From positions 1-64,000 of the forward strand of contig JABMRT010000093.1 in NCBI GenBank assembly GCA_013202295.1: a DNA stretch of 64,000 bases, read 5' to 3'. This document shows positions 1 to 64,000 of this stretch, piece by piece (position 1 is the stretch's first letter; the number at the start of each line of letters is the position of its first letter). The DNA is from Candidatus Zhuqueibacterota bacterium (GTDB taxonomy: Bacteria; Zhuqueibacterota; QNDG01; JABMRT01). The notes under the pieces are model-generated. The model was not told the DNA's origin. It saw only the letters and a program-made list of their open reading frames with translations, and did not search any database. A program made the translations under genes and the position numbers.

Positions 1-16
1 GATTTGAAAACTGCAT
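1..16 (-). CDS. Start of a divergent gene, cut by the window edge
   Basis: On the - strand an ATG at position 16 is preceded by a good Shine-Dalgarno sequence (AAAGGAG, 29 down to 23). Only five codons (MQFSN) lie inside the window, so the product cannot be named. The gene would be transcribed away from rho. It is inferred only from the start codon and its ribosome binding site. Confidence 0.4.
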
Positions 17-755
17 GACGAGCTCCTTTCGTTATGTGATAAATATGAACGGGATATTCATATTTTACTGATGGAAAGGCACATTTTAAAGTTAAATTAC
101 TGTTTTAATCAATATAGAAATCGTTAACCTCAAATTAATTTTTTTATTACAGGATATGTGCTCACTTAACCCCATTTCAGCCAAAGATGACGCACACCTA
201 TGTGTGCAGAGATGATCAATTCAGAACTGAACATTTTACTAAATTGTCATACATTATACAAAACCCTTGACAAACATGATTTTTTTCTGTAATTTCATCC
301 GGATCAATAAAGACGATGTGCCAACACGGAAATGTATATCAGTAAAATCGTTCCAGCACTAAAAGCTCCAAAAACTCATTAACTGAATATCTATCCTATC
401 CAAAATACATCGTATGAATAGTCATTTGAAATTTGTTGTATCTTTTTTTGTATTGCATCACTACATGTGACAGGTGGCATTTATCTGTCATATAAGAACC
501 ATCTCTGATTCTGACAGAGCGTACATCATTTTGAAAATAACATAATCCACGTCAGAACAGAAAGCGAGGCTCGTAAAAACAAATAAAACACACAGATTGT
601 CACACAGAACAATCCTTCAAACAGTTTTTCAATCCGCAAATCGAGCGGCTTTAATATAACCATTAAAGAAAATTTATAAAAATACGTCAAATAATCAGTC
701 GGCCCTGCAAGGGCAATTTCTGAATTATATGATTATTGAATGAGGAGGCATCTCA
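17..755. other. Long AT-rich intergenic region between a divergent gene and rho
   Basis: About 740 bp without a convincing reading frame. It holds a small hairpin (GCACAC at 192-197 pairing with GTGTGC at 202-207), a promoter-like pair at 267-295, and a second hairpin (GCCCT at 702-706, AGGGC at 710-714) just before the rho ribosome binding site. No tRNA or riboswitch was recognised. The long leader would suit the known autoregulation of rho genes, but this is inference. Confidence 0.5.
267..295 (+). promoter_or_regulatory. Candidate sigma70-like promoter upstream of rho
   Basis: TTGACA at 267-272 and TAATTT at 290-295 are separated by 17 bases. The rho start lies about 460 bp downstream, giving a long 5' leader. 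Promoter consensus differs in parts of the FCB group, so the match is only suggestive. Confidence 0.3.
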
Positions 756-2003
756 ATGCATATTGTCGAATTACAGACAATGAAAATTTCTGAACTTTCC
801 GATCTGGCGCAGGAAATGGATGTGCCAGGATATAGCGGACTTCGAAAACAGGAATTAATTTTTAAAATCCTTGAGACACAGACCGAGAAGGATGGTAACA
901 TCTTCTCCGAAGGGGTACTCGAAATCCTGCCGGATGGGTATGGATTTCTACGCAGCTCGGATACCAACTATCTGCCCGGCCCGGATGACATATATGTGTC
1001 GCCGTCACAGATCAAACGATTCAGTCTGCGCACCGGGGATATTGTTTCAGGACAAATCAGACCGCCAAAAGACAACGAGCGTTTCTTTGCCCTGATCAAG
1101 GTGGAAGCGATCAATTATGAAGATCCGGAAGAGGCAAAATCCAAAATCCTCTTTGACAACCTGACACCTCTTTATCCTGATGAAAAGATCAATCTCGAAA
1201 TCAACTCAAAAGATTACACTACACGCGTCATGGATTTACTCACACCGATTGGCAAGGGCCAACGCGGCCTGATCGTAGCCCAGCCCCGGACCGGTAAAAC
1301 CATTGTTCTTCAAAAGATTGCCAATGCCATCACTAAGAATCATCCGGAATGCAAGTTAATTGTACTGCTGATTGATGAGCGCCCGGAAGAAGTGACGGAC
1401 ATGAAGCGTTCTGTAAAAGCAGAGGTGGTAAGTTCGACTTTTGACGAGCCGGCAGAACGACATGTACAAGTTGCAGATATGGTTCTTGAGAAGGCGAAAC
1501 GTCTCGTGGAGTATGGTCATGATGTCGTAATTCTTCTGGATTCCATCACACGTTTGGCGCGTGCTCACAATACGGTTGTGCCTCATTCCGGTAAAATTCT
1601 CTCCGGTGGTGTGGATTCAAACGCACTGCATCGGCCGAAACGTTTCTTCGGCGCAGCCCGAAATGTCGAAGAAGGTGGTAGTCTGACCATCATGGCCACC
1701 GCCCTGATCGATACGGGCAGCCGCATGGATGAAGTCATCTTCGAAGAGTTTAAGGGTACGGGTAATATGGAATTGCAATTGAACCGGGCGCTCTCTGACA
1801 GGCGTATCTTCCCGGCTATTGATATCAACAAATCCGGCACTCGTAAAGAAGAACTGCTCTTAACAGACAAAGAGCTTAGCCGGATCTGGGTTCTGCGCAA
1901 ACTGTTAAACGAACTCAATATGACCGAAGCCATGGAATTCCTGTTGGAAAAACTGCGCAACACAAGAAACAACAAAGAATTCATCATGTCCATGAATTCA
2001 TAA
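756..2003 (+). CDS. rho: Transcription termination factor Rho
   Basis: Hexameric RNA-dependent ATPase that ends transcription at Rho-dependent sites. The 415-residue length matches the family. An N-terminal SAP-like Rho_N segment (about 1-42) is followed by the RNA-binding cold-shock-like domain with GYGFLR at 61-66, then the RecA-type motor. Walker A AQPRTGKT is at 175-182 and Walker [12 protein letters not shown] at 256-266. A strong ribosome binding site (GAGGAGG) precedes the ATG. rpmE, the yqhQ-like gene and prfA follow on the same strand. The 5' leader is unusually long (about 740 bp to the divergent gene), which leaves room for the autoregulation known for rho. Confidence 0.98.
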
Positions 2004-2106
2004 ATGCAATTATAATTAAAATGGATGTGGACTTTTTTCTTGCATTCAATCCATCATTTCATTATATTTTTGATCGCGTTTAGTAATGACGATCGGAGGA
2101 AATAAA

Positions 2107-2346
2107 TTGAAGAACGATATACATCCTGAATATAAAGAAGCGTCAATAGTCTGCGCCTGTGGCAACTCCTTCACAACAAGGACGACTGTGGGTGATGTAC
2201 ATATTGAAATCTGCTCGGCATGCCATCCTTTCTTTACCGGAAAGCAGAAACTGGTGGATACAGCCGGCCGCGTAGAAAAATTCCGACGTAAATATAAACT
2301 GGAAAATAAAGACGCTGCTGAAGAGAAGACTACAAAATCAGAATAG
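2107..2346 (+). CDS. rpmE: 50S ribosomal protein L31 (zinc-binding type), TTG start
   Basis: Protein of the large ribosomal subunit. The product begins KNDIHPEY after the initiator, the usual L31 N-terminus, and carries CAC and CSAC, the four cysteines of the zinc-ribbon form. An in-frame ATG at 2086 would add seven unusual residues. The TTG at 2107 sits seven bases after a perfect GGAGGA (2095-2100) and gives the family's normal N-terminus, so I chose it. The 79-residue length is normal. The C-terminus has a short lysine/glutamate-rich tail. A strong intrinsic terminator follows. Confidence 0.93.
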
Positions 2347-2362
2347 CCCCCTTTTCTACAAG

Positions 2363-2406
2363 AAAAGCGGAATACCAGCCTGCGGGACTGTTATTCCGCT
2401 TTTTTC
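2363..2406 (+). terminator. Rho-independent terminator after rpmE
   Basis: AAAAGCGGAATA pairs with TATTCCGCTTTT across a GC-containing loop and runs into a T tract. It separates rpmE from the yqhQ-like gene. Confidence 0.85.
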
Positions 2407-2426
2407 TTAAATGGAAACCTTGATAC

Positions 2427-3362
2427 ATGACAAAAGAAAATAAAACGATTAAAGTAGGCGGACAGGCAGTCATCGAAGGTGTGATGATGCGATCTCCGGA
2501 GTTTGTTGCTGTTGCGGTACGTAAACCGGATGATCAAATTGTTGTAAAAAAAGACCCTTTTGTGTCGTTAACCAAGAAAGTCCGTATTCTGGGACTGCCG
2601 CTAATTCGCGGCGGTGTGGTTCTGATCGAATCGCTTGTGCTTGGAATTCGCGCGTTAAATTTCTCAAGTGAAGTCGCCATGGCCGAAGTGGAAGACGAAA
2701 AGAAAAAGGACAAACCCAAATCAGACAGCCAAAACAAACTTCTTTTGGCTGGCACTCTGATTATGTCTATGGGGCTGGGATTTGTTCTCTTCTTTTATGT
2801 GCCACTCCTTCTGACTGAATGGACAGGTGTGAAAGACGGTGTGCTCTTTAATTTAATCGACGGCGGCATTCGAATGACTATCTTCCTCCTCTACCTCATA
2901 CTGATCAGTTTATGGAAAGAGATCCAACGCATCTTCGCCTATCACGGCGCGGAACACAAATCCATCTTCGCGTTTGAAGCAGGTCAGCCATTAACCGTTG
3001 GGGATGTAAAGCCATTTACAACACATCATCCGCGTTGCGGTACCAGCTTTCTTCTGGTGGTCATGATGGTTTCAATCCTTGTCTTCATCACACTTGGCCG
3101 GCCCGATCAGATCACGGATCGGTTGATCCGGTTTTTATTCATCCCTGTGATAGGTGGCATTTCATACGAAGTCATTCAGTTTTCAACCAAAAAATGGGGA
3201 CGATGGATTGCTTCTACCCTCACCGCTCCCGGCCTTTGGCTTCAGCGCATCACAACGAAAGAGCCGGATGACAAACAGCTCGAAGTTGCGCTCGTTGCGC
3301 TCAAGGCGTCCCTGGGCATGAAATTAGATCCTTCAGTAGAATTGTGGACCAAAACAGTCTGA
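2427..3362 (+). CDS. yqhQ: DUF1385 family membrane protein (YqhQ-like)
   Basis: The N-terminus VGGQAVIEGVMMRSPE is the hallmark of the DUF1385 family, a membrane protein of unknown function often found beside rpmE and prfA. The 311 residues include hydrophobic segments near 100-130, 145-165, 205-225 and 235-255. The conserved YHGAEHKSIFAFE and HPRCGTSF histidine/cysteine motifs lie in the second half and suggest a metal or redox site. The stop codon abuts the prfA start with no gap, so the two are probably co-translated. The biochemical role is unknown. Confidence 0.9.
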   Translation: MTKENKTIKVGGQAVIEGVMMRSPEFVAVAVRKPDDQIVVKKDPFVSLTKKVRILGLPLIRGGVVLIESLVLGIRALNFSSEVAMAEVEDEKKKDKPKSDSQNKLLLAGTLIMSMGLGFVLFFYVPLLLTEWTGVKDGVLFNLIDGGIRMTIFLLYLILISLWKEIQRIFAYHGAEHKSIFAFEAGQPLTVGDVKPFTTHHPRCGTSFLLVVMMVSILVFITLGRPDQITDRLIRFLFIPVIGGISYEVIQFSTKKWGRWIASTLTAPGLWLQRITTKEPDDKQLEVALVALKASLGMKLDPSVELWTKTV

Positions 3363-4457
3363 ATGGATTATATGGCTGAAAAAAATCACATGATGGATAA
3401 AATCGAGCGTCTGCTGGCCCAAATCCAGGAGATTGAAAAAGATCTCGAAAATCCGGATATCCTAAAGAACACTCAGGAATTGACGCGTCTTTCTATAGAA
3501 CACAAATCCTTAACACCAGTGGTGCAAAAAGCAAAATTGTATCAGAGCGTGATGGAGCAGATTCAGGAGGCGCGGGAAATTCTGGACTCCGCATCGGAAG
3601 CAGACATGAAAGAACTGGCGCGCGAGGATCTGGAAGAGAATGAATCCCGGCTTGAGGTGTTGGAGCAAGAACTTAAACTCATGCTCATCCCCAAAGATCC
3701 GAATGATTCGAAAAACGCCATTATGGAAATCCGCGCAGGTACAGGCGGTGAAGAAGCCGCGCTTTTCGCTGGCGATCTATACCGGATGTACTCAAAATAT
3801 ATCGAAAAGCAGGGATGGAAAGCAGAGACCCTGAGCTCAAATCCAACCGGTTTGGGTGGATTTAAAGAGGTTACATTCGCTGTATCCGGAGAAATGGCTT
3901 ATGGACGAATGAAATATGAAAGCGGTGTGCATCGCGTGCAGCGCGTGCCTGCAACCGAAACCAGCGGTCGCGTCCACACTTCAGCCGCTTCAGTTGTAGT
4001 TTTGACGGAAGCTGCGGACATGGACATCGAGATCGATCCCAATGATTTGCGCGTGGATGTGTTTCGTTCATCCGGACCGGGTGGACAGAGCGTGAACACG
4101 ACGGATTCGGCCGTGCGCATCACACATCAGCCAACCGGTTTGGTCGTCACCTGTCAGGACGAAAAATCACAGCACAAAAACAAAGCGAAGGCATTCAAAG
4201 TTCTGCGCGCCCGGCTATATGATCTCAAGCAGAAGGCGGAAGAAGAAAAACTTGCCAAGAGCAGGCGGTCCATGATCGGCTCAGGCGATCGCAGCGCGAA
4301 AATTCGAACATACAATTATCCTCAAGGCAGAGTCACAGATCATCGCATTAATTTGACACTCTACCGCCTTCAGGAAATTCTGACTGGCGATCTGGATGAG
4401 ACCATTGAAAAACTTCAAGTGGCTGATAGAAATGAAAGGTTGAAAGCTGAGAAGTGA
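3363..4457 (+). CDS. prfA: Peptide chain release factor 1
   Basis: Recognises UAA and UAG stop codons and triggers peptide release. The 364-residue protein shows the RF1 anticodon-like PAT tripeptide in [10 protein letters not shown] and the catalytic GGQ loop in [12 protein letters not shown], where the glutamine is normally methylated by PrmC. The ATG at 3363 directly follows the upstream stop. In-frame ATGs at 3372 and near 3390 are alternative starts, since none has a clear ribosome binding site. prmC, a common neighbour, is not found downstream. Confidence 0.97.
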
Positions 4458-4625
4458 GGTTCTGTTTTTTTGTGGACACAAGAACTTCCCTTCTTTCATT
4501 TTAATTGATTGAGGGGCTTTTTTTTGGGTGCGTGGAAAGGCGGATGTGGTTTTCCTTGAATAACAGATGGGGTTTTGGTATATTAACCTGATTGTTTTCA
4601 CAGATTTGATGAGGCAGGTAAAATC

Positions 4626-5315
4626 ATGAAAATTTCATGGAAAAAACAGGGAATTCTTCTGCTCCACATTCTGTTGTGGATGTCGATGACAAGCTGCTCC
4701 GCCGTGTCTCAGCAAGTTGTTGAATCTGAAAGCACCTTACCCTCCGGCCAGAGAAAAGTGGATAATTTCCCCATTCTGCGCATTGGGGACATTCCGGAGC
4801 TGGACGAAGAAAACTGGTCTCTCACCGTGACCGGCACTATTGAGGATTCGGCTACCTTTACCTATAATCAAATTTTGGATCTGGATACTGTCCAGGTCTT
4901 ATCGGACTTTCATTGCGTGACAGGCTGGTCACATCAGAAGAATCGCTGGACCGGTGTGCTGATTCGCACCTTTTTGGAGCAGATCAAGTTGAATGCGGAT
5001 GCTAAATTTCTGTCATTCCTCGCAGCGGACGGGTACAGCACTTCCCTGCCAATCTCGGAATGTTTGAGTGGCGTGGATATGCTCGCATTTCGCTGGGAAG
5101 GCAAACGACTCGACAATAAATTGGGTGGACCCATCCGGGCTGTCATACCGGAGAAATACGGATACAAGAGCGCCATGTGGCTTACAGAAATCCGGGTAAC
5201 TGTAGATGAAGAGCTGGGATATTGGGAAAAACGTGGATATAACAATTCGGCCGATCCAAAGAAGGAAGAACGTATGGATGAACATCCAACCGTGAACTCG
5301 AACGGAGAACATTAA
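4626..5315 (+). CDS. Sulfite oxidase/YedY-like molybdopterin-binding lipoprotein
   Basis: A 229-residue protein with a lipoprotein signal peptide (hydrophobic stretch, then MTSC), so it is predicted to be membrane-anchored outside the cytoplasm. The mature part is an oxidoreductase molybdopterin-binding domain. DFHCVTGW contains the cysteine expected to ligate molybdenum, and GGPIRAVIPEKYGYKSAMW is the typical second half of the fold. YedY homologues pair with a heme membrane subunit, but none is encoded next to this gene. The natural substrate cannot be read from sequence. The C-terminal tail is charged and probably disordered. Confidence 0.85.
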   Translation: MKISWKKQGILLLHILLWMSMTSCSAVSQQVVESESTLPSGQRKVDNFPILRIGDIPELDEENWSLTVTGTIEDSATFTYNQILDLDTVQVLSDFHCVTGWSHQKNRWTGVLIRTFLEQIKLNADAKFLSFLAADGYSTSLPISECLSGVDMLAFRWEGKRLDNKLGGPIRAVIPEKYGYKSAMWLTEIRVTVDEELGYWEKRGYNNSADPKKEERMDEHPTVNSNGEH

Positions 5316-5345
5316 AATGATCTCCAAACGGATGGGAGATATCAA

Positions 5346-6632
5346 ATGAACGAGAATGTCGCGAGTGTGATCATGGCAGGAGGCGCGGGTTCGCGTCTTT
5401 GGCCACTGACTGAAAATCGGGCGAAACCAGCTGTACCCATCGCGGGTAAATTCAGGCTGATCGACATTCCGATCAGCAATTGTATCAATTCGGGCATTCG
5501 AAAAATGTTCGTGCTTACCCAGTTCAATTCCGTCTCATTAAACCGGCACATCACGCACACTTACTTTTTTGCTCCCTTTTCGGAAGGATTTGTTCAGATC
5601 CTTGCCGCTCAGCAAACTCCTGACAGTAAAAACTGGTATCAGGGCACTGCGGATTCAGTCCGTCAGATGTTTCGTTATTTCAATGCCAAGACCTACGATT
5701 ATCACTTGATCCTCGCAGGCGATCATCTCTATTCGATGGATTACAGCAAGCTCATTGAGTTTCACAAGGAAAAAGGCGCCGATATCACAGTCGGCGTACT
5801 GCCTGTCGTTAAGGAACAGGCATCGGGATTTGGAATCCTGAAGATGAATGACAAATCGATCATCACGGATTTCATCGAAAAGCCGAAAGAGGACAAAGAG
5901 CTTGACCCCTATCACGCGCCGCCGGACTGGATGCGAAAGTTGGGATTCGATCCGGATGAAACCCCCTTTATCGGATCCATGGGTATTTATGTTTTCAACC
6001 GCAAAGTATTGGAAGATGTGCTGACTGAATGTGAACATGAAGATTTCGGCAAGGGTGTCATCCCCTATGCGATTCGCCATAAAAAAGTATTTGGATATTT
6101 GTTCGACGGCTATTGGGAAGACATCGGAACCATTGGATCCTTTTTTCAAACCATGATGGACCTGGTCAGCCCCATGCCGAAATTTAATTTTTACGAGAGC
6201 AAGCGTCCGATCTATACTCGGCCGCGTTACCTGCCCGGCGCCAAAGTGGCGGGATGCCATATCTGCCGATCCATCATCAATGAAGGGGCCATCCTGGAAG
6301 AATCCTTTATCGAGGATTCCATGATCGGTATTCGAGGGCGGATTCACACGGGTGCGAAAGTACTTCACTCTGTGGTCATGGGCGCGGATTATTATGAAAC
6401 CGCGGAGGATCTGGAAGAGAATCTGGTGCTCGGACGGCCCGCTGTGGGGATTGGAAAAGACAGTGTGATCGAGAGAGCTATTATTGACAAAAACGCACGG
6501 CTGGGCGATGGTGTACAGATTCTTGACAGGAATCGTGCGGAGGAAGTCCGGGAATCGAACTATGTCATCCGGGACGGCATTGTAATCATTCCGAAGAATG
6601 CAATCATTCCGGCTGGCACAATCATAGGATAA
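5346..6632 (+). CDS. glgC: Glucose-1-phosphate adenylyltransferase
   Basis: Makes ADP-glucose from glucose 1-phosphate and ATP, the committed step of bacterial glycogen synthesis. The N-terminal [20 protein letters not shown] is the pyrophosphorylase signature with the usual arginine and lysine. Later [10 protein letters not shown] and FIEKPKE mark the sugar-nucleotide site. The C-terminal third is a left-handed beta-helix of hexapeptide repeats, where allosteric effectors bind in this family. The 428-residue length is normal. No other glg gene is nearby; carA follows after five bases, so the gene may be co-transcribed with it. Confidence 0.96.
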
Positions 6633-6637
6633 AATAA

Positions 6638-7759
6638 ATGCGAGCAGTTTTGCTACTCGAAGATGGAACCTTGTTTGAAGGCGATGGATTCGGAGCAAAA
6701 ACCACAGCGATTGGTGAAGTAGTTTTCAATACCGGTATGACCGGATATCAGGAGATTCTCACCGATCCTTCCTATAAAGGTCAGATTGTCACCATGACCT
6801 ATCCACATATTGGCAATTACGGGATCAATGCAGAAGACATGGAATCTCTCAAACCCCACGTGGAAGGATATGTGGTCAGAGAGCTTTGCCGTGCGCCGAG
6901 TAATTACCGATCTACCGGTTCGCTGAATGATTATCTCAAAGAACACAACATCCCGGGAATAGAGCAGATTGACACAAGGATGCTCACTCGGCATATCCGG
7001 TCTAAAGGAAGTATGATGGGTGTTCTGTGTGCTGAGGATCGCAAGCTGGAAGATCTGAAAGTTGAACTGGCAGCCCATCCTCAGATTGAGGGACGCGATC
7101 TCGTACAATACGTGACTGTGGAAGAACAGCAGGTTTGGGAAGTCTCCACACCCCAGAACTGGTATTATGAAAATCTGACGGACGAAGCGCAATCCACCCA
7201 TCACGTAGTGGCCTACGATTTTGGAATCAAGCACAATATCCTGCGCCTACTCACTTCATTTGGAATGAAAGTCACGGTCGTAACCGCTTCTACTCCGGCT
7301 GAAAGGGTAATGGAAATGCAGCCGGATGGGGTGTTTCTCTCGAACGGCCCTGGCGATCCCACAGCAGTGGATTATGCGGTTCGGAATGTGAAGGAACTGA
7401 TCGGAAAGGTTCCTATATTCGGGATTTGCCTCGGCCATCAGATTTTAGGATTGGCTATCGGCGCGAAAACCTATAAACTGAAATTCGGACACCATGGCTG
7501 CAATCATCCTGTGAAGCGGTTGGAGACCGGAGAAATTGAAATCACCTCGCAGAACCATAACTTTGCAGTTGATCCGGATTCACTCAAAGGCACTGGCATG
7601 GAAATCACACATGTCAATTTGAATGATAAAACCATTGAAGGTGTCCGGCATAAGGAACTGCCGATCTTCTCCGTGCAATGTCACCCCGAAGCCAGCCCCG
7701 GCCCCCATGATTCGCTGTATCTTTTTAGGACGTTTAAGAAAATGATGCAGAATGCATAA
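6638..7759 (+). CDS. carA: Carbamoyl-phosphate synthase small (glutaminase) subunit
   Basis: Hydrolyses glutamine and channels ammonia to CarB for arginine and pyrimidine synthesis. The 373 residues comprise the N-terminal CPSase domain (about 1-140) and a class I glutamine amidotransferase domain. The nucleophile is C264 in FGICLGHQ, and the histidine and glutamate of the triad are in QCHPEASPG. carB follows about 330 bp downstream on the same strand, an unusually wide gap for this pair, and the gap carries several hairpins. Confidence 0.97.
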
Positions 7760-8089
7760 TATGGTGTGGTGTGGTGTGGAATGGAATCGCCTTTTCGAGC
7801 ATACATTGATGTTCACTAGCATCGTTATGCAGAAGAGGGGCTTACTTTCCGGATTCTTTTCCCCGGAAAGTCCAGGTGGTCGGGAAGTGTGGATTGAACG
7901 TTTCATTATGTGTAAGAACATAAATGATCGGGCGCTTCCGAAAAGGCATGTTTTTTTTGTCTTCTACAAGAGGGGATATTAAAAATTGATCCCGCAAAGC
8001 GGGAGTACTTTTATTTGCGCCAAAGAAAAGTACATCATTTATGTTCAATAATAAAGATTGTCAACCATATAAATTAATAAACGGATACT
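7760..8089. other. carA-carB intergenic region with three hairpins
   Basis: No convincing gene. It begins with a short run of GGTGT units (about 7763-7778). Three stem-loops follow: 9-bp arms at 7844-7852 and 7863-7871, CCCGC/GCGGG at 7991-8003, and the 29-base palindrome at 8005-8033. A 76-residue open frame across the region has no recognisable content. Confidence 0.6.
8005..8033. repeat. REP-like palindrome with 13-base arms
   Basis: GTACTTTTATTTG (8005-8017) and CAAAGAAAAGTAC (8021-8033) are inverted repeats with one mismatch around a CGC loop. There is no T tract after it in either direction, so it is not a simple terminator. Palindromes of this kind recur in some bacterial genomes. Only one copy was noticed here. 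Confidence 0.6.
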
Positions 8090-11000
8090 ATGCCCAAACG
8101 TACCGACATTAAAAAAATTATAATTATAGGATCAGGCCCTATTGTGATTGGTCAGGCCTGCGAATTCGACTACTCCGGCACACAGGCCATGAAGGCCCTG
8201 AAGAAACTGGGATACACGACCATTCTAGTGAATTCCAATCCCGCAACCATTATGACCGATCCGGAACTGTCGGACAGAACCTATGTCGAGCCCCTCACAG
8301 TCGATACCGTGGAAAAGATTATCCGGAAAGAAAAACCGGATGCATTGCTCCCCACCATGGGCGGTCAAACTGCTTTGAATATCACGGTGGGGTTGGCCAA
8401 ATCCGGATTCCTCAAGGAACAGGGAGTGATACTAATCGGAGCACAGCTTGAAGCGATTCAAAAGGCTGAGGATCGCGAACTCTTCAAGGATGCGATGATC
8501 AAGATCGGACTGGATTTGCCCAAGGGCGGGTTTGCACACACAGTAGATGAGGCAATGGATCTGGTGAAGTTGGTGGGCTTTCCCGCTATAATTCGCCCTG
8601 CGTATACACTCGGAGGCACGGGCGGCAGCATTGCTTATAATGTTGAGGAATATCGCGAACAAATCCGCTGGGGTCTTGACTGCAGTCCGATCGGTGAAGT
8701 ACTCATCGAAGAGTCGATTATCGGATGGAAAGAATTCGAACTCGAAGTCATGCGCGATCTGAAGGACAATGTGGTCATTATTTGTTCCATCGAGAATCTG
8801 GACGCGATGGGAGTTCATACCGGGGATTCAATCACCGTCGCACCGATCCAGACGCTGACAGATCGTGAATATCAGCTCATGCGGGATGCATCGGTAGCAA
8901 TTATCCGTGAAATTGGCGTGGAAACGGGTGGATCCAACATTCAATTCGGTGTGGATCCAAAGACGGGCAGGATGGTCGTGATTGAGATGAATCCGCGTGT
9001 GTCGCGCAGCTCAGCACTCGCCTCCAAAGCCACGGGATTCCCTATCGCAAAGATCGCTGCGCAACTGGCTGTGGGATTGACGCTGGATGAGATTATGAAT
9101 GACATCACAGGTAAAACCCCGGCGTCATTCGAACCCACCATCGATTATGTGGTATGTAAAATACCGCGTTGGAACTTTGAAAAATTCCCCCAAACAAAAC
9201 CCCTTCTCGGCACGCAGATGAAATCCGTGGGCGAAACCATGGCCATCGGACGCACTTTTAAGGAAGCCTTTCAAAAAGGTCTTCGTTCATTGGAGAACGA
9301 TGTCTATGGATTGGAATTTGATCGCGAAGTGACTCAGGGGGAGATGGAGGAAAATCTAAAGTTTCCAACCGATCAGCGCATCTTTTACCTTGCCGAAGCC
9401 ATGCGGCGCGGCATGATGCTGGAGAAGCTCTATAAACTGACCGGGATTGATCCATGGTTTTTGAGTCAAATTCAATCCATCATTGATGAGGAAGATCAAA
9501 TCCGCAAAAACGGTTTGAAAGCAAAAGGCGCACTATTGCGTGCTAAAAGGTCCGGTTTCTCAGACAATCGGCTTGCGGATTTAACGTTCACAACGGCGTC
9601 GGAAATCAGATCAATGCGACAAGATCAAAACTTAAAGCCGGTTTATAAAATCGTGGATACTTGCGCGGCGGAATTTGAATCGGAAACGTCGTATCTTTAC
9701 GGTACCTACGAGCAGGAAAATGAAGCCCGCAGTTCGGACCGGCCCAAAATTATTATTCTCGGCAGCGGCCCCAATCGGATCGGTCAGGGCATTGAATTCG
9801 ACTATTGCTGTGTACATGCGGTCATGGCCCTGCGCGAAGAGGGCTTCGAAACCATCATGATCAACAACAATCCTGAGACGGTTTCTACGGATTATGACAC
9901 CGCGGATAAGTTGTACTTCGAGCCCCTCACGTTTGAGGATGTGCTGCATGTCGTGGAATTTGAAAAGCCCCTGGGTGTGATTGTCCAGTTTGGAGGCCAG
10001 ACCCCGCTCAAACTGTCCAAACCATTGGAAGCGGCCGGCGTACCAATTCTGGGAACGTCACCGGAATCCATTGATCTTGCCGAAGACCGTGAACGGTTCG
10101 GTGCCCTGATTAAAAGCATGCCCATCAAGATACCTGATTGGGGTACCGCTTTCACTTTTGAAGAGGCCAAGAAAACCGCGGACCGCATCGGTTACCCCGT
10201 ACTCGTGCGCCCCTCTTATGTACTCGGCGGACGGGCCATGGAAATCGTATATGATGAGAAATCGCTGGAACGGTACATCGCTGAAGCGGCCTCCGTCTCG
10301 CCCGATCATCCGATCCTGGTGGACAAATTTCTTGAGGATACCTTCGAATTTGATGTGGACGCCATCTGCGATGGCACAGACACTCTAATCTGCGGATTCA
10401 TGCAGCATATTGAAGAAGCCGGAATTCACTCTGGGGACAGCTCTTGCGTGCTCCCGCCCTACATGATCAGCGATGAGGATTATAAATCCATTTGCGATCA
10501 GACTATTTTGCTCGCGGAGACGCTGGACGTCAAGGGTCTGATCAATGTGCAATTCGCCATGCAAGGTGGTCAGATTTATGTACTGGAAGTCAATCCCAGA
10601 GCGTCACGAACCGTACCATTCGTAAGTAAGGCAACTGGAGTGCCCTGGGCCAAGATCGCTGCCAAGGTGATAGCAGGTAAGAAATTAAAGGAATTTGACA
10701 ACCTCTCTTTGGACATGAAAAACCGTGTGGCCGTTAAATCACCCGTCTTCCCATTTATCAAATTCCCAAATGTGCAAACCTATCTCGGACCTGAGATGCG
10801 ATCCACCGGTGAGGTCATGGGCCTGGACAACGATTTCGGGGGCGCGTTTGCCAAGGCCATTATCGCGACCGGGCATACCCTGCCAATTGAAGGGAATGTC
10901 TTCATCAGCGTAAACAACAATGACAAGGATAGGGCCATTCCCATTGCCCGGCAGCTATATGAGATGGGATTCGGCATTGTGGCCACTTCAGGCACAAAGC

Positions 11001-11278
11001 AGGCTTTTCGAAAAGCAGGAATTCCATGCAAGGAAATCTATAAGGTGGATCAGGGCCGTCCGAATTCAGTGGACATGATTATCAATAAAGAAATCCATCT
11101 GATTGTCAATACACCTCTGGGCAAAGTCTCACGATTTGATGAGTATAATATCGGACGAGTGGCTCTTGCGCATCAGATTCCCTGCCTGACCACACTATCA
11201 GCAGCCTGGGCCGCAGTGAACGCCATTCGATCTCTGCAATCAGGCGAATTGTCCGTCATCGCCTTACAGGATAAATAA
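8090..11278 (+). CDS. carB: Carbamoyl-phosphate synthase large subunit
   Basis: Makes carbamoyl phosphate from bicarbonate, two ATP and ammonia delivered by CarA. The 1062-residue protein has the duplicated ATP-grasp architecture: [17 protein letters not shown] opens the first half and [17 protein letters not shown], near residue 558, opens the second. Each half ends in an EVNPR/EMNPR metal-binding motif. The last 130 residues form the MGS-like allosteric domain ([15 protein letters not shown]). Length and domain order are normal. It is separated from carA by a hairpin-rich spacer and followed by an intrinsic terminator. Confidence 0.98.
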
Positions 11279-11285
11279 CGTTTAT

Positions 11286-11322
11286 ACCTCCGGGAAGAGT
11301 GAATTCTCCCTGAGGTTTTTTT
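11286..11322 (+). terminator. Rho-independent terminator after carB
   Basis: ACCTC...GGGA pairs with TCCC...GAGGT across a short AT-rich loop and is followed by seven T residues. Confidence 0.8.
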
Positions 11323-11351
11323 AGGCTCTATACTGTTTTGAGAGGGGAGAC

Positions 11352-11636
11352 CTAATCAACAAATATAAATTCGCCACGGATTTTCACGGATGCAAACCGA
11401 TTTCAAATGATGAGACGCTTGCACTCAATTTTTCCTTTTTCCGGAACTGGTGAACAGTCCGACTGTCAGTCAAGTCGTTTTCAATGCGACTAACAATTGG
11501 AGCGCATCTTTCGAATTGTGCTTTATCAACACTTCCAGTTCAATAATATAACCTTGAAAAACGGATCAGATCATAATGGCTATTTTTTTCACTCATTTCA
11601 TTTTATCCGTGCTTCATCCGTGTTTATCTGTGGCCC
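11352..11636 (-). repeat. Copy A of a TIR-bounded GxxExxY element (decayed)
   Basis: About 285 bp, matching copy B at 27038-27325 along its whole length. Imperfect terminal inverted repeats, GCCACGGATTTTCACGGATG (11373-11392) and the complement of 11615-11634, share 16 of 20 bases. The interior on the - strand holds the remains of a GxxExxY gene. The element lies between the carB terminator and an MFS gene. An 18-bp tandem duplication touches its right edge. Confidence 0.75.
11424..11553 (-). pseudogene. Remnant of a GxxExxY (PDDEXK_3-like) gene, copy A
   Basis: Reading the - strand from 11553 gives GYIIELEVLIKHNSKDA, then QLLVALKTT, a stop, and TVGLF with GK. This order (IELK..., QLLxYLKxT, VGLLINFG) is the conserved C-terminal half of GxxExxY proteins, a small nuclease-fold family. 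An in-frame stop after LKTT and the loss of the N-terminal half show that it is dead. The call rests on motif order recalled from the family, not on a search. Confidence 0.65.
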
Positions 11637-11664
11637 TTTTATTAAATGTGGCCCTTTTATTAAA
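11629..11664. repeat. Perfect 18-bp tandem duplication at the edge of copy A
   Basis: TGTGGCCCTTTTATTAAA occurs twice head-to-tail (11629-11646 and 11647-11664). It overlaps the right terminal repeat of copy A and extends its end sequence. It may be a slippage event or a scar of element movement. Confidence 0.8.
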
Positions 11665-11766
11665 TGGATTTTCCAATCCGGCATGATCATTTTCTTCTTT
11701 GAATCCTCTCATTTTTTTCAGTATCTTAAGAGTTGTTAAAATTAATTTTGATGAATCGGGAGCTTT

Positions 11767-13125
11767 ATGAATCAGCCCAACCACACGCAAGAAACACCCA
11801 CCGCACTGATGCGATGGGGCGCGTTAGTGATGATCAGTATCGTCATGTTCGCGAGCTACTATTTCTATGACGTCTACTCAGGCGTCAAATCCACATTACA
11901 GGCAGAAACCGGGATCACAAATGCGGAATACGGCACCATGTACGGCGCCTATTCATTTACAAATTCTATTCTGCTCATGGCTTTTTTGGGCGGCATTTTA
12001 CTCGATCGCTGGGGCATTCGAAAAACCGCGTTGACCTTCTTCGCATTCATGGCTTCTGGTGCCTTACTCACCGCTTACGGCGCATCCAGTGTGTTTCGTG
12101 AAGGGGGTGTTGGATTCTCTCTTTTTAGTAACTTTTTAAAAAACATGTCACCCTCTTTAAAAATGATGATCCTGGGGCGGTTGATTTTCGGACTCGGCGC
12201 GGAAACATTTTATGTTGTCATCAATAAAATTATTGCAAAATGGTTCAAGCATAAAGAGCTCGCACTCGCCTTCGGGATCAGTCTTGCATTCGGTCGTTTC
12301 GGTACAGCGGCCGCCTTCAGCATCTCTCCCCGTCTGGCGAGCAGCGCCTCATCCATTGATCCAGTTGCCTGGTTCAGTGTCATTCTCATGCTTATCAGTT
12401 TGGGAACGCTGATCGTTTATTTGATTCTGGATCGTGTCTATGACCGCCGGTTTACTGCGACGGGACTGACTGCCGAAGGGGAATCCTTCTCACTTCGTGA
12501 CATCAAACTTCTGTTGACCAACAAATCTTTCTTATATATCACGGGATTGTGCGTTCTTTTCTACTCTGCAGTTTTCCCGTTCCTCGGCTTCGCGCCAGAT
12601 TTTCTGCATAATAAATTCGGTTTTTCTCTGGAGCGATCTGGAGATTTAACCACCATTCTGCCTTATGGAACCGTGCTATTTACTCCGATATTCGGATGGT
12701 TCTGTGACAAAAAGGGCAGAAGCGCATCCGTCATGATCACAGGATCGATTATGCTTATCCTCGTGCACCTGACCTTTTCACTGACAAACTTGATGCCCTA
12801 TATTCCGTTATTTCTATTGGGAGTAGCGTTCTCCCTGGTGCCTGCTGCGATGTGGCCTTCGGTCGCAAAAATTGTGGATGAGAAACGACTCGGCACAGCG
12901 TATGGATTCATGTTCACCGTGCAAAATTACGGGCTCATGCTTTTTCCCTGGTTCATCGGGCTGACTTTGGATGCAACCAATAAAAATGTGGCAGCAGGAG
13001 ATCCGCTCAACTACACGTACGCAATAGTGGGATTGTCAGGCATGGGAGTCATCGGTCTCGTTTTTGCGCTGCTTCTGAAACGCGAGGATCTCCGTAATAA
13101 TTCTATCCTTGAAAAAGTCATATGA
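11767..13125 (+). CDS. Major facilitator superfamily transporter
   Basis: A 452-residue integral membrane protein with about 12 hydrophobic segments. The loop GGILLDRWGIRKTALTFF is the MFS motif between helices 2 and 3, and GWFCDKKGRSASV is its second-half counterpart. The substrate cannot be read from sequence. The gene begins a run with the prodomain-like lipoprotein (14-nt gap), the subtilisin and the C69 peptidase. Uptake of peptides or amino acids released by these enzymes is a reasonable guess but unproven. Confidence 0.88.
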   Translation: MNQPNHTQETPTALMRWGALVMISIVMFASYYFYDVYSGVKSTLQAETGITNAEYGTMYGAYSFTNSILLMAFLGGILLDRWGIRKTALTFFAFMASGALLTAYGASSVFREGGVGFSLFSNFLKNMSPSLKMMILGRLIFGLGAETFYVVINKIIAKWFKHKELALAFGISLAFGRFGTAAAFSISPRLASSASSIDPVAWFSVILMLISLGTLIVYLILDRVYDRRFTATGLTAEGESFSLRDIKLLLTNKSFLYITGLCVLFYSAVFPFLGFAPDFLHNKFGFSLERSGDLTTILPYGTVLFTPIFGWFCDKKGRSASVMITGSIMLILVHLTFSLTNLMPYIPLFLLGVAFSLVPAAMWPSVAKIVDEKRLGTAYGFMFTVQNYGLMLFPWFIGLTLDATNKNVAAGDPLNYTYAIVGLSGMGVIGLVFALLLKREDLRNNSILEKVI

Positions 13126-13139
13126 GGAGGATTCTGCAA

Positions 13140-13466
13140 ATGAAAACCGGGATTACTTTTTTCTTGATCATCTTGCTTGTGACAGGATGTTTTCATCGAT
13201 CCGGCCCTGCACCCCAGTCTAAATGGGATGCCATGCTTCAGATGGAAATCAACAAAAACCACGAAAACCCAATCCACTTTTCTGGCCTGTGTTCCAAGCC
13301 GATTACGGATAGAGTCAAGCATGAGATGGAAAAATCCGGCATTGTGATTCAGACCCGGATAGATGATAAATTTACGGCAATCGGAAATACCAAACAAATC
13401 AGGAAACTCTCTCGTCTGAGATATGTTAAACGGCTTGAGGGTGCCAAACCGGTTAAAATGCACTAG
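13140..13466 (+). CDS. Small lipoprotein resembling a free-standing subtilisin prodomain
   Basis: A 108-residue product with a lipoprotein signal peptide ending LLVTGC. The ATG at 13140 was chosen over the one at 13122 because GAGGAGG at 13124-13130 is well placed for it. The mature part aligns by eye with residues 25-118 of the subtilisin encoded 15 bp downstream. KWDAMLQMEI matches KMDAMLRIRL, VIQTRIDDKFTA matches VHTRIGEFATA, and both end in a K-P/R-P-V-K-(M/L)-H motif. This suggests a duplicated protease propeptide made as a separate anchored protein, perhaps an inhibitor or folding helper. Inference from local alignment only. Confidence 0.75.
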   Translation: MKTGITFFLIILLVTGCFHRSGPAPQSKWDAMLQMEINKNHENPIHFSGLCSKPITDRVKHEMEKSGIVIQTRIDDKFTAIGNTKQIRKLSRLRYVKRLEGAKPVKMH

Positions 13467-13481
13467 AAAGGGAAACTCCAA

Positions 13482-15689
13482 ATGAAACGTCTCACACTTG
13501 TAATTCTGCTTGTCAGTTTTTGTGGTAGTTTAATCGCTGATTCAAATAGGGCTCATCTCGATAAAATGGATGCCATGCTTCGCATACGTTTGGCCGGCAA
13601 TCAGCTGTCCGGCATGAAACTGGGTCCTGCAAAGATTACCGCTGATAATAGGGTTCGAATTATTTTAAAAGGTTCTGATCCAGCATCTGCTATAGAGGAG
13701 GTAGGCGGTACTGTGCATACTCGTATCGGAGAGTTTGCGACCGCGCATGTGGCGTTGGACAGGATTGAAGATCTGGCCAAATTCGGCAGTGTCGAGCGCA
13801 TGCAATTGAGCCGCCCCGTGAAACTCCACAATGATCAGGCCGCTATATTTTCCGAAGCAGATAAAGTTAAAAATGGGACCTCCCCCCTTTCAATGGAATA
13901 TGATGGCACAGATGTGATTGTAGGCATTATTGATTCGGGCATTGACATCGATCATGAAGATTTTAAAAACGCAGATGGCACAACGCGCATTCTCTCGATT
14001 TGGGATCAAAATGTTGATCCGGTTGTGAATCCGCCGGGTGGATTCGACTATGGCCGCGAATGGACACAAACACAAATCAATAGCGGCGTCTGCACCCATG
14101 TCGATACAGACGGACACGGTACACATGTGGCCGGATCAGCTGCAGGCAATGGCCGGGCAATAGGTGCGCATACCGGCATGGCGCCGAAGAGTGATATCAT
14201 CATGGTCGCAACGAATTTCTACTCAACCAGCATCATAGACGGCGCCAGTTATATCTACACCAAGGCAGCAGCTCTGGGTAAACCCTGTGTGATCAATGCT
14301 AGCATTGGAAATCATTTTGGACCCCACGATGGCACCGGTCTGGAATCACAAGCCCTGGACGCATTAATCGCAGCCAATAATGGCCGTTCGTTTTGTTCCT
14401 CTGCCGGAAACGAGGGAAATGACTATATGCATTATTCCATTCCTTCTTCCGATTCGTCATGGACCTATGTTCATGCTAATGAAGATCAATACGCGATCCT
14501 GTTTATACGTTTGCCGGGGCTGATTAAAAATACCATGAAGATACGAATCGGCTGGGATTTCAGCACATACAATCCAAATGATGAATCTGGGGGACCGTAT
14601 GCGTTTGTCGGTCAGACCGACTGGTATACACCGTGGCAAATCATAGGTCAGGAAGGTATTTTTCTGGAGGCATCTCAGGGAGTTACCACACTCGGCCAGA
14701 TCGGCTTTTTTCCTAACACAAACTCCGGCGGCACCACTACCATTGCAATTCAAATATGGGACAACATGACCTGGAATCAAAACGCAGAGACAGTTCAGAA
14801 CATGGAGCTATGGCGCCTAATCATTGAAGGCGCAAACTCGGACGTTGATGTATGGATCGCGGACATTGGTTATCCCTATCTTAATACTGTATCTGCACCC
14901 AATTATATCGTACCGGACAACAATAAAAGTGTGGGCATGCCCGCTGTGGCGAATAATGTCATCGCGGTCGGGGCCTATATGAGTCGAACAGAATGGCTGG
15001 CTTCTGATGGAAACACATACTTGTATGACCCGGACTATGTTGTAGGACAGCTTGCGCCGTTTTCTTCCATTGGCCCCAGTGCGGACGGACGCGTCAAACC
15101 GGAGATAACAGCCCCCGGCATGGCCGTGATTTCTGCGCTCTCCTCTGCAATGACAGGTGTTGAAGCAGCCAGGCTTGTGCCTGGAGAACAACATTGGGCC
15201 TCACAGGGAACCAGCATGGCCAGCCCAATCACGGCCGGGTGTGTCGCATTGTACCTGCAAAAAAATCCAAATGCCACACACTCTCAGATCAAGCAGGCCG
15301 TGATCAACTCCGCGACGAATGATGGATTTACAGGATCTTTACCCAACAATACCTGGGGTTATGGAAAACTCAACATCTTCAGCATGATGACCGCTAACGC
15401 TGTTGAAGATAATCCGGCTCAACCGGGATCATTTGAACTCTTCGCGGCATATCCCAATCCATTCAATCCGACGTCCACAATTCGTTATCAGCTCCCGGCG
15501 CAGTCAAAAGTACAACTCTCGATCTATAATGCTTTGGGACAATTACAAGAAGTGCTGATCGATCAGGTGCAATCCGAAGGCACCCATCAGGTTCAGGTGG
15601 ATGGCAGCGACTGGGCAAGCGGTGTCTATCTCTGCAAAATCGAAGCAGCCGGACAAATCCGAACGACCAAGATGATTCTGATGAAATAA
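13482..15689 (+). CDS. Secreted subtilisin-like serine protease (S8) with T9SS-type sorting domain
   Basis: A 735-residue exported protease. A signal peptide (1-19) precedes a propeptide (about 25-118) and the S8 catalytic domain. The triad is D151 (IIDSGID), H212 (GHGTHVAG) and S578 (GTSMASP), with N310 (SSAGNEGN) as the oxyanion residue. An insertion of roughly 200 residues between N310 and S578 probably forms a beta-sandwich. The last 80 residues start YPNPFNPTSTIRYQLP and end TTKMILMK, the Por secretion sorting domain that is cleaved during type IX export. A prodomain-like lipoprotein precedes it and a C69 dipeptidase follows after 40 bp. Confidence 0.95.
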   Translation: MKRLTLVILLVSFCGSLIADSNRAHLDKMDAMLRIRLAGNQLSGMKLGPAKITADNRVRIILKGSDPASAIEEVGGTVHTRIGEFATAHVALDRIEDLAKFGSVERMQLSRPVKLHNDQAAIFSEADKVKNGTSPLSMEYDGTDVIVGIIDSGIDIDHEDFKNADGTTRILSIWDQNVDPVVNPPGGFDYGREWTQTQINSGVCTHVDTDGHGTHVAGSAAGNGRAIGAHTGMAPKSDIIMVATNFYSTSIIDGASYIYTKAAALGKPCVINASIGNHFGPHDGTGLESQALDALIAANNGRSFCSSAGNEGNDYMHYSIPSSDSSWTYVHANEDQYAILFIRLPGLIKNTMKIRIGWDFSTYNPNDESGGPYAFVGQTDWYTPWQIIGQEGIFLEASQGVTTLGQIGFFPNTNSGGTTTIAIQIWDNMTWNQNAETVQNMELWRLIIEGANSDVDVWIADIGYPYLNTVSAPNYIVPDNNKSVGMPAVANNVIAVGAYMSRTEWLASDGNTYLYDPDYVVGQLAPFSSIGPSADGRVKPEITAPGMAVISALSSAMTGVEAARLVPGEQHWASQGTSMASPITAGCVALYLQKNPNATHSQIKQAVINSATNDGFTGSLPNNTWGYGKLNIFSMMTANAVEDNPAQPGSFELFAAYPNPFNPTSTIRYQLPAQSKVQLSIYNALGQLQEVLIDQVQSEGTHQVQVDGSDWASGVYLCKIEAAGQIRTTKMILMK

Positions 15690-15729
15690 TGTACTGCTGG
15701 ACAATAAAAACCAATGATGGAGTTATACG

Positions 15730-17343
15730 ATGAATAAATCGCGGCATAATATAATTATTTGGATTCTGCTTCTCGCCATCCAGACCACAGCAGTCTTCGC
15801 TTGCACCAACTTTCTCATCACCAAAGGCGCATCCGTGGATGGTTCCACCATGATCACTTACGCAGCCGATTCACATGTTCTCTACGGCGAGCTCTATTAC
15901 ACGCCCCCGGGACATCACCAATCCGGTACAATACTCGATGTGTATGAATGGGACACGGGTGAATATCTCGGCCAAATCGCACAAGCGGATGTAACCTACT
16001 CTGTCGTGGGCAATATGAATGAACATCAGGTATCCATAGGCGAAACCACATACACTGGAAGATATGAATTACAAGACTCGACCGGGATCGTGGATTACGG
16101 CTCACTTATGTACATCGCGCTCCAACGCGCCAAAACAGCCCGTGAAGCGATTCAGGTGATGACTGATCTGGTTGAGGAATATGGCTATTACAGTACGGGT
16201 GAATCCTTTTCTATTTCGGATCCGAATGAAGTCTGGATCATGGAAATGATCGGCAAGGGTCCAGGCAACAAGGGTGCAGTCTGGGTCGCCCGCCGTGTGC
16301 CGGATGGTTATATCTGCGCCCACGCCAATCAGGCCAGAATCCGACAGTTCCCTCTCAATGATAAAAAGAATTGTTTGTATGCGAAGGATGTGATTTCATT
16401 CGCACGGGATAAGGGATATTTCGAAGGCGCGGACGAAGACTTCAGCTTTGCCGACGCCTATGCTCCTTTGGATTTTGGAGGGCTTCGTTTTTGTGAGGCG
16501 CGTGTCTGGGCCATGTTCCGACGCGCTGCACCTGGAATGGAATTTGATTCTGATTATGTCTTTGGAGATCCAAAAGGCGATCCGCTCCCGCTGTGGATTA
16601 AACCGGAAAAGAAACTCTCGGTTCAGGATATCATGGGCTTCATGCGCGATCACTTCGAAGGCACTGAATTGGACATGACTCAGGATATCGGAGCCGGACC
16701 TTACGAGCTGCCTTATCGCTGGCGTCCACTCACCTGGAAAGTGGATTCCGTGGAGTACTGCAACGAACGCGCGACCTCCACGCAGCAGACCGGATTCTCA
16801 TTCGTGGCACAGGCGCGCTCATGGCTCCCCGATCCAATCGGCGGCATTCACTGGTTTGGCGTGGATGACACCTACAGCACGGTTTATGTGCCCATGTATT
16901 GCGGCATACTGAACGCTCCCAATCCTTTCGCGGTGGGCAATGGATCCTTCAATGATTTTTCATGGGATTCTGCATTTTGGGTTTTTAACTGGGTTTCTAA
17001 TTACTCTTATCTCCGCTATAACGTTATGATCAAGGATGTACAGATTCTGCAACGCAAACTGGAGTCCGCATTCATCGCTCAAGTGGATGAAACGGATGCG
17101 GCCGCTCTTGCGCTGTACAAACAATCTCCCCGTCTGGCACGTGAGTACCTCACGGGATATTCAACCGAACAAGCTGAAATGACTGTCAATCGCTGGAAAA
17201 AATTGGGTGAATTCCTGCTCTGGAAATATCTTGATGGCAACATGAAAGATGAACTGGGCAATGTGACACATCCGGGATATCCGGAATCATGGTACAGACG
17301 ACTCGTTGAAAAAACCGGCGACCACTTCGAAGTGACTGACTAG
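15730..17343 (+). CDS. C69 family dipeptidase, exported
   Basis: An N-terminal-nucleophile peptidase of the U34/C69 family. A signal peptide (about 1-24) is followed directly by CTNFLITKGASVDGSTM. C25 becomes the free N-terminal nucleophile after cleavage, as in the family. The 537-residue length is typical. The product probably hydrolyses dipeptides in the periplasm or outside the cell and could finish digestion begun by the upstream subtilisin. The gene ends at a very strong symmetric terminator. Confidence 0.9.
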   Translation: MNKSRHNIIIWILLLAIQTTAVFACTNFLITKGASVDGSTMITYAADSHVLYGELYYTPPGHHQSGTILDVYEWDTGEYLGQIAQADVTYSVVGNMNEHQVSIGETTYTGRYELQDSTGIVDYGSLMYIALQRAKTAREAIQVMTDLVEEYGYYSTGESFSISDPNEVWIMEMIGKGPGNKGAVWVARRVPDGYICAHANQARIRQFPLNDKKNCLYAKDVISFARDKGYFEGADEDFSFADAYAPLDFGGLRFCEARVWAMFRRAAPGMEFDSDYVFGDPKGDPLPLWIKPEKKLSVQDIMGFMRDHFEGTELDMTQDIGAGPYELPYRWRPLTWKVDSVEYCNERATSTQQTGFSFVAQARSWLPDPIGGIHWFGVDDTYSTVYVPMYCGILNAPNPFAVGNGSFNDFSWDSAFWVFNWVSNYSYLRYNVMIKDVQILQRKLESAFIAQVDETDAAALALYKQSPRLAREYLTGYSTEQAEMTVNRWKKLGEFLLWKYLDGNMKDELGNVTHPGYPESWYRRLVEKTGDHFEVTD

Positions 17344-17384
17344 CATTTTGGATGAATTACTTCATTCTGAGTGGCGTTGAAAGA

Positions 17385-17427
17385 TATATGAAAAAAGCAA
17401 GTCCTCAGGACTTGCTTTTTTCATATA
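17385..17427. terminator. Near-perfect 43-base palindromic terminator
   Basis: Two 21-base arms (17385-17405 and 17407-17427) are exact inverted repeats around a single C. The arms contain A6 and T6 runs on either side of a GC core, so the hairpin can end transcription in both directions. It closes the MFS-protease-peptidase run and insulates the nucleotidyltransferase gene. Confidence 0.9.
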
Positions 17428-17504
17428 CTTTTGTATCTTAATCACATAAGTGATAAGAACTGCACGGATTTAATACCACCTCATATTAATTTACATTGGG
17501 CCCA

Positions 17505-18914
17505 ATGCGAACCAAACTACATCCCCAATCTGATACGGACGGCCTTTTAACGCAAATTGGCGAATTATCTGAAAGCACAGACATGCCCGTGTACGCGGTC
17601 GGGGGATTTGTCCGGGACTGCCTTCTGAATCATCCTGTGGATGAAATCGATTTTGTCGTGATTGGAGATGGACCACAATTCGCCTCCAACGCATGCAAAG
17701 CCATGAAGGGCCATGGATGGGTTGTCTATAAAAAGTTTGGTACGGCCTCTTTTATGGTAGATAATTTCCGTCTCGAATTTGTGACGGCGCGCAAAGAAAT
17801 CTATCAAGCCGACTCGCGAAATCCGGAAGTACTATCTACTGATCTCGCAGAAGATCTATCGCGTCGTGATTTTACCGTAAACACCATGGCCATGCATTTG
17901 GATACAAAACATTTTGGCCTTATCATTGATCCATTCAAGGGCAAGAAGGATATAAAGAAAAAGCTCATCCGCACACCGTTGGATCCTGTGCAGACATTTT
18001 CTGAAGATCCTCTAAGGATCATGCGAGCCGCGCGATTTGCGAGTCAGCTTCAATTCGAAATTCATCCGGATGCACTTCAAGCAATGCAAATGGAACGAGA
18101 GCGTCTTAAAATCGTATCGCAGGAGCGCATCACCGCAGAACTGCTTAAAATTCTTAGTCATCCCAGGCCCAGTATCGGGCTTCGCATTTTACAAAAAACA
18201 CAAGTGTTTGAAATTATTTTTCCTGAGATTAGCGCTCTGGTTGGAATTGAACAGCGCGACACGTATCACCATAAAGATGTTTTTGAACATACCATGAAAG
18301 TACTGGACAATGTCGCCGCAGTTAGTGACAATCTGCTGCTTCGTTTTTCCGCGCTTGTCCATGATATAGGCAAGCCGCGTGTAAAACGCTTTGTCGATGA
18401 TATTGGCTGGACCTTCCATGGCCACGAAGTGACTGGAGTGCGTATGCTGAAACCCATCGCACAAAAGTTGAAATTGTCTAATGAGTATCAGAAATACAGC
18501 CGTGAAATGACCCGGCTTCATATGCGCCCGATTCAACTTATCGGAGAAGATGTAACCGATTCAGCTATTCGACGTTTGATTGTGGATTCCGGGGACAAGT
18601 TGGAAGATCTGATGACCCTCTGCCGTGCAGACATCACATCCGGAAATCCCAATCGCGTAAAGCGTCATTTGACCAACTTTGATTATGTGGCAAAGCGCAT
18701 TGAAGAGGTAGAAGAAAAAGACCGCATGCGTGCATTTCAGTCCCCGGTACGTGGTGATGAAATCATGAAAGCAATGGAAATCCAACCGGGGCCCTACGTG
18801 GGGATTTTCAAGAGACGCATTGAAGAAGCCATTCTGGAAGGCATCATCCCGAATGAGCACGACGCTGCTTTTAATTTTTTACACCAAATAAAAGAAGATG
18901 TGCTTTCTGAATAA
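17505..18914 (+). CDS. cca: CCA tRNA nucleotidyltransferase / poly(A) polymerase family protein with HD domain
   Basis: A class II nucleotidyltransferase of about 469 residues. VGGFVRDCLLN is the substrate loop, DEIDFVV holds the metal-binding acids, and RRDFTVNTMAM is the following family motif. RAARFASQ begins the RNA-binding helical part. HHKDVFEHT and LVHDIGKPRV form a C-terminal HD phosphohydrolase domain, as in many CCA-adding enzymes. The first catalytic acid, usually D in DxD, reads E here. A TTG at 17496 would add three residues; I chose ATG 17505. CCA addition versus poly(A) synthesis cannot be separated by eye. Confidence 0.87.
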   Translation: MRTKLHPQSDTDGLLTQIGELSESTDMPVYAVGGFVRDCLLNHPVDEIDFVVIGDGPQFASNACKAMKGHGWVVYKKFGTASFMVDNFRLEFVTARKEIYQADSRNPEVLSTDLAEDLSRRDFTVNTMAMHLDTKHFGLIIDPFKGKKDIKKKLIRTPLDPVQTFSEDPLRIMRAARFASQLQFEIHPDALQAMQMERERLKIVSQERITAELLKILSHPRPSIGLRILQKTQVFEIIFPEISALVGIEQRDTYHHKDVFEHTMKVLDNVAAVSDNLLLRFSALVHDIGKPRVKRFVDDIGWTFHGHEVTGVRMLKPIAQKLKLSNEYQKYSREMTRLHMRPIQLIGEDVTDSAIRRLIVDSGDKLEDLMTLCRADITSGNPNRVKRHLTNFDYVAKRIEEVEEKDRMRAFQSPVRGDEIMKAMEIQPGPYVGIFKRRIEEAILEGIIPNEHDAAFNFLHQIKEDVLSE

Positions 18915-18971
18915 AAGACTTTAAAGACTCTATATCAAATCTAGTGCGTAGATTAATAAAAAAGCTGACTT

Positions 18972-19171
18972 GCCACAGATTAACACGGATGAAACACGAT
19001 TATAATGACGTTATAGTAGCAAAAAGTACAATCCTAAAAATGAATCGCCATTACTTAATGAATTAGGTAATACCATAACAAAGTTGGATTGCTTATAAAT
19101 TTCGGAAAAGAAAAACTTGAGTTTAAGCGTTTTGTTTAATAACTCTGTGTTAATCGGTGAAAATCAGTGGC
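18972..19171 (+). repeat. Copy C of the TIR-bounded GxxExxY element (short, decayed)
   Basis: About 200 bp bounded by GCCACAGATTAACACGGATG (18972-18991) and its imperfect inverted copy at 19152-19171 (15 of 20 bases). It lies in the opposite orientation to copies A and B and carries the last 20 codons of a GxxExxY gene. It sits in the 490-bp gap before the YIP1 gene. Confidence 0.72.
19053..19139 (+). pseudogene. 3' remnant of a GxxExxY (PDDEXK_3-like) gene, copy C
   Basis: Codons 19077-19136 read NKVGLLINFGKEKLEFKRFV, followed by TAA. This is a nearly intact C-terminus of the GxxExxY family (VGLLINFG...KR). Just upstream, in another frame, LLNELGNT matches the preceding QLLxxLxxT motif, so one frameshift separates them. 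The rest of the gene is missing. It is the clearest of the three remnants and identifies the family. Confidence 0.78.
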
Positions 19172-19408
19172 TAATCATTTTATGTTTATCTCGCACCACA
19201 CAAAACGACATAGAACTTTAAAATCCATAAAACAGTGTTCATTCAATTCAGGATATTTGTTAAAAAATCACTCAAATTGAATTTTCCCGCGAGACAACGG
19301 TTTATCTGTAAAAGCACAGCAAAGAAGCATGAAAATATTCGAAACTTTCAATGGCGTTTTTCGTCTACTCATAAGGTATTTTAAAAGATTAGCACAAAGG
19401 AGGCATCC
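19172..19408. other. AT-rich spacer before the YIP1 gene
   Basis: About 240 bp after copy C with no reading frame or RNA recognised. A clear ribosome binding site (AAAGGAGG, about 19396-19403) for the next gene lies at its end, and the promoter is presumably in this spacer. Confidence 0.5.
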
Positions 19409-20131
19409 ATGAACGCGGAAACTATGGAGACCAAAGAAATGGGTTTAATAAGTCGTATTGTCGGTATTTTTTCTGCTCCAACAGAAACATTTGAGAGCAT
19501 TAACCGGAAGCCCACCTGGTTGATGCCTTTTTTAATTGTGGTCATTCTAACAATTACGATGCAATATTTCGTGAGAGATATTGGCATGAAAGACCAAGTG
19601 GCCAAAATGGAAGCACGGGGCATGTCAGACGAACAACTTGAAATGGTTAAAAAACAGATGAGTGGACCGGCACAATATATCGGTATTGTTGCCATCCCCG
19701 TGGTTACACTCGCGATTTGGGCTATCATCTCAGGTATCCTTATGCTCGGCACAAACACAGCCATGGGCGGTCAGGCTACCTTTAAAAAAATGTTTGCTGT
19801 TCAAGCCTGGTCAAGTCTGGTTGGAATGCTCGGCGGTATACTTAAAACAGTGTTAATCATATCAAAAGGCAGTACGCAGGGTGTGGCAACCAGCCTTGCG
19901 ATCATTCTGCCCACACCCGCTTTGGCGGAAACACCTCCGGTAATGTATCGACTTTTATCAAAATTCGATGTATTTACGATCTGGGCCCTCGTTCTTTGGG
20001 TAATCGGCATCGCAGCCGTTGGAAACCTTGACACAAAGAAATCTGCGACTGTCGTGATTGCGATATGGGTATTATGGATTATTCTCAGCGTCGCACTCGG
20101 GGGTGTATTAGGGCCAATGTTTGGTGGATGA
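19409..20131 (+). CDS. YIP1 family membrane protein
   Basis: A 240-residue inner-membrane protein with five or six hydrophobic segments. The N-terminal IVGIFSAPTETFESINRKPTWLMP-type segment (a cytosolic lead-in before the first helix) is characteristic of bacterial YIP1-domain proteins. The charged loop after helix 1 (GMKDQVAKMEARGMSDEQ) is also common in them. Function is unknown. It sits 39 bp before the TolC gene and may be the first gene of the exporter operon. Confidence 0.8.
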   Translation: MNAETMETKEMGLISRIVGIFSAPTETFESINRKPTWLMPFLIVVILTITMQYFVRDIGMKDQVAKMEARGMSDEQLEMVKKQMSGPAQYIGIVAIPVVTLAIWAIISGILMLGTNTAMGGQATFKKMFAVQAWSSLVGMLGGILKTVLIISKGSTQGVATSLAIILPTPALAETPPVMYRLLSKFDVFTIWALVLWVIGIAAVGNLDTKKSATVVIAIWVLWIILSVALGGVLGPMFGG

Positions 20132-20170
20132 TCGAAATTTTAAATTAAACAGCCATTGAAAGGATTTCCG

Positions 20171-21499
20171 ATGAGAATGCAAGTTTTACTTTACCTGTTA
20201 ATTTTTATATGTGTGGGAGTGAATGCACAGGACACACTTCGCCTGGATCTGGATCAATGCGTGGAAACCGCATTAAAAAGTAATCCCCAAATATTACAGA
20301 GCGAATTCTATCGCGAAATGTCTGAAAAAGATGTCACAATAGCATTTTCTAACTTTCTTCCCAATGTAAATGCCAGCATGGGATACAACCACTCCACTTT
20401 GGGTCCTTCTTCTCAATTACGTATTGATACGCGTTCAGGCATACTTGTCCCACTGCAGCCCGATGAAATCAAATCTTGGTCCTCCTCTGCTGATGCAACA
20501 ATAAGCCAGACTTTGTTCAACGGAGGATATAACTTCTACAATCTTTCTCAAGCAAAGAACATGGACAAGAGTGCCAAATATTCACTTGAAGCCACAAAAC
20601 AGGAGATTATCTATCGTGTAAAAGAACGATATTACAATCTATTGAAGCAGGAACAATTGCTTCAGGTTCAACACAAAGCGCTGGAATCAGCTAAAGAATC
20701 TCTGAGGCTTTCCCGAACCTTGTTTACTGTGGGCAAGGCTTCCAAATCGGATGAGCTACAGGCTCAGGTTTTAAAAGATCAGGCTGAACTTGCAGTGATT
20801 GAACAGGAAAATATTCTCTCTATCGCGCATTCCTCATTAAACCATGTACTCGGTTTTGATGTGAACAAGGTGATTAAGATTTCGGACAACTTTGATATCC
20901 AGGAAATAGTAATTACATATGAGAAGGCGGCTGAATCGGGCCGGATGTATAATCCCAATTTGATCAAATCTCAGTATGATTTGAAAGCCTCACAAAACTA
21001 TATCGGCATGGCCACAAGTAGTTACCTTCCGAATATTTCCATATACGCCGGATACTCTTGGCGTCATCAGGATTTTAGTCGCATCGAAAATTGGCGGGAT
21101 GAAGATTATAACTGGTATTCGGGTATCTCCTTATCAATCCCGATTTTTCAGGGGTTTTCTCGGATCGCCAATGTCAGCAAAGCCAAATTGAATTATAATT
21201 ATAATCAAGAGATCCAAATTCAACTCCAGAAAGACATTGATCTTGAGCTGAAAGAATCTTATTTTTTACTTCACCAGGCCAAGAAAAAAATTGCTGTGAC
21301 TGAAGTGGCTGTCGAATCAGCAGCAACCAATCTCAAACTGATGCAGGAAAAATTCAGGATTGGATCGGGTACCATGCTTGATATTACGGTTGCCCAGGTC
21401 AGTGATGTGGAAGCCCAAAGCAACAGGATACAAGCATTGTATGAGTATAAACTCAGTGCAGCCCGCTTACAGAAAGCAATGGGGCAATTAAAAGAATAA
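20171..21499 (+). CDS. TolC family outer-membrane efflux protein
   Basis: Forms the outer-membrane channel of a tripartite exporter. A signal peptide (MRMQVLLYLLIFICVGVNAQ) precedes two repeats of the OEP fold. LDQCVETALKSNPQILQ begins the first helical repeat and ESGRMYNPNLIKSQYDL the second. The ATG at 20171 has AAAGGA upstream; an in-frame TTG at 20156 lies before that site and is rejected. The 442-residue length is normal. It is followed at 24 to 34 bp intervals by the adaptor, ATPase and two permeases of the same machine. Confidence 0.93.
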   Translation: MRMQVLLYLLIFICVGVNAQDTLRLDLDQCVETALKSNPQILQSEFYREMSEKDVTIAFSNFLPNVNASMGYNHSTLGPSSQLRIDTRSGILVPLQPDEIKSWSSSADATISQTLFNGGYNFYNLSQAKNMDKSAKYSLEATKQEIIYRVKERYYNLLKQEQLLQVQHKALESAKESLRLSRTLFTVGKASKSDELQAQVLKDQAELAVIEQENILSIAHSSLNHVLGFDVNKVIKISDNFDIQEIVITYEKAAESGRMYNPNLIKSQYDLKASQNYIGMATSSYLPNISIYAGYSWRHQDFSRIENWRDEDYNWYSGISLSIPIFQGFSRIANVSKAKLNYNYNQEIQIQLQKDIDLELKESYFLLHQAKKKIAVTEVAVESAATNLKLMQEKFRIGSGTMLDITVAQVSDVEAQSNRIQALYEYKLSAARLQKAMGQLKE

Positions 21500-21528
21500 C
21501 AGGTTTTGAGAAAAAGGAGCAGAAACTG

Positions 21529-22773
21529 ATGCGTATATCAAAAAAGAAGCTGTTCATATTTATTGGAATTTTCGTGGTGTTGGCCGTTTTTGTTTTTGCC
21601 AACCTTAAGAAAAAAGGACAAAAAACAAAGATCCAGACTGAGACCGTCTCGAAGGGAACGATTACTGAAACCGTATCCGGTTCAGCGCGCATTCAACCGG
21701 AAGTACAAGTGAAGATCTCTGCAAAAGTAAGCGGTCAGATCGTGGATCTGGGCGTCAAGGAGGGCGATTCAGTCACAGAGGGGCAGTTCCTGGCTCAATT
21801 GGATCAGGAGTATTATCAGGCGGCGATGGAACAAACCCAATCGAACCTGGCCTTTGCTGAAGCCGGATATACCAAAGCGCAAAATGAATATAACCGATAT
21901 AAGCAACTGTTTGAGGACAATCTTACTTCAGAGGCAGAACTGGATCTGGCCAAATCCAACTTTGGACAGGCCAAGGCCCAGGTGGAACAGGGTGAAGCTA
22001 CTTTGAAACAGGCCAGAGATAATCTGGCAAAAACCACGATTTATTCTCCGATGGATGGCACGGTCAGTCAGCTCAACAAGAAACTCGGAGAAATGGCCAT
22101 GGGATCTCAGTTTACTCTTGATGTGATCATGGTTGTTTCTGATCTGACACAGATGCAGGCAGAAACGGAAATCGATGAGAATGATGTCATCCATGTAACC
22201 GTGGATGATACAGCCAATATCATGATTGACGCATTCCCGGACACCACATTCAAAGGCGTTGTTTATGAAATTGCCAATACCGGATCCACGCTTGGTCAGG
22301 GTACAATGGAACAAGTTACCAACTTTCTCGTGAAAGTTGCCATGATCGAAAAACCTGAGCACCTCCGGCCCGGTATGTCATCCACAGTGGATATTATAAC
22401 GGAATCAAAGGAAAACGTACTAAAGGTTCCGATTCAATGTGTCACAATCCGTAAGCCAGTCAAGGAAGAGGTAGAAACAACCGAAGAAACAGCTGATTCA
22501 ACAAAGACTGATTCAACCGAAACAAAAGGAAAACCGAAAGAAGAAGAAAAACCCGTAAAGGTCATATTTATTGTTGAGAACAACATTGCTCAACAGCTTG
22601 AGGTGGAAACCGGAATTTCAAGTGATACAGAATGGGAAATTAAAAGCGGACTTGAAGAAGGTGCCGAAATCGTAAGCGGCCCCTACCGAATTCTTTCAAA
22701 ACAGTTGAATGACAAAGACGAAATCAGTGTGGACAACTCTCTGAAAAAGGATACGTCTGAAAATGAGTCCTAA
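21529..22773 (+). CDS. HlyD/MacA-type periplasmic adaptor
   Basis: Links the inner-membrane MacB-type permease to TolC. An N-terminal membrane anchor (about 8-25) is followed by a lipoyl-like half (ISAKVSGQIVDLGVKEGDSV), a long coiled-coil hairpin (about 90-165), the second lipoyl half (TIYSPMDGTVSQL), and beta-barrel and proximal domains. The 414 residues include an acidic, low-complexity insert (about 312-345, rich in E, T and K) in the membrane-proximal domain that typical MacA lacks. It is encoded between the TolC and ATPase genes. Confidence 0.93.
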   Translation: MRISKKKLFIFIGIFVVLAVFVFANLKKKGQKTKIQTETVSKGTITETVSGSARIQPEVQVKISAKVSGQIVDLGVKEGDSVTEGQFLAQLDQEYYQAAMEQTQSNLAFAEAGYTKAQNEYNRYKQLFEDNLTSEAELDLAKSNFGQAKAQVEQGEATLKQARDNLAKTTIYSPMDGTVSQLNKKLGEMAMGSQFTLDVIMVVSDLTQMQAETEIDENDVIHVTVDDTANIMIDAFPDTTFKGVVYEIANTGSTLGQGTMEQVTNFLVKVAMIEKPEHLRPGMSSTVDIITESKENVLKVPIQCVTIRKPVKEEVETTEETADSTKTDSTETKGKPKEEEKPVKVIFIVENNIAQQLEVETGISSDTEWEIKSGLEEGAEIVSGPYRILSKQLNDKDEISVDNSLKKDTSENES

Positions 22774-22797
22774 TCGCAGCACGAGGAGTATGAATCT

Positions 22798-23475
22798 ATG
22801 ATGATCGAACTGAAGAATATCGTTAAGGAATACCATCTTGGTCTTGAAACAGTCCATGCTCTAGCGGGGATTGACCTTAATCTTGACAAGAATGAATACG
22901 TGGCCATTATGGGACCTTCCGGGTCTGGTAAATCCACCCTCATGAACTTGCTTGGTTGTCTCGACACACCGTCAGAGGGTGAATACCATCTCAACAGCCA
23001 GAATGTTAGCGAGATGAGTGATGATGAACTGGCAGAAATCCGTAACAGGGAAATTGGATTTGTTTTCCAGAACTTCAATCTCTTGCCCCGTGCCTCTTCT
23101 CTGCACAATGTGGAGCTTCCGTTAATCTATAACGGCACACCCGCATCCAAAAGGAAAGAGCTGGCTGAAGAAGCACTCACCAAAGTGGGTTTGAGCGACA
23201 GAATGCATCACAGACCCAATGAACTGTCTGGTGGTCAGCGGCAACGCGTGGCAGTGGCTCGGGCGCTGGTAAACAATCCAGCCATTATTCTGGCGGATGA
23301 ACCTACCGGAAACCTGGATACACGCACCGGTGATGAAATCATGGATCTGTTTGAAGATCTGCATGACAATGGCAATACCATCATTATAGTGACTCATGAA
23401 GAATATATTGCTGAACATTCAGATCGAATTATTCGGCTGAGAGACGGTCGGGTCGAGAGGGATGAAGCCCGATAA
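22798..23475 (+). CDS. MacB/LolD-type ABC transporter ATPase
   Basis: Nucleotide-binding subunit of 225 residues. Walker [10 protein letters not shown] is at 39-47, the Q-loop is in [12 protein letters not shown], the signature is [10 protein letters not shown], Walker B is [11 protein letters not shown], and the switch histidine is in IVTHE. These are typical of the type VII (mechanotransmission) ABC family that includes MacB and LolD. Unlike MacB it is separate from the permease. It probably serves both downstream permeases as a heterodimer. Confidence 0.95.
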
Positions 23476-23509
23476 ACGAAATATCCACTGAATAATAGAG
23501 CAGAGGATT

Positions 23510-24745
23510 ATGATCATCTCATTATCAGAACTGAGCGAAGGGTTTCGAATCGCCCTGCATGCACTTAAGACCAATCGTTTGAGAACCATCTTAACGACCC
23601 TTGGTATTCTCATAGGAGTTGTGGTAATCACCGTCATTATTTCCGTGATTCAGGGAATGAATACATACGTCAGTGGTGAGCTCTCTGCGATTGGCACAGA
23701 CAATGTCTTTGTTACTCAATATCCCTGGATGATCAACAGCTGGGAAGAGTGGCTTCGCGTTCGAGGCCGGCCGAAAATCGACAGCAAGCATTTTGAGTTT
23801 ATACAAGAGTATGCGACTCTTGCTGAGGTTGTTGCCCCAGAGGTAGCAACCCGGAGAACTGTTAAATATCGAAATGAAGATTTGACCAGAGTAATTATAT
23901 ACGGAACAACCCCCGGCTATATGGTGCTTTCCGATGCCATGCCCGAATTCGGACGTTTTTTCAATGACTCAGAAATGCAGCATCGGAGAAATGTCTGTGT
24001 GATAGGCTGGGAAATTGCTGACAAGCTATATAAGGATGTGGATCCGATCGGCAAACGCATAAAGATTGGTAGCCAGTCATTCTTCATATTGGGTGTGATG
24101 GAAGAACGGGGGCAGTTATTTGACTTTAGCATGGATAACAATGTTCTGATTCCCTATACCGTATTTCAAAAAGCATTCGGAAAACATCGTTCTCTGGAAA
24201 TTCAAGCCAAAGCTGTGAATCCAGAACTTGTTGAAGAGTTAAAGGATGAGCTGGAAGAATTGATGCGGCGTACAAGAGGATTAAAAGTCGGACAGGAAAA
24301 TGATTTCAATATCAATCAGCAGAGTCAATTGATGGATGTCTACAATAATCTGACAAAAGTCTTATGGATTGTTCTGATCGGTATTGGATCCATTGCGCTT
24401 TTAGTCGGAGGTATCGGAATCATGAATATTATGTTGGTTTCCGTGACTGAAAGAACCCGTGAAATTGGTATTCGAAAGGCCCTGGGCGCAAAACGCAAAG
24501 TAATCCTGTTACAATTTCTGGTTGAATCGATGTTTATTTCGAGTATTGGCGTCATTTTAGGATTATTAATATCCATTGGCCTGGCCACTGCCATTAAACA
24601 GGCTTCACCCATTCCTGTAGACATCTCTGGCTGGGTGGCTTTACTCGGAGTTGGTTTTACTGTCACGATTGGTCTTTTCTTCGGACTTTACCCGGCTTCC
24701 AAAGCATCGAAACTTGATCCGATTGAAGCCCTCAGATATGAATAG
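23510..24745 (+). CDS. MacB-type ABC permease, first of two
   Basis: A 411-residue permease. The first membrane helix (LRTILTTLGILIGVVVITVI) is followed by a large periplasmic MacB_PCD domain (about 55-275) and three C-terminal helices of the FtsX domain. RTREIGIRKALGAKRKVILLQF is the coupling segment that contacts the ATPase. Paralogous to the next gene, with the same architecture and the same C-terminal A(S)KLDPIE(A/S)LR(Y/F)E. The pair suggests a heterodimeric exporter of unknown substrate. Confidence 0.94.
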   Translation: MIISLSELSEGFRIALHALKTNRLRTILTTLGILIGVVVITVIISVIQGMNTYVSGELSAIGTDNVFVTQYPWMINSWEEWLRVRGRPKIDSKHFEFIQEYATLAEVVAPEVATRRTVKYRNEDLTRVIIYGTTPGYMVLSDAMPEFGRFFNDSEMQHRRNVCVIGWEIADKLYKDVDPIGKRIKIGSQSFFILGVMEERGQLFDFSMDNNVLIPYTVFQKAFGKHRSLEIQAKAVNPELVEELKDELEELMRRTRGLKVGQENDFNINQQSQLMDVYNNLTKVLWIVLIGIGSIALLVGGIGIMNIMLVSVTERTREIGIRKALGAKRKVILLQFLVESMFISSIGVILGLLISIGLATAIKQASPIPVDISGWVALLGVGFTVTIGLFFGLYPASKASKLDPIEALRYE

Positions 24746-24771
24746 AATGGCAAAGTAAAAGGATTTCATCC

Positions 24772-26013
24772 ATGCAGTCTAATGAATTTACTGTACAATT
24801 TAAAGAAAATGTCCTTATCGCACTCGATGTCATTCGCAGTAATAAAATGCGCTCTTTTTTAACATTGCTGGGTGTGATTATTGGCGTGATGTCTATTATT
24901 GGTGTGCAATCTCTCATCGAGGGATTTCAAAAAAGCATATCTGAGCAAATCGAACAGCTCGGTGCGAATGTGTTTCAAGTTCAGAAATATCCAGCCCTTG
25001 GCAATGATAACGATGAGAAATATCGCAATCGCAAAGATATCACATGGGAAAATGCGAAAGCCATCGAAAAATATTGTACAGCCGTGGAACGGGTAGGCCC
25101 CGAAGCCTGGCATTTTGAAGTGGTCATTAAATATCGCGATAAAAAAACCAGCCCGGCCAATGTACTTGCAGGAGGCACTCCTGAGTTTTTTGTGAATAAC
25201 AGCTACTTCATAGACGAAGGTCGCGCGTTCTCCGATGTGGATGTTCAGCAGAAAGCAAATGTCGCTGTTCTGGGTAAAGATATTGTAGACACCTTGTTTC
25301 CCTATGAAAATCCTTTAGGCAAGGTTGTTACAGTGGATGGACGGCGCTATCAGGTTGTGGGCACACTCGAAGAAATTGGAAGCCGGTTCGGGGGCAGCGA
25401 GGACAATAAAATCGCCATCCCACTTTCGACATTTTTAAAATACTATGGCAGCAACCGTTCTCTCAACATTACGGTTCAGGCGGCTTCGATTGAGATGATG
25501 GACATTGCACAAGAACAGGTCATAGGTGTATTACGGGCTGTGCGCAAAGTACCGCCGGGAGAACCAAATGATTTTGAAATCTGGAGCAGCGACACGATAA
25601 TCAGTACATTTAACAATATGACCAAGGCTGTTCGCATTGGTGCGATGGTCATCGTCTCTTTCTCCCTTCTGGTTGCGGGTATCGGAATTATGAACATCAT
25701 GCTCGTTTCAATTCGAGAGCGTACACGGGAGATTGGTATTCGTATGGCGATCGGTGCTCGAAGAGCTGATATTCGACTTCAATTTCTGATTGAAGCAATG
25801 TTTCTCTCAATTTTGGGAGGATTTATCGGGATTATCACCGGTGTGGGATTGGCACAATTAATCTCACTTGTCAGCCCCGTACCAGCCGCCATCCCTGTTT
25901 CTACGATATTTTTAGCTTTTATTGTTTGTGCAATAGTTGGAATTGTTTTTGGTGTCTATCCTGCTGCAAAAGCCAGCAAGCTGGATCCGATTGAATCTTT
26001 AAGATTCGAATAA
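24772..26013 (+). CDS. MacB-type ABC permease, second of two
   Basis: A 413-residue paralogue of the preceding permease, encoded 26 bp downstream. It has an N-terminal helix (MRSFLTLLGVIIGVMSIIGV), a periplasmic MacB_PCD domain and three terminal helices. The coupling segment reads RTREIGIRMAIGARRADIRLQF. Sequence divergence in the periplasmic domain suggests that the two subunits contact substrate or adaptor differently. Substrates of such exporters include lipoproteins, peptides and macrolides; none can be chosen here. Confidence 0.94.
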   Translation: MQSNEFTVQFKENVLIALDVIRSNKMRSFLTLLGVIIGVMSIIGVQSLIEGFQKSISEQIEQLGANVFQVQKYPALGNDNDEKYRNRKDITWENAKAIEKYCTAVERVGPEAWHFEVVIKYRDKKTSPANVLAGGTPEFFVNNSYFIDEGRAFSDVDVQQKANVAVLGKDIVDTLFPYENPLGKVVTVDGRRYQVVGTLEEIGSRFGGSEDNKIAIPLSTFLKYYGSNRSLNITVQAASIEMMDIAQEQVIGVLRAVRKVPPGEPNDFEIWSSDTIISTFNNMTKAVRIGAMVIVSFSLLVAGIGIMNIMLVSIRERTREIGIRMAIGARRADIRLQFLIEAMFLSILGGFIGIITGVGLAQLISLVSPVPAAIPVSTIFLAFIVCAIVGIVFGVYPAAKASKLDPIESLRFE

Positions 26014-26036
26014 TTGATTAAAGGAAGGACAACCCA

Positions 26037-26384
26037 ATGGAAATGCGCGAAGAGACCAAACAGGATGTTTTAGTCCTGCATTTGGAGGGAGAACTGATGG
26101 GTGGGGAAGATTCCAAAGCCTTTCAGGAACGACTTTATGAAGCCATTCGCCAGAGTCAGGTCAACGTAGTTATAAACATGGCTGATGTGAAATGGATGAA
26201 TAGCTCAGGGCTTGGCATTTTAATGGCCGGATTGACCACATTGCGCGGCAGTGAAGGCGATCTGCGGTTGGCCGAAGTACAGGATCGGGTTAAACGCCCC
26301 ATTGAAATTACAAAACTCAATCAAGTATTAGGCATGTATAAAACTGTGGATGCTGCCATTCAAAGCTATGAACAGGAGGCTTGA
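26037..26384 (+). CDS. STAS domain protein (anti-sigma factor antagonist-like)
   Basis: A 115-residue SpoIIAA/RsbV-type single domain. MADVKWMNSSGLGILM carries the conserved serine pair that partner kinases phosphorylate in this family. No anti-sigma kinase or phosphatase lies next to it. It is embedded in the exporter operon, 23 bp after the second permease and one base before the pentapeptide gene. It could regulate the transporter, or act in the lipid-transport manner of MlaB-type STAS proteins. The role is inference. Confidence 0.88.
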   Translation: MEMREETKQDVLVLHLEGELMGGEDSKAFQERLYEAIRQSQVNVVINMADVKWMNSSGLGILMAGLTTLRGSEGDLRLAEVQDRVKRPIEITKLNQVLGMYKTVDAAIQSYEQEA

Positions 26385-26385
26385 T

Positions 26386-26955
26386 ATGGCGCCAATGACA
26401 CGTGAACAGGTTGTGCAAAAAGTACAGGATGGAGGATCATTGGCAGGATTCGACCTCTCAAACGCAGATCTGTCTTATTCAAATCTTAAGGGTGCCAATC
26501 TTAAAGGAGCCAATTTAAAAAATGCCCATCTTCAAAACACCAACTTGAATAATGCAGATCTTTCAGAGGCTGATTTGGAAAATGCATTTTTGTTCGGATC
26601 CAGTTTACAAGGCGTAAACTTTGAAGGAGCCAACCTGACAGGTGCGAACCTGCAGGACACCAACATGGAGAAGGCCAATTTAAAGGGCGTAAATTTAAGT
26701 GGACTCTCCCTGTTCGGAGCACAGCTGGATGGAGCCAATTGTGAATCGGCCAATTTATCAAAGGCAAAGATGAAACGGGCCAGTCTGATTGAAACCAATT
26801 TAAGGAATGCCGATCTCAGGGGAACACATCTCCAGAGGGCAAACTTGAGAAAAGCTGATTTGACCAATGCCCAACTGGATGGCGCAAAACTCTTGAATGC
26901 CGATCTCACAGGCGCAAAAACACAAGGCGTTGATCTGGCAGGTACAGTCCAATAA
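26386..26955 (+). CDS. Pentapeptide-repeat protein
   Basis: A 189-residue protein made almost wholly of A(N/D)LxX repeats from about residue 20 (ADLSYSNLKGANLKGANLKN and on), about 30 in all. These fold into a right-handed quadrilateral beta-helix. Some members mimic DNA and protect gyrase; most have unknown roles. No signal peptide is visible. The ATG at 26386 has CAGGAGG at the right distance and lies one base after the STAS stop, so the two are translationally coupled. An upstream in-frame ATG (26350) is inside the STAS gene and rejected. Confidence 0.92.
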   Translation: MAPMTREQVVQKVQDGGSLAGFDLSNADLSYSNLKGANLKGANLKNAHLQNTNLNNADLSEADLENAFLFGSSLQGVNFEGANLTGANLQDTNMEKANLKGVNLSGLSLFGAQLDGANCESANLSKAKMKRASLIETNLRNADLRGTHLQRANLRKADLTNAQLDGAKLLNADLTGAKTQGVDLAGTVQ

Positions 26956-26975
26956 TTGGATCTTATAATTTTTGG

Positions 26976-27009
26976 AAAAAGCAGACTCATTTTGAGTCGG
27001 CTTTTTTTT
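26976..27009 (+). terminator. Rho-independent terminator after the exporter operon
   Basis: AAAAAGC and GACTCA pair with TGAGTC and GCTTTTT around a TTT loop, with one internal mismatch, and a run of eight T follows. Confidence 0.85.
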
Positions 27010-27037
27010 GGATCTATGTTATTTTATATAGGTAGCA

Positions 27038-27325
27038 CTAATCAACAAACATGAATTCGCCACGGATTTTCACTGATGCAAACCGATTTAAAAAGACGAG
27101 ACGTTTACAATCCAATTCCCCTTTTTCCTAAACGGATGAACAATCCAACTATCACTTAAGTCGCTTTTAATACGATTAATAATTGTAGCTCATTCTTCGA
27201 ATTGTACCTTATCAATACTTTCAGTTAAATAATAACTACTTGAAAAACGGATCAAACTATAGTGGCTATTTTTTCATCTAATCATTTCACTCTATCTGTG
27301 TTTCATCCGTGTTTATCTGTGGCCC
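27038..27325 (-). repeat. Copy B of the TIR-bounded GxxExxY element (decayed)
   Basis: About 288 bp, co-linear with copy A, sharing the outer CTAATCAACAAA and the inner TIR pair (27059-27078 and 27304-27323). The two copies keep the same order throughout but differ by many point changes, so they are old. It lies between the exporter terminator and fni. Confidence 0.75.
27110..27233 (-). pseudogene. Remnant of a GxxExxY (PDDEXK_3-like) gene, copy B
   Basis: The - strand from 27233 reads II, a stop, LKVLIRYNSKNE, QLLIVLKAT, a stop, then VGLFIRLGK. The motif order is that of the GxxExxY C-terminal half, with stops at two points. It aligns residue by residue with copy A (IELEVLIKHNSKDA, QLLVALKTT). 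Confidence 0.65.
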
Positions 27326-27499
27326 ATTTGATTTTAAAAATCCACTCGATTCAACAGAACACCGAATTTCTTATATCCGGATGAAAGCGCTTGATTTTTT
27401 CTTCCTAATTTGCGACCTTAAAACACTGTTTTTTCAATCATCGGGAATTATATCGCATTATAAATCCTCTCCCATTCATGCGGGACAACCGGGATTCAC

Positions 27500-28516
27500 A
27501 TGAGCATTTCAAAGCGCAAACAGGAACACATCGATATTGCCATGAATCAATCCGTTAAATTCACAGAGAAGACGAATGGATTTGAACATTATGATCTTGT
27601 GCATTGCGCACTTCCGGAACTGAACGTTGAGGACATTCATCCGCAGATCCAATTTCTGAATAAACCTCTCTCCTCACCTCTGATGATCACGGCCATGACC
27701 GGTGGATTTGAAGGCGCGAAAGCCATCAACGCCGCACTGGCTGAAGCGTGCCAATCTGAAGGGGTTGCACTCGGTCTCGGCAGCCAGCGTCAAATGCTGG
27801 AAGATGAAAATTATCTGGATTCCTTCACGATTGCCCGTGAGAAAGGACCTGATATTGTCTTGGTGGGCAATATTGGCGCGGTGCAATTGGTTGGGATGAC
27901 GAATTTAAGCCCTGTCTGTTACGCTGTGGAGAGGATTGAAGCCGATGCACTGGCCGTACACCTGAATGTCCTTCAGGAAGTCCTTCAACCGGAAGGAAAC
28001 ATCCGGTTTAAAGGAATGTTACACGGCATTGAGAAGATCGTCAAGGAGCTGGACGTTCCCGTAATTGTGAAAGAAATCGGATGCGGCATCTCCCGTGAAG
28101 TGGCATTGAAGCTTGTGGATGTCGGGGTGACAGTCATAGATGTCGCTGGCGCGGGCGGTACATCCTGGGCGGGGATTGAATCACATCGGGCAGATCGGAA
28201 TGCACTTGCTGGTCAGTTCTGGAATTGGGGCATCCCGACCGCGGTATCACTTGAGATGATCTCAGATATTGAATCTCTCACAATCATCGCGTCAGGCGGA
28301 ATAGACAACGGCATCACCATGGCCAAAGCCATTGCTTTGGGAGCGGATCTGTGCGGAGCTGCCTTGCCTTTCCTTCATGCCTATTCAGAGAGCGGAGCAG
28401 ATAGCGTGGCTGCGCTCATCCGGCAGTGGAAAGAAGCGTATCGGACAGCCCTTTTGTTAACCGGATGTCAGGATACGATTTCACTTCAGAATCGAAAACC
28501 TTTACGAACTTGTTAA
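27500..28516 (+). CDS. fni: Type 2 isopentenyl-diphosphate delta-isomerase
   Basis: FMN- and NAD(P)H-dependent enzyme that interconverts IPP and DMAPP. The 338-residue TIM-barrel protein shows the family's N-terminus SKRKQEHIDIA, the flavin-binding TAMTGGF, GLGSQRQMLED, VKEIGCGIS, and the phosphate-binding ASGGIDNG near the C-terminus. A prenyl synthase gene starts 11 bp downstream, so isomerisation and chain elongation are encoded together. Confidence 0.96.
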   Translation: MSISKRKQEHIDIAMNQSVKFTEKTNGFEHYDLVHCALPELNVEDIHPQIQFLNKPLSSPLMITAMTGGFEGAKAINAALAEACQSEGVALGLGSQRQMLEDENYLDSFTIAREKGPDIVLVGNIGAVQLVGMTNLSPVCYAVERIEADALAVHLNVLQEVLQPEGNIRFKGMLHGIEKIVKELDVPVIVKEIGCGISREVALKLVDVGVTVIDVAGAGGTSWAGIESHRADRNALAGQFWNWGIPTAVSLEMISDIESLTIIASGGIDNGITMAKAIALGADLCGAALPFLHAYSESGADSVAALIRQWKEAYRTALLLTGCQDTISLQNRKPLRTC

Positions 28517-28526
28517 ACGGATCATT

Positions 28527-29504
28527 ATGACCTATCAGGAAGCAGTCCGTCACATTCATCAACTGATGGATGATAAAATCGAATTCCTGTTTAAGGACAA
28601 ACAGCCGGAGTCTTTATATCAGGCCATGCTGTATCCGATTGAAGCAGGAGGAAAACGAATTCGTCCTCTGATGCTCGCATTTAGTTGCCAGGCTGTTGGG
28701 GGGGCTTTGGATGTGTGCCTCGACGTAGCGCTTGCTGTCGAATTACTTCACACATTCACCCTCGTGCATGATGACATCATGGATCACGACGCACTCCGCC
28801 GCGGCAGACCCACCGTCCATGTTAAATGGGATGAACCCACTGCAATCCTTGCGGGAGACGGCCTCGTCACCCTGGCATTTCAAAGCCTCTCACAAACCAA
28901 TCATCCACATTTGAAAGAGATTCTGCAAATCTTCACAAACGGACTTCTCGAATTGTGCGAAGGCCAGGCCATGGACAAAGCCTTTGAAGTGCAATCCTCT
29001 GTGAAGCTGGATGAGTACCTCGAGATGATCGACAAAAAGACCGCCCGATTAATCGAGGTATCCTGCAGGATCGGCGCTGTCATTGGTAATGGTTCGGATG
29101 AAGAGCAAGAGGCCATCCGTAAATACGCCTGTAATCTGGGGTGGGCGTTTCAAATCCAGGATGATTTACTGGACCTGATCTCGAACGAATCCGTATCCGG
29201 CAAACCCATTGGCAGTGACCTGCGGGAAAAGAAGAAAACCATCCTGACAATCCTTTTCGAAAATCGGGCTTCTGATATTCAACGGAACCAATTTCTGAAA
29301 TTATGGAAGCAAAATTCCCTGTCTAATGAGGAGATTCATGAGATCAGGACGTTATTTGAGGAAACCGGAGTCATCGGAGAGACACAGAATCGAATCAACG
29401 CCCTTCTAAATGAAGCATCGAAGGCACTCAACACCCTTCAGCCATCGGATCATAGAAATCACTTGAATGCGATGATCCTTCACCTTAAAGATCGTGTGGC
29501 TTAG
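28527..29504 (+). CDS. Polyprenyl (farnesyl/geranylgeranyl) diphosphate synthase
   Basis: Trans-prenyltransferase of 325 residues that condenses IPP units on allylic diphosphates. The first aspartate-rich motif is in LVHDDIMDHDALRRGRPT and the second in FQIQDDLLD. The GGKRIRP substrate-binding segment is near residue 40. The residues before the first aspartate motif (ELLHTFTLVHDD) set chain length; the bulky F/T pair suggests a short product (C15 to C20), but this is a guess. Pairs with fni. Confidence 0.93.
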   Translation: MTYQEAVRHIHQLMDDKIEFLFKDKQPESLYQAMLYPIEAGGKRIRPLMLAFSCQAVGGALDVCLDVALAVELLHTFTLVHDDIMDHDALRRGRPTVHVKWDEPTAILAGDGLVTLAFQSLSQTNHPHLKEILQIFTNGLLELCEGQAMDKAFEVQSSVKLDEYLEMIDKKTARLIEVSCRIGAVIGNGSDEEQEAIRKYACNLGWAFQIQDDLLDLISNESVSGKPIGSDLREKKKTILTILFENRASDIQRNQFLKLWKQNSLSNEEIHEIRTLFEETGVIGETQNRINALLNEASKALNTLQPSDHRNHLNAMILHLKDRVA

Positions 29505-29590
29505 CCCGTAAAATATAATTTTTTTTCACAGTGGAAATTACCGCCAAAATTTAGTTGATTTTTACCTCAAATGTTATCACATTAATCACA

Positions 29591-30115
29591 ATGTACAACA
29601 CCCTTTTTAAACGCAGCACTGGAATTCAATTCTCCCGTCGGTTTGCCATGATCTATGGTGTGATCGCGGCAGGAACTCTATTGTGGTGCATTGCCTTCAT
29701 CGCATCACCTCGGCTCATTGAAATGGGAGGCATTCATTCTCTGTTCGCGATTGGATTCCGCTACTTTTATTCCTTTATCTGCCATCAGAATCCGGATCGA
29801 TCTTTTCATGTTCTGGGCCACTCTATGGCCGTTTGCGCACGTTGTACAGGCATTTATTTCGGTGCACTAATCGGGATCCTCACTTTTCCTTTTACTATTG
29901 GATGGTTTAACGAGCATTCACCCTGGAAAAAATGGCTTGTGATTGTCATCGGACTGAATCTGATCGAATTCACCCTGTCGTCTCTGAATCTGTTCTCGAA
30001 CCTGATCCTCCGCGCCGGCACAGGATTGACTTTAGGGTTGGGGATTGCAAGCTGTGCATTATTCGCCATTTTTACACATATACAAATCCGTTTAAAATGG
30101 AGAGATTCGACATGA
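29591..30115 (+). CDS. DUF2085 family membrane protein
   Basis: A 174-residue membrane protein with about four helices. The conserved CHQNPDRSFHVLGHSMAVCARCTGIYFG cluster of cysteines and histidines, split here by ordinary residues, defines DUF2085 and suggests a metal site. I chose ATG 29591; an in-frame TTG at 29555 is possible. The stop overlaps the next gene's ATG (ATGA), so the two are coupled. Function is unknown. Confidence 0.85.
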   Translation: MYNTLFKRSTGIQFSRRFAMIYGVIAAGTLLWCIAFIASPRLIEMGGIHSLFAIGFRYFYSFICHQNPDRSFHVLGHSMAVCARCTGIYFGALIGILTFPFTIGWFNEHSPWKKWLVIVIGLNLIEFTLSSLNLFSNLILRAGTGLTLGLGIASCALFAIFTHIQIRLKWRDST

Positions 30116-30621
30116 CCGAAAAACCAAGCAAGCTTAAACCTGCACTCATCGGCGGGGCAGCCATCGCGGTATTCTCCTCGCTTCCAATTCTCAACTTTGG
30201 CAACTGTTTTTGCTGCATGTGGGTTATTCTGGGTGGAGTCCTTGCCGTGTACCTGTACTGGAAAGCATTGCCTCCCTCAGCAGAATTCACAGCCGGTGAC
30301 GGTGCCCTTCTCGGCTTATTGGCCGGACTTTTCGGCGCACTTTTCGGATCTTTATTGGGTCTTCTTATGATCGGCATTTTGGATCTGAATCCGGGACGGG
30401 ATATTTTGAACGCGATCATGGAAGCAGGCGATGAATTTCCGGATGAGTTCGAATCCTATATGGATGATTTTGATGAATCCAGTGGCGTACACCCCATTTT
30501 CGCCATGTTCAGTCTGACTTTTTCACTGATAATTAATTCGATTTTCTCAACACTGGGTGGATTGATCACCGCATCCCTGCTTCAAAAGAAAAGGGTCAAT
30601 CAACCTCCAATGAATGAGTAA
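30112..30621 (+). CDS. Four-helix integral membrane protein of unknown function
   Basis: A 169-residue product whose ATG overlaps the DUF2085 stop. Three or four hydrophobic segments include two glycine-rich ones (LLGLLAGLFGALFGSLLGLL). CFCCM lies in the first helix, and an acidic stretch (EAGDEFPDEFESYMDDFDES) precedes the last helix. Longer upstream in-frame starts lie inside the DUF2085 gene and are rejected. I do not recognise the family with confidence; DUF4199-like or DUF5518-like proteins look similar. Confidence 0.75.
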   Translation: MTEKPSKLKPALIGGAAIAVFSSLPILNFGNCFCCMWVILGGVLAVYLYWKALPPSAEFTAGDGALLGLLAGLFGALFGSLLGLLMIGILDLNPGRDILNAIMEAGDEFPDEFESYMDDFDESSGVHPIFAMFSLTFSLIINSIFSTLGGLITASLLQKKRVNQPPMNE

Positions 30622-30653
30622 TTCGATTTTCCAATGAGGATGGATATTTTCAA

Positions 30654-31187
30654 ATGAAGCGTATAAGCAGAAAAATAGTATCGGGTTTAGGGATTCTTCT
30701 CCTGTGTATCGGATGGATCACCTTGACATCATGCTATAAAGGCCATGGCCTGGACCCTGGCGATCAATTATCCGGCAGACCCTCAGGCATTCAGGGCACC
30801 ATCACATTTCAGGGTGAATGGCCAGATTCCACGAAAGAAGTGCGTATCGCTGTGCTTAAATCCTATCCGGCAGGCATGTCAGACCCAGACTCTCTTTTCA
30901 CGTTTGTGCTGGAAAATCTGATCGTGTTTAGTGATACCATCCCCCGATTTATTGAGGAATATGATTATGAACTTGAGCTCAAGCCCGATCTGTACGGATG
31001 GATTCTAGTGGCCTGGTTTCCTGACAATGAGTCCTACATCCTGGGCGTGAAAGAGCTTGGTGCGTACTATGGAGAAATTGTGGAGGGAGCACCCACCCCT
31101 GTCCACGTGTCCCATGGCGAAATGGTGGAGCACATTGATATGGTCGCTGATTTAGCAAATGTGCAAAACGAGGCCCCATTCTTTTAA
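30654..31187 (+). CDS. Hypothetical lipoprotein upstream of a TonB receptor
   Basis: A 177-residue protein with a lipoprotein signal peptide ending TLTSC (C27). The mature region begins with a GIQGTITFQGEWPDST-type beta strand, like the carboxypeptidase-regulatory or Ig-like domains of secreted proteins. No catalytic motif is seen. It ends ten bases before the TonB receptor gene and may be a surface partner of it; that is inferred from position only. Confidence 0.75.
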   Translation: MKRISRKIVSGLGILLLCIGWITLTSCYKGHGLDPGDQLSGRPSGIQGTITFQGEWPDSTKEVRIAVLKSYPAGMSDPDSLFTFVLENLIVFSDTIPRFIEEYDYELELKPDLYGWILVAWFPDNESYILGVKELGAYYGEIVEGAPTPVHVSHGEMVEHIDMVADLANVQNEAPFF

Positions 31188-31196
31188 TTGGATTAA

Positions 31197-33476
31197 ATGA
31201 TGTTTTTTCAGATGAGCCGTAACAATCGATATAAATGGATGGGTATTGCTTTTGTGCTTGTCCTGTCAAGCATGGCTGTTGGACAAACCAGGGGCACATT
31301 GACGGGATCGGTATTGGATGCGAAAACCGGTTCATCCCTTTATGGTGCCAACATTTTCCTGAAGGGAACCCTTCTCGGAGCCGCGACGGATGATTCGGGT
31401 CAATATACAATTACCAATCTGCCGCCGGATCAGTATGAGCTTGTTGCGACCATGATCGGGTATAAAAAATCGGAAACATCTGTCGTGATCCGTATGGGCG
31501 AGCAGACACGAATGAATTTTGATTTACAACCCACTATTCTACAACAGCCCAATATGGTGGTCACTGCCTCAAAACGTAAACAGGCTTTGGAAGATGCCAC
31601 GACAACCGTCGAAATCATGTCTCTCGCGGAGATTCAAAGCCGAAATGTCACTACATTGGATGAAGCACTTCAGAATGTTTCGGGATTCCGCGTAATCAAG
31701 GGCCAAATTGACTTGCGGGGTTCAACCGGATTCAACTGGTCCGCAGGCAGCCGTGTACTCCTCATGGTGGACGGACATCCCATGATCAACGGCGACACAG
31801 GTGGCATCAACTGGGACGCCATTCCAGTTGAGCAGATCGAACGTGTCGAAATCATAAAGGGCGCTGGTTCTGCACTTTACGGCTCCAATGCAATGGCCGG
31901 TATGGTGAACATTATCACGCGTAATCCATCGCTTCATCCGGAAACAAGAGTACGGCTGACCTGGAGCTTTTACGATGAACCGGCCTATGAGAGCTGGCGC
32001 TGGACCGATCGCTTCTTGCCCTATAAGTTCTTTGAATTGGATGAGTACAATCCGAAACACACACTGTCATATGAAAATATGGATGTCACTCACAGTCGCC
32101 GGATCGGTCAAACCGGAGTTCTGGTAAACGTGGGCCGAAAACGGGGAAGCGGGTATCAAGAGAATGGCGATTATTCACGCTGGAACTTTATGGCCAAAAC
32201 AAAGACGAGATTCTCACCCAATCAAACGTTGCTGCTCACAGCCAATGTCACACTGAATAATCATGGCGATCTCATTCAGTGGATCACGCAGGATGATCCC
32301 ATGGCAGTGCCGCCCGAAGAGCTTGGCAATCGCGTTGTATACAATAAAGCGAATGTGCATGCCACATTCCAAAACGCAGTAAATCACAATTTTGCTTATA
32401 CCGTCAAAGGCAATTGGTATCGCACCGACTGGCAGAATGATTTTCAGGATAATCAAGACTGGGCCATTACTGATCGTTATGGAACTGAAATTCAATGCGA
32501 TTATTTGATAGGCATACAGGCGTTTACATTCGGCTCCGAGATCACGCACCATCATACCAGTTCTGCAATCTACGGCAACCAGAATATTTGGGATTTTGCT
32601 GTATATGGTGAGGACGAAATCCAATTCTCGCCCAAACTGACAATGAATATCGGCAGTCGATATGACTATCATCAGGTAATGGAGGTCTCCTCGGATCAAC
32701 AGCTCAGTCCCCGACTGGGATTGGTTTTCAAGCCTGCGCGAGGAACCGCATTCCGATTCTCCGCGGGATATGGATTCCGCGCGCCTTCAATCGCTGAGGT
32801 ATTTGCCAACATTAAGGTGTCTGGAGTGCAGGTCATTCCCAACCTGGAGCTAAAGGAGGCCGAACGCGCCTGGAACTTTGAGATTAGCGGATCTCAGATC
32901 ATCGATACAAAACCGGGGCGCGATCTCAGCCGGATCCGTTTCCCTGAATGCCTCTGCCCTGTCCTGTCGCTGGATGCCGCAGCCTTCTACAGCCAGTACA
33001 AGAACATGATCGATGTAGAACTGAATCCGGAAGAAATGGCATATCAGTTTACCAATCTCGGCAAGGCCAGAATCCGGGGAATCGAAACCAAACTCAAGGC
33101 AGGATTCCTTAATGGGATGCTCACCGGTTCGGTCGGTTACACTTACCTGGATCCTGAAAATCAGATCACTGGAAAGACGCTTAACTATCGATCACGCCAT
33201 CTTCTCGTTACAGGTGGTGTGCTTACACTAGAGGCTTTCCGTTTCGGATTGGACTATCGATATGCAAGCCGAATGGATGAAATCATCAATATACTCGGTT
33301 CCGGGTATGATCAACGCGTACCAATTCATGTGATTGATATTCGAATGAGCTATAAATGGCGGAATATGGAGTTTGGAATTGATGGCAAGAACATACGAAA
33401 TTACCATTATGTGATGAGACAGAGGCTCCTCGAACCGCCGAGGCATTATGTTTTCACGGTGAGAACCCATTTCTAA
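31197..33476 (+). CDS. TonB-dependent receptor with carboxypeptidase-like N-terminal domain
   Basis: A 759-residue outer-membrane receptor. A signal peptide (to about residue 30) is followed by a CarboxypepD-regulatory-like domain (GTLTGSVLDAKTGSSLYGAN, about 32-110) typical of FCB receptors. The plug (VVTASKRKQALED to NIITRNP) and a 22-strand-type barrel follow, ending in the aromatic HYVFTVRTHF. The plug contains VEIIKGAGSALYGSNAMAG. The substrate is unknown; peptides, siderophores or cobamides are all possible. The lipoprotein upstream may help. Confidence 0.9.
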   Translation: MMFFQMSRNNRYKWMGIAFVLVLSSMAVGQTRGTLTGSVLDAKTGSSLYGANIFLKGTLLGAATDDSGQYTITNLPPDQYELVATMIGYKKSETSVVIRMGEQTRMNFDLQPTILQQPNMVVTASKRKQALEDATTTVEIMSLAEIQSRNVTTLDEALQNVSGFRVIKGQIDLRGSTGFNWSAGSRVLLMVDGHPMINGDTGGINWDAIPVEQIERVEIIKGAGSALYGSNAMAGMVNIITRNPSLHPETRVRLTWSFYDEPAYESWRWTDRFLPYKFFELDEYNPKHTLSYENMDVTHSRRIGQTGVLVNVGRKRGSGYQENGDYSRWNFMAKTKTRFSPNQTLLLTANVTLNNHGDLIQWITQDDPMAVPPEELGNRVVYNKANVHATFQNAVNHNFAYTVKGNWYRTDWQNDFQDNQDWAITDRYGTEIQCDYLIGIQAFTFGSEITHHHTSSAIYGNQNIWDFAVYGEDEIQFSPKLTMNIGSRYDYHQVMEVSSDQQLSPRLGLVFKPARGTAFRFSAGYGFRAPSIAEVFANIKVSGVQVIPNLELKEAERAWNFEISGSQIIDTKPGRDLSRIRFPECLCPVLSLDAAAFYSQYKNMIDVELNPEEMAYQFTNLGKARIRGIETKLKAGFLNGMLTGSVGYTYLDPENQITGKTLNYRSRHLLVTGGVLTLEAFRFGLDYRYASRMDEIINILGSGYDQRVPIHVIDIRMSYKWRNMEFGIDGKNIRNYHYVMRQRLLEPPRHYVFTVRTHF

Positions 33477-33495
33477 ATGACACGGATACCATGAA

Positions 33496-34676
33496 ATGAA
33501 ACTCTGGCAAAAAAATATCAAATTGGATAAACAGATAGAAGCATTCACTGTGGGTGATGATCCGGTTCTGGATCAAAGATTGATCCCCTACGACTGCAAG
33601 GCCTCGATCGCGCACGCGCAAACATTGCACAAAGCTGGCATTCTCACCAGAGAAGAAGCTGATAAACTTGTTGAGAAATTAAAGTCTATTATCGCGTTGG
33701 ATGAAAAGGGTGATTTTATTATCACGCAGGAGCAGGAGGATTGTCACACTGCCATTGAAAATTATTTAACGGAAAAACTTGGAGACATAGGGAAGAAGAT
33801 CCATACGGGTCGCTCGCGAAACGATCAGGTTTTAGCGGCTCTCAGACTTTATTATCTGGATGCAATAACGTCTATTCATTCCATGTCGGAAGATTTCATT
33901 CATGCGATGTCAGATTTAAAAACGCAATTTGGCGAAATTCAATTCCCCGGATACACGCATACACGTAAGGCCATGGTTTCTCATGTTGGCATGTGGAGCG
34001 ATGCGTTTTCTGAATCCATGCATGATAATTTAAAATTACTCGCAGTTGTTCATGAGATCATGGATCAATCCCCTTTGGGCACTGGCGCCGGGTATGGTGT
34101 GCCGCTTGATCTGGACCGGGAAGAAACAGCCAAACTTGCTGGATTCAGCCGTGTTCAACAGAGTCCTGTTTACGCACAGCTCAGCCGGGGCAAATTCGAA
34201 GTCATGCTGATTCATAGTCTGGCTCAAATTTTATTGGAATTAAACCGCCTGGCGAGCGATTTAATTCTGTTTAGCATGCCGACATTTGGATATTTCAAGC
34301 TGCCTCCGGAATTCTGCACAGGCAGTTCAATCATGCCGCAAAAAAGAATCCCGATGTGCTGGAACTAATGCGTGCCCGTTTTCATGGTGTAGCAGCAAGT
34401 GAATTTCAACTTTTCAGTATGCTTTCCAACCTGATCTCCGGATATCACCGCGATCTGCAGCTGACTAAAAAACCGGTCATGGAAGCTATCCATCAAACGA
34501 AAGATTGTTTGAACATCATGATCCTTGTGATAAAAGGACTTCAAGTGGATAAGGAGCGCTGTCAACAGGACATGACCAAGGAACTTTTCGCAACAGAAAA
34601 GGTATATGAACTCGTAAAAAAAGGAATGCCTTTTCGTGAGGCATATCAAGTGATCGCAAAGGAATTTGAGGAATAA
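33496..34676 (+). pseudogene. argH: Argininosuccinate lyase, reading frame broken by a one-base deletion
   Basis: Last step of arginine synthesis. Frame one (33496-34368) covers the N-terminal 280 residues with TGRSRNDQVLAALRLY and the signature start GSSIMPQK. Frame two (to 34676) continues with LELMRARFHGVAASEFQL. The expected KNPDV is lost because the A-run at 34340-34345 has six A instead of seven. The joined protein would be about 393 residues, shorter than the usual 455 or so, with the C-terminal part reduced. It may be a sequencing error, a true mutation, or a -1 slip at CAA AAA AGA. No other arg gene is near. Confidence 0.9.
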
Positions 34677-34683
34677 AAAGCAG

Positions 34684-35166
34684 ATGCATCAAACAGAATT
34701 ACAATATCTCATTCTTGTGCGGCATGGCCGTTATCAAGACCATGCGTACTCGGATGAATCTCGAGTACTGACCGAAACAGGCCGCGAAGAAATCCGTCGT
34801 GTGGCAAAACACATACAGAATCAGGGGATTCAGGTAAGCCAAATCCTGCATAGTGGTAAAAAACGTGCCGAACAGACTGCCGAAATTTTTGCTAAAAGTC
34901 TTAATCTTGAACAAGTGAAAGAAGCGCCGGGATTGCATCCTGAAGACGATCCGGAAGAGCTGATTCGCACGATCGAAATGGAATCCGAATCCACCCTGAT
35001 TGTCAGCCATCTGCCCCTACTTGATCGGGTGGCCGAAATGGTTCCGGGATTAACCGGATCGACAGACCCAGTTCATTTCCCGCAGGGAGGCACGCTCTGT
35101 CTTATCCGAAATGAAACCGGGCTGAAACCCCAATGGATGATCACACCAGAAATGCTGAAAGCGTAA
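34684..35166 (+). CDS. sixA: SixA-like histidine phosphatase
   Basis: A 160-residue protein of the histidine phosphatase superfamily. LVRHGRYQ is the catalytic RHG motif, and IVSHLPLLDRVAEM supplies the second histidine. Size and motif spacing match SixA, which removes phosphate from phosphohistidine on phosphotransfer proteins. I chose ATG 34684 over a TTG at 34666 that overlaps argH. It lies seven bases after argH and 13 before the four-helix-bundle gene. Confidence 0.85.
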   Translation: MHQTELQYLILVRHGRYQDHAYSDESRVLTETGREEIRRVAKHIQNQGIQVSQILHSGKKRAEQTAEIFAKSLNLEQVKEAPGLHPEDDPEELIRTIEMESESTLIVSHLPLLDRVAEMVPGLTGSTDPVHFPQGGTLCLIRNETGLKPQWMITPEMLKA

Positions 35167-35179
35167 AGGAGGCATTAAC

Positions 35180-35542
35180 GTGACAGACAAGTTAACCGAT
35201 TTCCAACAATTGAATGTCTGGCAGAAGGCCCACGCCTTAACCTTAGAAGTTTATGAAGCCACAAAGAAATTCCCGAAGGATGAAAAATCAGAAATGGTCT
35301 CTTTGATACGGCAATCGGCCATGACCATACCGATTAAAATCGCTGAAGGCTTCATGCGGCGCAGCCCGCGTGAAAAAGAAATGTCCTACAAAGACAGTCA
35401 GGATGCCATTGAGGCTTTGAAATACTATTTGATCTTATCAAAGGATCTGGGACACCTCAAGGAAAATGAAGAGCTGATGCTTTCTGTGGATGAAGTCGGA
35501 CGCATGCTGACCGGATTGGTTCGTTCTACGAAAAATAAATAA
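35180..35542 (+). CDS. Four-helix-bundle protein (23S rRNA intervening-sequence type)
   Basis: A 120-residue protein of the TIGR02436/S23 family. FQQLNVWQKAHALTLEVY, IRQSAMTIPIKIAEGFMR and the R-S-P-R-E-K-E helix are its usual motifs. Relatives are encoded within insertions in 23S rRNA or stand free near other genes. GTG is the start, preceded by AAAGGAGG. Here it is free-standing after sixA, without an rRNA gene or the terminal repeats seen in the GxxExxY elements. Function is unknown. Confidence 0.92.
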   Translation: MTDKLTDFQQLNVWQKAHALTLEVYEATKKFPKDEKSEMVSLIRQSAMTIPIKIAEGFMRRSPREKEMSYKDSQDAIEALKYYLILSKDLGHLKENEELMLSVDEVGRMLTGLVRSTKNK

Positions 35543-35713
35543 TTTAAATTTTCTGGATTTGAATGAAGCAATTCATAATCCAAATACCACGCGAAAGATC
35601 AATATATTTTGTCATATGGATGAGAAAATCATCTGCACATCCATGTTGATTCGAATATATCAATCCCCTATAAAACTATCGATATTGGCTTATAGAATGA
35701 ATGGAGTGCGAGA

Positions 35714-37066
35714 ATGTCGAAACCGTTGATGATTAGTGTATCGGGTATACGAGGAATCGTAGGTGAAGGTTTAAGCCCCGACATTGTGATGAAATATACT
35801 GCGGCTGCAGGAACCCTTTTCGGACCGGGCCGGGTCATGGTGGGAAGAGATTCACGTGTCACAGGAGAAATGGTCAAACATGCTGTGATTTCAGGATTGA
35901 TGGCTGTGGGCTGTCACCCGGTGGATCTGGGCATCTGCGCGACACCTTCGGTCGAATTGGCAGTTAGAAATTCGGATGCGGTCGGAGGGATAATCATCAC
36001 AGCGAGTCACAATCCCATTCAATGGAACGCGCTCAAACTGCTCGGATTGGAAGGGATGTTTCTTGATCCTGAACAAGGGGAAGCCATTAAAAAGATCGCT
36101 GAAAGCGGAAATTTCGCATGGAAGACGTGGGATAAAATTGGTCGGATGGAGACGGATTCGCAAGCCACCGAAAATCATATCAAACATATATTGGGTCTTT
36201 CCGTACTGGATGTGAATCGTATTAAGAAACGGGGATTCCGGGTTGCCTTTGACAGTGTGAATGGCGCAGGTGGTTTGATCGTACCTAAATTATTAAAGAA
36301 ATTTGGATGTGAAATCTTTCCGTTAAATGGGGAACCCACTGGCCATTTCGCGCACAGTCCAGAGCCTGTACCTCAAAACCTTGCAGACCTTTCGGAACAC
36401 GTATTAAAAACTCAGGCAGATATTGGATTTGCCGTCGATCCTGACGTGGATCGGCTGGCCGTGGTCAATGAAAAGGGCGAACCTATCGGTGAAGAGTATA
36501 CACTGGCTTTGGCAGTCAAACATATTCTGTCAAAAATAAAGGGATCAGTCGTGGCCAACGTCTCCACATCTCGTGTGATCGATGATATTGCTGCGGAGTA
36601 TGGAGTTGAAGTCGTAAGAACCAAAGTGGGCGAAATTCATGTGTCGAAAAAGATGCAGGAAATCGGTGCAGTCATAGGCGGTGAGGGCAATGGCGGTGTC
36701 ATCCTGTCTGCGAGTTTATTGGGGCGCGATGCCATGGTTGCCATAGCCCTTATCCTGCAGGCGCTTACAGAATCAAACCAAAAGATTTCTGAAATCTGGC
36801 GCGGTCTTCCCCAATACTCAATGAGTAAAAAGAAAATCGAGATTGGCAATCAAAATCCGGAAGTAATCATTGAGGGACTAACACGGAAATACCAGAAAGA
36901 AAATTTAAATCAACTGGACGGGCTGAAGATTGAATGGCCCAAATCCTGGGTGCAGATTCGAAAATCCAACACAGAACCGATTATCCGGATAATGGCTGAA
37001 GCTCAGAATTTTATGGAAGCGGAATCGTTATGCGATCGGTTCATCGATGAAATCAGAAATTGTTAA
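35714..37066 (+). CDS. glmM: Phosphoglucosamine mutase / alpha-D-phosphohexomutase
   Basis: A 450-residue phosphohexomutase. TASHNPIQWNALK carries the active-site phosphoserine, DPDVDRLAVV is the metal-binding loop, and GGEGNGG is the sugar-binding loop. RKSNTEPIIRI is the phosphate-binding loop of domain 4. The GGEGNGG loop fits the GlmM-like branch rather than the GEMSGH of classical phosphomannomutases. It would supply glucosamine 1-phosphate for cell-wall precursors. Confidence 0.88.
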   Translation: MSKPLMISVSGIRGIVGEGLSPDIVMKYTAAAGTLFGPGRVMVGRDSRVTGEMVKHAVISGLMAVGCHPVDLGICATPSVELAVRNSDAVGGIIITASHNPIQWNALKLLGLEGMFLDPEQGEAIKKIAESGNFAWKTWDKIGRMETDSQATENHIKHILGLSVLDVNRIKKRGFRVAFDSVNGAGGLIVPKLLKKFGCEIFPLNGEPTGHFAHSPEPVPQNLADLSEHVLKTQADIGFAVDPDVDRLAVVNEKGEPIGEEYTLALAVKHILSKIKGSVVANVSTSRVIDDIAAEYGVEVVRTKVGEIHVSKKMQEIGAVIGGEGNGGVILSASLLGRDAMVAIALILQALTESNQKISEIWRGLPQYSMSKKKIEIGNQNPEVIIEGLTRKYQKENLNQLDGLKIEWPKSWVQIRKSNTEPIIRIMAEAQNFMEAESLCDRFIDEIRNC

Positions 37067-37094
37067 TTACGTGCAACTTTATATGATTTGCGGA

Positions 37095-37108
37095 GTACAA
37101 TTTTGTAC
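37095..37108. promoter_or_regulatory. Palindrome upstream of a sorted secreted protein
   Basis: GTACAA (37095-37100) and TTGTAC (37103-37108) are inverted around TT, 23 bp before the ATG at 37132. It is a candidate operator or promoter-proximal element. No factor can be named. Confidence 0.3.
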
Positions 37109-37131
37109 ATCTCAAATCAGAAGAGGATGAA

Positions 37132-38322
37132 ATGAATAATCGCAATCTCGCACTATTTGGACTTCTGGGCGTTTTTTTTGTAGTTGGGATCGGACACACT
37201 CAAATCGAAGCCATTTGGCCCAATCCGATGCTCTTGGATGAACCGTATTTTGTGGATCAGGACACAACCGTGGATGTCAGTAGCCTGAATCTGGGAGTTG
37301 CAGCCGGAAATCAAACCTGGGTTTTTGCGGATACAATGACTGGCGAAATCACTCAATCCGGTTGGTTGGAGGTTGAGGGCACACCCTATGACACAGCGTT
37401 CACCGAAGCGGACTGGGTCGAACATTTCATACAATACGCACCTCTCATCGAATTCAATGTCCGTGAAGATTGGAAGATTACCGTGCCTGCACAACTCGTG
37501 GAAATGTTCCGCTATCACCGTCAAGAAGAAGGTTGGATTCGAACCCTCGGCATGGGATTTACATATGACCTCATGTGGGGCGCTCCCTATGTGTATGACG
37601 CGCCTTCATTCTTTTATCCCGAAACATTAACCGCGAGTACTGATCCATGGCTCGAGATGTATTCTTTTGAAACGAAATTGCTTGCCCTCTTTCCCAGTAC
37701 AGTCACAGACAGTACCTGGATTGAAGTCGATGCCTGGGGTGAATTAACCATTCCCGCAGGAACCTTTGACTGCATCCGGATTAAGCGACACGAATTCCGG
37801 AATATCTATATAGCAGCTTTTGATACCTCGGCTCGGCTTGAAACCTACACCTATACATGGTTTACTCAGGATTTTCAGCCTCTGCTGAGTATCTCGGCTC
37901 AGGCCACTCGCGGTGATACTATTGAAGTAGCAGATCTTGTCTCACGGTCCCAGGGATTTCGGCAGGACACCACAAGCGGCGTCTGTGATCCGGAATCATG
38001 TAGACAAATCAGCAATCTTCATCCGGATGGATTTGAGTTGAGTCAAAATTATCCCAATCCTTTCAATCCGGTAACGACAATCCAATTTTCCTTATCAGCA
38101 CCCGCTCGCGTTCGTATGGATGTCATTGATGTCCGTGGACGTCAAGTCGATCAAATCCAAGTTGGCTATCGAGCCGAGGGCACGTATGAAATGACATGGG
38201 ATGGATCGAATCTGGATCAAGGTGTGATGTCTTCCGGCATTTATTATTATCGGATAACAGCCGAACCAATTTCAGGAGCAGCCCCCTATTCCCAAACACG
38301 AAAAATGATTCTGCTCCAGTAA
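37132..38322 (+). CDS. Secreted protein with T9SS-type C-terminal sorting domain
   Basis: A 396-residue protein with a signal peptide (about 1-23), a central region of about 270 residues rich in aromatic and acidic residues with no recognised family, and a C-terminal sorting domain. The domain starts NYPNPFNPVTTIQFSLS and ends TRKMILLQ. DPESCRQISN, just before it, may mark the processing region. It is expected to be exported and bound to or released from the surface. Its function is unknown. Confidence 0.85.
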   Translation: MNNRNLALFGLLGVFFVVGIGHTQIEAIWPNPMLLDEPYFVDQDTTVDVSSLNLGVAAGNQTWVFADTMTGEITQSGWLEVEGTPYDTAFTEADWVEHFIQYAPLIEFNVREDWKITVPAQLVEMFRYHRQEEGWIRTLGMGFTYDLMWGAPYVYDAPSFFYPETLTASTDPWLEMYSFETKLLALFPSTVTDSTWIEVDAWGELTIPAGTFDCIRIKRHEFRNIYIAAFDTSARLETYTYTWFTQDFQPLLSISAQATRGDTIEVADLVSRSQGFRQDTTSGVCDPESCRQISNLHPDGFELSQNYPNPFNPVTTIQFSLSAPARVRMDVIDVRGRQVDQIQVGYRAEGTYEMTWDGSNLDQGVMSSGIYYYRITAEPISGAAPYSQTRKMILLQ

Positions 38323-38376
38323 AAATTCTCTTTGGGATTTCATTATCCAATTATTTATATTAAACTATCTGATAAC

Positions 38377-38412
38377 AAGGCGTTTCAAACCATACTGAAA
38401 CGCCTTCTTTTT
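38377..38412 (+). terminator. Rho-independent terminator after the sorted secreted protein
   Basis: AAGGCGTTTCA pairs with TGAAACGCCTT across an AACCATAC loop, followed by CTTTTT. Confidence 0.85.
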
Positions 38413-38516
38413 AGGATATTTTCGAATTAACATGATTCGGGGTTCTGTACTCTACAAAGTGGCTCCGGCCTTGATGATGATTCTTCATATGTAGGTGTTG
38501 GGTGTTTCACGTCACA

Positions 38517-39200
38517 ATGCGCCAAAATCAAATAAAATTTATAGTGCTGTTTTTTCTTTTCCTCATAGTGGATGCCATACCCAAAGGAGAAAAGATATAT
38601 TTCTTCAACATCCGAATTGAAGAGAATATGTTGGTCGCTGATTTTCAACGCGACCAGATCATTGATCCGGAAACCCTGAAAGGTCTAAAAAAAGGACTGA
38701 CCGCCACTGTGGAATATCAGGTCCAACTTTGGAGGGACGATTCCCGAATCCTCAAACATCTGGTTACGGAAAAACGATTGCGCCTCAAGATTGATTATGA
38801 CAACTGGGAACGTAAATATAGGATGGCCTCAAAGTCTGACAATCCCGTTTTTTTATCAGAAGAGTCTCTTAAAAAAAGATGCGATGAGAGATTGGACTTA
38901 CAAATATATACGGCGAAAAAGTTAGAGGATCAGGCGACATATCATTTGACCATGCACGTGATTGTTCAGCCAATGACCGTGGAGAATGTTGAAGAGGTTA
39001 GAAAATGGCTGGCCGGTGAAGTCGATGATTTCAGCACCAATTCAATTCAGAAAACAAAGTCTCCATTTAAAAAAGTTGGCGGCTGGGTTTTGGGTCTCAT
39101 TGTCAATTTGACCGGATTTGGTGAGCGAGTTTACGACTTGAACGGCCCTGCGTTTACTTTTCAAAATAATCACATTGAAGTCTTTGAAGATTCGGATTAA
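38517..39200 (+). CDS. DUF4390 domain protein, exported
   Basis: A 227-residue protein with an N-terminal signal peptide (IKFIVLFFLFLIVDA). The mature part (FFNIRIEENMLVADFQRDQI, then LKKGLTATVEYQVQLWRDD) fits DUF4390, proteins that in other genomes precede two-component or envelope genes. The start ATG at 38517 was chosen over GTG 38502; neither has a strong ribosome binding site. It is the first gene of a close-packed run through the SDR at 47.8 kb. Confidence 0.7.
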   Translation: MRQNQIKFIVLFFLFLIVDAIPKGEKIYFFNIRIEENMLVADFQRDQIIDPETLKGLKKGLTATVEYQVQLWRDDSRILKHLVTEKRLRLKIDYDNWERKYRMASKSDNPVFLSEESLKKRCDERLDLQIYTAKKLEDQATYHLTMHVIVQPMTVENVEEVRKWLAGEVDDFSTNSIQKTKSPFKKVGGWVLGLIVNLTGFGERVYDLNGPAFTFQNNHIEVFEDSD

Positions 39201-39205
39201 TCAGC

Positions 39206-40120
39206 ATGAATCGAATCGCTGTTATTGACATCGGCACACAATCAGTTCTATTTCTTTTGGCGGAAACAATAAGTGGAAAGCTGCATCGCATCGGACAATC
39301 CGCTGTGAATGTCCGCATGGGCCAGCTGGATGTAAACAATAATATTCAGCAGGAACGACTTGATGCGTGTGCCGGGATTCTTCTCGACTTGAAAGCACAG
39401 GCAGAAGTTGCCGGAACGGAACATATCATCACAACAGGAACGGCTGTTTTTCGAAATGCGTCTAATGGACATGATGCTGCGCAATTTCTTTCTAAGCGGA
39501 CGGGATTACATGTCGAGGTTCTGAGTGAAGCAGACGAGGCCCTGCTCAGCTTTAAAGGCGCCATGTGGAATCGTAATTTGGATGGGAGGTGCTGGGTCTT
39601 TGATGTGGGAGGCGGCAGCACTGAATGTATCCTGGGGTCAAAGGAGCATTTGGAGAAATGGACCAGCCTGCCCCTTGGCGCGGTCAGCATGAATCAAATG
39701 CTCAGCGGCGATCCACCGGAACCGGAGACAGTGACTCTGATGCAAAACCGGATTGTTAATATTCTTTCATCCTTTAATCCTATTAAATCGGAAAGCGCGG
39801 AAACACTCATCGGCGTGGGCGGTACCATCACCACATTGGCGGCCATGGAGCTCACTATGTCCGATTACGACTCGGACCGTATAGATGGCATGACGATGAC
39901 AAGATTCCATTTTGAGAAGTGGATGGATTTTATTAGGAGGACACCAGTGAAAAATCGATGTGAGATCCCCGGTCTCTCCGCAGGAAGGACGGATATTATC
40001 ATGGCAGGCACAGCAATCTTTCTATCAATTCTGGAACTCACCGGCCATACACAGATCATGGTCAGTGATCGGGGACTCCGACATGGTGTGCTGATGCGGG
40101 AACTGGCAAAGATCACATAA
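39206..40120 (+). CDS. Ppx/GppA family phosphatase
   Basis: ASKHA-fold exopolyphosphatase or guanosine pentaphosphate phosphatase, 304 residues. AVIDIGTQSVLFLLAE is the first phosphate loop, VFDVGGGSTECILGS the second, and VGGTITTLAAMEL the adenosine-type motif. Only the core two domains are present; there is no C-terminal HD part, as in short bacterial Ppx proteins. It lies five bases after the DUF4390 gene and is probably co-transcribed. Confidence 0.92.
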   Translation: MNRIAVIDIGTQSVLFLLAETISGKLHRIGQSAVNVRMGQLDVNNNIQQERLDACAGILLDLKAQAEVAGTEHIITTGTAVFRNASNGHDAAQFLSKRTGLHVEVLSEADEALLSFKGAMWNRNLDGRCWVFDVGGGSTECILGSKEHLEKWTSLPLGAVSMNQMLSGDPPEPETVTLMQNRIVNILSSFNPIKSESAETLIGVGGTITTLAAMELTMSDYDSDRIDGMTMTRFHFEKWMDFIRRTPVKNRCEIPGLSAGRTDIIMAGTAIFLSILELTGHTQIMVSDRGLRHGVLMRELAKIT

Positions 40121-40159
40121 TTCAATTTTGGTTTAGACAATAACAGACATGGGTTACGT

Positions 40160-41659
40160 ATGAACATCCGATGGATTCTCTGGATAATATTCGGAATTGG
40201 TTTTTTAACACAGAACGCTTCGGCCGAGATTTCTCCGCTATCCCATTCCATTCAATGGCATGTACCCGGCCGGGTAAACAAGGTCATCCCCTGGGACATA
40301 AATCAGGATGAGAAATCCGATTTGTTGGTATTCAGTACCATGGTGTCGGATGATCTGATAAGGCATACGCGCTATCTCTCATTGTTCATCAGCGAATCCG
40401 GGAGGGCAACCGGCACCCCAGATCAAATCCTCCCCCTTCGTGACGCCATCGCCTTTGATGTTGCTGATTTAAATCAGGACAACTTTTCTGACCTGATCTT
40501 TTTGTGCAAAGATGGCATTTACTGTCTTCAATCCGAATCCAATCGTATTATTGAGGAATGGAATTTATTGATCCTCACGTTATCGGTCTTCCCCGGCGCA
40601 GACTTAAGCAACATAATCCAATATCCTTTCGTGGCGGATTTTAATGGAAATGGGACGCCTGAAATTATCGTCCCGACAAATGACGGCGTGCGAATCTATC
40701 AACAATCCGATTCCCTCTATCAGCCGATCCGGGATTGTATGATCAGGCCGCAGTACCAATTTTTGAAGACTGATGTGATGGATCTAATCATTCATCCTCC
40801 CCGATTGGTCTTTATGGATTTTGACGGCGATTCCCGATCCGACCTGATTCACTTGATCAACGACCGCATTCGAATCTTTCTGAATCCTTCAATTATCAAT
40901 CGTCAAAATGCGACTCTGCTTCCCGATCAGGAAATCGATCTTGGCAGTCATCGTCTCACATACAGTGCGGTGGACCGAGTCGCACCTGTGTCGCATCAGA
41001 TTCAAATGATAGATTTGAATAATGATGGATATACCGACCTGGTTCTCTCACAGGCTGCCCGATCCAGTTATATCAACACCGTTTCGCAACTGCACATTTA
41101 TTTGAATGATCAGGGGGCTCTGGCATCTTTTCCGGATCAAATCCTGACCGCTGAAAATTATGCGGGCGAACACATTGTTCGTGATTTAAATGGTGATGGT
41201 TTGCAGGACATCATCCTGTTTAATCTGGATATCGGATACAGTACAGCCATGCGTTTTTTGCTGACGCGTAAAATCGTTCACCAATATGATGTTTACTTGA
41301 TGCGCGATGATCACACCTATCCTTCGACGCCGGATTCAAAACATACTGTCAAGGTGGATCCGAGAGAGCGTCCATTGGCTTCAGTCGTGTATGCATTATT
41401 TCAAGTAGATGACTTTAATGGGGATGGATACCATGATCTGCTTGTCGCAACCGATAAAGACACATGGATTCTTTATCCGGGAAGACCTGATGGAGCATTC
41501 TATAATAAGGATCAGATTAAGATCAAGGCACAAACCGCTGTCAAGCGAATGTCAACCGACCTGAATGGGGATAGAGCCGCAGATCTGGTTTTCTGGGGCA
41601 CTGATGATTCAGAGGGTGTGTTAAGCATTCTTCTCAGCGGAAAGGACAGCGCCCCATGA
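40160..41659 (+). CDS. Secreted FG-GAP/VCBS repeat protein
   Basis: A 499-residue protein with a signal peptide (to about residue 24). At least eight calcium-loop motifs of the type D-x-N-x-D-G-x-x-D-L are visible: DINQDEKSDL, DLNQDNFSDL, DFNGNGTPEI, DFDGDSRSDL, DLNNDGYTDL, DLNGDGLQDI, DFNGDGYHDL and DLNGDRAADL. These build a beta-propeller like that of integrin alpha chains. No C-terminal sorting domain is present. The stop overlaps the next ATG (ATGA), which couples it to the Omp85 pair. Confidence 0.9.
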   Translation: MNIRWILWIIFGIGFLTQNASAEISPLSHSIQWHVPGRVNKVIPWDINQDEKSDLLVFSTMVSDDLIRHTRYLSLFISESGRATGTPDQILPLRDAIAFDVADLNQDNFSDLIFLCKDGIYCLQSESNRIIEEWNLLILTLSVFPGADLSNIIQYPFVADFNGNGTPEIIVPTNDGVRIYQQSDSLYQPIRDCMIRPQYQFLKTDVMDLIIHPPRLVFMDFDGDSRSDLIHLINDRIRIFLNPSIINRQNATLLPDQEIDLGSHRLTYSAVDRVAPVSHQIQMIDLNNDGYTDLVLSQAARSSYINTVSQLHIYLNDQGALASFPDQILTAENYAGEHIVRDLNGDGLQDIILFNLDIGYSTAMRFLLTRKIVHQYDVYLMRDDHTYPSTPDSKHTVKVDPRERPLASVVYALFQVDDFNGDGYHDLLVATDKDTWILYPGRPDGAFYNKDQIKIKAQTAVKRMSTDLNGDRAADLVFWGTDDSEGVLSILLSGKDSAP

Positions 41660-42891
41660 GACGTCTGGAGTATATCGTTTTCCTACTCCTCCCCCTTTTG
41701 GCATTGGAACTGAAGGCGCAGCGCCTCGAAGAAATACTGGTCTACGGACACAGATCCACAAATCCGGAAGTAATTCTCCGGGAATTGGAAATTGCCCCCA
41801 ACTCACAACTTGATGAGAATCTTCTGCAGCACGAACGAGATTGGCTCTTGCGTCTGGATTTTCTAAAGCGCATCGATTTTCTCACCAAATCCGGCACTTT
41901 GGATAATCGGCAAATCCTCATGATTGTGATCCGGGAACGGTCTGCGTTCTCATTCATTCCCAGCCTGGATATGGATGATTTGTATGGAATCAGCTTGGGT
42001 GGGCATATGACAACGTACAACTTGCGAGGGAACCGGGAGCGCGTTCGGATCTCAGGTATGGTGGGAGGATTTCGACATTTTGGAATATCCTGGCACAATC
42101 CCTGGATTGCCGGCTCGCTTCGGCTTTTCGTTGAACTCAATGCCGGTTATAAAGACTTTGACTATCTGTATCCGGATTGGAATACACCATTCAAGGAAAC
42201 AGATCTGAGTCTGCAGGGAGTGATAGGCCGGCAGTGGGGACGCACGTTTCGCGCTGGAATCTGCTTTGAGTTCGAAAGAGTCAAAGTCAGCGATCCAGAA
42301 ATCTCTCTATCTCACACGGGTCAGGATGACATCACGCAATGGCAAATCTTCACAGAATATGATAATCGGGACTGGCCGTTCTATCCCCGCAGGGGGATTT
42401 ATTGGAAATCAGGTCTCGATCACTATCTGATGCCGTCTGATCAGAAATTGGACTTCTATTTTACGGATTTCCGTACCTATTTGCCCCTTGGCCGACAGCA
42501 AACCGTGGCGCTTCAGATTGCAGGACATCTCTCCGAAGGAGTGACGCCTGTCTATAAACGTACGCATTTTGGCGGAAGTCGAACGGTCAGAGGGTATTCA
42601 ACCGGAGAGTATGCCGGCGAAAATATTGTCTATTCCAGCCTGGAATATCGATTCCCCTGGTTGTATGAACGCAATCCATCCGCGGGCCTTCACTTTGGAA
42701 TCAATGGTGTATTCTTTATGGATGCCGGGTCCGTGTGGTGGAATTCGGATGCGTTTAATCTCAAATCGATCCATGGATCAGTGGGACTGGGCGTGCATTT
42801 TATTTGGGATCAATGGGTCATCCGTGCTGAGTACGGCGCGCATGGCCGTGGCTGGGGCTTCATCAACACTGGTATGGATGTTAAATTTTAA
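41656..42891 (+). CDS. Omp85-type outer-membrane protein with one POTRA domain (first)
   Basis: A 411-residue protein. A signal peptide precedes a single POTRA-like domain (about 22-98, LEEILVYGHRSTNPEVILRE) and a 16-strand-type barrel. GGSRTVRGY is the loop-6 VRG motif of the BamA/TamA superfamily, and the C-terminus ends in phenylalanine (MDVKF). True BamA has several POTRA domains. It may export or insert the FG-GAP protein encoded directly upstream, but that is inference. Confidence 0.85.
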   Translation: MRRLEYIVFLLLPLLALELKAQRLEEILVYGHRSTNPEVILRELEIAPNSQLDENLLQHERDWLLRLDFLKRIDFLTKSGTLDNRQILMIVIRERSAFSFIPSLDMDDLYGISLGGHMTTYNLRGNRERVRISGMVGGFRHFGISWHNPWIAGSLRLFVELNAGYKDFDYLYPDWNTPFKETDLSLQGVIGRQWGRTFRAGICFEFERVKVSDPEISLSHTGQDDITQWQIFTEYDNRDWPFYPRRGIYWKSGLDHYLMPSDQKLDFYFTDFRTYLPLGRQQTVALQIAGHLSEGVTPVYKRTHFGGSRTVRGYSTGEYAGENIVYSSLEYRFPWLYERNPSAGLHFGINGVFFMDAGSVWWNSDAFNLKSIHGSVGLGVHFIWDQWVIRAEYGAHGRGWGFINTGMDVKF

Positions 42892-42892
42892 C

Positions 42893-44215
42893 ATGGAAAA
42901 TAGTCCCTTGATTAAATTTCGATATTGTTGGATGATGTTTGGATGGGCGCTGATCCTTCTCTTCTCGGAAGGTAAGGCCCAAACTTATATCGATTCCAAA
43001 TATGCGGATAAACCCATCGCCCGATATGAAATCATCGGGAATGAAAAGACAAAACCGTTCGTTCTGCTCCGCGAAATCAAACAACAGCTTGGCGATTCCC
43101 TGGATCTTGAGCGGTGTGAGGAGGACCGGAAACGAATACTCAGCTTGCGTTTATTTAACCGGGTCATGATGACCGCCACGCCCGTTGAAGACAGTGTGGC
43201 CATTCAAATTATTGTGACCGAACAATGGTATATCATTCCCTTTCCCATCCTGCATCTCGTCGATCGGGATTGGAACAAGATCTCGTATGGACTGGGTCTC
43301 AAACATTTGAACTTCAGAGGTCGAGCCGAGACCTTGTCCGCTATCGTCAAACTGGGATTCAATCCGCAGCTCTCGTGCACGTATGTTAATCCATGGCTCG
43401 ACCGCGATAAGAATTGGCAATTCGCACTCAATTTGGCATACAACCGTGTGCGCTCCAAACACTTTGAGGACCTGGATGAAAAGGTGGATGAGAACCAATC
43501 CCATGCACGAATATCTCTGGGCAGACGGTTTGGATTTCACACCTCTCTGACGATGGAAATGGGCGCAAATCAAGTCACTCTCACACCTCCTGTGCTGGGT
43601 CAAACCCTCTCCCCAAACGGCAAGGATCGCTTTTTTCAAACCGCCCTTTATTTTGGATGGGACCATCGCGATTTCAAAGAATATCCGATGTCGGGATGGC
43701 TCTGTCGTTTATCACTTCAGCAAAATGGTCTCTTTTCATCCACCATCGATTACAGACGGGCGGCCACCGATCTTCGAGTTTATCTTCCTATCAAAATTGG
43801 AACACTGGCCATGCGGTCCGCGTGGAGCGTGAGTGCAGGCAAGATTCCTGTCTATAGCCGAACCTATCTGGGTTACAGCGAACGCATCCGGGGTCACTTC
43901 TTTGATGCATATGAAGGAGAGAATCGGGCTGTCGCGACACTGGCGTTCCGTAGATTGATCATCGAGGAACAGTATTTTAATATGTCCCCTGAATCGGAGT
44001 TGAGCGACCTTCGCTTCGGCATGGGATTCGGGCTGTTCGCGGACACCGGTCTGATCTGGTTTCAGGATGCCCCCATGAGAGCTGAGGATTTGATTTCAGG
44101 ATATGGCGGCGGTTTGCATTTCCTACTGCCGTACAACACGGTCCTGCGTCTGGAATGCGCTTTCAATGAATCCGGCCACTTGCAATGGATCGCGGATGTG
44201 GATGTGGACATTTAA
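42893..44215 (+). CDS. Omp85-type outer-membrane protein with one POTRA domain (second)
   Basis: A 440-residue paralogue starting one base after the first. It has a signal peptide, one POTRA-like domain (RYEIIGNEKTKPFVLLREIK, then LFNRVMMT), and a barrel with loop-6 motif SERIRGHFFDAYEGENRA. A longer open frame extends upstream to 42569 but lies within the previous gene and is rejected. The two paralogues may act as a pair. rsmE follows after 20 bp. Confidence 0.85.
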   Translation: MENSPLIKFRYCWMMFGWALILLFSEGKAQTYIDSKYADKPIARYEIIGNEKTKPFVLLREIKQQLGDSLDLERCEEDRKRILSLRLFNRVMMTATPVEDSVAIQIIVTEQWYIIPFPILHLVDRDWNKISYGLGLKHLNFRGRAETLSAIVKLGFNPQLSCTYVNPWLDRDKNWQFALNLAYNRVRSKHFEDLDEKVDENQSHARISLGRRFGFHTSLTMEMGANQVTLTPPVLGQTLSPNGKDRFFQTALYFGWDHRDFKEYPMSGWLCRLSLQQNGLFSSTIDYRRAATDLRVYLPIKIGTLAMRSAWSVSAGKIPVYSRTYLGYSERIRGHFFDAYEGENRAVATLAFRRLIIEEQYFNMSPESELSDLRFGMGFGLFADTGLIWFQDAPMRAEDLISGYGGGLHFLLPYNTVLRLECAFNESGHLQWIADVDVDI

Positions 44216-44235
44216 TTTGGGTATTGGACAATACA

Positions 44236-44973
44236 ATGCACTTTGAAAGTTATTATGTAAATCCTGAGGATGTGCAGGACAATCAACTGATCATTCTCGG
44301 GGATGAGCTGCATCATCTGGCACGCGTTAAGAGAAAACGGATTGGTGATATAATCCAGGTTGTGGATGGCTGCGGCAAAGCATACGAGTCGGAGATCTTG
44401 GAAATCTCCAAATCAGAAGCGCAGTGTAAAATTCTCTCACGCCAGTCCGGGATGGGTGAAGCCTCCATCTCGCTCACAGTCGTGCAAGGTGTTCTCAAAG
44501 GCGATCGGTTTGACTGGTTCGTGGAAAAAGCCACGGAAATTGGCATCCGTAGAATTATCCCTCTAACATGTGAGCGGGCCGTCCTAAATCCGGGATCGAA
44601 TAAAGTAATGCGTTGGAATCGCATCGCTCTCTCTGCCATGAAACAATGCGGACGATGCGTCCTGCCAGAAGTGACTGAACCAGCAACCATGGAGGAAGCG
44701 CTCACTTCTGGATCAGAGTATCCGATCCAGCTGATCGCACATGCGGGAGAATCAAGCCACCCGTCTTCGATGGTGATGAAGGTGAACGCTCAGCCGAATC
44801 CTCAAATCATGATTCTCGTCGGCCCTGAAGGCGGATTTACAGACGAGGAAGTGGCCCTGGCCGTTGAACAGGGATTCGCGCCGGTCAGTCTAGGCCCCAG
44901 ACGGCTTCGCGCAGAAACAGCTGGCATCGTCTTCTCGACCCTGATCATGTCTCAGATGAAAGAACTGGAGTAA
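44236..44973 (+). CDS. rsmE: 16S rRNA m3U1498 methyltransferase
   Basis: SPOUT-fold methyltransferase of 245 residues that methylates U1498 of 16S rRNA. An N-terminal PUA-like part (DELHHLARVKRKRIGD) is followed by the knot region with ILVGPEGGFTDEEV and SLGPRRLRAETA, the SAM-binding motifs. I chose the ATG at 44236, since the open frame upstream overlaps the Omp85 gene. Confidence 0.95.
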   Translation: MHFESYYVNPEDVQDNQLIILGDELHHLARVKRKRIGDIIQVVDGCGKAYESEILEISKSEAQCKILSRQSGMGEASISLTVVQGVLKGDRFDWFVEKATEIGIRRIIPLTCERAVLNPGSNKVMRWNRIALSAMKQCGRCVLPEVTEPATMEEALTSGSEYPIQLIAHAGESSHPSSMVMKVNAQPNPQIMILVGPEGGFTDEEVALAVEQGFAPVSLGPRRLRAETAGIVFSTLIMSQMKELE

Positions 44974-44980
44974 GGTTTTT

Positions 44981-45358
44981 ATGCTGAAATTGTTATGGAT
45001 CGGCCTGGGCGGATTTTTAGGCGCTATCAGCCGATACGCGCTGAGCGGTTTCATCTACCGTGTCTTTTCCGATCCCTGGATGCCATACGGCACCATGGCC
45101 TGTAACGTACTCGGCTGCTTTTTAATCGGATTGCTTGGCGGCCTGAGTGAATCCAGACAACTTTTCGCGCCTGAAATCCGGCTCTTTTTATTCATCGGAT
45201 TGCTCGGCGGATTTACTACCTTCTCTTCATTTGGAATGGAAACCTTCAATTTGATGCGTGAGGGGCAATGGTTTCCATCTCTGATGAATGTGATCCTTTC
45301 AATTGTGCTGGGATTGATTGCCGTCTGGATCGGCTTCAATATCACACGAATCAGATAA
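44981..45358 (+). CDS. crcB: Fluoride channel CrcB/Fluc
   Basis: A 125-residue, four-helix membrane protein that exports fluoride as a dual-topology dimer. GGFLGAISRYALSGF and GLLGGFTTFSSFGMETFNL contain the conserved arginine and phenylalanine box residues. It lies eight bases after rsmE and ten before a DUF190 gene, a common partner. No fluoride riboswitch was seen upstream; the gene depends on the operon promoter. Confidence 0.95.
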   Translation: MLKLLWIGLGGFLGAISRYALSGFIYRVFSDPWMPYGTMACNVLGCFLIGLLGGLSESRQLFAPEIRLFLFIGLLGGFTTFSSFGMETFNLMREGQWFPSLMNVILSIVLGLIAVWIGFNITRIR

Positions 45359-45368
45359 GGAGGATGAT

Positions 45369-45734
45369 ATGATACTTCCTGAAACGGGACATCTTCTGCG
45401 CATCTACATCAGTGAAAGTGACCGGCATGAGGGAAAACCTCTGCATGAATGGATCATCCATCAGGCACGCGAGTATGGTCTGGCCGGAACGACTGTCATA
45501 CGGGGCATGGAGGGATTTGGGGCACACAGCCGGATCCATCATGCACAATTGCTCAGATTATCGGAAGATCTGCCCATCATTATAGAGATAGTTGATATTA
45601 AGGAAAAGATAGAAGCATTTCTCCCTGCGATCGACTCTGCTATCAAGGAAGGCCTAGCCACACTTGAACCTGTTGAGATCCGGTTCTATCGGGCTGGTTC
45701 GGACAATTCTCATTGTGATGGAGATCGAAAATGA
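45369..45734 (+). CDS. DUF190 family protein
   Basis: A 121-residue soluble protein of the PII-like DUF190 family. LLRIYISESDRHEGKPLHEW, GLAGTTVIRGMEGFG and LSEDLPIIIEIVD are the characteristic segments. It is often next to crcB, which hints at a role in fluoride or ion-channel control, but its biochemical activity is unknown. AGGAGG precedes the ATG at 45369. The stop overlaps the next gene (ATGA). Confidence 0.92.
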   Translation: MILPETGHLLRIYISESDRHEGKPLHEWIIHQAREYGLAGTTVIRGMEGFGAHSRIHHAQLLRLSEDLPIIIEIVDIKEKIEAFLPAIDSAIKEGLATLEPVEIRFYRAGSDNSHCDGDRK

Positions 45735-46804
45735 AACGGCGTAACTTTATTTCTGGTACCATAAAAATCGGGATTACTGGTCTTGTCAGTGCAATTGCAT
45801 GTTCGAAATACGATGTCGATGTAAAACTCCAACGAACCATCCAAAAAGTGAAACACACCATGCTCACCATGCAGCGTGCCTCATGGGAACAGGGCGTGGC
45901 CGTGCAGGCACTCCTGGAATTCGGAGACAAAGAAACCGTTTTACTCATGGCCCGTGAAGCAGTCGTACGACAGGCTGAAGATGGTCGTCTTGCGGTCATG
46001 TACGGCATGGAAGGCACAACCGATCCGGCTTCAAACGGAGAAGCAGTATTAAAAGCGGCGGAGTGGACAGATGATCCGATATTTCAGGATGCAGCTGACC
46101 GCATGCTGTCTTGGTTGATGGAACAAGCACCACGAACAGAAAATGGAGTCATCTGTCATTTCAAAAACAGCCAACAGGTTTGGGTGGATTCCATGTATAT
46201 GGCGCCACCCTTTCTCGCAGTTGCAGGCGAACCGGATGAAGCAGTACGCCAGATAGAAGGATACCGCAAGCTGCTTTGGAATCCGGAAAAGCATCTATTC
46301 TCGCATCAATGGGACAACGCGAAAAAGGTCTTCTCGCGGGAAGCCTTTTGGGGCGTAGGCAATGGATGGGCCGCTGCCGGTATGGCCCGTGTGATACACC
46401 ATTTGCCGAATTCGCATGAGAAGGACAAACTTCGTCTGGCAAAATATGTACACGAACTTCTAGATGGATGTCTGCCTCATATTCGCTCTGACGGATTTTT
46501 TCACAACGTGATTGACGATCCGGCAACCTTCATTGAAACCAATCTCTCTCAAATGCTAAGCTATTCAATATATCGGGGGATACAAGCAGGCTGGCTTCCG
46601 GATACCTATTTCACAGACGCGGAACACATGCGCATGGCCGCTCATTCCAAGATTGATAATTATGGCTATGTGCGGGATGTATGCGGTTCTCCCTTTTTCA
46701 ATAGCCCGGGAACCGCAACTGAGGGTCAAGCTTTTTTCATTTTAATGGAAGCTGCCAGAAGAAATCTATTAAAATCAGATAAAAAAGGAGAAGTGATCGC
46801 ATGA
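45731..46804 (+). CDS. Glycoside hydrolase family 88/105-like lipoprotein
   Basis: A 357-residue (alpha/alpha)6-barrel protein. The N-terminus (KRRNFISG, then VSAIAC) looks like a combined Tat and lipoprotein signal. MQRASWEQGVAVQALLEFG opens the barrel. VWVDSMYMAPPFLA carries the aspartate that starts catalysis in GH105, and FWGVGNGWAAAGMARV is a family motif. Members cleave unsaturated uronyl residues left by polysaccharide lyases. No lyase is encoded here, so the substrate is open. It overlaps both neighbours by four bases. Confidence 0.85.
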   Translation: MKRRNFISGTIKIGITGLVSAIACSKYDVDVKLQRTIQKVKHTMLTMQRASWEQGVAVQALLEFGDKETVLLMAREAVVRQAEDGRLAVMYGMEGTTDPASNGEAVLKAAEWTDDPIFQDAADRMLSWLMEQAPRTENGVICHFKNSQQVWVDSMYMAPPFLAVAGEPDEAVRQIEGYRKLLWNPEKHLFSHQWDNAKKVFSREAFWGVGNGWAAAGMARVIHHLPNSHEKDKLRLAKYVHELLDGCLPHIRSDGFFHNVIDDPATFIETNLSQMLSYSIYRGIQAGWLPDTYFTDAEHMRMAAHSKIDNYGYVRDVCGSPFFNSPGTATEGQAFFILMEAARRNLLKSDKKGEVIA

Positions 46805-47778
46805 AAGTTTTATTTATTGGCGGAACCGGTATCATCAGTTCGGCTTGTTCTGAACTTGCAATTCAGAAGGGCATTGATCTCACACTATTAAATAGAGGAA
46901 CATCCATTCGTCGGGTTCCAGAAGGAGCAGAGGTGCTAAATGCGGACATGGATAATCCCGATGAAGTTAATAAGGTTCTTGATGAGCGAACATTTGACGC
47001 AGTTGTGAACTGGATCGTCTTCACACCCGATCAAATCGATCGTGATCTGAAACTATTTAAAAATCGAACGGGACAATACATTTTCATCAGTTCCGCATCA
47101 GTGTATCAAACCCCGCCTGCCAATCTACCTGTGACTGAATCAACGCCGCTGGACAATCCGATCTGGGAGTATTCACAGAACAAAATCGCCTGTGAAGACA
47201 AACTCATTCAGGCCTATCGTGATGAAAAATTCCCCGTGACAATCGTCCGTCCTTCACATACATATGACAAAACCCTGCTGCCCTTTACAGGTCGCTACAC
47301 GGTCATTGACCGAATGCGCAAAGGCAAGCCTGTCATCGTGCATGGCGATGGTACATCCTTATGGACCCTCACCCATCATAAGGACTTCGCCGTCGGTCTG
47401 GTGGGCCTCCTGGCCAATTCTCACACGATTGGTGAGGTCTTTCACATCACATCGGATGAAATTCTGACCTGGAATCAGATCTTCCACATTATGGCCAATG
47501 CGGCTGGTGTATCAGAGCCGAAACTTGTGCACATCGCATCGGACACACTGGCGAAACATGATAAGGACTGGGGCGATAATTTATTAGGGGACAAATCTCA
47601 TTCCATGATCTTTGATAACACCAAGATTCGGCAAGTCGTACCCAATTTCAATCCATCCATCCCATTCCATCGGGGTGCTGAAGAGATCATGGCCTGGTAT
47701 GATGGTGATCCGGCCAGACAGGAAGTGGATGTGAAACTTGATGCCATGTACGATCAGATCATCAAGGAAAACACGTAA
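46801..47778 (+). CDS. NAD(P)-dependent epimerase/dehydratase (extended SDR)
   Basis: A 325-residue Rossmann-fold enzyme. LFIGGTGIISSACSELA is the cofactor loop, and YSQNKIACE holds the catalytic Y and K. The family includes sugar-nucleotide epimerases and dehydratases. It overlaps the GH88/105-like gene by ATGA, so it probably acts on the sugar that enzyme releases. The exact reaction cannot be assigned. Confidence 0.9.
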   Translation: MKVLFIGGTGIISSACSELAIQKGIDLTLLNRGTSIRRVPEGAEVLNADMDNPDEVNKVLDERTFDAVVNWIVFTPDQIDRDLKLFKNRTGQYIFISSASVYQTPPANLPVTESTPLDNPIWEYSQNKIACEDKLIQAYRDEKFPVTIVRPSHTYDKTLLPFTGRYTVIDRMRKGKPVIVHGDGTSLWTLTHHKDFAVGLVGLLANSHTIGEVFHITSDEILTWNQIFHIMANAAGVSEPKLVHIASDTLAKHDKDWGDNLLGDKSHSMIFDNTKIRQVVPNFNPSIPFHRGAEEIMAWYDGDPARQEVDVKLDAMYDQIIKENT

Positions 47779-47779
47779 C

Positions 47780-47794
47780 AATTGGTTACCAATT
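47780..47794. promoter_or_regulatory. Perfect 7+1+7 palindrome before the tandem beta-barrel genes
   Basis: AATTGGT and ACCAATT are exact inverted repeats around one T. The site is in the only gap (62 bp) before the first beta-barrel gene. It is too short and not T-rich enough for a terminator, so an operator is more likely. Confidence 0.4.
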
Positions 47795-47840
47795 CGAGTC
47801 CAAAGGATATATATTCAAAACTCGAAAAGGAGGTCATCAA

Positions 47841-48569
47841 ATGAAAAAGCGAATTCTGCTCATCGTCGTGATGATTTTGATCACACTTCCCTACTCTGGC
47901 AATTCACAAACAATTCAAATCGGTCTGTCGCCCAGTCTATCCCATGTGCTTGGAGGTTCCTATTATGCAGATGAACTGGATATGACTCTTTATGAACAGG
48001 GTTCTTTACCATGGCGCCTTCCAAGAAGACATTTTATCCAAGCCTTGGGTTTGGGCATAATGCCCGGATATCAAGTTGAACTCAAAATGGATTTAAATAA
48101 TCCTGGTGTATTTTGTATAGCTCAATTTGAGCAGCAATTTCTGTCCAAAACTGGGAAAGCATCCCTTTTCCCACCTCTGGAATCTTCATATCGTTATTTA
48201 GATAATGCTGTTAATGTAAAAGTGGCCAGTTCGCTCATTGCTTTAAATCTGGGCATTGGATGCAGGCTTCAAAGCAAAGGGCCGACGCCCTATCTGGCCG
48301 GGGCACTCCTTCTCAGCCGGATCGGTGATGTGACAATTAAAGATGATAACCTGGAAGTGACGATTGATGAAACTATTCCGGAAAAGAATCGACTGGGATT
48401 TAGTTTTATCTTTGGTTTTGAATGGGATATATCACAGAAATTAACTCTTGATACTCAGTTAAATCTGAAGAATTACGCAATGTGGTTCCGTGAAGAGGAT
48501 GAAGATTTTTTCATAACAACAGGTCTATCAATTGGCGTACTATACACACTGACTTCATCGAATCATTGA
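47841..48569 (+). CDS. Predicted outer-membrane beta-barrel protein (tandem paralogue 1)
   Basis: A 242-residue protein with a signal peptide (KKRILLIVVMILITLPYSGNSQ) and alternating hydrophobic strands after it. It ends SIGVLYTLTSSNH. It is related along its length to the next gene (shared TIQIGLS..., LAGALLLSRIGD/WAGTLIFSRIGD, F..GFEW/F.GVEW and MWFREE/LFMREE segments). AAAAGGAGG precedes the ATG. No family was recognised; porin-like or OmpW-like folds are possible. Confidence 0.75.
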   Translation: MKKRILLIVVMILITLPYSGNSQTIQIGLSPSLSHVLGGSYYADELDMTLYEQGSLPWRLPRRHFIQALGLGIMPGYQVELKMDLNNPGVFCIAQFEQQFLSKTGKASLFPPLESSYRYLDNAVNVKVASSLIALNLGIGCRLQSKGPTPYLAGALLLSRIGDVTIKDDNLEVTIDETIPEKNRLGFSFIFGFEWDISQKLTLDTQLNLKNYAMWFREEDEDFFITTGLSIGVLYTLTSSNH

Positions 48570-48603
48570 GGAGAACATAAAATAATATTAAGGAGGTAAT
48601 CGA

Positions 48604-49311
48604 ATGAAAAAGCGAATGTCACTCATCGCCGTCCTGATTTTGGTCACACTTCCATGCGTAGTCAATTCACAAACTGTTCAAATCGGGTTGTCACATAGCC
48701 TAGGATATGTTCTCGGTGGCCCATTTTATTCAACAAAATCACTTGTCATCGCTTATCCAACCCCATTTGATCCCCCTGATCCTTATAATATCAGATATTT
48801 GGGATTGAAAGAATCATTGGGATACGAAATTACAGCAAAGGTTTTAAAGCCTCCAGGTATTCTTTTATTTGCCCAGTTCGAACATCATTTACTGCAAAAT
48901 CCGCACGGGGCCTGTATTGATAATTGGTCCGCAGCCTCCTCAATTATGCATCCGCTAAATAAAGTAACCGCTTCTATCCTTGCATTTAATTTGGGTGGAG
49001 GATACCGATTTCTTAGAGAAGGGGCACTCCCCTATTGGGCAGGGACTCTCATTTTTAGTCGTATTGGTGACATTAACATAAAAAGTGAATTTACTGGCCC
49101 ACCAATCGATCTAACCATTGAAGCTAAAAATCGATTGGGCCTGGGATGCATCTTTGGTGTGGAGTGGCCACTATCAAAGAAATTCTATTTGGATGCACAA
49201 TTTCATCTGAAAAGCTACGCGCTGTTTATGCGTGAAGAAAATGAAGACGATTTTATCACAACCGGTTTATCCGTTGGTCTACTCTACACACTCACTTCAC
49301 CAGAAAACTAA
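48604..49311 (+). CDS. Predicted outer-membrane beta-barrel protein (tandem paralogue 2)
   Basis: A 235-residue copy of the preceding gene, 34 bp downstream, with AAGGAGG before its ATG. The signal peptides and the DNA around both starts are almost the same, which indicates a recent enough duplication. The mature regions differ more, except near the C-terminus (DFITTGLSVGLLYTLTS). The function is unknown. Confidence 0.75.
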   Translation: MKKRMSLIAVLILVTLPCVVNSQTVQIGLSHSLGYVLGGPFYSTKSLVIAYPTPFDPPDPYNIRYLGLKESLGYEITAKVLKPPGILLFAQFEHHLLQNPHGACIDNWSAASSIMHPLNKVTASILAFNLGGGYRFLREGALPYWAGTLIFSRIGDINIKSEFTGPPIDLTIEAKNRLGLGCIFGVEWPLSKKFYLDAQFHLKSYALFMREENEDDFITTGLSVGLLYTLTSPEN

Positions 49312-49317
49312 ATAGCT

Positions 49318-49707
49318 ATGAGTAATCCCGAAATCCCAACCTGGAAACGCATTCTACTCATCACTGCAGGAATCCTCTCAATCTTTCTTGGAACATTGGG
49401 CTTGTTTCTCCCCTTGCTTCCAACCACACCCTTCCTCCTTCTTGCCGCAGCCTGCTTTGTTCGCAGTTCAGACAGATTTTATACTTGGCTCATCAATCAC
49501 CGGATATTCGGATCATACATCCGGAATTACCGGGAAAAGGGCGGTATTACACGAAAACATAAAGTGATTACGATCACCTTTTTATGGCTGGTGATTATCC
49601 TGACAGTTCTTTTCCTCATCTCGCACCTCATCCTAAAACTTTTTCTGCTTGCAGTGGCTTCACTCGTGACCTTTCATATTCTATCGATCCACACTGTAAA
49701 AAAATAA
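49318..49707 (+). CDS. DUF454 (YbaN-like) membrane protein
   Basis: A 129-residue protein with three hydrophobic segments. LGTLGLFLPLLPTTPFLLLAAACFVRSSDRF, shown here as the family's recognisable first half, and WLINHRIFGSYIRNYR are typical of DUF454. It is an inner-membrane protein of unknown function, six bases after the beta-barrel paralogue. Confidence 0.9.
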   Translation: MSNPEIPTWKRILLITAGILSIFLGTLGLFLPLLPTTPFLLLAAACFVRSSDRFYTWLINHRIFGSYIRNYREKGGITRKHKVITITFLWLVIILTVLFLISHLILKLFLLAVASLVTFHILSIHTVKK

Positions 49708-49793
49708 TAAATACGGGAACATACCTCCCACGCAATGGTGTAATTGAGTCATTTATCCATTAACTTTCTTTTGGATATGAAAGGAGGACCACC

Positions 49794-50573
49794 ATGCGAT
49801 TTGTAAAAGGATTCATTGTTGTGCTGGTAATTTTAATGGCCAGTAGTACAGTAAAGGCACAGTTGCCTGCGGATTTTCTGCAGTTGGCTTCATCATCTGA
49901 AGGCGTGTGGAACAATTTGACATATGCTACCACCGGACCGCTTTTGATGTCTGGAGAGTTCAATGAAGGCACGAGCATGTTTTCAATCGATGCGACCTTA
50001 TTTGGCGGATTTGGAATAGATGATACTGTGACATATACCGTCGAGGGAGCCTTTGTTTCCGCAGGAGACTCGGTTATATTGGTTGTTACAACGCCCTGGC
50101 CAGGAGGATTGGCTGTATATCCCGACACGGTTTTCGGATCGTTCGCGGTTGCGGCTTATGGCATTGTCATTGAGATTACAGGAAACTATGAAACAGGCAG
50201 TGCGAGCCTCGAATACCATATGACCGGTGGCTTTGAGGCATTCGGTACACTGGAATTGACAGGAACCTCAGCCACGGGTGTGCAGGATGAACCAATCGTC
50301 CAACAGCCATCTTCTTTTGATTTGGCCCAGAATTTTCCCAATCCATTCAATCCGGAGACCACGATTTCGTTTACAACTCCGGAATCAGATCACGTCAATC
50401 TGACAGTCTATGATATTCTCGGAAATGAAGTCGCCGTTCTCATGAATGGAATTCTACCTGCTGGTTATTATCAGGTTCCGTTTAATGGTAACGATCGACC
50501 ATCAGGTATCTATTTTTATCGTTTGGAATCAGGCAATTTAAAATCGGTAAAGAAAATGATACTTACTGAATAA
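49794..50573 (+). CDS. Small secreted protein with T9SS-type C-terminal sorting domain
   Basis: A 259-residue protein. A signal peptide (MRFVKGFIVVLVILMASSTVKA) precedes about 140 residues rich in glycine, threonine and valine with a beta-strand pattern. The sorting domain begins NFPNPFNPETTISFTTPE and ends VKKMILTE. AAAGGAGG precedes the ATG. The mature domain is not recognised. It would be a cargo of the type IX pathway, whose machinery is not in this window. Confidence 0.85.
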   Translation: MRFVKGFIVVLVILMASSTVKAQLPADFLQLASSSEGVWNNLTYATTGPLLMSGEFNEGTSMFSIDATLFGGFGIDDTVTYTVEGAFVSAGDSVILVVTTPWPGGLAVYPDTVFGSFAVAAYGIVIEITGNYETGSASLEYHMTGGFEAFGTLELTGTSATGVQDEPIVQQPSSFDLAQNFPNPFNPETTISFTTPESDHVNLTVYDILGNEVAVLMNGILPAGYYQVPFNGNDRPSGIYFYRLESGNLKSVKKMILTE

Positions 50574-50592
50574 ATAGGAACCAGCGGAAATT

Positions 50593-50633
50593 AAAGGGAT
50601 AGTGGAAGCGAAGTCTTCGCTATCCCTTTTTTA
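50593..50633 (+). terminator. Rho-independent terminator after the small secreted protein
   Basis: AAAGGGATAG pairs with CTATCCCTTT, with an inner AGCGAAG/CTTCGCT stem on the same axis, followed by a T run. A strong double stem. Confidence 0.85.
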
Positions 50634-50747
50634 TTGAACGACGAACGTGGATGATGGTAAAACAAACTTCCGATTTTCAGTTGCATTTCTTCCCCTACTT
50701 TGTTAATTTGTACCCCATCAAAGATTCGATTTTTGAGGAACTTACAC

Positions 50748-52034
50748 ATGGCCAAATCCAAAGTCGCGATTTTAAAAACATCGCCTGAAACGATTCTCGA
50801 AGACACGCACCGTCTCATGAACCTGGCGGGGTATCAGACGGTATTAGATAAAAAAGCGGACACCGCCCTGAAAATCAATATCAGCTGGCACTATTTTTAT
50901 CCGGGCAGTTCCACCACACCCTGGCAGCTCGATAGCGTGATTCGCGCCATGAAACGCGACGGATACGATCCGGCCTTGATTCACGGATGCCACAATCGCA
51001 CCGTAGTCATCGATGCCCATCTTGGTGAACGGGAGAACAAACAGGTGAATGTGACTGATGCTCACGGATTGCGAAATGTCCACTTGTATGAGGGCGAAGA
51101 ATGGATCAATGTGCGGGATGCGGTCGGTGATTTGGCTGATGATTTTCTCGTACTCAATCAAGTCTTTCCCAAGGGATTCATGATTCCGAAACGGTTTATC
51201 GGTGAGAATATTATTCACTTGCCGACCATCAAGACCCATATTTTCACCACAACAACTGGCGCGATGAAGAATGCATTTGGCGGATTGCTGAACGAACGTC
51301 GCCACTGGACCCACCCCGTCATTCATGAAACCCTCGTGGATCTGCTCATGATTCAGCAAAAAATTCACAAGGGTATTTTCGCAGTCATGGACGGCACCTT
51401 TGCGGGAGATGGCCCGGGCCCGCGCTGTATGGTGCCCTATGTAAAAAACGTGATCCTTGCTTCTTCAGATCAGGTGGCAATAGACGCACTCTCAGCAAAA
51501 TTGATGGGCTTCGATCCCCTGTCGGATCTGAAATATGTGCGCATCGCACATGAAAAAGGATTGGGCTGCGGTGATGTGAGCGAGATGGAAATTGTCGGTG
51601 ATGTAGATGCAGCCAAAGAAAATTGGGGGTTTGTCGGCCCGTTCAAGAAAATGACCTTTGCAAGCCGGATGCAGCATAAAATTTACTGGGGCCCGCTGAA
51701 AAAGCCGTTGGAGTGGACACTCAAGACCGTGCTGGCCCCCTGGTCTTACATTGCCAGCGTGACCTATCACGATCTATTCTGGTATCCGGTTCACATGAAA
51801 CGCGTGAAGAAAATCCTGGGCAGCACCTGGGGACGGCTCTTTGCTAATTGGGAAGAAAAACAGATCCCGGCCGATGATTTAAAATCTTCCGGATGGACGG
51901 ATGTGGGAAAAGAACCAGCGAAGCTGACACGGAATGCGCTGCTTCACATCCTGAAATCCTTCAGACTCATTGGAATGGCTGTGACAGAATCCCCTGAATT
52001 CTCAGCTCGGCGCCGGTATAAATCATCCAAATAA
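50748..52034 (+). CDS. DUF362 domain protein
   Basis: A 428-residue protein of the DUF362 family. KSKVAILKTSPETILEDTHRLMNLAG is the usual start, and THIFTTTTGAMKNAFGGLLNERRHW is a conserved middle block. DGTFAGDGPGPR is the third. Members are often fused to ferredoxin domains, but no cysteine cluster is seen here. I chose ATG 50748; upstream codons overlap the spacer. A later gene encodes a ferredoxin-like protein. Function is unknown. Confidence 0.85.
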   Translation: MAKSKVAILKTSPETILEDTHRLMNLAGYQTVLDKKADTALKINISWHYFYPGSSTTPWQLDSVIRAMKRDGYDPALIHGCHNRTVVIDAHLGERENKQVNVTDAHGLRNVHLYEGEEWINVRDAVGDLADDFLVLNQVFPKGFMIPKRFIGENIIHLPTIKTHIFTTTTGAMKNAFGGLLNERRHWTHPVIHETLVDLLMIQQKIHKGIFAVMDGTFAGDGPGPRCMVPYVKNVILASSDQVAIDALSAKLMGFDPLSDLKYVRIAHEKGLGCGDVSEMEIVGDVDAAKENWGFVGPFKKMTFASRMQHKIYWGPLKKPLEWTLKTVLAPWSYIASVTYHDLFWYPVHMKRVKKILGSTWGRLFANWEEKQIPADDLKSSGWTDVGKEPAKLTRNALLHILKSFRLIGMAVTESPEFSARRRYKSSK

Positions 52035-52059
52035 TAGTTAATGAAATATTGGAACTCAT

Positions 52060-53085
52060 ATGAAACTCGGAATCATCGGTCTACCCCAGTCAGGCAAAAC
52101 CACACTTTTTGAAGCATTAACCGGATCGCCCGCGAATCCCGCATTACGAACGGAAAACCGAATGCGGGCAATCAATGTGCCCGATGTACGTGTGGATGCA
52201 CTGAGCCAGATGTACAATCCGAAGAAAACCGTATACGCACAGGTTGAATACTTCCTTCCCGGTTTGGGTGGACAGAAAAGCGCAAAAGATGGAGAGGCCG
52301 CCTACTGGGCCCAATTACGCGCCTGCGATGCGTTCATTCATGTCATCGGCTGCTTCGGACAATCGGATACAGGCCCTTCCGAAAGCTTTCAAAAACTGAA
52401 TGAGGATCTCATCTTTGCAGATCTCGTGGTGGCTGAAAAACGGCATGAACGTCTTTCGAGGGATAAACAATATGGTAGAGCGTATGATCAGGACGAATTT
52501 CATCTCCTTGAATCTGTAAAAAACTGGCTTGAAGAAAACAAGTCTTTAAGACATCATCCGGAGTTGGCCACAGCTCATAAACTACGTGGATTCACCTTTC
52601 TCTCAGCCAAACCCATGCTCATCCTTTTTAATAATGAAGAAGGGAATAACGCGCTTCCTGATATTAAGGAGCAGTTGAATGGAGAACTCAGTCTTGCACT
52701 ACAGGGACAAATCGAACATGAAATTGCAGAAATGTCTGAAGAGGATGCACAGGAATTTCTCGCTGAATATAATATCACGGAACCCGCGACAGGCCGTGTC
52801 TTGCTGGAATCCTACACCCTGCTTGGATTAATTTCATTCTTTACGGTAGGAGAGGATGAAGTCCGCGCCTGGACCGTGAAGAAGGATGTTCATGCTGTAG
52901 AGGCCGCAGAAGAGATTCATTCAGATATTAAAAAAGGATTCATCCGCGCGGAAGTAGTGAGCTATGATCATCTCATGGAAGCCGGATCATTAGCAGAAGC
53001 AAGAAAAAAAGGAACACTCAGACTCGAAGGCAAAGAATATCAAGTACAGGATGGAGATATTGTTCATTTCCGATTTAACGTTTAA
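52060..53085 (+). CDS. ychF: YchF/Ola1-like P-loop ATPase
   Basis: A 341-residue member of the Obg-related YchF group that binds ATP rather than GTP. GLPQSGKTTL is the P-loop, VEYFLPG follows as switch region, and LILFNNEEG replaces the usual NKxD. The C-terminal TGS domain (DIVHFRFNV) binds ribosomes in relatives. Typical YchF is about 363 residues. The P-loop has PQSGKT, where the canonical form is PNVGKS. Confidence 0.92.
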   Translation: MKLGIIGLPQSGKTTLFEALTGSPANPALRTENRMRAINVPDVRVDALSQMYNPKKTVYAQVEYFLPGLGGQKSAKDGEAAYWAQLRACDAFIHVIGCFGQSDTGPSESFQKLNEDLIFADLVVAEKRHERLSRDKQYGRAYDQDEFHLLESVKNWLEENKSLRHHPELATAHKLRGFTFLSAKPMLILFNNEEGNNALPDIKEQLNGELSLALQGQIEHEIAEMSEEDAQEFLAEYNITEPATGRVLLESYTLLGLISFFTVGEDEVRAWTVKKDVHAVEAAEEIHSDIKKGFIRAEVVSYDHLMEAGSLAEARKKGTLRLEGKEYQVQDGDIVHFRFNV

Positions 53086-53222
53086 ACAATCACCACTGTC
53101 CCCATCTTGTTATTGGTATCGGGATCACGATTTTATTCATCAATCCTTCCATAGCTTCTGAAAATGTTGGATTCGATAATGCACTCGCCTGCTTTCAAAA
53201 AGCAGAATATACTCAATCCAGA

Positions 53223-53954
53223 ATGTTATTTACTCAAATATCAAACACACAGCTCGAATCAGATTCTGCATATTATTATCTTGGCAAGTCTTGTTATCAT
53301 TTGAATCAACTCGATACTGCAATTAAGTATTACCAAAAAGCGCTTGTACTAAAACCGGATAACGCAGAATTCTATTATTGTATTGGCCAGGCTTATGCCC
53401 GCAAGCTTCAGGATTCGCATCTCATCACGCAGGCCCGGCTCGCTCCAAAAGTCCTCGAGGCATTCTCGAAAGCAGTAGCTCTTGATTCAACACATATGAT
53501 GGCACAAATTGGCTTGTCTGATTTCTATCGAATTGCCCCGGCGTATGCTGGAGGTAATCTGGATAAATCTATAACTCATGCAGAGGCCATCCGTAATCTT
53601 AATGAAAGCCGGTGTCGCTTGCTTCTTGCACAGGTGTATTACAAGCAGGGGTATATCTCCCGGGCCGAAACAGAATATAGCATCATTGAAACACAAACCA
53701 TGGATTCCACCCTTTACCAGTCCGCAATGGGCCATTATGGCGATCTTCTATTCGATCAAAAGCATTATTCAGAAGCCTATGAAAAGTATCGAAAACGACT
53801 GGACTATTCCCCAAAATCAATTGAGGCATGGATTCAACTTGGACGCGCATTCGAGGCTCTGAACCGGATAAATGATGCAAAAAATGCCTATCAGCAAGCC
53901 ATCCTGATTAATCCAAAACACCAAGAAGCAAACGAGCGTTTCAAAGCCTTATAA
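53223..53954 (+). CDS. Tetratricopeptide-repeat protein, 5' end unclear
   Basis: TPR repeats such as YYLGKSCYHLNQLDTAIKYY, AFSKAVALDSTHMMAQIGLS and AWIQLGRAFEALNRINDAKN give about five units in 243 residues. The ATG at 53223 has no ribosome binding site. The same frame continues upstream through a signal-peptide-like segment (GIGITILFINPSIASENV) and the first half of a TPR unit, but no ATG, GTG or TTG precedes it. The true start may be ATT at 53112 or a damaged start codon. A periplasmic location is inferred. Confidence 0.75.
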   Translation: MLFTQISNTQLESDSAYYYLGKSCYHLNQLDTAIKYYQKALVLKPDNAEFYYCIGQAYARKLQDSHLITQARLAPKVLEAFSKAVALDSTHMMAQIGLSDFYRIAPAYAGGNLDKSITHAEAIRNLNESRCRLLLAQVYYKQGYISRAETEYSIIETQTMDSTLYQSAMGHYGDLLFDQKHYSEAYEKYRKRLDYSPKSIEAWIQLGRAFEALNRINDAKNAYQQAILINPKHQEANERFKAL

Positions 53955-53975
53955 TTCAAGGGATCTCATAGTCTC

Positions 53976-54803
53976 ATGAGCCGTCCACTCTGGTTTGTAG
54001 AATTTATCAAGAGATCATTTCCGCATCGATTCAAGTTAACCTGGCTTACTCATGTGCCATTGATCGGACACTGGATTGACAACGCGCTGTTTCGAGGAGA
54101 TCACCTTTATTTCCTCCCGCATGAAAAAACAATTGTGCTCAATCAATCACTCCCCAATCCTGAAAGTTTGGTTCTTCCCTTCCGGATTGTGGAACATTTC
54201 ATCAAGCAAACCAATGATCTCTGGATTATGAACAAATGCATCTGCCGCGATGCGTCACAATGTAAAGACTACCCCATTGATTGTGGATGCCTTTTTCTCG
54301 GTAATGCGGTTCATGGCATCAACCCTGATCTGGGCCGGCCCGTCACACAAGCTGAAGCGCTGCACTATGTGGCAAAATGCCGTGAAGCCGGATTGATTCA
54401 TCTGATCGGCCGCAACCGACTGGATACAGTCTGGTTGGGTACCGGACCGGTTAATGAGCTGCTAACCATCTGCAATTGCTGTCCGTGCTGCTGTCTGTGG
54501 AAAATGCTTCCAAATCTGCCCATGCATATCGAATCACGGGTAAGTGGATTGCCCGGTCTCTTTCCGACCATTAACGATCAATGCACAGGCTGCGGCATTT
54601 GCACCGATAATATCTGTTTTGTTAATGCCATTTCCATGAAAGAAGGTAGAGTCGACATTGGGGAAGGATGCAAAGGATGTGGACGCTGTGTGTCAGCATG
54701 CCCTGAGCAGGCAATCGAATTGAATGTGAGTAGAAATGCACTCGACGAAATACAGTCTCAGATTGCTTCACTCGTCCATTTAAAAAATCAGGACGAATGC
54801 TGA
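53976..54803 (+). CDS. Cysteine-rich protein with a C-terminal 2[4Fe-4S] ferredoxin domain
   Basis: A 275-residue iron-sulfur protein. The C-terminal domain has [12 protein letters not shown], in which the last spacing is four residues rather than three, and the canonical [12 protein letters not shown]. The N-terminal half has [16 protein letters not shown] and a dense [14 protein letters not shown] motif, so further clusters or metal sites are likely. No signal peptide is seen. Electron transfer is likely; the partner is unknown. It overlaps the convergent MFS gene by 16 bp. Confidence 0.88.
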
Positions 54804-55948
54804 TGGGGTGTCTTGACAAAGAGAATGAGGACAACCGCTGCTATCACAGCGAGACTGCCGGATATAAAGTAGAGTGATCCATATCCATGGTGATAGCTGA
54901 TTTGCCCCCCGAAAAATGCCCCGCAAATTGCCCCGCTGTTTAAAATAAATGTACTGTAAAACGCCTGCGCCGAAAACCGGATTTCTTGCGAACTTTCCAT
55001 ATCCAGAAATGTGGCAGCTCCGATATATCCGAATGTAAGAGTAAACGCGTGAAGCAATTGCAAAGGTAAAATCTGCCACCATGCGTTCATCAGGCCGAAC
55101 GGAAACCAGCGAGCTGCTGTCAGCAGCATGCCAATTACGAGCACGGTCTTGATGTTAATGCGCCGTACGATTCTGGCGAACGTGATCATTGTAAACATCT
55201 CGGCAATGGTCGCGACGGCCCATATTAATCCCACTTGAATATGACTCGCACCCAACACTCGGCTGTAAAGACTCAGGTATGTATATCCCATCTGATTGGC
55301 TGATTCAAAGAGAAATACCGCAATGAGGAAAAAGAAGACATTGCGTTTGGTCAGAAGTTGACGCACCGCACGCAATCCCTGACGCCATGTGATTTTATCA
55401 TTCTCAGGAATACGCCACAAGAACATCGCGGCGATGAGTATGCCTAATGTGTAAAATGGAAAAAGCCATTGAATGCCGATCGTATCCAGCAATCGCCCCA
55501 CAAGGATCACCGCGAGCGCCCATCCGAAGCTTGCGAATATCCTGAAATTTGCGAATCGCATGCGTTGGTGATGCCCCAAATAGTGAAATGCGAGCGCGTC
55601 GTTCACTGTATTGAGAGGCGCATTGAAGAAGGACCAGAATGCCGTCACAGCCATTAAGGGCAGAATCGATTTGACAATCAGATGCAGCGGAAACAGGCAT
55701 CCGGCAATCACCGCCAGGATGAATGCCAGCCGGGCGCGATGTCCGCCCGTATCAGCTAAAACGCTCCAGAAGGGCTGGGCCATGATCGCGACCAGAGGGC
55801 GCACCATCAGTAAATATCCGATCTGAATTTCATTAAAGCCGAGACTGTCTTTGAAATAAATCACAATAAAAGGCAACGCGCTTCCGATCCCGAATGAATA
55901 GAAAAAGAAGCTCCCGCGGATTGCCGATTTGGTTGTATCGCTTTTCAA
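54788..55948 (-). CDS. Major facilitator superfamily transporter (MFS_1-like)
   Basis: A 386-residue, 12-helix carrier. GYLLMVRPLVAIMAQPFWSVLADTGGHRARL matches the LacY/3-phenylpropionate-like MFS group in outline, with the D-x-x-G-x-R-x motif. It is the last gene of the - strand run after rex, the TonB receptor and the ECF S component. Its 3' end overlaps the convergent ferredoxin gene. The substrate is unknown. Confidence 0.88.
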   Translation of the reverse strand: MKSDTTKSAIRGSFFFYSFGIGSALPFIVIYFKDSLGFNEIQIGYLLMVRPLVAIMAQPFWSVLADTGGHRARLAFILAVIAGCLFPLHLIVKSILPLMAVTAFWSFFNAPLNTVNDALAFHYLGHHQRMRFANFRIFASFGWALAVILVGRLLDTIGIQWLFPFYTLGILIAAMFLWRIPENDKITWRQGLRAVRQLLTKRNVFFFLIAVFLFESANQMGYTYLSLYSRVLGASHIQVGLIWAVATIAEMFTMITFARIVRRINIKTVLVIGMLLTAARWFPFGLMNAWWQILPLQLLHAFTLTFGYIGAATFLDMESSQEIRFSAQAFYSTFILNSGAICGAFFGGQISYHHGYGSLYFISGSLAVIAAVVLILFVKTPHQHSS

Positions 55949-56047
55949 TTGAAAAACCTGTAATCAATTCCAGACTATGTATAACGATTTTTAAATTAAG
56001 GGAATTTCCGACAAATGCAAGTGGATATACAAATCAAGGTTGAATGA

Positions 56048-56581
56048 TTACCGGATGCCTCTTTTTTCAAACAAATTTATAAAGAACAATGCAACCATAC
56101 CGCCTGCGATAGCAGTAAGAAATTGAGGTGTGGTCATCATAAACGTAATTTTCGGGGGGATTTCAATACCGAACCACAGGGGTACCAAAACGCGAATTGA
56201 CAGGAAGAAAAACACAGTTTTAAGAACCGCTGCCAGAATAATAGAGATGATCTTTTGGAGTGAAAACATCCGACCGGACCGATCAGGAAGCAATTTGGAC
56301 ATCAAGGCGAATGTGACAATCAAAATCCCGTTGGCAATCGCGATAAAGGGGATCAGAACTGCGAGAAAGGGAGGCAGATGTCCGCGTATGAGTGCAATCA
56401 TGGGTGTCAATAATCCCAGGAAGACTGCGGAGACCGGCCCGATAATCACGGATGCAAGGAGGAGGATGCCATTGACCAGCGGCCCCATAACAGGTTGAGG
56501 CAATCCCGTGAGCTGAATCACAAGGGTGAGTGCCAAGAAGAGCGCCAGACGAGCCAGATGATATGTTCTTTGTGGTCTCAT
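56048..56581 (-). CDS. ECF transporter S component
   Basis: A 177-residue membrane protein with about five helices, the substrate-binding subunit of an energy-coupling-factor importer. LARLALFLALTLVIQLTGLP with the following GPLVNGILLLASVIIGPVSAVFLG is the usual first half. Its ATPase and T subunits are not encoded here and are presumably shared. It follows a TonB receptor gene by 61 bp, which suggests one route across both membranes for a vitamin or metal. The substrate is not decided. Confidence 0.8.
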   Translation of the reverse strand: MRPQRTYHLARLALFLALTLVIQLTGLPQPVMGPLVNGILLLASVIIGPVSAVFLGLLTPMIALIRGHLPPFLAVLIPFIAIANGILIVTFALMSKLLPDRSGRMFSLQKIISIILAAVLKTVFFFLSIRVLVPLWFGIEIPPKITFMMTTPQFLTAIAGGMVALFFINLFEKRGIR

Positions 56582-56642
56582 ATAAAGTAATTTGGAGTGG
56601 GAAATCCGGCGAGTTCGTCAAATTCCACGCTCACTGCTTTCC

Positions 56643-58706
56643 TTAGAATTGGAATTTAAGACCCACAGCAATATCTCTTCCTGCTGCGTCCCACCAGGTT
56701 ACTGTAGAGAGATGATCTCTGTAACTTCTGTCGAGTAGGTTGCGTGCGTTTACCGTCAGGTGTATTGGATAGTGAAGTGGGAGAACCGTATTTAAATTCA
56801 ATCCCGTACTTAAATTGAGCAATCCGTAGCCGGGCGTTCTCAACTCGTTCTCCGCGTTACGATCCTGATCTGCAACGAAGATGGAGGAAACCTCCACCCA
56901 GTATTGATCCGCTGGAGAATGATAACGCACTCCCAGAGTTCCCTTGAGAGGAACTATCTGGGGCAGCGGCCGATTGAGCTGGGCATCCTCGCCATACACA
57001 TATGCGGCGCTCATAGAAACACTGAGCGATGGTGTGAGATGGACACGTCCCTGAAATTCACCGCCTACCAGTTCTGCGATTCCCACATTCGCATATTCAT
57101 ACTGACTCGCTTCCGCGTCGATCGGATGCATCACGATAAAATCGTTCACACGATTTCGAAACACACTAATCTCACCTGAAGTCAAGCGGGTCTCCCACTT
57201 CAGGCCCAGATCGATATTCAGACTGGTTTCTGATTTGAGATTCGGATCACCGGTGAGATTGCCCACCTGCGCGGTGCCCTGAAAAAATCGCTGCTGAAGG
57301 GTGGGAGCCTTGAACGCTCTGCCTACATTGGCCGTGAGCCGCAACCATGGTTTAACACGGAATGTGGTACCAATATGACCACTGTAATCACAGTCATCTT
57401 TATCAAGGTCATTCTCAACAAGTGTACCGGTTGTACCAGCTGCGTGGCTGAGAATTTGATCAGCGCGAATACCGGTATTCAGGGTGAGAATTGGAAACAG
57501 AGTCCAATCATCCTCAATGAATACACCCATTCCTTTTCGCGAGGATTTAGGTGTCGGGGGGGTTAAATCCGCCGGGGGATCCATCAGCACCAGACCATCC
57601 GGATTGGTGACAACCGCATCTGAAATTCGCTTTGTATCATCCGATTCCAGATACCCATCCAGTCCAGCAGTGATTATGTTTTGCTTTAATGGCATGATGG
57701 ATGCCTGAACAAAGCCGCCACGCGTGCTCACATAACGGTTTGCATTTAACGCATTGTTCACAAAATTTGGACCTTTGGGAATATGATAAAGAAAGGCATC
57801 GAAATTGCGTTCTTCCTGCTGAACGTAGAAGGAGGATCGCACATTCAGTTGCGCCAAAGCAACATTCTGGAATACATATTCAACGGTTAGGCGGTCCCTG
57901 TCATATTTGAGAAAACGGGCCCGCTGCGCGAAAGGATTGACGGGCACGCCCGCGTTATCCGTTCGATTTAGATGACCAGTTAATGTGAAGGTATGACTAT
58001 TTAAAAAAAGATACTTTAATTTGGAATCGATTTCATAACCGGAATACGCTGTATTATTCAGTGTACCGGTTGGAGTTTGCAGGTCTTCTGCGTTCCGATT
58101 GTTGAACCGAGTCATCCATTGCCATTGATGCCAATTTGTGGAAATTGTGGCGTTCTGGCTGAACTGACTGCTCGCAGATGCATAGCCCAATCCGGCACTG
58201 CCCTGAAAAGCCCAGACCGCGGGATGCATTAAAGGTTTCTTCGTGATAATATTGACGACACCAGCGACTGCGTCCGATCCATAAAGCACTGAAGCCGGAC
58301 CGCGAATGATCTCAACCCGCTCAATTTGATCCACATCCAAAAGGGGAGCATGACTGCCATAATCACGAAGGACATCGAGACGAAGGCCATCCACCAGCAT
58401 CAGATTGTGGCCGACCAATCCACGGACTACGATCTTCTCGCTCCATGGGCCGCTGTTTACAACATCCACACCAGCCTGGTTGGAGACCATAGCGGACAGA
58501 TCGGACACGCCATTTTGCCAGATTTGATCTTCATGGATAATCCGAACGGGCAGATGGGTTTCGAACACATCTTTCTCATATCGATTGGCAGTGACACTCA
58601 CACCAGGATAATGATGCCAAACACTGTCTTGCTTGGAATCGGCGCCAAATAAAAATTGGGGGATAATAAAAAATAAAAGGGGGAATACTCTTGTTACTAC
58701 TTTCAT
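56643..58706 (-). CDS. TonB-dependent receptor, BtuB-like architecture
   Basis: A 687-residue outer-membrane receptor. A signal peptide (about 1-21) precedes a TonB-box-like VSVTANRYE segment. The plug has IVVRGLVGHNLMLVDGLRLD and VEIIRGPASVLYGSDAVAG. The barrel ends in the aromatic GLKFQF. There is no carboxypeptidase-like domain, unlike the receptor at 31.2 kb. A 7-bp hairpin lies 20 bp before its ATG, and a Rex-like palindrome about 200 bp before. Cobamide or heme are possible substrates; no cobalamin riboswitch was found. Confidence 0.93.
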   Translation of the reverse strand: MKVVTRVFPLLFFIIPQFLFGADSKQDSVWHHYPGVSVTANRYEKDVFETHLPVRIIHEDQIWQNGVSDLSAMVSNQAGVDVVNSGPWSEKIVVRGLVGHNLMLVDGLRLDVLRDYGSHAPLLDVDQIERVEIIRGPASVLYGSDAVAGVVNIITKKPLMHPAVWAFQGSAGLGYASASSQFSQNATISTNWHQWQWMTRFNNRNAEDLQTPTGTLNNTAYSGYEIDSKLKYLFLNSHTFTLTGHLNRTDNAGVPVNPFAQRARFLKYDRDRLTVEYVFQNVALAQLNVRSSFYVQQEERNFDAFLYHIPKGPNFVNNALNANRYVSTRGGFVQASIMPLKQNIITAGLDGYLESDDTKRISDAVVTNPDGLVLMDPPADLTPPTPKSSRKGMGVFIEDDWTLFPILTLNTGIRADQILSHAAGTTGTLVENDLDKDDCDYSGHIGTTFRVKPWLRLTANVGRAFKAPTLQQRFFQGTAQVGNLTGDPNLKSETSLNIDLGLKWETRLTSGEISVFRNRVNDFIVMHPIDAEASQYEYANVGIAELVGGEFQGRVHLTPSLSVSMSAAYVYGEDAQLNRPLPQIVPLKGTLGVRYHSPADQYWVEVSSIFVADQDRNAENELRTPGYGLLNLSTGLNLNTVLPLHYPIHLTVNARNLLDRSYRDHLSTVTWWDAAGRDIAVGLKFQF

Positions 58707-58725
58707 GGATCTCTCCTCTCCATCA

Positions 58726-58743
58726 GGTTTGTTTACACAAACC
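58726..58743 (-). promoter_or_regulatory. Hairpin near the start of the TonB receptor gene
   Basis: GGTTTGT and ACAAACC (58726-58732, 58737-58743) are perfect inverted repeats around TTAC. The hairpin lies about 20 nt upstream of the receptor ATG on its strand, next to the ribosome binding site GGAGAGGAGAG. It may be an operator or an mRNA hairpin. Confidence 0.4.
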
Positions 58744-58901
58744 CTCGGGCTCAGATTGAGTTAATTTAATTACAGGATTAGAATACGGATTTTGTCCCTG
58801 CTCTTTGTGTTTGCAACCTACTGACTTCTAAATCTGGTTCCTACTTATATGGATAACCGACCTTTAGAATACAGAATTAAAAGAGATAAATCAACACTCT
58901 A

Positions 58902-58918
58902 TTGTGCTAATTTTCACA
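58902..58918. promoter_or_regulatory. Rex-operator-like site between rex and the TonB receptor gene
   Basis: TTGTGCTAATTTTCACA resembles the Rex consensus TTGTGAANNNNTTCACAA, with 5-base half-sites TTGTG and TCACA. It is located 12 bp beyond the rex 3' end and about 200 bp before the TonB receptor. A role in control of the receptor operon is inferred. Confidence 0.45.
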
Positions 58919-58930
58919 TAAAATAGATTT

Positions 58931-59575
58931 CTATGAACTCCTGCATCTTGTACATTTATTTTCCATTGCATTCACAAAATAAATCACGTTCTCTAACTCC
59001 ATTTGAAGAAAGACACTGTTAATAACCACATCTTCAGGTGCAATGAGCCTGATTTGTGCAAAATTTAGAATGCCCTTAATGTCCGAATCTACCATGATAT
59101 TGCAAACTGACTGAGCGGCTGCATCTGGAACAGCAAGTACACCTATCTGTATCTGATTCTCGCACACATACTTATTCAACTCATCCAGATGATATACCGG
59201 AATTCGGTTTCGTTTGTTCACCTTTGCCGGATCAATATCAAAGCCCGCCACAATTTGAATACCTTCTTTGTCGAAACCGGTATATTGAATAAGTGCGCGC
59301 CCTAAATTACCAATACCGACTACCACAACATGATGTACTTTATCTTTGCCAAGTATGGACCGGAGTTCATGAAGAAGATCTTCAATCTGATAACCACCCC
59401 GTTTATTCCCGGATATTCCATGAAGAGAGAAGTCTTTCCTGACTTGGGCAGATGTAACACCAACAGCATCTCCAAGCACATTAGAAAAAATTTTGCTCAA
59501 ACCCATTTCCTGAAATTTAAGCAGAACTTCTCTATATTGTGAAAACCTGGAAATGATTTTCTTGTTTACCAACAT
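58931..59575 (-). CDS. rex: Redox-sensing transcriptional repressor Rex
   Basis: A 214-residue NADH-sensing repressor. The N-terminal winged-helix domain has FSNVLGDAVGVTSAQVRKDFSLHG in outline and continues to YQIEDLLHELRSILG. The Rossmann domain has VVVVGIGNLGRALIQY, the NAD loop, and VPDAAAQSV. High NADH releases Rex from DNA, so it turns on anaerobic or reductive genes. A 16-bp palindrome upstream of its start (59647-59662) suggests autoregulation. It follows the activase genes on the same strand. Confidence 0.95.
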   Translation of the reverse strand: MLVNKKIISRFSQYREVLLKFQEMGLSKIFSNVLGDAVGVTSAQVRKDFSLHGISGNKRGGYQIEDLLHELRSILGKDKVHHVVVVGIGNLGRALIQYTGFDKEGIQIVAGFDIDPAKVNKRNRIPVYHLDELNKYVCENQIQIGVLAVPDAAAQSVCNIMVDSDIKGILNFAQIRLIAPEDVVINSVFLQMELENVIYFVNAMENKCTRCRSS

Positions 59576-59646
59576 TCAATATCTCACTTATGGAGAATTT
59601 TCGATGGTTATAATATATGAATTATTGATATTTAAATCAACGTTTT

Positions 59647-59662
59647 TGTGATTTTAATCACA
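59647..59662. promoter_or_regulatory. Perfect 16-bp palindrome upstream of rex
   Basis: TGTGATTTTAATCACA is an exact palindrome 72 bp before the rex ATG, in the spacer between rex and the DUF2229 gene. Its half-sites (TGTGA/TCACA) fit both Rex sites and CRP/FNR-family sites. Binding by Rex itself is the simplest reading given position. Confidence 0.5.
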
Positions 59663-59719
59663 TTTAAAATATAGGAAGGTTTTCAAAAATCGAGTAATAG
59701 CAATAGACTGAAATTGGTT

Positions 59720-60970
59720 TTATTCCCTGGCATATTGCTTTTTTCGATACGATTTTACTAGTTCCATAAAAATTTCCAAGTCACTATCCAGATCGAAAGG
59801 CACGCCATCAAAATAGAAAATACGGATTGGGATGTCCTGATGATCCTGACTGATTTGATGATAGTATGTTTCTGTTACAATCCCGTTCATACAGGTGAAC
59901 GGGCTAATATCAATAACGCCATCGCATCCAGCTTCATAAAAGGCAATGGCCTTCCCCGCATTGAGGGTCATCTCACCCAGAGCTTTTCTCTGGGGTAAAT
60001 AGCTTGCGCTCCTCTTTAGAATTTCCCGAATCGACAACTCTTTTCTATGCTGGAAATATTCTGCAAAAGGCCCGATCAATTTCTTTTCATCAGAATGTTG
60101 AATCATCTCCTTGATTTTCGCGCCTAGCATATCCAGACTATAATTTTGACCCGCATCTTTCAATTTACGCTGTTGTTCCACATTTGTATACCACACCCAT
60201 TCGGCGACATCCGCCATCCAGCACTCGCCACCGAGAGCTTCAACACGTCGAACAAGATTCTGGTTGCTGTAACTATTCAACCTGAGATAGATCTCACCTA
60301 CAATTCCAAGAAGTGACCGACTTCCAAGCGGTTCTTTCAGGGATATTTGATTCAAAGAATCTCGAAAGGATTCCAGATGTCCAACCAGAAAGCTGATTTG
60401 TTTTTGTGTGGAAAGAGAGGCATCTGCTAAAATTGAACACATTGATTTTAAATGTTTTTGCTGGACTTGATCTGTTTCGCCTGCATTCGCCTCATAGGGA
60501 CGAACCATATAGGTGGCTTTTCTGAGAACATCTGAGACAATGACTGCACGCCAGGCTGTACGTTTGAATTTGTTGACATTGCGCGCAATGCCTTCATACC
60601 CATTGCTGCTGGTCGGAGAAAATACCATTGAGGCATCAAGGCCGATTTCATTCAGCACTTTTTTTTGAAAGGGAGCATATTGGCCAAAACGACAGGGGCC
60701 TGAAGAAGTAGGCATGAAAAACCCATTTTTCGCAGGATCGAAATCAGGATCTTGAATTACCTTCAGAAAATTACCAAGTACGACCCGCTGAGGAAGACAT
60801 TCCTCTCCAGTTGTATACTTTGCGGCACACAAAAGAGTGTGATCATCCGCTTCGGGTGAAACTCGCGCATCAAACCCGATAGAGCGCAGGGCAGCAGAAA
60901 GGCATTCAGCGCCCACAGTACTCATTCGCGGCACCCAGAGTTTTATGCGGTCATTATTGGACATCGGCAC
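59720..60970 (-). CDS. DUF2229/HgdB-like protein, partner of the activase
   Basis: A 416-residue protein with GEECLPQRVVLGN, SSGPCRFGQY and SPFTCMNG cysteine motifs. These resemble the iron-sulfur ligands of 2-hydroxyacyl-CoA dehydratase (HgdB) and related double-cubane-cluster proteins. In many genomes the same unit is fused to the C-terminus of the large activase; here it is encoded separately, 13 bp downstream of it. The substrate is unknown. It would accept electrons at low potential from the activase, driven by ATP. Confidence 0.8.
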   Translation of the reverse strand: MPMSNNDRIKLWVPRMSTVGAECLSAALRSIGFDARVSPEADDHTLLCAAKYTTGEECLPQRVVLGNFLKVIQDPDFDPAKNGFFMPTSSGPCRFGQYAPFQKKVLNEIGLDASMVFSPTSSNGYEGIARNVNKFKRTAWRAVIVSDVLRKATYMVRPYEANAGETDQVQQKHLKSMCSILADASLSTQKQISFLVGHLESFRDSLNQISLKEPLGSRSLLGIVGEIYLRLNSYSNQNLVRRVEALGGECWMADVAEWVWYTNVEQQRKLKDAGQNYSLDMLGAKIKEMIQHSDEKKLIGPFAEYFQHRKELSIREILKRSASYLPQRKALGEMTLNAGKAIAFYEAGCDGVIDISPFTCMNGIVTETYYHQISQDHQDIPIRIFYFDGVPFDLDSDLEIFMELVKSYRKKQYARE

Positions 60971-60983
60971 TCTCTCTATTCAT

Positions 60984-63900
60984 CTACAACATACCTTTGC
61001 TTTCAAGAAATGCCTCGATTCTTGTCATCACACCGGCATCATTGGAGTGACTGTCCAACTGCAGAAAAAGATAGGGCTTATCAGCTGCCATCTCAATATA
61101 GTGCCGAATGTACGAATCCGGACCGCACTTAAAGTTGCTTAAATAGATGAGATGCAGGAAAGGATAATCACGCGTCCACCTTGCGGCCTGAATTATACGA
61201 CGGCCGAAATTCCAGAACATATGGTCATGAATGGATTGGATATCGATCTCGTGATACGGAAGGAAGTCCATGGGCAGCACATTGGCTCCGTAAAGGTTTC
61301 TTAACTTGGCAGGGATATTTAAATTTAATCCTGGATCATATAAATTATAGGGCCTTCCTATAAGCACAAGACTTGGTAGCTTTTGATTAATCACCGGCCG
61401 GATGACTTTTAATCCTGAGTCGAATTGCTGTTGTCTGTATTTTTGATATGTTTGATAAGCTTGATTTAATGCGTTTTCGTGAACTTTACCTGGGATATCC
61501 AAAAACTTCAACTGCTCCTTCAGCTGTCTTCCGACATATTGATTTCCTTTTACAAATTCAATATTTGGAGACAATATCTTATGTTTTAGTGATTCGATCA
61601 TGGGGCTTTGCTTGATCACGAGCGGCGCAGTCTGTGTCCAAGGACAAATAAAAGAAGCCACACTTTCTGTGGGATCTTCTTCATTCACGACATTGGGCAT
61701 AAAAATATAATCGATCTTTTCATCCAGAAAAGCAGCGACATGACCGTGCGCGACCTGAACCGGGAAACAGGGCTCAGCCACTGTGGCTTCCAATCCCTGA
61801 TGAACGAGTTTCTGTTTGGTCGGACCAGACTGTACCACTTCGAATCCCAAATGACTGAAGTAGGTTTGCCAGAAAGGAAGCCGATCATACATTGACAGAC
61901 ACATTGGAATGCCGAGCCGTCCCCGTGATGGATGATCGTAATTCTCTGAACGAAAAATGGATGATACCTGCTCATCTATAAGATCGGGGATTTCAGCCTT
62001 TTTTAATGTCTTCGCTCGTTTGCGATATCGATCAGAACACTTGTCCCCCCAGTGGCTCTTTTCTCCATCAATCTCAAACTCTTGAATTGCGCAATGGTTG
62101 GTGCAACCGTTACATTCAAATTCCCGCATCTTCCATTGAGTCTTTTCTATCTTCCACCCTCGAAAATTGCTTTTTGATTTTGGATCACGATTTTCTGAAG
62201 CAAGCAAAGCTGCTCCGATCGCTCCGATGATACCATTGTGGGGTGGCACAATAATTTCTTTATCAAGTATGGAAGCAAACGCCGCAGCCACCGAATCATT
62301 ATAAGCGGTACCGCCCTGAAAAAAGATCGTGTTTCCGATCGGACGTTTTTTCACAACACGATTCAAATAATTATGAACTACTGAAAGCGCCAATCCAGCA
62401 GCAATATCGCTCTTCGGAACGCCTTGATGCAGATAGGGGCCAAGTTCTTTTTCCATAAAAACAGTGCATCTTTCACCCAGTCTGAGCGGATTTTTGGCAG
62501 CGAGCGCCAAATTGGAAAATTCATCACGGATCGAAATTCCTAATTTATTGGCCTGCTCTTCTAGAAAAGATCCTGTACCTGCAGCACAGGCCTCATTCAG
62601 GCTGAAGTCAACCACTGCACCTTTTTGAATGGAGATAAACTTGGAATCCTGTCCGCCAATCTCAAAGATAGTATCCACTTTTTTATCCAGATATCGAGCG
62701 CTGACAAATACCGCCCCGGTTTTATGGCAAGTGATTTCATCTTTTACCACGTCAGCCCCGACAAGCAATCCGATCAACTCCCGTCCGGAACCTGTGGTTC
62801 CAACGCCCAGCACATTGACTCTGTTTCCAACTGCGCGATCCATCTCGTTCAGCGCATTTGTAACAACTTCAATAGGGCGGCCATCTGTCATAACATATAT
62901 GCCATGAATCAGGTTACCTTTCACGTCAATTAGCGCTAGATTTGTGCTGACAGAACCAATATCAACGCCGAGATAAGCATCCGTTTTCTGATGATTGGAT
63001 AGTTCAACCGTCTTTATAGTATTGCGTAGAAGCGTTACATTTTCAAGGGAAAGAGCGGATGTCGTGGGATGTTGATGTGAATTTGAAGTATTGATTTCAA
63101 AATTGCATTCTTTCGATTCACGTTTTTGCGAAAGTCTCGCCGCTCCAATCGCGCTCATCCATGCAGAATGATCGGGTACGATAAGATCACCTTGATTAAA
63201 TCCGAATATATCATGGATTGCATTCACAATCCCTCGGTTTTTTGCCACACCCCCCACAAAAGCCACGCTCGGCTCAATGTGCTTACCCTTGGTAATACTT
63301 CCTTTAAAATTTCGAACAACCGCTTCACACAATCCTTTTAGAATTTCTTCCGGGCTGTATCCCCTCTGCTGCGCGTGAATCATATCTGACTTTGCAAACA
63401 CAGAACATCGCCCTGCAATGGAAGCCGCATTTTTTGTGTTAGCAATCAGCCCACCGACTTCTTCGATGGAAAGACGCAGCCGTTCAACCTGCTGATCAAA
63501 AAAGGATCCTGTCCCGGCAGCACATTCTCCATTTGTCTCATAATCGACAATCTGGATATTTTGATCATCATCACGATGAATTTGAACATATTTTGAACTT
63601 TCACCGCCCATTTCAAAAATAGTATGCACTTTGGGATACATCCATCCCACACCCTCTGCAAGAGCAGAAATCGAATTCACTGAATCCTGATTATACCGTT
63701 TGGAGATTTGTTTACCACCCGATCCTGTAAACAGCGTGGCAATGGAGTAATCTTTTGAAAAAATGTCTTTTATATATGTGAAAAGATTTCGGATATATCG
63801 TTCAGGCTCACCCATATGTCGAAAATATTCAGAAAGATAGATGAAGTCAGATCCTATTTGAAATGAATTGAACCGGACAGGCGAATCCGTCAATTCGCGG

Positions 63901-63998
63901 ACAGATTCCAATACCGTGTGACTATTCATCTGGGGAAGAAGAGCAACCTTGGCGCTGACCGCACCAATATCAATTCCGATATATAGTTTAGATTTCAT
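60984..63998 (-). CDS. Acyl-CoA dehydratase activase with two ASKHA domains and a DUF2229 region
   Basis: A 1004-residue protein with two tandem BadF/BcrAD ASKHA ATPase domains (about 1-300 and 340-600), each with IGIDIG/LGVDIG at its start. The cysteine of each cluster is in C-A-A-G-T-G-S-F, with a second in GRCSVF or GERCTVF, so the protein can form a one-chain pseudodimer around one [4Fe-4S] cluster. A CNGCTNHC motif and a DUF2229 part follow (about 650-1000). ATP hydrolysis drives electrons to its partner. The start ATG is two bases from the window edge, so upstream control is unseen. Confidence 0.88.
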   Translation of the reverse strand: MKSKLYIGIDIGAVSAKVALLPQMNSHTVLESVRELTDSPVRFNSFQIGSDFIYLSEYFRHMGEPERYIRNLFTYIKDIFSKDYSIATLFTGSGGKQISKRYNQDSVNSISALAEGVGWMYPKVHTIFEMGGESSKYVQIHRDDDQNIQIVDYETNGECAAGTGSFFDQQVERLRLSIEEVGGLIANTKNAASIAGRCSVFAKSDMIHAQQRGYSPEEILKGLCEAVVRNFKGSITKGKHIEPSVAFVGGVAKNRGIVNAIHDIFGFNQGDLIVPDHSAWMSAIGAARLSQKRESKECNFEINTSNSHQHPTTSALSLENVTLLRNTIKTVELSNHQKTDAYLGVDIGSVSTNLALIDVKGNLIHGIYVMTDGRPIEVVTNALNEMDRAVGNRVNVLGVGTTGSGRELIGLLVGADVVKDEITCHKTGAVFVSARYLDKKVDTIFEIGGQDSKFISIQKGAVVDFSLNEACAAGTGSFLEEQANKLGISIRDEFSNLALAAKNPLRLGERCTVFMEKELGPYLHQGVPKSDIAAGLALSVVHNYLNRVVKKRPIGNTIFFQGGTAYNDSVAAAFASILDKEIIVPPHNGIIGAIGAALLASENRDPKSKSNFRGWKIEKTQWKMREFECNGCTNHCAIQEFEIDGEKSHWGDKCSDRYRKRAKTLKKAEIPDLIDEQVSSIFRSENYDHPSRGRLGIPMCLSMYDRLPFWQTYFSHLGFEVVQSGPTKQKLVHQGLEATVAEPCFPVQVAHGHVAAFLDEKIDYIFMPNVVNEEDPTESVASFICPWTQTAPLVIKQSPMIESLKHKILSPNIEFVKGNQYVGRQLKEQLKFLDIPGKVHENALNQAYQTYQKYRQQQFDSGLKVIRPVINQKLPSLVLIGRPYNLYDPGLNLNIPAKLRNLYGANVLPMDFLPYHEIDIQSIHDHMFWNFGRRIIQAARWTRDYPFLHLIYLSNFKCGPDSYIRHYIEMAADKPYLFLQLDSHSNDAGVMTRIEAFLESKGML

Positions 63999-64000
63999 AA

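Follow-up and report, generated by a model that had tools for sequence, protein, structure and literature searches.

The three decayed copies in the window (the whole 64,000-nucleotide stretch of DNA that we analysed) are non-autonomous, MITE-like elements of the ISL3 type, a known kind of mobile element, and we put at about 85% the probability of this account, in which A, B and C are dead elements of that type whose payload is a GxxExxY gene with its own iteron arms. The payload itself is a widespread cassette, formed by a PD-(D/E)XK nuclease gene between inverted iteron arrays at operon junctions in many phyla. The history that we propose begins with one CACGGAT-class cassette line, which would have been captured between ISL3-type ends in this phylum and then amplified; an ISL3-family transposase would have acted in trans on the outer inverted repeats of ~24 bp, generating 8-bp target duplications, and the GxxExxY frame would have decayed after insertion. 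The window copies indicate how a cassette of this sort can be taken up by an ordinary transposon, whose scars are then scattered through a genome.

Limits, ends and remnants of the window copies

Copy A (11324–11665, remnant on the − strand) starts with GGCTCTATACTGTTTTGAG at 11324, 28 bases ahead of 11352, and BLAST alignment with complete copies of the same genome (L003, L008 and copy B) runs from 11324 to 11640–11646. Its left outer terminal inverted repeat, GGCTCTATACTGTTTTGAGAGGGG (11324–11347, + strand), lies in the register of the left ends of copies flanked by target duplications. The right outer repeat is absent from copy A, as judged from the sequence and from BLAST against complete copies, and a tandem duplication of GTGGCCCTTTTATTAAAT (11630–11665, +) sits at the expected right end. 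Further in are two iteron arms, GCCACGGATTTTCACGGATG (11373–11392, +) and CATCCGTGTTTATCTGTGGC (11615–11634, −), the second matching the inverse of the first at 16 of 20 bases. The sequence-only reading had noticed these repeats and taken them for the ends of an element spanning 11352–11636. The arms exist, but not at those limits: the literal ends of the interval agree at only 5 of 20 bases, and none of 63,000 window positions reaches 16 of 20 at that spacing. They are sub-terminal iterons, and the true ends lie further out; the outer inverted repeats that enclose complete copies, GGnTCTATGTTG..(G/T)TGGGTA, had been missed, and the flanks of other copies in the window genome yield a common outer inverted repeat, GGnTCTATGTTGnnTnGAGTGGGTA.

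The interior of copy A carries a C-terminal remnant of a GxxExxY (PDDEXK_3) protein (11431–11547, −; 46% identity over 39 residues, E 5e-6), found by tblastn with intact GxxExxY proteins as queries. Copy B (27010–27363, −) is also decayed; both of its outer ends are present (GGATCTATGTTATTTTATATAGGT and GGTGTTCTGTTGAATCGAGTGGAT), its target duplication is no longer recognisable (4/8), and its GxxExxY remnant lies at 27120–27236 (−; 54% over 39 residues, E 2e-7). Copy C (about 18926–19214, +) has the opposite orientation to copy A, is more diverged, and aligns to copies L032, L033 and L034 of the window genome, with a remnant at 19080–19136 (+; 89% over 19 residues, E 8e-9) and a sub-threshold PF13366 match at 18996–19133. 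The octamer ACTTTAAA, present at 18918–18925 and 19215–19222, is a candidate 8/8 target duplication for copy C; it would leave the right terminal repeat 3 bp short, and the strict register gives 1/8. The sequence-only reading had correctly seen the − strand of copy A as a GxxExxY remnant and placed one recurrence at 27038–27325 and a shorter relative at about 18972–19171; the former proves to be 82% identical, and the repeated unit is longer than stated, with the limits given above.

Relatives of copy A occupy ~30 places in the window genome, many of them at contig edges, as expected of near-identical repeats, which break an assembly. The window remnants match GxxExxY proteins by tblastn only; some of the other copies retain long GxxExxY frames above the Pfam cut-off. 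A further outer end, GGCGCTATGTTGTTTTGAGTGGGT, lies just past the window at the very end of its contig (G000:C74:64097–64120), and identical 24-bp ends also terminate contigs C68 and C123, which makes it probable that the assembly was interrupted there by recent, nearly identical copies.

Outer repeats, target duplications and ISL3 transposases

A mismatch-tolerant search of the window genome with the outer repeat pattern returned 50 matches, against one for the reversed pattern used as control. The same outer ends occur in 20 of 59 relatives from the phylum, with controls near zero. Pairing of the ends gave 39 elements of 121–795 bp, some of the pairs being spurious, and among these 13 carry 8/8 and a further eight carry 7/8 target duplications, where shuffled partners give expected counts of 0.41 and 0.46, respectively. 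The duplications sit exactly outside the outer ends and not at the inner boundary. Three 8/8 duplications come from the window genome (GTATTATT at L003, AAACATTT at L022 and TTAATTTT at L032), the last flanking an element with a near-intact GxxExxY gene. The sequence-only reading had looked to related genomes for a full copy with an intact frame between matching ends, and one is present in a relative (L269, G030:C181): a 517-bp element with matching outer ends, an intact 122-residue GxxExxY frame and an 8/8 target duplication, GGAATATA. It was thus right to picture a mobile GxxExxY unit that spreads together with its ends and, on decaying, leaves MITE-like scars, except that the ends differ from the CCACGGAT arms on which this picture was based.

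ISL3 transposase genes of the same phylum end in these repeats. A transposase with DDE_Tnp_ISL3 and HTH_Tnp_ISL3 domains runs directly into the end GGCTCTATGTTGAAAAGCTGGGTA in G053, ISL3 genes adjoin the matching ends GGTTCTATGTTGATTTGTGTGGGT in G035 and GGGTCTATAACGTTTTGTGTGGGT in G065, and GGTTTTAGGTTGAACCGAGTGTGT is abutted by the C terminus of a decayed ISL3 gene in G002, a member of the window genome's own family. The transposase is an open reading frame in G037, G040 and G053 and is decayed in G002; an intact ISL3 element of 1305 bp in G037 is flanked by an 8-bp duplication, AGAAAAAT. Because same-phylum ISL3 transposases end in the same repeats, we assign the window copies to the non-autonomous ISL3-type elements. 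They share with the ISL3 family and its MITE-like derivatives the terminal repeats, the 8-bp AT-rich target duplications and the occurrence of short non-autonomous copies; they differ in having a GxxExxY cassette inside in place of a transposase. A search of the window genome's own fragmented assembly for an ISL3 transposase, which would have acted there in trans, found none; because many of the copies interrupt that assembly, it may lack an active ISL3 element. Among the relatives recovered, no single intact ISL3 element resembles the window family closely at both ends, and at the ISL3 loci with the best end matches only one end is visible. One 2.1-kb pair of ends in G010 (C59), considered as a possible autonomous copy, encloses a frame that by eye encodes a LysR-type regulator and not a transposase, and its right end is explained by a distinct 341-bp element, which has an 8/8 duplication of its own.

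Other readings of the window copies fare poorly. It is scarcely credible that the resemblance of copies A–C to GxxExxY proteins is due to chance: the frame of copy A does contain stops and its similarity is short, but the tblastn E values of the three copies run from 5e-6 to 8e-9, shuffled elements give no better than 0.008, and the related copies of the same genome carry the long frames already mentioned. A different transposase family that makes 8-bp duplications might instead move the outer ends. IS1595 elements do so too, and the genome contains a single decayed transposase gene of this type, yet we consider an IS1595-like mobiliser quite improbable, as that locus has no such ends within 5 mismatches and matching repeats are found directly at the ends of ISL3 genes in four relatives. 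We rate as highly improbable a unit of GxxExxY gene and iterons that moved itself in the window genome, the outer repeats being part of its own ends and no ISL3 element taking part. Elsewhere, syntenic junctions differ in whether they contain an iteron-only cassette, so that gain and loss of such a unit do not require ISL3 ends; against its having moved itself here, the outer ends also occur without recognisable GxxExxY content (in many elements of G010), the exact 8-bp duplications lie at the outer boundary, and the outer ends abut ISL3 transposase genes in relatives. With the outer ISL3-type repeats as the ends that drive spread, trans-mobilisation, a described mechanism, accounts for the window copies; the statement in the sequence-only reading that no mechanism was known for such movement stands for the inner cassette alone.

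The iteron-framed cassette across phyla

GxxExxY genes of other families have the same inner repeats alongside them without ISL3 ends, and we therefore surveyed 80 GxxExxY loci from bacteria and archaea, representing at least 16 phyla (61 tree rows named to phylum). Flanks of 250 bp on each side were compared with each other, shifted intervals of the same loci serving as controls. Inverted matches of at least 14 were found for 51 of the 74 testable genes and for none of 129 control intervals, the best inverted match averaging 19.3 for gene flanks versus 8.9 for shifted intervals. Each arm is an array of short words that point inward and recur every 9–10 bp, and the words include CACGGAT, CACAGAT, CGCAGAT, CGCAAAT, CACGAAT, ACAGGAT and CGCAGAG. 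Mapped on the protein tree, four word classes require nine changes, compared with 36 for shuffled labels; for the 61 host-named rows, word class requires six changes against a minimum of 11 with labels shuffled within host phylum, and host phylum itself requires 35. Word class tracks the protein tree and not the host phylum, which argues that the iterons accompany the protein when it passes between phyla.

The cassettes lie head-to-tail within operons. Of 43 cassettes whose neighbours could be identified, 38 have a co-oriented upstream gene and 32 are co-oriented with both neighbours, and many start at most ~25 bases from the stop codon of the gene upstream. By eye, their sites include bioA–bioD-like, leu-operon and coxS–coxL-like junctions. 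A cassette separates dnaN from recF (gene names by eye) in G048 and G053, and the congeners G036 and G028 have a bare junction (ATCAATGAATGAAATATGATCCTG and ATCAATGAATGATATATGATCCTG, respectively); this is a clean site, apart from additional A/T-rich bases on the flanks of the insert. Relatives without the cassette also exist for the coxS–coxL, L252 and L253 junctions, where the spacer is variable, and comparison with relatives at the four junctions resolved neither a target duplication of the inner cassette nor exact breakpoints. The suggestion in the sequence-only reading of a GxxExxY mobility not yet described may still hold for these cassettes, which lack ISL3 ends across phyla and one of which is absent at a sister-species junction.

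Ordinary regulation offers another account of the inner iterons, namely that they are operators or terminators of a GxxExxY gene and not cassette ends. They do flank the gene closely on both sides, and they pair when folded as RNA. We judge this account unlikely, given that the whole block is absent from congeners at the dnaN–recF junction, that iteron class follows the protein clade from one host phylum to another, and that fragments of the arrays recur elsewhere in G048 and G053. For the reading of the iterons as cassette ends, recognition by the GxxExxY protein or a partner during movement or upkeep of the cassette would be their most likely role. In the transcript they may also pair as a terminal stem, by analogy with 23S rRNA intervening sequences (IVS): two cassettes folded as RNA bring their arms into a long terminal stem (z −6.5 and −6.0). 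The Coxiella IVS, for which a terminal stem is described, resembles this fold (PMC4990558).

Two further loci deserve mention. The dnaN–recF cassette at L263 (G048:C556) is flanked by two complete iteron palindromes (1655–1740 and 2213–2300), and matches to its arrays on other contigs of G048 and G053 are dispersed solo repeats. At L310 (G056:C239, ~370–970), a gene junction occupied by a GxxExxY cassette in the sister species G033 has another small insert instead, which lies on the opposite strand and looks by eye like a toxin–antitoxin pair; this junction seems to attract inserts. Searches for a relative of the GxxExxY protein in viral contigs, and for GxxExxY in phages, found none; plasmids gave eight records only.

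The GxxExxY protein and the nearest known kinds

The L269 protein matches PF13366 with an E value of 7e-36; it and the L151 protein are far above the cut-off of that family, and L151 also exceeds that of TIGR04256. Residues E29, D68, E78 and Q92 are invariant across 38 sequences and K80 is nearly so, a set that corresponds to the residues of PD-(D/E)XK enzymes. A confident AlphaFold2 model (pLDDT 95) has a predicted PD-(D/E)XK-like fold, for which the nearest experimentally solved structures are SSO0001, a Cas4 nuclease (Z 9.1), and restriction-endonuclease-like proteins (3ijm, Z 8.3). GxxExxY is expected to be an active nuclease. Comparison with defence systems gave only a weak type IIG match (E 0.003). 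NCBIfam gives the family (TIGR04256, PF13366) a name without a function, and we found no description of flanking iterons; the window differs from other members in holding decayed remnants only. The open-access literature searched contains no relevant description of the cassette architecture, GxxExxY, PF13366 or four-helix cassettes; the window element itself is of a known kind.

The nearest known kinds to the cassette architecture are IVS/S23 elements and REP sequences with their TnpA-REP (RAYT) proteins. Like the GxxExxY cassettes, 23S rRNA IVS with an S23 frame place a frame of ~100–130 residues between stem-forming inverted repeats, and are sporadic and horizontally acquired, with no mechanism of movement given in the literature consulted (PMC4990558). 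S23/23S-IVS genes (PF05635) outside rRNA share the architecture here: in the same genomes, 21 of 30 lie between inverted arrays, compared with none of 54 controls, so that the architecture is not unique to GxxExxY. Their iteron words differ (for example, GCTGGAT, GTGAAAC and CAGTTAT; loci L340–L369). GxxExxY cassettes are set apart from IVS by encoding a PD-(D/E)XK nuclease and using 9–10-bp iterons, and by the position of the window copies and surveyed cassettes between protein genes rather than within 23S rRNA. With REP and TnpA-REP/RAYT they have in common a small nuclease-type gene with its own short inverted repeats and related repeats elsewhere in the genome (PMC8266576, PMC2817692). The modelled GxxExxY fold is PD-(D/E)XK-like and not HuH (Y1), and arrays of ~10-bp iterons in gene-sized, operon-internal cassettes contrast with REP palindromes of ~20–40 bp. 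The window has an S23 gene of its own, a 23S_rRNA_IVP/S23 four-helix-bundle gene at 35207–35515 (+; PF05635, E 1e-23), whose flanks, unlike those of the 21 of 30 relatives, contain no inverted iteron arrays.

A broader scheme can be offered tentatively, at rather less than even odds: GxxExxY may be the enzyme of a class of minimal mobile cassettes not yet described, a stand-alone PD-(D/E)XK nuclease that would recognise clade-specific inverted arrays of ~10-bp iterons and move or copy its own gene into operon junctions of bacteria and archaea, S23/IVS may form a second branch, and ISL3 elements may hijack the cassettes secondarily. GxxExxY is a common family with an unassigned role, and iteron framing in at least 16 phyla gives it a testable one as a mobile nuclease cassette, linking it to a long-standing question, the spread of 23S rRNA IVS with S23 genes.

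Two variants of the protein were also observed. One GxxExxY-like lineage (L031, G000:C117; L141, G002; L143, G006) has neither iterons nor mobile ends, and its usual ExK positions are changed (for example, ILMIRS instead of IVELKA); judged by these residues it looks like a settled, possibly inactive paralogue. Proteins of ~270–280 residues in G028, G048 and G053 contain two tandem GxxExxY domains.
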